Source of the DNA: JBGPLH01 sp041486365 [NCBI: Thermodesulfobacteriota bacterium]
GTDB taxonomy: Bacteria; JAUYMQ01
Direction of reading: 5' to 3'
DNA length: 13,319 bases
NCBI GenBank assembly: GCA_041486365.1
Contig: JBGPLH010000055.1
Location: forward strand, 1-13,319
The notes below the pieces were generated by a model. The model did not search any database. It was not told the DNA's origin and saw only the letters and a list, made by a program, of their open reading frames with translations. The position numbers and the translations under genes were made by a program. Positions 1 through 13,319 of this stretch are shown here, in pieces (the first letter of the stretch is position 1; each line of letters starts with the position of its first letter).

Positions 1-158
1 GGCTCGTGGCCCATGGGGTCGCGGAGGGCCTCCCGCAGGGCGGCTTCGGGATCGGCGAGGGCTGCGAGCGGCGGCGGCGCCTGGATCGTGCGGGTGCCCT
101 CGGGGAGGCGCACGTCGATCCGGGTATCGCCGAAGGCAATGGCCGCGGTCGGGCTCAT
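1..158 (-). CDS. LarA-type (DUF2088) nickel-dependent racemase family protein, N-terminal fragment
   Basis: Only the first 52 codons are in the window; the gene continues past the left edge. The peptide ends in LADPEAALREALRDPMGHE, which resembles the N-terminal signature of the LarA/DUF2088 family, where a 'LADPxAAxREAL..PIG' segment follows a short beta-rich start. Family members bind a nickel-pincer cofactor and racemise or epimerise lactate or other 2-hydroxy acids; the catalytic residues lie outside the window, so the substrate cannot be stated. The start ATG (158-156) overlaps the sirtuin stop codon as ATGA, which implies translational coupling and one transcript with the sirtuin. The LarA family call is fairly good; specific lactate racemase activity is not supported by this fragment. 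Confidence 0.7.
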   Translation of the reverse strand, partial: MSPTAAIAFGDTRIDVRLPEGTRTIQAPPPLAALADPEAALREALRDPMGHE

Positions 159-913
159 GAGGCCTTCTTCTCGACCCGACGGACGATCCGCGGCAGGACC
201 TCGGTCGCGGATCCGAGCAGTGTCAGATCCGCCACGCCCCCGGTGAGGTGCGTCGGCTCGAGGTTCACCTCGATCACGCGCGCGCCGCGCCGGTGGGCGG
301 TGATGGGGATGTCCCCGGCTGGAGCAACCTCCGCGGTCGTCCCGATGACGAGAACCAGGTCGGTGCGCAGGACCTGATCCTGCGCGCCGCGGACAGCCTT
401 CTCGGGAATCGGCTCGCCGAAGAGGACGACGTCGGGCTTGAGCACCGCGCGGCACTCGGGGCAGCGGGGCGGGAAGCGATCGGGGCGCATGGTGGTCCGC
501 GGGAAGGGGCCGTGTCCGGCCAGGCAGACCAGCCGTTCGCCGCTTCCGTGAAACTCGATCACCTCCTTCGATCCGGCGCGCTGGTGGAGACCGTCAACGT
601 TCTGCGTGATCACCGCGCGCAGCCTCCCCAGCTCCTCCAGCCGCGCCAGCGCCCGGTGTCCCGCGTTCGGCTCGCTTCCTTCAATGATCGCGCCCAGCTC
701 CCGCAGCATCTCCCAGACCCGCTCCGGATCCTCGATGAAGGCGTCGATGTGCGCGTACTCCATCGGGTCGTAGCGGTCCCAGAGCCCCTGGGCGCCTCGA
801 AAGGCGGGGATCCCGCTGTCCACGCTGATCCCCGCGCCGGTGAGCGCGATGGGGCGGTCGGCTGTCACGATGAGTCGCGCGGCTTCGTCGATCTCGCGCG
901 GGGAAACGATCAC
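155..913 (-). CDS. cobB: Sir2-family NAD-dependent protein deacylase (sirtuin)
   Basis: A 252-residue cytoplasmic sirtuin of usual bacterial length. It would remove acyl groups from protein lysines using NAD+, releasing nicotinamide and O-acyl-ADP-ribose. Visible motifs are GAGISVDSGIPAFRG (26-40, NAD loop), TQNVDGLH (103-110), the catalytic His in EFHGSG (H122) and a late Rossmann segment IGTTAEVAPAG (190-200) where most sirtuins read GTS. The zinc site is odd: the second pair is normal (C151-P-E-C154), but the first pair reads C130-L-A-G-H134 instead of CxxC, so His134 would have to act as the fourth ligand or zinc is lost. The start ATG has no clear Shine-Dalgarno but lies about 80 nt downstream of a strong promoter (1003-1031). 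The gene is followed by a LarA-type gene with a 4-bp overlap. Acyl preference cannot be read from sequence. Confidence 0.9.
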   Translation of the reverse strand: MIVSPREIDEAARLIVTADRPIALTGAGISVDSGIPAFRGAQGLWDRYDPMEYAHIDAFIEDPERVWEMLRELGAIIEGSEPNAGHRALARLEELGRLRAVITQNVDGLHQRAGSKEVIEFHGSGERLVCLAGHGPFPRTTMRPDRFPPRCPECRAVLKPDVVLFGEPIPEKAVRGAQDQVLRTDLVLVIGTTAEVAPAGDIPITAHRRGARVIEVNLEPTHLTGGVADLTLLGSATEVLPRIVRRVEKKAS

Positions 914-1002
914 GGGCGCGCTCGCGCGGCAATGGGGGGTATGGAATCGATGGGCTCGTCCAATCGGGATGACCGGAAAGTGGGGAGAATGCGCCCGGCC
1001 TC

Positions 1003-1031
1003 ATCCTAGGCATGCCCCCGGAAAGCGTCAA
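1003..1031 (-). promoter_or_regulatory. sigma70-type promoter for the sirtuin-larA operon
   Basis: On the minus strand TTGACG (1031-1026), a 17-bp spacer and TAGGAT (1008-1003) form a near-consensus promoter. The predicted transcription start is near 996, leaving a leader of about 80 nt before the sirtuin ATG at 913. It sits back to back with the amidase promoter, the two -35 boxes being about 27 bp apart. Confidence 0.65.
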
Positions 1032-1058
1032 GGCGCAATGGCGCCGGATCGGCGTGGC

Positions 1059-1087
1059 TTGAGGGGCCGGCGGGCTTGATCTAGGCT
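1059..1087 (+). promoter_or_regulatory. sigma70-type promoter for the Nit1-like amidase
   Basis: TTGAGG (1059-1064), a 17-bp spacer and TAGGCT (1082-1087). The predicted start is about 1094, so the leader would be only about 16 nt and would begin with the Shine-Dalgarno AAAGGAG (1094-1100), 9 nt before the ATG at 1110. Confidence 0.6.
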
Positions 1088-1109
1088 CGATCCAAAGGAG
1101 CCGATCACC

Positions 1110-1955
1110 ATGCGCATGCGGGTCGCCGCGATCCAGATGACGAGCACCGCCGACCAGGTCTCGAACCTCCGGCAGGCGGAAGGCCTGCTCGCGGAGGCCG
1201 CCGCGACGGACGCCGCCCTCGCCGCCCTTCCGGAGAACTTCTCCTGTCTGCGCTCCGAGGGAGATCCGCTCCCGAAGCCCGAGCCCTTCGCGCCGCCGGG
1301 TGACGAAGGGGGCGGCGGCGGGGTGACCGCATGGCTTCGCGATCAGGCGCGGCGCCACGAAATGTGGATCCTCGGCGGCACGGTTCCCGAATCGCTCCCG
1401 TCCGGCGCGGGTGACGCGCGCGTGTACAACACGAGCCCGCTCGTCGATCCGTCCGGACGCGTGACCGCGCGCTACCGGAAGATCCACCTCTTCGACGTCG
1501 CCATCCCGGGCGGCCCGATCCACGAGGAGTCGAAGACGGTCGCGCCCGGCGACGCCCTCGTGCTCGCCGGTACCCCCTTCGGCCCCGCGGGACTCTCCGT
1601 CTGCTACGACCTGCGTTTCCCCGAGCTGTACCGTGCGCTCGCCCTCCGGGGCGCCGGGATCCTCTTCGTGCCCTCCGCCTTCACCGCGCACACGGGCAAG
1701 GACCACTGGGAGCCGCTCCTGCGCGCCCGCGCCATCGAGAACGGCTGCTACGTCGTGGCCCCCGCCCAGGTGGGCCGCCACTCGCCCACGCGCGCGTCGC
1801 ACGGCCACGCGATGATCATCGATCCCTGGGGAACGATCCTCGCCCAGGCCCCCGACCGCCCCGCCGTCGTGCTCGCCGATCTCGACACGGACGACCTCGA
1901 TCGCGTGCGCCGCGCGATTCCCACGCTCGCTCACGTAAGGCGCGACCTGTTCTGA
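1110..1955 (+). CDS. Carbon-nitrogen hydrolase, Nit1-like (probable deaminated-glutathione amidase)
   Basis: A 281-residue member of the nitrilase superfamily. The Glu-Lys-Cys triad is visible: E42 in LPENFS, K124 in YRKIHLFD and C165 in GLSVCYDLRFPELYRAL. The segment RKIHLFDVAIPGG followed by ES-KTVAPGD (about 123-148) is typical of the Nit1/YbeM group, which hydrolyses the side product deaminated glutathione to 2-oxoglutarate and cysteinylglycine (metabolite repair). Length fits that family, and no signal peptide is present, so it is cytosolic. A glycine-rich insert (GDEGGGGG, 64-71) is unusual. The start is set by AAAGGAG (1094-1100) 9 nt upstream. The gene is divergent from the sirtuin and convergent with the Nudix gene, 30 bp separating the two stop codons. 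The superfamily is certain; the substrate is by family analogy, and related omega-amidases cannot be ruled out. Confidence 0.9.
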   Translation: MRMRVAAIQMTSTADQVSNLRQAEGLLAEAAATDAALAALPENFSCLRSEGDPLPKPEPFAPPGDEGGGGGVTAWLRDQARRHEMWILGGTVPESLPSGAGDARVYNTSPLVDPSGRVTARYRKIHLFDVAIPGGPIHEESKTVAPGDALVLAGTPFGPAGLSVCYDLRFPELYRALALRGAGILFVPSAFTAHTGKDHWEPLLRARAIENGCYVVAPAQVGRHSPTRASHGHAMIIDPWGTILAQAPDRPAVVLADLDTDDLDRVRRAIPTLAHVRRDLF

Positions 1956-1985
1956 TAGGGATCGGCGCGCGCCCCGCCCGCGTCG

Positions 1986-2621
1986 CTACTCTTCGCGTTC
2001 GGGAGCCTTGAAACCGTAGGCCAGCTCGAGAAGCTGGATCAGGATCTTTGCCGTGGCGCCCCAGACGACGTGGGGCCCGAGGTGGAAGAAATACGTCCGA
2101 TAGGGCTTTCCCTCGTGCTCCAGGCGAGCCGAGACGCGGAGCTTCTCGGGTTTCAGGAACGCCTCGAGCGGCGCCTCGATCATCTCGGCGATCTCGCGCT
2201 CGCTCACGCGGAACGGATAGGGGTGAGGAATCATCCCCACGTAGGGGGAGACGATGTAGTCGGTGACGGTCAGCAGGTCGTCCAGTTCCCCGAGGATCCG
2301 GACGTCCTCGGGCGCGAGTCCGATCTCCTCCTCCGTCTCACGCAGGGCCGTGTGCAGGAGGCTGGAATCCCCAGGGTCCCGGCGGCCTCCGGGAAAGGAG
2401 ATCTGGCCCCCGTGGGAGCGCATCTCCTCCGTCCGGAGGGTCAGGAGCACGTGCGGCGCGCCTCCCTTCTCGAAGAGGGGGACCAGCACGGCGGCGCGGG
2501 TCAGGCGCGGCCGACCCTGTCCGGCCTCCCTCCCCTCCGGGCGGAAGGGATGGGCCTCGGCGTCCTCGGGAATCACCCGTTTCGTCCGGCCCGCCAGCAC
2601 GCTCCCTATCCTGTGCTTCAC
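1986..2621 (-). CDS. nudL: Nudix hydrolase, NudL-type CoA pyrophosphatase
   Basis: A 211-residue cytosolic Nudix protein. The CoA-specific signature upstream of the Nudix box is present as LLTLRTEEMRSH and then GGQISFPGG (59-79). The Nudix box follows (G79 onward, ending RETEEEIGL at 94-102). Asp85 occupies the first acidic position where the general consensus has Glu, as is usual in this subfamily; E95, E98 and E99 are kept for metal binding. Such enzymes cleave CoA and its derivatives to 3'-phosphoadenosine 5'-phosphate and 4'-phosphopantetheine. The start is a GTG (2621-2619) chosen because GGGGGGA lies a few bases upstream on the minus strand; no better in-frame start is near. The gene transcribes away from the hairpin array and converges on the amidase. 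Substrate is inferred from the signature. Confidence 0.88.
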   Translation of the reverse strand: MKHRIGSVLAGRTKRVIPEDAEAHPFRPEGREAGQGRPRLTRAAVLVPLFEKGGAPHVLLTLRTEEMRSHGGQISFPGGRRDPGDSSLLHTALRETEEEIGLAPEDVRILGELDDLLTVTDYIVSPYVGMIPHPYPFRVSEREIAEMIEAPLEAFLKPEKLRVSARLEHEGKPYRTYFFHLGPHVVWGATAKILIQLLELAYGFKAPEREE

Positions 2622-3169
2622 GAAATCCCCCCGGGATTCCCACCCCCCGATGGCCTTCCACCCCCTAGCTCATCCACGGAAGAGGAAGGTTCTCCCGGTT
2701 CAAGGTTTGCGCTCAATCCTCCGATACACAGGGAAGAGCGGGGCCTCCCCCCTCCGGCCGGAGGTCCCGGGCGAAGCCCGGGCCGACAGGATTCTGCCGA
2801 AGGTTCCGGGCGAAGCGCGGGCCGACGGTAAACTGGTGGAGTGGACCCGGATTTTCTAGCACGCCAGCCGTCCCACGCCGTCTCCCGCCCGAAGGGCGGG
2901 CCGACAAGATCCGACCGGAGGTCCCGCGCGCAGTGCGGGCCAACAAGATCCGACCGGAGGTCCCGCGCGCAGTGCGGGCCGACAAGACCGGAGCTCCCGC
3001 GCGTAGTGCGGGCCGACAAGATCCGACCGGAGGTCCCGCGCGTAGTGCGGGCCGACAAGATCCAAATGGATGAGAGGTCCCGCCCGGGGGGGCGGGCCAC
3101 CAGGATCTCCAAAGGATCGGCGTGACCAGGTGGCCGGGCGCCGGCAGCTGCATTCAGGGGAGTCGTCTC
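2622..3169. other. Divergent intergenic region holding a hairpin array
   Basis: This 548-bp gap lies between the start of the Nudix gene (minus) and the start of the PilT-like gene (plus), so it must hold promoters for both, but no convincing -35/-10 pair is visible on either strand. The part from 2622 to about 2755 shows no recognisable gene or RNA. From 2761 to 3100 it is filled by the hairpin array described separately. The only clear translation signal is GGGGAG (3157-3162) in front of the PilT-like ATG. Confidence 0.7.
2761..3100. repeat. Array of eight short GC hairpins with a 39-bp period
   Basis: Eight copies of a core with 5' arm, 3-4 nt loop and 3' arm, followed by CC and usually GACAAG, then a linker GATCCGACCGGAGGT. 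5' arms begin at 2766, 2805, 2884, 2923, 2962, 2996, 3035 and 3079, giving steps of 39, 79, 39, 39, 34, 39 and 44 bp; the 79-bp step suggests one decayed copy. Arm pairs are CCCGGGC/GCCCGGG (copy 1), CCCGCCC/GGGCGGG (copies 3 and 8), CCCGCGC/GTGCGGG with one G-T wobble (copies 4-7) and an imperfect pair in copy 2. Loops are GAA, GCA, GTA or GGGG. Both arms change together while the linker stays nearly constant. The steps of 34 and 44 bp break any reading frame, so the array is not coding. No REP-associated transposase is in the window. Confidence 0.9.
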
Positions 3170-4318
3170 ATGGACAGGGAAAAGCTCAACCGTCTTCTCA
3201 GGCTCGGCTTCGAGAAGGGGGCTTCGGATATCCACTTCCAGGTGGGTTACCTCCCCCTCTATCGATTCAACGGGGACCTGATCGAGCTGAAGTACAAGGT
3301 CCTCGCCTCGGAGGACACCGCCGCGATCGCCGAGATGCTGATGGAGAGCGAGCGCAAGCGATTCGCCGAGGGGTTCAACGAGCTCGATCTCGCCTACGAG
3401 ATCCCCGGCGAGGGGCGCTTCCGCGTGAACATCTCCCGGGAGCGGCGCAACTACAACATCGTCCTGCGGGTCATTCCGCTCCAGATCCGTCCCTTCGACG
3501 AGCTGAACCTCCCCCGCGTCATCCGCGACATCACGAATCTCCGCCGCGGCCTCGTGCTGGTCACCGGCCCCACGGGCATGGGCAAGAGCACCACGCTTGC
3601 CGCGATGGTGCACCACGTCAACAAGACGCGGAAGACCAAGATCGTGACGGTGGAGGACCCCATCGAGTTCGTGTTCCAGCACGAGCGCAGCATCATCACG
3701 CAGCGAGAGATCGGCACCGACACCGACACCTTTGCCACCGCCCTGCGGGCCGCTCTGCGCCAGGATCCGGACGTGATCATGGTCGGCGAGATGCGCGACA
3801 TCGAAACGGTGGACACCGCCCTCAAGGCCTCCGAGACGGGGCACCTGGTGCTCAGCTCGATCCATACGAACGACGTCGCCAAGACGATCGGGCGGCTCCT
3901 CTCCTTCTTCCCGCCGGAGGAGCAGACGAGCGTGCGCATGCGCCTGGCGGACAACCTCATGGCCGTGATCAGCCTCCGGCTCCTCATGAACAAGAAGGAG
4001 ACGGGACGGATCCCCGCGGTCGAGGTGATGCGGATCACGCGGACGATCCAGGAGTGCATCAAGGATCCCAAGCGAAGCCACGAGATCGTCGATTTCATCG
4101 CGAAGGGACGATCCGACCACGGGATGCAGACTTTCGATCAACACGTGCTCGATCTGTACCGCGCCAACAAGATCAGCCTGCAGACGGCCAGGGCGGCCGC
4201 CACCAATGTGGCCGACTTCGAGACCCAGCTCACCCTGGAGGGGGAGACCACGCCGCCTCCGACCGAGGAACGGGACGGCGTCATGGTGCTCGACGACGAG
4301 ATCAACGAACGCTTCTAG
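3170..4318 (+). CDS. PilT-like type IV pilus retraction ATPase
   Basis: A 382-residue hexameric secretion-type ATPase of the PilT group, cytoplasmic, expected to act at the inner-membrane base of a type IV pilus. In order: N-terminal PAS-like domain with GASDIHFQVG (17-26), Walker A GPTGMGKST (133-141, Met where Ser is usual), Asp box VTVEDPIE (159-166), Walker B QDPDVIMVGEMRD (198-210), His box GHLVLSSIHT (224-233), and the PilT-like C-terminal GMQTFDQHVLDLY (318-330). The AIRNLIRE motif needed for retraction in classical PilT is not kept: the equivalent region reads TIQECIKD (292-299). An acidic tail ending VMVLDDEINERF extends past the usual end. The ATG at 3170 is chosen because GGGGAG lies 7 nt upstream; an in-frame GTG at 3122 lacks one. 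It leads the signalling cluster. It could be a PilT/PilU paralogue rather than the main motor. Confidence 0.9.
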   Translation: MDREKLNRLLRLGFEKGASDIHFQVGYLPLYRFNGDLIELKYKVLASEDTAAIAEMLMESERKRFAEGFNELDLAYEIPGEGRFRVNISRERRNYNIVLRVIPLQIRPFDELNLPRVIRDITNLRRGLVLVTGPTGMGKSTTLAAMVHHVNKTRKTKIVTVEDPIEFVFQHERSIITQREIGTDTDTFATALRAALRQDPDVIMVGEMRDIETVDTALKASETGHLVLSSIHTNDVAKTIGRLLSFFPPEEQTSVRMRLADNLMAVISLRLLMNKKETGRIPAVEVMRITRTIQECIKDPKRSHEIVDFIAKGRSDHGMQTFDQHVLDLYRANKISLQTARAAATNVADFETQLTLEGETTPPPTEERDGVMVLDDEINERF

Positions 4319-4384
4319 CCCGCGGATCCACGCGCCTCTTTCCGAGCCCGGCCGCCAGACGCCGGCAGCCGCCGCGAGACGACC

Positions 4385-6127
4385 TTGCCACCGACGCCGT
4401 CCCTGGACCTTACGACCCTGACGCGCATGCTCGATCACGCGTCCGTGGCGGTGATCCTCGCCGACGCGTCCGCCGCCATCTGCTTCGCGAGCCGGCCCGC
4501 CGGGCGCATGGCGGCCCGTCCCGTCGATGCGCTCCTCGGCCTGGCCCTCCACGACCTGCTCCCCGCCGACCGGCGGGACGCTTTCGCTGCCCGGTGGAAG
4601 GAAGCCTGCGCCGGGGGCGCGGTGGCCGGGGTCGAGACGGAGATCCAGCGGGCCGACGGCCAGCGGACCCTCGTGGAGATCGATCTCCTGCCGATGCCCA
4701 CCCCCTCGGGCGCCTGCGTGCAGGTGAACCTCCGCTCGCTGGCGGCGATCAGGTCGGCGCAGGCCCAGACCGAAGAGGCCGCGGCCGAGCTCGCCAAGGA
4801 GCGGCGCGCACAGGCGGCCTTCCTCGGGATACTCCAGCTTCTCAATGAATCGACGGACCCCGCCGCGATCCTGCGCGTGGGGTTGACGGACTCGGCCAAG
4901 GCCGTGGGCGCCCAGCTCGGATACCTCTACACGCTCGACGCGAACAGGGCGCCGCGGCTTGCGGCGCGGTACGCGCCGGGCGAGTCCAAGGGCCCGGCCC
5001 CGTCGGCCTGGGCGAAGGGCATAGCGGCCCGGGTCATCGAGACGGGGAAAGCTGCGATTCCCGATGCCGTCCCGGCAGACGCCGATCTCACGATCCGGAC
5101 GGGCCGGTGGGAGAAGCGGCCCACCGGCGTGGCATCCTTCCCGCTTCGCTTCCGCGACGATATCCGCGGGGTCCTCCTCCTCGCCGGACTCCGCCCCTTC
5201 GGCCCCGAGGACCTGCGGCTCATGCAGATCCTCGCCAACCAGATCGCCTTCGCACTCTCCAACGCCGAGACGCTGCGCAGCGCCCAGGCGATGGCCGAGG
5301 AACTGGCGGAGAAGAGCCGGCGCCTGGAGGGACAGAGCGACGAGCTTCTGCGCAAGAGCGAGGAGCTGTTCAGCCAGGACATCACGCTGATCAAGCAGCA
5401 GGAAGCCCTCGGCAAGATCGACAAGCTCAAGGCGGATCTCCTCGAGAAGATGTCCCGGGAGCTGCGCACGCCGCTGAACCGCATGATCTCCCATCTGATC
5501 GCCGTGCTCACCAACGATGAAGAGCGGATCTCCTCCGAGTCGGTGGAGCACCTCCGCTCGGCCCTCGGAGACGGGACCGCCTTCTCGCGCACGCTCTCGA
5601 ACCTGGTGGACCTGTGGCGGATCCGGGAGGGGCAGCTTCAGCCGGACTTCAAGCTCGTTCACTTTGAGGCGATCGTGGAAGAGGCGGTGCACCACGTGGC
5701 GCAGCTCGCGCGCGACCGGCAGGTGGACGTCATCCGGGACATCGAGGGGGTCACCGATCCGATCCGCACCGATCTTGCGAAGATCACCGAGGTGATGACG
5801 GAGGTGATCGGCAACGCGGTGAAGTTCACTTCCAAGGGCGTCGTCCGGATCACCGCATCCACCGGACAGGGATCCCTCATCTGCCAGGTGGTCGATACCG
5901 GGATCGGAATCGCGCCCGACGATATCGAGCACGTGTACGACGAGTTCTACCAGGTGGACGAATCGGGAGACCGGGGATTCCACGGCGCCGGCCTGGGGCT
6001 CTGCATTGCCAAGCGACTGGTCGAGCTGCTCCAGGGGACGATCACGATCGAGAGCGAGATCGGTGAGGGGACCACCGTCACGATCTCGCTGCCCGGGCAT
6101 CCCTCCGCCGAGGGGGCCCCGGCGTGA
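4385..6127 (+). CDS. Soluble PAS-GAF histidine kinase-like protein lacking the phosphoacceptor histidine
   Basis: 580 residues with no membrane segment. Domains: PAS (about 12-118), GAF (about 150-293), a coiled coil (about 295-345), a HisKA-like dimerisation helix pair (about 346-415) and a HATPase_c domain (about 425-572). ATP-binding motifs look complete: E473-x3-N477 (N box), DTGIGI (504-509, G1), GAGLGL (534-539, G2) and GEGTT (560-564, G3). The H box reads KMSRELRTPLN: R358 (codon CGG, 5456-5458) replaces the autophosphorylated histidine of the standard SHELRTPLN. It therefore probably binds ATP but cannot autophosphorylate in the usual way; H370 is the nearest histidine. The start is a TTG (4385), preferred over ATG 4427 because the ATG would clip the first PAS helix, but its ribosome site is weak. 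It lies 66 bp after the PilT-like gene and overlaps the next gene by 4 bp. No receiver domain is encoded nearby. Confidence 0.88.
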   Translation: MPPTPSLDLTTLTRMLDHASVAVILADASAAICFASRPAGRMAARPVDALLGLALHDLLPADRRDAFAARWKEACAGGAVAGVETEIQRADGQRTLVEIDLLPMPTPSGACVQVNLRSLAAIRSAQAQTEEAAAELAKERRAQAAFLGILQLLNESTDPAAILRVGLTDSAKAVGAQLGYLYTLDANRAPRLAARYAPGESKGPAPSAWAKGIAARVIETGKAAIPDAVPADADLTIRTGRWEKRPTGVASFPLRFRDDIRGVLLLAGLRPFGPEDLRLMQILANQIAFALSNAETLRSAQAMAEELAEKSRRLEGQSDELLRKSEELFSQDITLIKQQEALGKIDKLKADLLEKMSRELRTPLNRMISHLIAVLTNDEERISSESVEHLRSALGDGTAFSRTLSNLVDLWRIREGQLQPDFKLVHFEAIVEEAVHHVAQLARDRQVDVIRDIEGVTDPIRTDLAKITEVMTEVIGNAVKFTSKGVVRITASTGQGSLICQVVDTGIGIAPDDIEHVYDEFYQVDESGDRGFHGAGLGLCIAKRLVELLQGTITIESEIGEGTTVTISLPGHPSAEGAPA

Positions 6128-7428
6128 GCGCCGAGCACCCGCCCTTCGCCCGCCTCGGCACGGACACCCTGCTCTTCCGCCGCGGCGCGCCGTCCCGCTC
6201 ACTCCGGCCCGAGGGAAGTACCGAGGCCTTCCTCGCCGGCGATCTCTCGCGCATCGACGCTGCCGACCTCATCAACTTCGTGAACGTGATCCGCCTCAGC
6301 GGCATGCTCCTTCTCTTCGAAGGGTCCCGCGAGCGGGCTCTGTATTTCCACCGGGGCGAGACGGTGTTCGCGGCGACGAACGATCCCGACGAACGGCTGG
6401 GCGAGGTACTCGTGCGCCTGGGGCGGATCAATCACCGCCAGCTCGAGGAAGTGGGGAAACAGTTCAAGGCGGGGAAGATGCGGATCGGGCGCTTCCTCGT
6501 TACCCAGGAGCTGATCAGCCCCCAGACCCTCTGGGAGGGCCTGCGCGAGCAGGTCCGCGAGATCTTCTTCAGCTCCATGGCGGCGCGTCGGGGCGAGTTC
6601 TGCTTCCTCGACGCGAGACGGCCGGAGGAGGCGGAGCTCAACCTCTCCCTGTCCACGCGCAATCTTCTCCTCGAAGGGGTGCAGCGCAAGGACGAGCTGG
6701 ACCACTATCGGAAACGGATTCCGGACGACGACATCATCTTCGCGCGGCGAAGCCCGCTCCCCAGCAAGGAACTCTCTTCGAACGAGCGGAAGGTGCTTCG
6801 CCTCGTGGACGGGAAGACCAGCATCACCCAGCTCTCGATGCTCTGCCAGGTGGACCGGTTCACCACGCTCAAGACGCTCTTCCACCTGACCCAGGCCGGC
6901 TTCGTCGAGATGGTTCCGACGGAACCCGCGGCGCCGCGCCGCGAGGTCCCCGCGCCCGCGGCCCTCTCCGGCGCCTTGCCCGCGCCGGTCTCCGCCACCG
7001 TGAGCCAAGCGCCGCCGCTGGGCGCGTCGCCCACCGGGTCGCCGGCGGGCGCGTCGCCGGAGGGCCGCCTCCGGGAGGTCATCGGGGTCTTCAACGTGAT
7101 CTACGCCGAGATTGTCCTTTCCCTCTCCCACACGATGCCGATCGAGGGGACGATCAAGACGCTGAACGCCTTCTTCCACAACCTCGAGCCGCCGCTCGAA
7201 TCCGTGTTCCGCGGGGTGAGGATCAACTCCGATGGCACGCTCGACGCGAAGACACTGCTCCGCAACATCGATCGGACGCCTCCGCCGGAGCGCGCGGATC
7301 TTCTCACTTCCGCCCTGAAGGAGTTCTTCTTCTTCTCCATCTTCGAGGCCACGAGCCGGCTCGACCCCGCCGGCGAGCGGGCCCTTCTCGAACGCGTCCA
7401 GGCACTCCAGAACGACCTGCGCTCCTGA
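6124..7428 (+). CDS. PATAN (DUF4388) domain protein
   Basis: 434 residues, no signal peptide. The N-terminal half (about 34-190) fits the PATAN/DUF4388 family: FLAGDLSRIDAADLINFV, then GMLLLFEG, LYFHRGETVFAA and LGEVLVRLGRI, followed by a helical part ending GEFCFLD. Residues 217-265 look like a small winged helix (LSSNERKVLRLVDG through LTQAGFVEM). A Pro/Ala-rich linker (266-313) joins this to a helical C-terminal domain (314-434) of no recognised family. PATAN proteins are signalling adaptors; in cyanobacteria PATAN response regulators act on pilus ATPases. The start GTG (6124) overlaps the kinase-like gene's stop as GTGA, indicating translational coupling. With the PilT-like ATPase at the head of the cluster, a role in pilus control is a reasonable inference. 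No receiver domain or DNA-binding residues can be assigned with confidence. Confidence 0.85.
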   Translation: MSAEHPPFARLGTDTLLFRRGAPSRSLRPEGSTEAFLAGDLSRIDAADLINFVNVIRLSGMLLLFEGSRERALYFHRGETVFAATNDPDERLGEVLVRLGRINHRQLEEVGKQFKAGKMRIGRFLVTQELISPQTLWEGLREQVREIFFSSMAARRGEFCFLDARRPEEAELNLSLSTRNLLLEGVQRKDELDHYRKRIPDDDIIFARRSPLPSKELSSNERKVLRLVDGKTSITQLSMLCQVDRFTTLKTLFHLTQAGFVEMVPTEPAAPRREVPAPAALSGALPAPVSATVSQAPPLGASPTGSPAGASPEGRLREVIGVFNVIYAEIVLSLSHTMPIEGTIKTLNAFFHNLEPPLESVFRGVRINSDGTLDAKTLLRNIDRTPPPERADLLTSALKEFFFFSIFEATSRLDPAGERALLERVQALQNDLRS

Positions 7429-7439
7429 CATTGCTCCGC

Positions 7440-7445
7440 TAGAAT
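7440..7445 (+). promoter_or_regulatory. Possible -10 element (TAGAAT) before the secreted helical-repeat gene
   Basis: TAGAAT lies 12 bp past the stop of the PATAN gene and about 107 bp before the next ATG. It matches the TAGNNT -10 boxes elsewhere in the window, but no -35 box is found at 17 bp. It may be chance, or the downstream gene may be read through from the cluster. Confidence 0.3.
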
Positions 7446-7552
7446 GCGTCCCTCCCCCGCGCCGAGCGCGGCCGCGGTCGGCCATCGCCCGTCGGTCCCC
7501 GGCGGCGCGAGGGCCGACGTTGACCAGGCGCCGTGGGGCAGGACCCGGCGTC

Positions 7553-8362
7553 ATGCGGACGATCATGGAAAAGCGCAGGCAAACCGGCGCCAAGGTGCTC
7601 GCGCTGGCGATGGCGCTCTTGCAGGTCGCCGCGGCCGCCGCGTCGCCGCAGGGGCCGATCGGACGTCTCGACACGGAGGCGAAGACACAGTGGCTCCGGC
7701 GCGACGAGCCCTCCGGTGCCCGGGCCTCGGTGGCGCTGTACGATCGCATGTCGGCCATCGAGCCCGGCCGCGCCGAATACCAGGTCGCGCTCGCCCGCGC
7801 CCTGTGGTGGCACGCGATGATGCGACCGGCCACCGCCACGGTGGAACGACGCGCGCTCTTCCGGCGGAGCATCGACGCCGCTCGCCGGGCGCAGCGCCTG
7901 GCACCTCTGGATCCGGGGGGCTTCTACTGGGAAGCGGCGAGCCGGGCGCAGGCGGCCGCCGAGGGCGGCGGCCCCGTCGCGCCGCGGGAGATCTGGCGCA
8001 TCCGGACGCTCGCCGTGAAAGTCCGAGCGTTGAATCCGTGGTACCACCACGGCTCGATCCGCATGGTGGAGGCCGAGCTGATCCTCGGGATGCCCGGGTG
8101 GGAGCGCTGGATCACGGGAGAGGGCCCGCGGCGCGCCGTCGATCTCGTGGTGGAATCCCTCGGCTTCGAGAACAACTGCTTCTACGGCCACTGGGTGCTG
8201 GCCCGGGCGCTCGAGGCCTCCGGTCGTCGCGGCGCCGCGATCGCCCAGCTCGATTTCATCCTGCGCGGAAAACCCGAGGCCTTCCTTCCCGACGCTCCGG
8301 AGAACCGGGCGGTGCAGCGCTGGGCGGCCCCGCTGCGCGCGCGGCTTGCGGGATCCCCCTGA
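7553..8362 (+). CDS. Exported protein with TPR-like helical repeats, unknown function
   Basis: 269 residues from the ATG at 7553, which has AGGA (7540-7543) 9 nt upstream; an upstream in-frame TTG at 7520 is less likely. A signal peptide is visible: basic start MRTIMEKRRQTGAK, hydrophobic core VLALAMALLQVAAAAA, and likely cleavage near residue 31. The mature part is mostly helical with TPR-like spacing, for example ALYDRMSAIEPGRAEYQVALARAL (61-84), SIDAARRAQRLAPLDP (106-121) and HWVLARALEASGRRGAAIAQL (213-233). Such proteins are usually periplasmic or outer-membrane scaffolds. No enzyme motif is present. It follows the PATAN gene by 124 bp on the same strand, so it may or may not belong to that cluster. 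The function is not recognised. Confidence 0.7.
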   Translation: MRTIMEKRRQTGAKVLALAMALLQVAAAAASPQGPIGRLDTEAKTQWLRRDEPSGARASVALYDRMSAIEPGRAEYQVALARALWWHAMMRPATATVERRALFRRSIDAARRAQRLAPLDPGGFYWEAASRAQAAAEGGGPVAPREIWRIRTLAVKVRALNPWYHHGSIRMVEAELILGMPGWERWITGEGPRRAVDLVVESLGFENNCFYGHWVLARALEASGRRGAAIAQLDFILRGKPEAFLPDAPENRAVQRWAAPLRARLAGSP

Positions 8363-8382
8363 CACGCGCTTTGGACCCGGCG

Positions 8383-8391
8383 TGGTAGGCT
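8383..8391 (+). promoter_or_regulatory. Extended -10 promoter for endonuclease III (leaderless start)
   Basis: TGG followed by TAGGCT (8386-8391) gives an extended -10 element, the same hexamer as the amidase promoter. No -35 box lies at 17 bp, as is tolerated by extended -10 promoters. By the usual spacing the transcript would start at 8398, the A of the nth start codon. Confidence 0.45.
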
Positions 8392-8397
8392 CCGCGC

Positions 8398-9078
8398 ATG
8401 CCTACGCGCAATCCCCGGCCCGTCACGTCGCAGGACCTTCCGGCCCTGCTCGCGAAGATCCGCCGCGCTTCACGCGCCTGGCGGCTGCCGAGTGTGTCCC
8501 AGATGGCGCGGGACAGCCGCGACCCCTTCCGCGTGCTCGTGGGGTGCATCCTATCCCTGCGTACCCGCGACGAAACCACTGTCCCCGCATCGGAGCGCCT
8601 CTTCGCCCTGGCGGACTCGCCCGAGGCGCTCGCGCGGCTTTCGCCCCGCGTCATCGAGCGCGCCATCTTTCCGGTGGGTTTCTATCGTACCAAGGCGCGA
8701 CGGCTTCCCGCCCTCGCCCGAACGCTTATCCGCCTGCACGGCGGAAAGGTGCCCGACTCCCTCGAGGAGCTGCTCGCGATCAAGGGCGTGGGCCGCAAGA
8801 CGGCCAACCTCGTCGTCACCGTAGCTTTCGGGAAACCAGGCATCTGCGTTGACACCCACGTCCACCGGATCAGCAACCGTTGGGGACTCGTGCGCACCAG
8901 GACCCCCGACAAGACGGAGTTCGCGTTGCGCGATGTGCTGCCGCGCCGTTACTGGATTGCCTACAACGATCTCCTCGTCCCCTTCGGCCAGCGCATGTGC
9001 CAGCCGCTCTCGCCGCGGTGCAGCGCCTGCCCCATCGCCGATCGTTGCCCGCGTATCGGCGTCACGCGATCCCGTTGA
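8398..9078 (+). CDS. nth: Endonuclease III (DNA glycosylase/AP lyase)
   Basis: 226 residues, the usual size. It removes oxidised pyrimidines from DNA and cuts at the abasic site in base excision repair. The helix-hairpin-helix LLAIKGVGRKTANLVV (125-140) carries the catalytic lysine K134, and the catalytic aspartate is D152 in CVDTHVHRISNRWG. A complete [4Fe-4S] motif C201-x6-C208-x2-C211-x5-C217 is at the C-terminus. The substrate-loop segment ILSLRTRDE (51-59) matches the Nth group rather than MutY. The ATG at 8398 has no Shine-Dalgarno, and an extended -10 element (8383-8391) places the transcript start on the ATG itself, so the mRNA may be leaderless. It lies 35 bp downstream of the exported-protein gene. 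The assignment is firm; exact lesion preference is not readable. Confidence 0.95.
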   Translation: MPTRNPRPVTSQDLPALLAKIRRASRAWRLPSVSQMARDSRDPFRVLVGCILSLRTRDETTVPASERLFALADSPEALARLSPRVIERAIFPVGFYRTKARRLPALARTLIRLHGGKVPDSLEELLAIKGVGRKTANLVVTVAFGKPGICVDTHVHRISNRWGLVRTRTPDKTEFALRDVLPRRYWIAYNDLLVPFGQRMCQPLSPRCSACPIADRCPRIGVTRSR

Positions 9079-9083
9079 CGGTC

Positions 9084-9098
9084 CCGGGAACGCCCCGG
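9084..9098 (+). terminator. Weak hairpin after nth
   Basis: CCGGG (9084-9088), loop AACGC, CCCGG (9094-9098), directly after the nth stop and before the 6S promoter. There is no T-tract, so it would be a poor intrinsic terminator. Confidence 0.25.
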
Positions 9099-9110
9099 CC
9101 CACTCCCAAA

Positions 9111-9139
9111 TTGACGGCGGGAGCGCCTACCGTTAGACT
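9111..9139 (+). promoter_or_regulatory. Strong sigma70-type promoter of the 6S-like RNA
   Basis: TTGACG (9111-9116), exactly 17 bp, then TAGACT (9134-9139). The predicted +1 is 9146, the first paired base of the closing stem of the downstream RNA, which supports both calls. Confidence 0.75.
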
Positions 9140-9145
9140 GTGCGC

Positions 9146-9321
9146 GAACTGCCCGGTACGCGATGGCCGATTGAAATTTCTACCCTAGTTCGAAAGAAAC
9201 GGGATCCGTCCCTCGCCGTCGAGCGTCTCCCGCCATGCGGGAAACCGGACACGGCGACATGGAACCCACCTGGTAACCCAGGGTTTAAATTCGTCGGTCA
9301 CGACGGCCAGGGTGGTTCACC
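9146..9321 (+). ncRNA. ssrS: Probable 6S RNA (SsrS)
   Basis: A non-coding unit of about 175 nt between a strong promoter and an intrinsic terminator. It folds as a long rod. The ends pair as GAACTGCCC (9146-9154) with GGGTGGTTC (9310-9318). Next come TGGCCGA (9164-9170) with TCGGTCA (9294-9300), and GAAATTT (9173-9179) with AAATTC (9287-9292), one A bulged. A large internal bubble follows, with a small hairpin CCTGG-TAAC-CCAGG (9269-9282) on its 3' side. The apical arm closes with TCGCCGT (9213-9219) and ACGGCGA (9251-9257) and ends in CCCGC-CAT-GCGGG (9229-9241). The 3' bubble hairpin and its context (CACCTGG, then CCAGGGTT) resemble E. coli 6S RNA (CACCTTG, then CAAGGGTT). 6S RNA mimics an open promoter and sequesters sigma70 RNA polymerase, mainly in stationary phase. 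The usual neighbour genes are absent. No covariance-model search was possible. Confidence 0.8.
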
Positions 9322-9326
9322 AATGA

Positions 9327-9356
9327 AAAGCCCCCGGCGCGGAAGCCGGGGGCTTT
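9327..9356. terminator. Bidirectional intrinsic terminator
   Basis: A perfect 12-bp stem: AAAGCCCCCGGC (9327-9338), loop GCGGAA, GCCGGGGGCTTT (9345-9356). On the plus strand it ends in CTTTCTTGTCTT and would terminate the 6S-like RNA; on the minus strand it ends in CTTTTCATTGG and lies 24 bp beyond the stop codon of the PEP-CTERM gene. Confidence 0.85.
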
Positions 9357-9380
9357 CTTGTCTTCGCGTGTCCCGCGCGC

Positions 9381-10067
9381 TCAGCGCCGCCGTCGGGCGG
9401 CCGCCAGCCCCGCGAGCCCCGACGCGAGCAGGAGCAACGAGGCGGGCTCGGGGATCTGGAACTGTCCGCTGACCGGTCCCTCGGCGTGCACGTTGAAACC
9501 GTCGATCCGCTTGCCGGGCGCGCTCGAGCTCACCAGCGTGAGCGCCATCGCGCCCGCCGTCGTGCTGCTGTTGTTCGCGTACTCGGTGATGAAGCGCGAG
9601 TTGAGGCCCTGGTTGAGCAGCGTGAACCAGTAGTTGTCCAGGGAGAAGCCGAGGTTCAGCGTCACGATCCCGTCGGTCGTGTTGACCCCCGGATCGAACG
9701 TGATGTTCGTCAGGCTCCCGTTGATGTACAGGCCCTTCCCCGCCCCGATCGTCACCTTCCCGTCCAGGAAGGTGAAAGGATCCGTGAGCGACTCCGTAAG
9801 TTTCGAGAACTTGACCTTGGCGCCGATGATCGATTCGAAGGACGTCTTGGCGGTCACCACGGACCCGTCCGTGTACCGAACCGCCACGACGCTGCCCGGC
9901 GTGAAGGCGAGCGTGCCCGGCTTGCCCCCCTTCGTGGGGTTGAACTTGAACTTGCTGACGGTGAAATAGAGCTGAGGATCGACGGTTGCCGAGATCGCGG
10001 CTGCAGGGATGGCTACGGCCACGAGCAGCGCGAGCGCTGCCAGCGCCAGGTGCCGGCGTCGCATCAT
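9381..10067 (-). CDS. PEP-CTERM sorting domain-containing exported protein
   Basis: 228 residues from the ATG at 10067, chosen because GGGAGG (10080-10075 on the minus strand) lies 7 nt upstream; longer in-frame starts have no such site. An N-terminal signal peptide (MMRRRHLALAALALLVAVAI, cleavage near PAAAISA) leads into a beta-rich middle part with many Thr, Ser, Asn and Gly residues and no known domain. The C-terminus is a textbook PEP-CTERM tag: PEP at 206-208, a hydrophobic stretch LLLLASGLAGLAAA, then RRRR at the very end. Exosortase (EpsH/XrtA) cleaves such tags in the inner membrane; these proteins are usually sent to the surface in exopolysaccharide or biofilm producers. No exosortase gene lies in the window. 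The gene runs toward the 6S-like RNA and shares its terminator. Function of the middle part is unknown. Confidence 0.92.
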   Translation of the reverse strand: MMRRRHLALAALALLVAVAIPAAAISATVDPQLYFTVSKFKFNPTKGGKPGTLAFTPGSVVAVRYTDGSVVTAKTSFESIIGAKVKFSKLTESLTDPFTFLDGKVTIGAGKGLYINGSLTNITFDPGVNTTDGIVTLNLGFSLDNYWFTLLNQGLNSRFITEYANNSSTTAGAMALTLVSSSAPGKRIDGFNVHAEGPVSGQFQIPEPASLLLLASGLAGLAAARRRR

Positions 10068-10314
10068 GGGCCAACCTCCCTTTCGAGCGCACGGGCTTTC
10101 CGCGGTCGGCCGCCCCAACCATCCGGCCCTCACCGCGGCATTTCAGGTCGCCTGTGGCTCTACAGGGAGTTATCGGCGCGGGAAGCGCCGGCCTTGAGGA
10201 AATAGGCTGTGATCCGGTGGGCTTCAGGCCACGGGCGGACCCGAAGGCAGCGGGGCGGGAGTGATCCCGTTCTCGATAGCAATACAGTAGTTAAATCAAT
10301 GGAATGACTGGAAA

Positions 10315-10335
10315 CGGTGACAAAATTCGTCACCG
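10315..10335 (-). terminator. Inverted repeat overlapping the alpha/beta hydrolase stop codon
   Basis: CGGTGAC (10315-10321) and GTCACCG (10329-10335) flank AAAATTC. On the minus strand the stem includes the hydrolase stop codon (10332-10330) and is followed by GTTTCC, so it could be a weak terminator. The symmetrical GTGAC-N7-GTCAC would also suit a dimeric repressor upstream of the PEP-CTERM gene. The remaining gap between the two genes (10068-10314) shows only a small CGGCGC/GCGCCG hairpin near 10174-10190 and no clear promoter. Confidence 0.4.
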
Positions 10336-11448
10336 CACGGGGGGTGCCTGGGTTCGGGGCGGGAGAGGCTTGGGGGCATGGCGGACGAGCCAGTCGGCGA
10401 CCACCGGGTAGACCCGCTCGCGGGCGGCGTCCGACAGCACGATGTCTCCGTGGCCGAAGTCGCGATCGTCGCCGGAGGCACGCCCGAACAGGCGGTACAC
10501 CTTCTCCGCGGCGGGCGCCCGATCGACCGCGGGGCTGACACTCGCGGGTGGCGCGAGGAGGTCCTTCTCCGCCGCGATGGCCAGGAGCGGACAGCGCAGG
10601 TGGGTGAGCGCGTCGTAGGCGAGCTTTCCGTCGCGGCTCGCGAAGGTTCCCTGCTCCAGCCAGTCGCCGAACTGCGCCAGCACGCCCGGCGCGCCGAATC
10701 CCTCGATCACGTTCACCAGGATCTCCGAGAGATCGCGCCCGGTGAGGTTCTCGCGCAGGACGCCGATGTGCACCTTCTCCGATTCCGACATCCGCAGGAA
10801 CGGCAGCATCCCGCGCAGGATCCAGCCCAGGCTGACCGGGCCCAGCCGGAGCAGCGGCCGGAGTCTCAGGAGGGATCGCATGCGACGGGCCACGACCTGG
10901 AAATCCAGGGGCGACGCAATCGTCGTTGCCGACCGGACGCGCGGATCTTCACGGGTGGAGAGGTACGCGTAGAGCACCATGCCCCCCATGCTGTGCCCCA
11001 CCCACTGCACCTCGTCCACGCCCGTCTCGCGGCAGACCGTGTCGATGGCTGCGGGAAGGTCCTGCGCCACGTAATCGTCGAAGGTGATCCGCGTGAGCCC
11101 GCGGCCTCCCTTCGCGTCCCGCGAGAGCCCCGCGCCGCGCAGCTCCAGGACCCAGGCGTCGAACCCTTCCCGCGAGAGGTGTCGCGCGAGCGAGCGGCGA
11201 TCGTCCAGATCGAGGTTCGCGCGGTTGGCGAGCAGGCCGTGGCAGAGGATCACGGCGCCCGCTCCCGGCCCTTCGGCGCGGGGACGGTACCGGTGCATCG
11301 CGAGGTGCCACCCGTCGCCGGTCACGGCGACGTGCCGCTCGTCCGGAAGGGTCTCGATGCGATAGCGGCGGGTCACCCAGAGCGCGATCGCGACGGGCGC
11401 CAGGACGATCAGGGCGGCGACGACGAGCAGAACCGCTGGAACGGGCAT
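10330..11448 (-). CDS. Membrane-anchored alpha/beta hydrolase
   Basis: 372 residues. One N-terminal hydrophobic helix (about 4-24) followed by RRYR suggests an inner-membrane anchor. The alpha/beta-hydrolase core is complete: oxyanion HG in ILCHGLLANR (67-76), nucleophile elbow GHSMGG (151-156, S153), acid D296 in AAEKDLLAPP and catalytic H333 in FGHGDIVLSD. Between the elbow and the acid there is an Arg/Leu-rich cap (about 186-240). The overall pattern, with late FGHGDIVLSDAARE and WL, recalls PHA synthase/depolymerase-like and lipase-like hydrolases, but the substrate cannot be assigned. The start ATG (11448) is 11 bp after the thioesterase stop, with GAGG overlapping that stop codon, so the two are translated from one mRNA. 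Pairing with an acyl-CoA thioesterase suggests lipid or acyl-ester metabolism; this is inference. Confidence 0.85.
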   Translation of the reverse strand: MPVPAVLLVVAALIVLAPVAIALWVTRRYRIETLPDERHVAVTGDGWHLAMHRYRPRAEGPGAGAVILCHGLLANRANLDLDDRRSLARHLSREGFDAWVLELRGAGLSRDAKGGRGLTRITFDDYVAQDLPAAIDTVCRETGVDEVQWVGHSMGGMVLYAYLSTREDPRVRSATTIASPLDFQVVARRMRSLLRLRPLLRLGPVSLGWILRGMLPFLRMSESEKVHIGVLRENLTGRDLSEILVNVIEGFGAPGVLAQFGDWLEQGTFASRDGKLAYDALTHLRCPLLAIAAEKDLLAPPASVSPAVDRAPAAEKVYRLFGRASGDDRDFGHGDIVLSDAARERVYPVVADWLVRHAPKPLPPRTQAPPVR

Positions 11449-11459
11449 CGCGGAGGACC

Positions 11460-11879
11460 TCAGGCTTCGGGGGGTGTGAGCAGCGCCTTCATCCGTTCCT
11501 GGAACTCGGGCTCGAAGCGCTGCGGGACTCCCCGGCGATCGAGCACCCCGTGTCCCGTGGTGCCGCTGGCGAGCTTCTGGTCGGTGTCCCGGTTGAAGAT
11601 CGTGTAGCCGATATCCAGCGTGGCGCGGCCCAGGCGGACCAGGCGCGTCTCGATCAGCAGGACGTCGTCGTAGCGCGCCGGGCGATGGTATCGCACGGAC
11701 ACGTCGGTGACGGCGAGATACAGGCCTTGGTCGATGTAGTGGGTGAAGGGCAAATCGAACTCCCGGAAAAACTCCGCGCGGCCCACCTCGAAGTACTTGA
11801 GGTAGTGCGCGTAGTAGACGATCCCCATGGCGTCGGTCTCGGCGAAGATCACCCGGCGCTCCGTGCGCGACACGCTCAT
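11460..11879 (-). CDS. ybgC: YbgC-type acyl-CoA thioesterase (hotdog fold)
   Basis: 139 residues, the standard length of the 4-hydroxybenzoyl-CoA thioesterase/YbgC family. The active-site segment FAETDAMGIVYYAHYLKYFEVGRAEFFRE (12-40) holds the catalytic D16 and the general helix of hotdog thioesterases; the usual 'VYHxNY' reads VYYAHY here, a variation seen in some relatives. Such enzymes hydrolyse acyl-CoA thioesters and in Gram-negatives are often linked to the Tol-Pal system, but no tol genes are in this window. The start is set by GGGAGG about 6 nt upstream on the minus strand. It sits between the exported protein gene (46-bp gap) and the alpha/beta hydrolase (11-bp gap), all on the minus strand, so an operon is likely. 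Chain-length preference cannot be deduced. Confidence 0.9.
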   Translation of the reverse strand: MSVSRTERRVIFAETDAMGIVYYAHYLKYFEVGRAEFFREFDLPFTHYIDQGLYLAVTDVSVRYHRPARYDDVLLIETRLVRLGRATLDIGYTIFNRDTDQKLASGTTGHGVLDRRGVPQRFEPEFQERMKALLTPPEA

Positions 11880-11925
11880 CGGCGGCCTCCCTTCGCCGGC
11901 ATGAGGATCCAGCCCTCCCGCGCGA

Positions 11926-13319
11926 TCACGATTCGGGCCCGGGGGGAACGGTCCCCGCGGCCGCGGGCGCGCGCCCCGGCGCGACCGCGAGCGTCCGGAT
12001 CGTCAGGGGATGATCGATGATGTCGTTGAACTTCCGCTCGTCGCCCATCGCATAGGGCACGGCGAAGAACTGGTAGAACCAGAGGTGGTGCTTGCCCCGG
12101 GGCAGCCTCCGGAGGTCCACGACGAATCCCAGGAGCGTCTCGCCCTTCTCGCGCTCCGGCTTCCCGTCCCTGTTCCGGTCGTCCCGGTACTCGAGCACAT
12201 ACCCGAGCTTCGCCTTGATGAGTGAGGGTCCGTAGATCACCCGCGTCAGGGTGCCCTTGTCCTGCCCGAAGATCACGAACCAGGGGACGTCGTCCTTCCT
12301 GATCCCGTCGCCGTCCTTCGTCTCGCCGGTGATCGCCACGGGTTCGGGATTCTTGTTCGAGTAGAACTTCCAGCCGTAGACCTGCGAATCGAAGTCGAGC
12401 CCGCTCACCGCCGTGCTCCCGCCACGCAGCACGTACTTCGGGCTGAAGGGGATCGACACCTCGCTCGGTCCCACGATCGCGTTCCGGTAGAAGAGATAGT
12501 CCACGTGCGCGGTGGGCGTCACCTTGATGAAGAACAGGCGCAGGTCGTACTCGGTGCCCCGGATGGCCCGCACCGGCCCGTCCTTGTAGGCGGTCACCTT
12601 GCTGTGGATGTCCTCCTCGTCGAAGTGGAAGGTAAGGAAGGTGCGCGTCTTGAAGGTCATGCGAACCTTGATGCGATCAATCAGGTTCGGGCCGGCGTTG
12701 CCCGCCGGGGACTTGATCCGGAGGTCGTCGAGGAGGATGGAGCGCCGCTCGTTGAAATCGACGAGGAAGAGGGGCGTCTCGGCGAAGTCCTTCACGGGAT
12801 CGTACTTCACGTAGCGGACCGGTGACACGGGCGGCGGCGCGTCGAAGTCGAGCACGTAGAACCAGCCGCGGCCCGCGCCCGCCGGCTCGGTCACCTCGAT
12901 CTCGCTCACGGACCGCGCGCCGCGGGGATAGATCCCTTGCGCCGCCCGATCACCGAGGTCCATCGCCATCATGACGACCTCGTCGTTCGCGTCGAGCATC
13001 CCCTTGTCACCGTCTTTTCCGGGATCCTTGCCCTGCGGAAGGACCACCTGCCCCTTCTTGTCGAACTCGTCCACCTGGAAGGGAATCGGCACGAGGCGGC
13101 CGGCGCGCACGGCGTAGGCACGAAGCCCCGTCACGGGGCGGCCGAGCATGCCGGGCAGCGCCTCGCCCTTCACGATCACCGGATCCTCGGTCCGCGCCAG
13201 CGTCTTCGCGCCGGGCGCCGGCGACGGTGGGAGCGGGGCGACGGCCGGGGCGGATCGGCGGCGCGCGCCAAACGAGGCGGCCGGAAGGAGGAGCGGAAGC
13301 AGGAACGAGAACAGGACGA
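11926..13319 (-). CDS. Exported protein of unknown family, 5' end beyond the window
   Basis: The frame is open from the right edge to the stop at 11926, so the true start is outside the window. An in-frame GTG at 13179 is not the start: the codons upstream of it encode a signal-peptide core (VLFSFLLPLLLPAASFGA) and a Pro/Ala-rich linker (APAVAPLPPSPAPGAKTLAR) that continue smoothly into the mature protein. The 464 visible residues are mainly beta-rich. Notable parts are LVPIPFQVDEFD, an Asp/Lys/Gly-rich loop (GKDPGKDGDKGMLDANDE), later acidic loops GETKDGDGIRKDD and DDRNRDGKPEREKGE that resemble calcium-binding loops, and a conserved-looking WFYVLDFDAPPP. It ends in a Pro/Ala-rich tail. I do not recognise the family. 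It is the upstream gene of the thioesterase-hydrolase run. Confidence 0.75.
   Translation of the reverse strand, partial: VLFSFLLPLLLPAASFGARRRSAPAVAPLPPSPAPGAKTLARTEDPVIVKGEALPGMLGRPVTGLRAYAVRAGRLVPIPFQVDEFDKKGQVVLPQGKDPGKDGDKGMLDANDEVVMMAMDLGDRAAQGIYPRGARSVSEIEVTEPAGAGRGWFYVLDFDAPPPVSPVRYVKYDPVKDFAETPLFLVDFNERRSILLDDLRIKSPAGNAGPNLIDRIKVRMTFKTRTFLTFHFDEEDIHSKVTAYKDGPVRAIRGTEYDLRLFFIKVTPTAHVDYLFYRNAIVGPSEVSIPFSPKYVLRGGSTAVSGLDFDSQVYGWKFYSNKNPEPVAITGETKDGDGIRKDDVPWFVIFGQDKGTLTRVIYGPSLIKAKLGYVLEYRDDRNRDGKPEREKGETLLGFVVDLRRLPRGKHHLWFYQFFAVPYAMGDERKFNDIIDHPLTIRTLAVAPGRAPAAAGTVPPGPES

What the first reader, a model, noticed from the sequence alone, without database searches (positions are those of the whole stretch)
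2761..3100. Periodic hairpin array with compensatory stem changes next to a pilus ATPase gene
Eight GC-rich hairpins follow one another at mostly 39-bp steps. The stem arms differ between copies (CCCGGGC, CCCGCCC, CCCGCGC) yet each 3' arm changes to match, while the linker GATCCGACCGGAGG is almost constant. Paired change in arms against a constant linker suggests selection on structure or a transposition-like origin in which the hairpin is the recognised part, as in REP elements. Steps of 34 and 44 bp rule out a coding repeat. The array occupies the divergent gap of nudL and the PilT-like gene, so it may also affect their expression.
Basis: partly seen in the sequence, partly recalled or inferred. 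Interest (0 to 1): 0.7.

Follow-up and report, generated by a model that had tools for sequence, protein, structure and literature searches.

The report
Hairpin repeat array in gene leader
A run of eight short hairpin-forming repeats lies between a conserved promoter-like signal and the start of a pilus-motor gene in an uncultured bacterium; it looks like a local, recently grown repeat that lengthens the untranslated start of that gene's message, and whether it regulates anything is untested.

Summary
The array is real: eight GC-rich hairpins in one orientation at window 2763-3098 (steps 39, 79, 39, 39, 34, 39, 44). Two details change. The "constant linker" holds only within copies 3-7; across diverged copies the stems are better conserved (80%) than the linkers (50%). 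Pairing in diverged copies (34 of 35 stem pairs) exceeds neutral decay of a duplicated unit, though only two base-pair columns show paired change. The main new result is position. In 54 of 58 relatives of one order, the PilT-like gene is preceded by TCAAG-N15/16-CCGATA (format of the E. coli sigma-28 promoter) 30-124 bp before its start codon. The window has this motif 449 bp before the ATG, upstream of the array. So the array is probably transcribed as part of the pilT-kinase leader, not merely lying in a divergent gap. No such array was found in the relatives; one has an unrelated 39-bp leader duplication. GTAG and CGTC REP criteria are mostly unmet, and dispersal cannot be tested because the host genome is not held. 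Best reading: a lineage-specific tandem hairpin array in an mRNA leader, grown by duplication, acting (if at all) at RNA level. Stem upkeep by replication template switching is a serious rival. Moderately interesting.

The parts
2700..2726 (+). Conserved promoter-like motif TCAAG-N16-CCGATA (sigma-28 format) of the pilT-kinase operon; its CCGATA starts 449 bp before the ATG
   Evidence: Strict motif in 54 of 58 relatives, 30-124 bp before the start codon, 0 control hits in 95,700 bp; best-scoring site of the whole window, but below every relative's score
2763..2784 (+). Hairpin 1 (GGT clamp, arms CCCGGGC/GCCCGGG, loop GAA)
2802..2823 (+). Hairpin 2, imperfect (one U.G, one G.G mismatch, loop GAA)
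2884..2902 (+). Hairpin 3 (arms CCCGCCC/GGGCGGG, loop GAA; no GG clamp)
2920..2941 (+). Hairpin 4 (arms CCCGCGC/GTGCGGG, loop GCA)
2959..2980 (+). Hairpin 5 (as 4, loop GCA)
2993..3014 (+). Hairpin 6 (as 4, loop GTA; clamp GCT)
3032..3053 (+). Hairpin 7 (as 4, loop GTA)
3076..3098 (+). Hairpin 8 (arms CCCGCCC/GGGCGGG, 4-nt loop GGGG)
2913..3060 (+). Block of two 73-bp double units (copies 4-5 and 6-7): visible recent tandem duplication
   Evidence: TRF period 73, 94%; copies 4-7 stems identical
3170..4318 (+). PilT-like ATPase gene (T2SSE, PF00437), first gene downstream; start codon chosen at the ATG that relatives share
   Evidence: 76% to best relative
4385..6127 (+). Histidine kinase (PAS, GAF, HATPase), conserved second gene of the operon
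   Evidence: a kinase-domain match (39-48%) follows PilT in 10 of 10 relative loci tested
1986..2621 (-). NUDIX hydrolase (nudL-like), divergent neighbour, not found next to pilT in relatives
   Evidence: no tblastn match (1e-8) in 10 of 10 relative loci

Best explanation
A lineage-specific tandem array of about 39-bp units, each a 7-bp GC stem with a mostly GNA triloop and, in six of eight, a GG/CC clamp with a bulged T. It was inserted or grew inside the 5' untranslated leader of the pilT-like/histidine-kinase operon, between its conserved promoter-like motif and its start codon. It grew by local tandem duplication: copies 4-5 and 6-7 are the recent rounds; copies 1, 2 and 8 look older, with decayed linkers. 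If the motif is the promoter (inferred), the pilT mRNA begins with a leader of about 440 nt carrying eight sense-strand hairpins, where relatives have roughly 20-110 nt. The most likely effect, in cis and at RNA level, is altered translation or decay of the pilT-kinase message. Shown: the array, its place relative to the conserved motif, the duplication pattern, retained pairing, absence in the relatives searched. Inferred: transcription through it, and any effect on expression.
For: Motif TCAAG-N15/16-CCGATA in 54 of 58 relatives' pilT upstreams at 30-124 bp (median 65) before the start codon, 0 control hits in 95,700 bp; in the window at 449 bp, with the array between. It is the top-scoring site in the window. 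FliA/WhiG sigma family in 79 of 79 genomes of the order at E<=0.001, 67 over cut-off. No sigma-70-type promoter found by consensus in 2400-3300. Pairing 34 of 35 against about 21 expected at linker-like divergence. Sense-strand bias: + strand RNA fold z -3.54 (0 of 100 shuffles as good), - strand z -1.24 (10 of 100); both imperfect but allowed pair types are G.U on the + strand, hence A.C on the other; 7 against 4 strict hairpins. Recent 73-bp duplication. Independent 39-bp leader duplication in relative G067.
Against: The window's motif is weaker than in all 54 relatives (19.1 against a minimum of 20.5; spacer 16, seen in 2 of 54; T where 47 of 54 have G before CCGATA), so it may be decayed. 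No transcript data. Relatives' leaders show no excess structure (mean z -0.18, n=54, not different from control segments, P=0.39) and as a group no similarity to the unit (mean z 0.18 over 54; best single ones L087 with 1 of 100 shuffles as good, L004 and L130 with 2), so no conserved leader RNA is seen that the array could elaborate. The empty slot in the 79-bp step suggests hairpin number is not tightly constrained. The strand bias rests on about two independent events.
Confidence: 0.5

Rival explanations
1. Neutral minisatellite: the array grew by slippage, and the stems are kept complementary by template switching at quasipalindromes during DNA replication, not by selection on RNA. It happens to lie in the leader and does nothing specific.
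For: Clear tandem duplication; paired changes confined to two adjacent columns near the loop; template switching can fix stem pairing and make multibase compensatory changes (PMC8794818, abstract and outline seen); unit absent from the relatives searched; one slot has no hairpin.
Against: Copies 1, 2 and 8 keep the GG/CC clamp and bulged T (15 of 15) and stems (76%) while linkers fall to 44%; the sense-strand G.U bias is not predicted.
Confidence: 0.27
2. REP-like mobile palindrome: separate insertions of a roughly 24-nt hairpin element mobilised by a REP-associated tyrosine transposase, followed by local duplication.
For: Conserved core with diverging flanks; bulged T in the clamp; the minus-strand sequence just outside the stem reads TGTC or CGTC in 6 of 8 copies (alignment), which resembles the tag of CGTC repeats; Y1 transposase family in 30 of 79 genomes of the order.
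Against: No GTAG tag; all copies in direct orientation and mostly in a 39-bp register, diverged ones included (39 and 79; the last step is 44); no Y1 transposase among the 10 window proteins scanned; 22 two-mismatch hits in 79 relatives against 45 for the reversed control and 0 in genome contigs; 20 Y1-transposase loci of relatives carry no similar hairpin (best E 0.33).
Confidence: 0.15
3. DNA-level or protein-binding element in the nudL/pilT gap (cruciform, repressor or CsrA-type binding array).
For: GGAGG or a close form in most units; eight similar sites.
Against: 39 bp is not a whole number of helical turns (general knowledge). CsrA was found in 22 of 79 genomes: not in the five with full-length pilT matches at 73-76% (G013, G001, G012, G026, G028), but in G016 and G019 at 72%, so this is weak evidence. 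nudL is not a conserved neighbour.
Confidence: 0.06

Closest known systems
REP / BIME elements (GTAG superfamily) with RAYT transposases
   Same: Short GC-rich extragenic hairpins with small loops; a bulge in the stem, as in E. coli REPs, though there it is a two-base mismatch (PMC8266576, passages seen).
   Different: No GTAG tag, direct orientation only, one locus known, no Y1 transposase among the 10 window proteins scanned.
CGTC-tagged palindromic repeats
   Same: On the minus strand an unpaired TGTC or CGTC borders a 7+2-bp stem in 6 of 8 copies; the superfamily apparently lacks a dedicated transposase (PMC3733652, passages seen).
   Different: Loop 3 not 4-5, first stem pairs GC not AT, no CCA tail, tandem direct array instead of head-to-head dimers.
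Bacterial minisatellites (VNTR) in gene leaders (recalled; two searches found no paper on point)
   Same: Tandem direct copies with recent block duplications between promoter and gene.
   Different: The repeat unit is itself a stable hairpin with stems better kept than linkers. Length variation not tested.
Sigma-28 (FliA) promoters
   Same: E. coli consensus TAAAGTTT-n11-GCCGATAA (PMC2859248, passage with Table 1) has the same -10 and, from TAAAG to CCGATA, the same 15-nt spacing.
   Different: Here TCAAG instead of TAAAG; in the order the strict form GTCAAG-N15-CCGATA is at pilT in 46 of 62 sites, and elsewhere about at control level (16 against 15 control hits), so it is not shown to be a general flagellar promoter.

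Membership tests
GTAG REP element | Conserved GTAG tetranucleotide 5' of the palindrome | tested here: not met
   4-mers before the stem are AGGT (6 of 8), AGCT, GTCT on the + strand; the - strand has TGTC/CGTC before the GG clamp in 6 of 8 (alignment)
GTAG REP element | Many dispersed intergenic copies in the genome | not testable with these tools
   Host genome not held; no further hairpin copy in the 13.3-kb window (best other window match E 0.98), only a 14-base partial match with 2 mismatches at 4161
GTAG REP element | RAYT (Y1_Tnp) gene associated with the element | tested here: inconclusive
   None among the 10 window proteins scanned; Y1_Tnp in 30 of 79 relatives, but 20 such loci had no similar hairpin
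CGTC repeat | Unpaired CGTC (or TGTC/CCTC) tag next to the stem | tested here: inconclusive
   TGTC x5 and CGTC x1 of 8 on the minus strand (alignment); not independent, since copies 3-7 are similar recent duplicates
CGTC repeat | Loop of 4-5 nt, AT pairs at first stem positions, CCA tail | tested here: not met
   Loop 3 in 7 of 8, GG/CC clamp in 6 of 8, TCC or TTC at the tail side in 6 of 8 (alignment)
CGTC repeat | Head-to-head dimers predominate | tested here: not met
   8 of 8 in direct orientation
Tandem repeat (minisatellite) | Head-to-tail copies with a regular period | tested here: met
   TRF period 39, 87% matches, score 278, over copies 3-7
Sigma-28-type promoter | -35 TAAAG-like and -10 GCCGATA at 15-nt spacing, with a FliA-type sigma factor in the genome | tested here: inconclusive
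   Motif in 54 of 58 relatives, FliA_WhiG family in 79 of 79; the window site has spacer 16 and T for G; host sigma factors not seen; no transcript evidence
Rfam RNA family | Match over gathering score in the array | tested here: not met
   The only match in the window is 6S RNA at 9143-9322

The most novel reading that the evidence does not exclude
An expandable hairpin leader: the number of hairpins in the 5' untranslated region changes by slippage within the species and tunes, by array length, the output of a pilus-retraction ATPase/kinase operon, giving heritable on-off or graded variation of surface motility through RNA structure rather than promoter spacing or reading frame.
Probability: 0.1. 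Interest if true: 0.65.

Novelty: new variant of a known kind. Interest (0 to 1): 0.36.

Why it matters
Paired arm changes are usually taken as strong evidence of a functional RNA. Here the same paired changes can be set against three testable causes (RNA selection, replication template switching, mobile palindromes) in one array whose copies are of different ages, and whose place in a conserved operon leader is suggested by relatives. It also shows that 'divergent intergenic gap' can be a misleading label when a promoter-like site lies far upstream of the repeat.

Tried and rejected
Array as amplified ancestral leader hairpin: not supported. Some relatives (G001, G002, G012, G013) have a leader hairpin that looks similar by eye, but over 54 leaders the unit scores no better than on their shuffles (mean z 0.18; the best, L087 of G012, has 1 of 100 shuffles as good), and leaders are not more structured than controls.

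CsrA-binding leader: weakly disfavoured, CsrA in 22 of 79 genomes and in none of the five nearest by full-length pilT match.

Coding repeat: steps of 34, 44 and 79 break the frame; coding was not tested further. Similar DNA in plasmids or phages: one marginal hit each, covering 8% and 13% (E 0.3 and 0.4). Blastn of the array against 90 genomes of the class gave short hits in 55, the best E 1.5e-5 over 65 bases in G015 and E 3e-4 in G062; I aligned these locally and take them for GC-rich chance or coding similarity, but ran no control and did not prove it. A covariance model search of 8 whole genomes found nothing, but scored only 150 of 705-8474 candidates per genome, so it shows little. A first hairpin count with one mismatch allowed did not discriminate: 11 in 340 bp in the window, 9-12 in 20 shuffles, up to 16 in other loci; it was replaced by a strict count. 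Stability of GNA loops in DNA (recalled) was searched in papers without a directly useful hit. Searches for leader repeats gave nothing on point.

Rows left out: of 61 listed pilT places at 64% identity or more (whose list was cut below them), 58 were used; G035, G005 and G047 were left out as partial matches. The four relatives without the strict motif (L132, L145, L165, L167) have near forms. An earlier count gave 42 control hits; the recount is 45.

Full report
What is there. The window holds eight hairpins in one orientation between 2763 and 3098. Each is a 7-bp GC stem, in six copies enclosed by a GG/CC clamp with a bulged T. Loops are GAA in copies 1-3, GCA in 4-5, GTA in 6-7, and four G in copy 8. 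Steps are 39, 79, 39, 39, 34, 39, 44. TRF reports period 39 (4.8 copies) and period 73 (2.0 copies, 94%), which marks copies 4-5 and 6-7 as recently duplicated; their stems are identical (84 of 84 positions compared). Seven of the eight are perfect or G.U-perfect on the + strand; 1000 shuffles of the array reach at most four. Hairpin number alone is not unusual in such GC-rich DNA: 3 of 308 strand-scans of other loci also reach seven in 340 bp.

Constant linker or constant stem. That is true only inside the young block. Between copies 1, 2, 3, 4 and 8 the stem is 80% identical and the linker 50%; between 1, 2 and 8 it is 76% against 44%, with clamp and bulge 15 of 15. Copies 1 and 2 still keep the 39-bp register (39, then 79), so the old copies look like remains of one tandem array whose linkers decayed, though separate insertion of a short element is not excluded; copy 8 is off by five (44).

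Is pairing more than duplication gives? Stem pairs form in 34 of 35 cells of the five diverged copies. A star-tree simulation from a perfect ancestor gives about 21 at linker-like divergence (0 of 3000 as high), and P about 0.01 (0.004-0.014) when the rate is set so that the stems themselves are about as diverged as seen. Copies were chosen for having hairpins, and the slot between copies 2 and 3 has none, so the test leans toward structure. Only two columns show paired change (18/27 and 19/26), and the shuffle control on the eight rows is moderate (8 of 500 for cells paired and for the covariation score, 65 of 500 for pairs with double change). Template switching could make the same pattern without selection (PMC8794818, abstract and outline seen).

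Where it is. The host genome is not held. The nearest genomes found share 76% of the PilT-like protein at best, within one order of 79 held genomes; the loci used to enter it (L001-L004) are titled delta proteobacterium or Deltaproteobacteria, two with Myxococcota in the isolate name. I read 900 bases upstream of pilT in 58 of them. In 54 of 58 the motif TCAAG-N15/16-CCGATA (spacer 15 in 52, 16 in 2) stands 30-124 bp before the start codon, median 65; 0 control hits in 95,700 bp. It has the -10 and the spacing of the E. coli sigma-28 consensus (PMC2859248, passage with Table 1), and FliA-family sigma factors match in 79 of 79 genomes (67 over cut-off). The window has the motif at 2700-2726, 449 bp before the ATG, and the array fills most of the difference. 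So the array is downstream of the pilT-kinase promoter-like element and upstream of the start codon: a probable 5' leader. The window's copy scores below all 54 relatives (19.1 against at least 20.5), so it may be weaker or decayed. A kinase match follows PilT in 10 of 10 relative loci, whereas the NUDIX gene is found in none of them, so the conserved side of this gap is the pilT side.

Which strand. The + strand folds better than its shuffles (z -3.54), the - strand less so (z -1.24). The imperfect pairs that still count are G.U on the + strand (copy 2 and the ancestor of copies 4-7). This fits sense RNA, but is about two events.

Distribution. No exact match to the core pattern in genome contigs or viral contigs; 22 two-mismatch hits in 79 relatives against 45 for the reversed control. 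In 54 relatives' leaders a scan for tandem duplications found one, in G067: a 39-bp duplication of its own, different leader. These relatives are too distant to speak for the host's genus.

Comparison. GTAG REPs: tag and orientation not met, dispersal not testable. CGTC repeats: the minus strand shows TGTC/CGTC next to the stem in 6 of 8, but loop, AT pairs, tail and dimer orientation do not fit (PMC3733652, passages seen). Y1 transposases occur in 30 of 79 relatives; 20 such loci show no similar hairpin (best E 0.33). The array is most like a hairpin minisatellite in an mRNA leader.

Verdict. Confirmed array, corrected description, new placement in a probable leader; mechanism at RNA level inferred (0.5), neutral template-switch upkeep next (0.27), REP origin third (0.15).

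Noticed in passing
window 9143-9356 (+): 6S RNA (Rfam RF00013, 67.3 bits) followed by a strong 12-bp hairpin at 9327-9356 that looks like its end.
   Followed up: no
window 10171-10197 (-): Second TCAAG-N16-CCGATA motif, 38 bp upstream of the listed start of a PEP-CTERM protein gene (9381-10133, -); two matches in the window against 0.01 expected.
   Followed up: partly
relatives, order of G013 (79 genomes): GTCAAG-N15-CCGATA has 62 sites in 54 genomes, 46 of them at pilT; the other 16 are about the control level of 15. A nearly pilT-specific conserved promoter-like motif with sigma-28 format is odd in itself.
   Followed up: partly
L140 (G067), pilT leader: Independent 39-bp tandem duplication in the pilT leader starting at the -10 motif, each unit with two small hairpins; L133 and L135, with similar leaders, have one copy by eye.
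   Followed up: partly
G072 (L186, L187, L188): 30 Y1-transposase matches in one genome; three of three loci read carry an ACCGGTCC-loop-GGACCGGT hairpin, a possible REP family of its own.
   Followed up: no
L181 (G001), L184 (G012): Long palindromes with GGGACNGTCCC centre near Y1 transposase genes, possible terminal inverted repeats.
   Followed up: no
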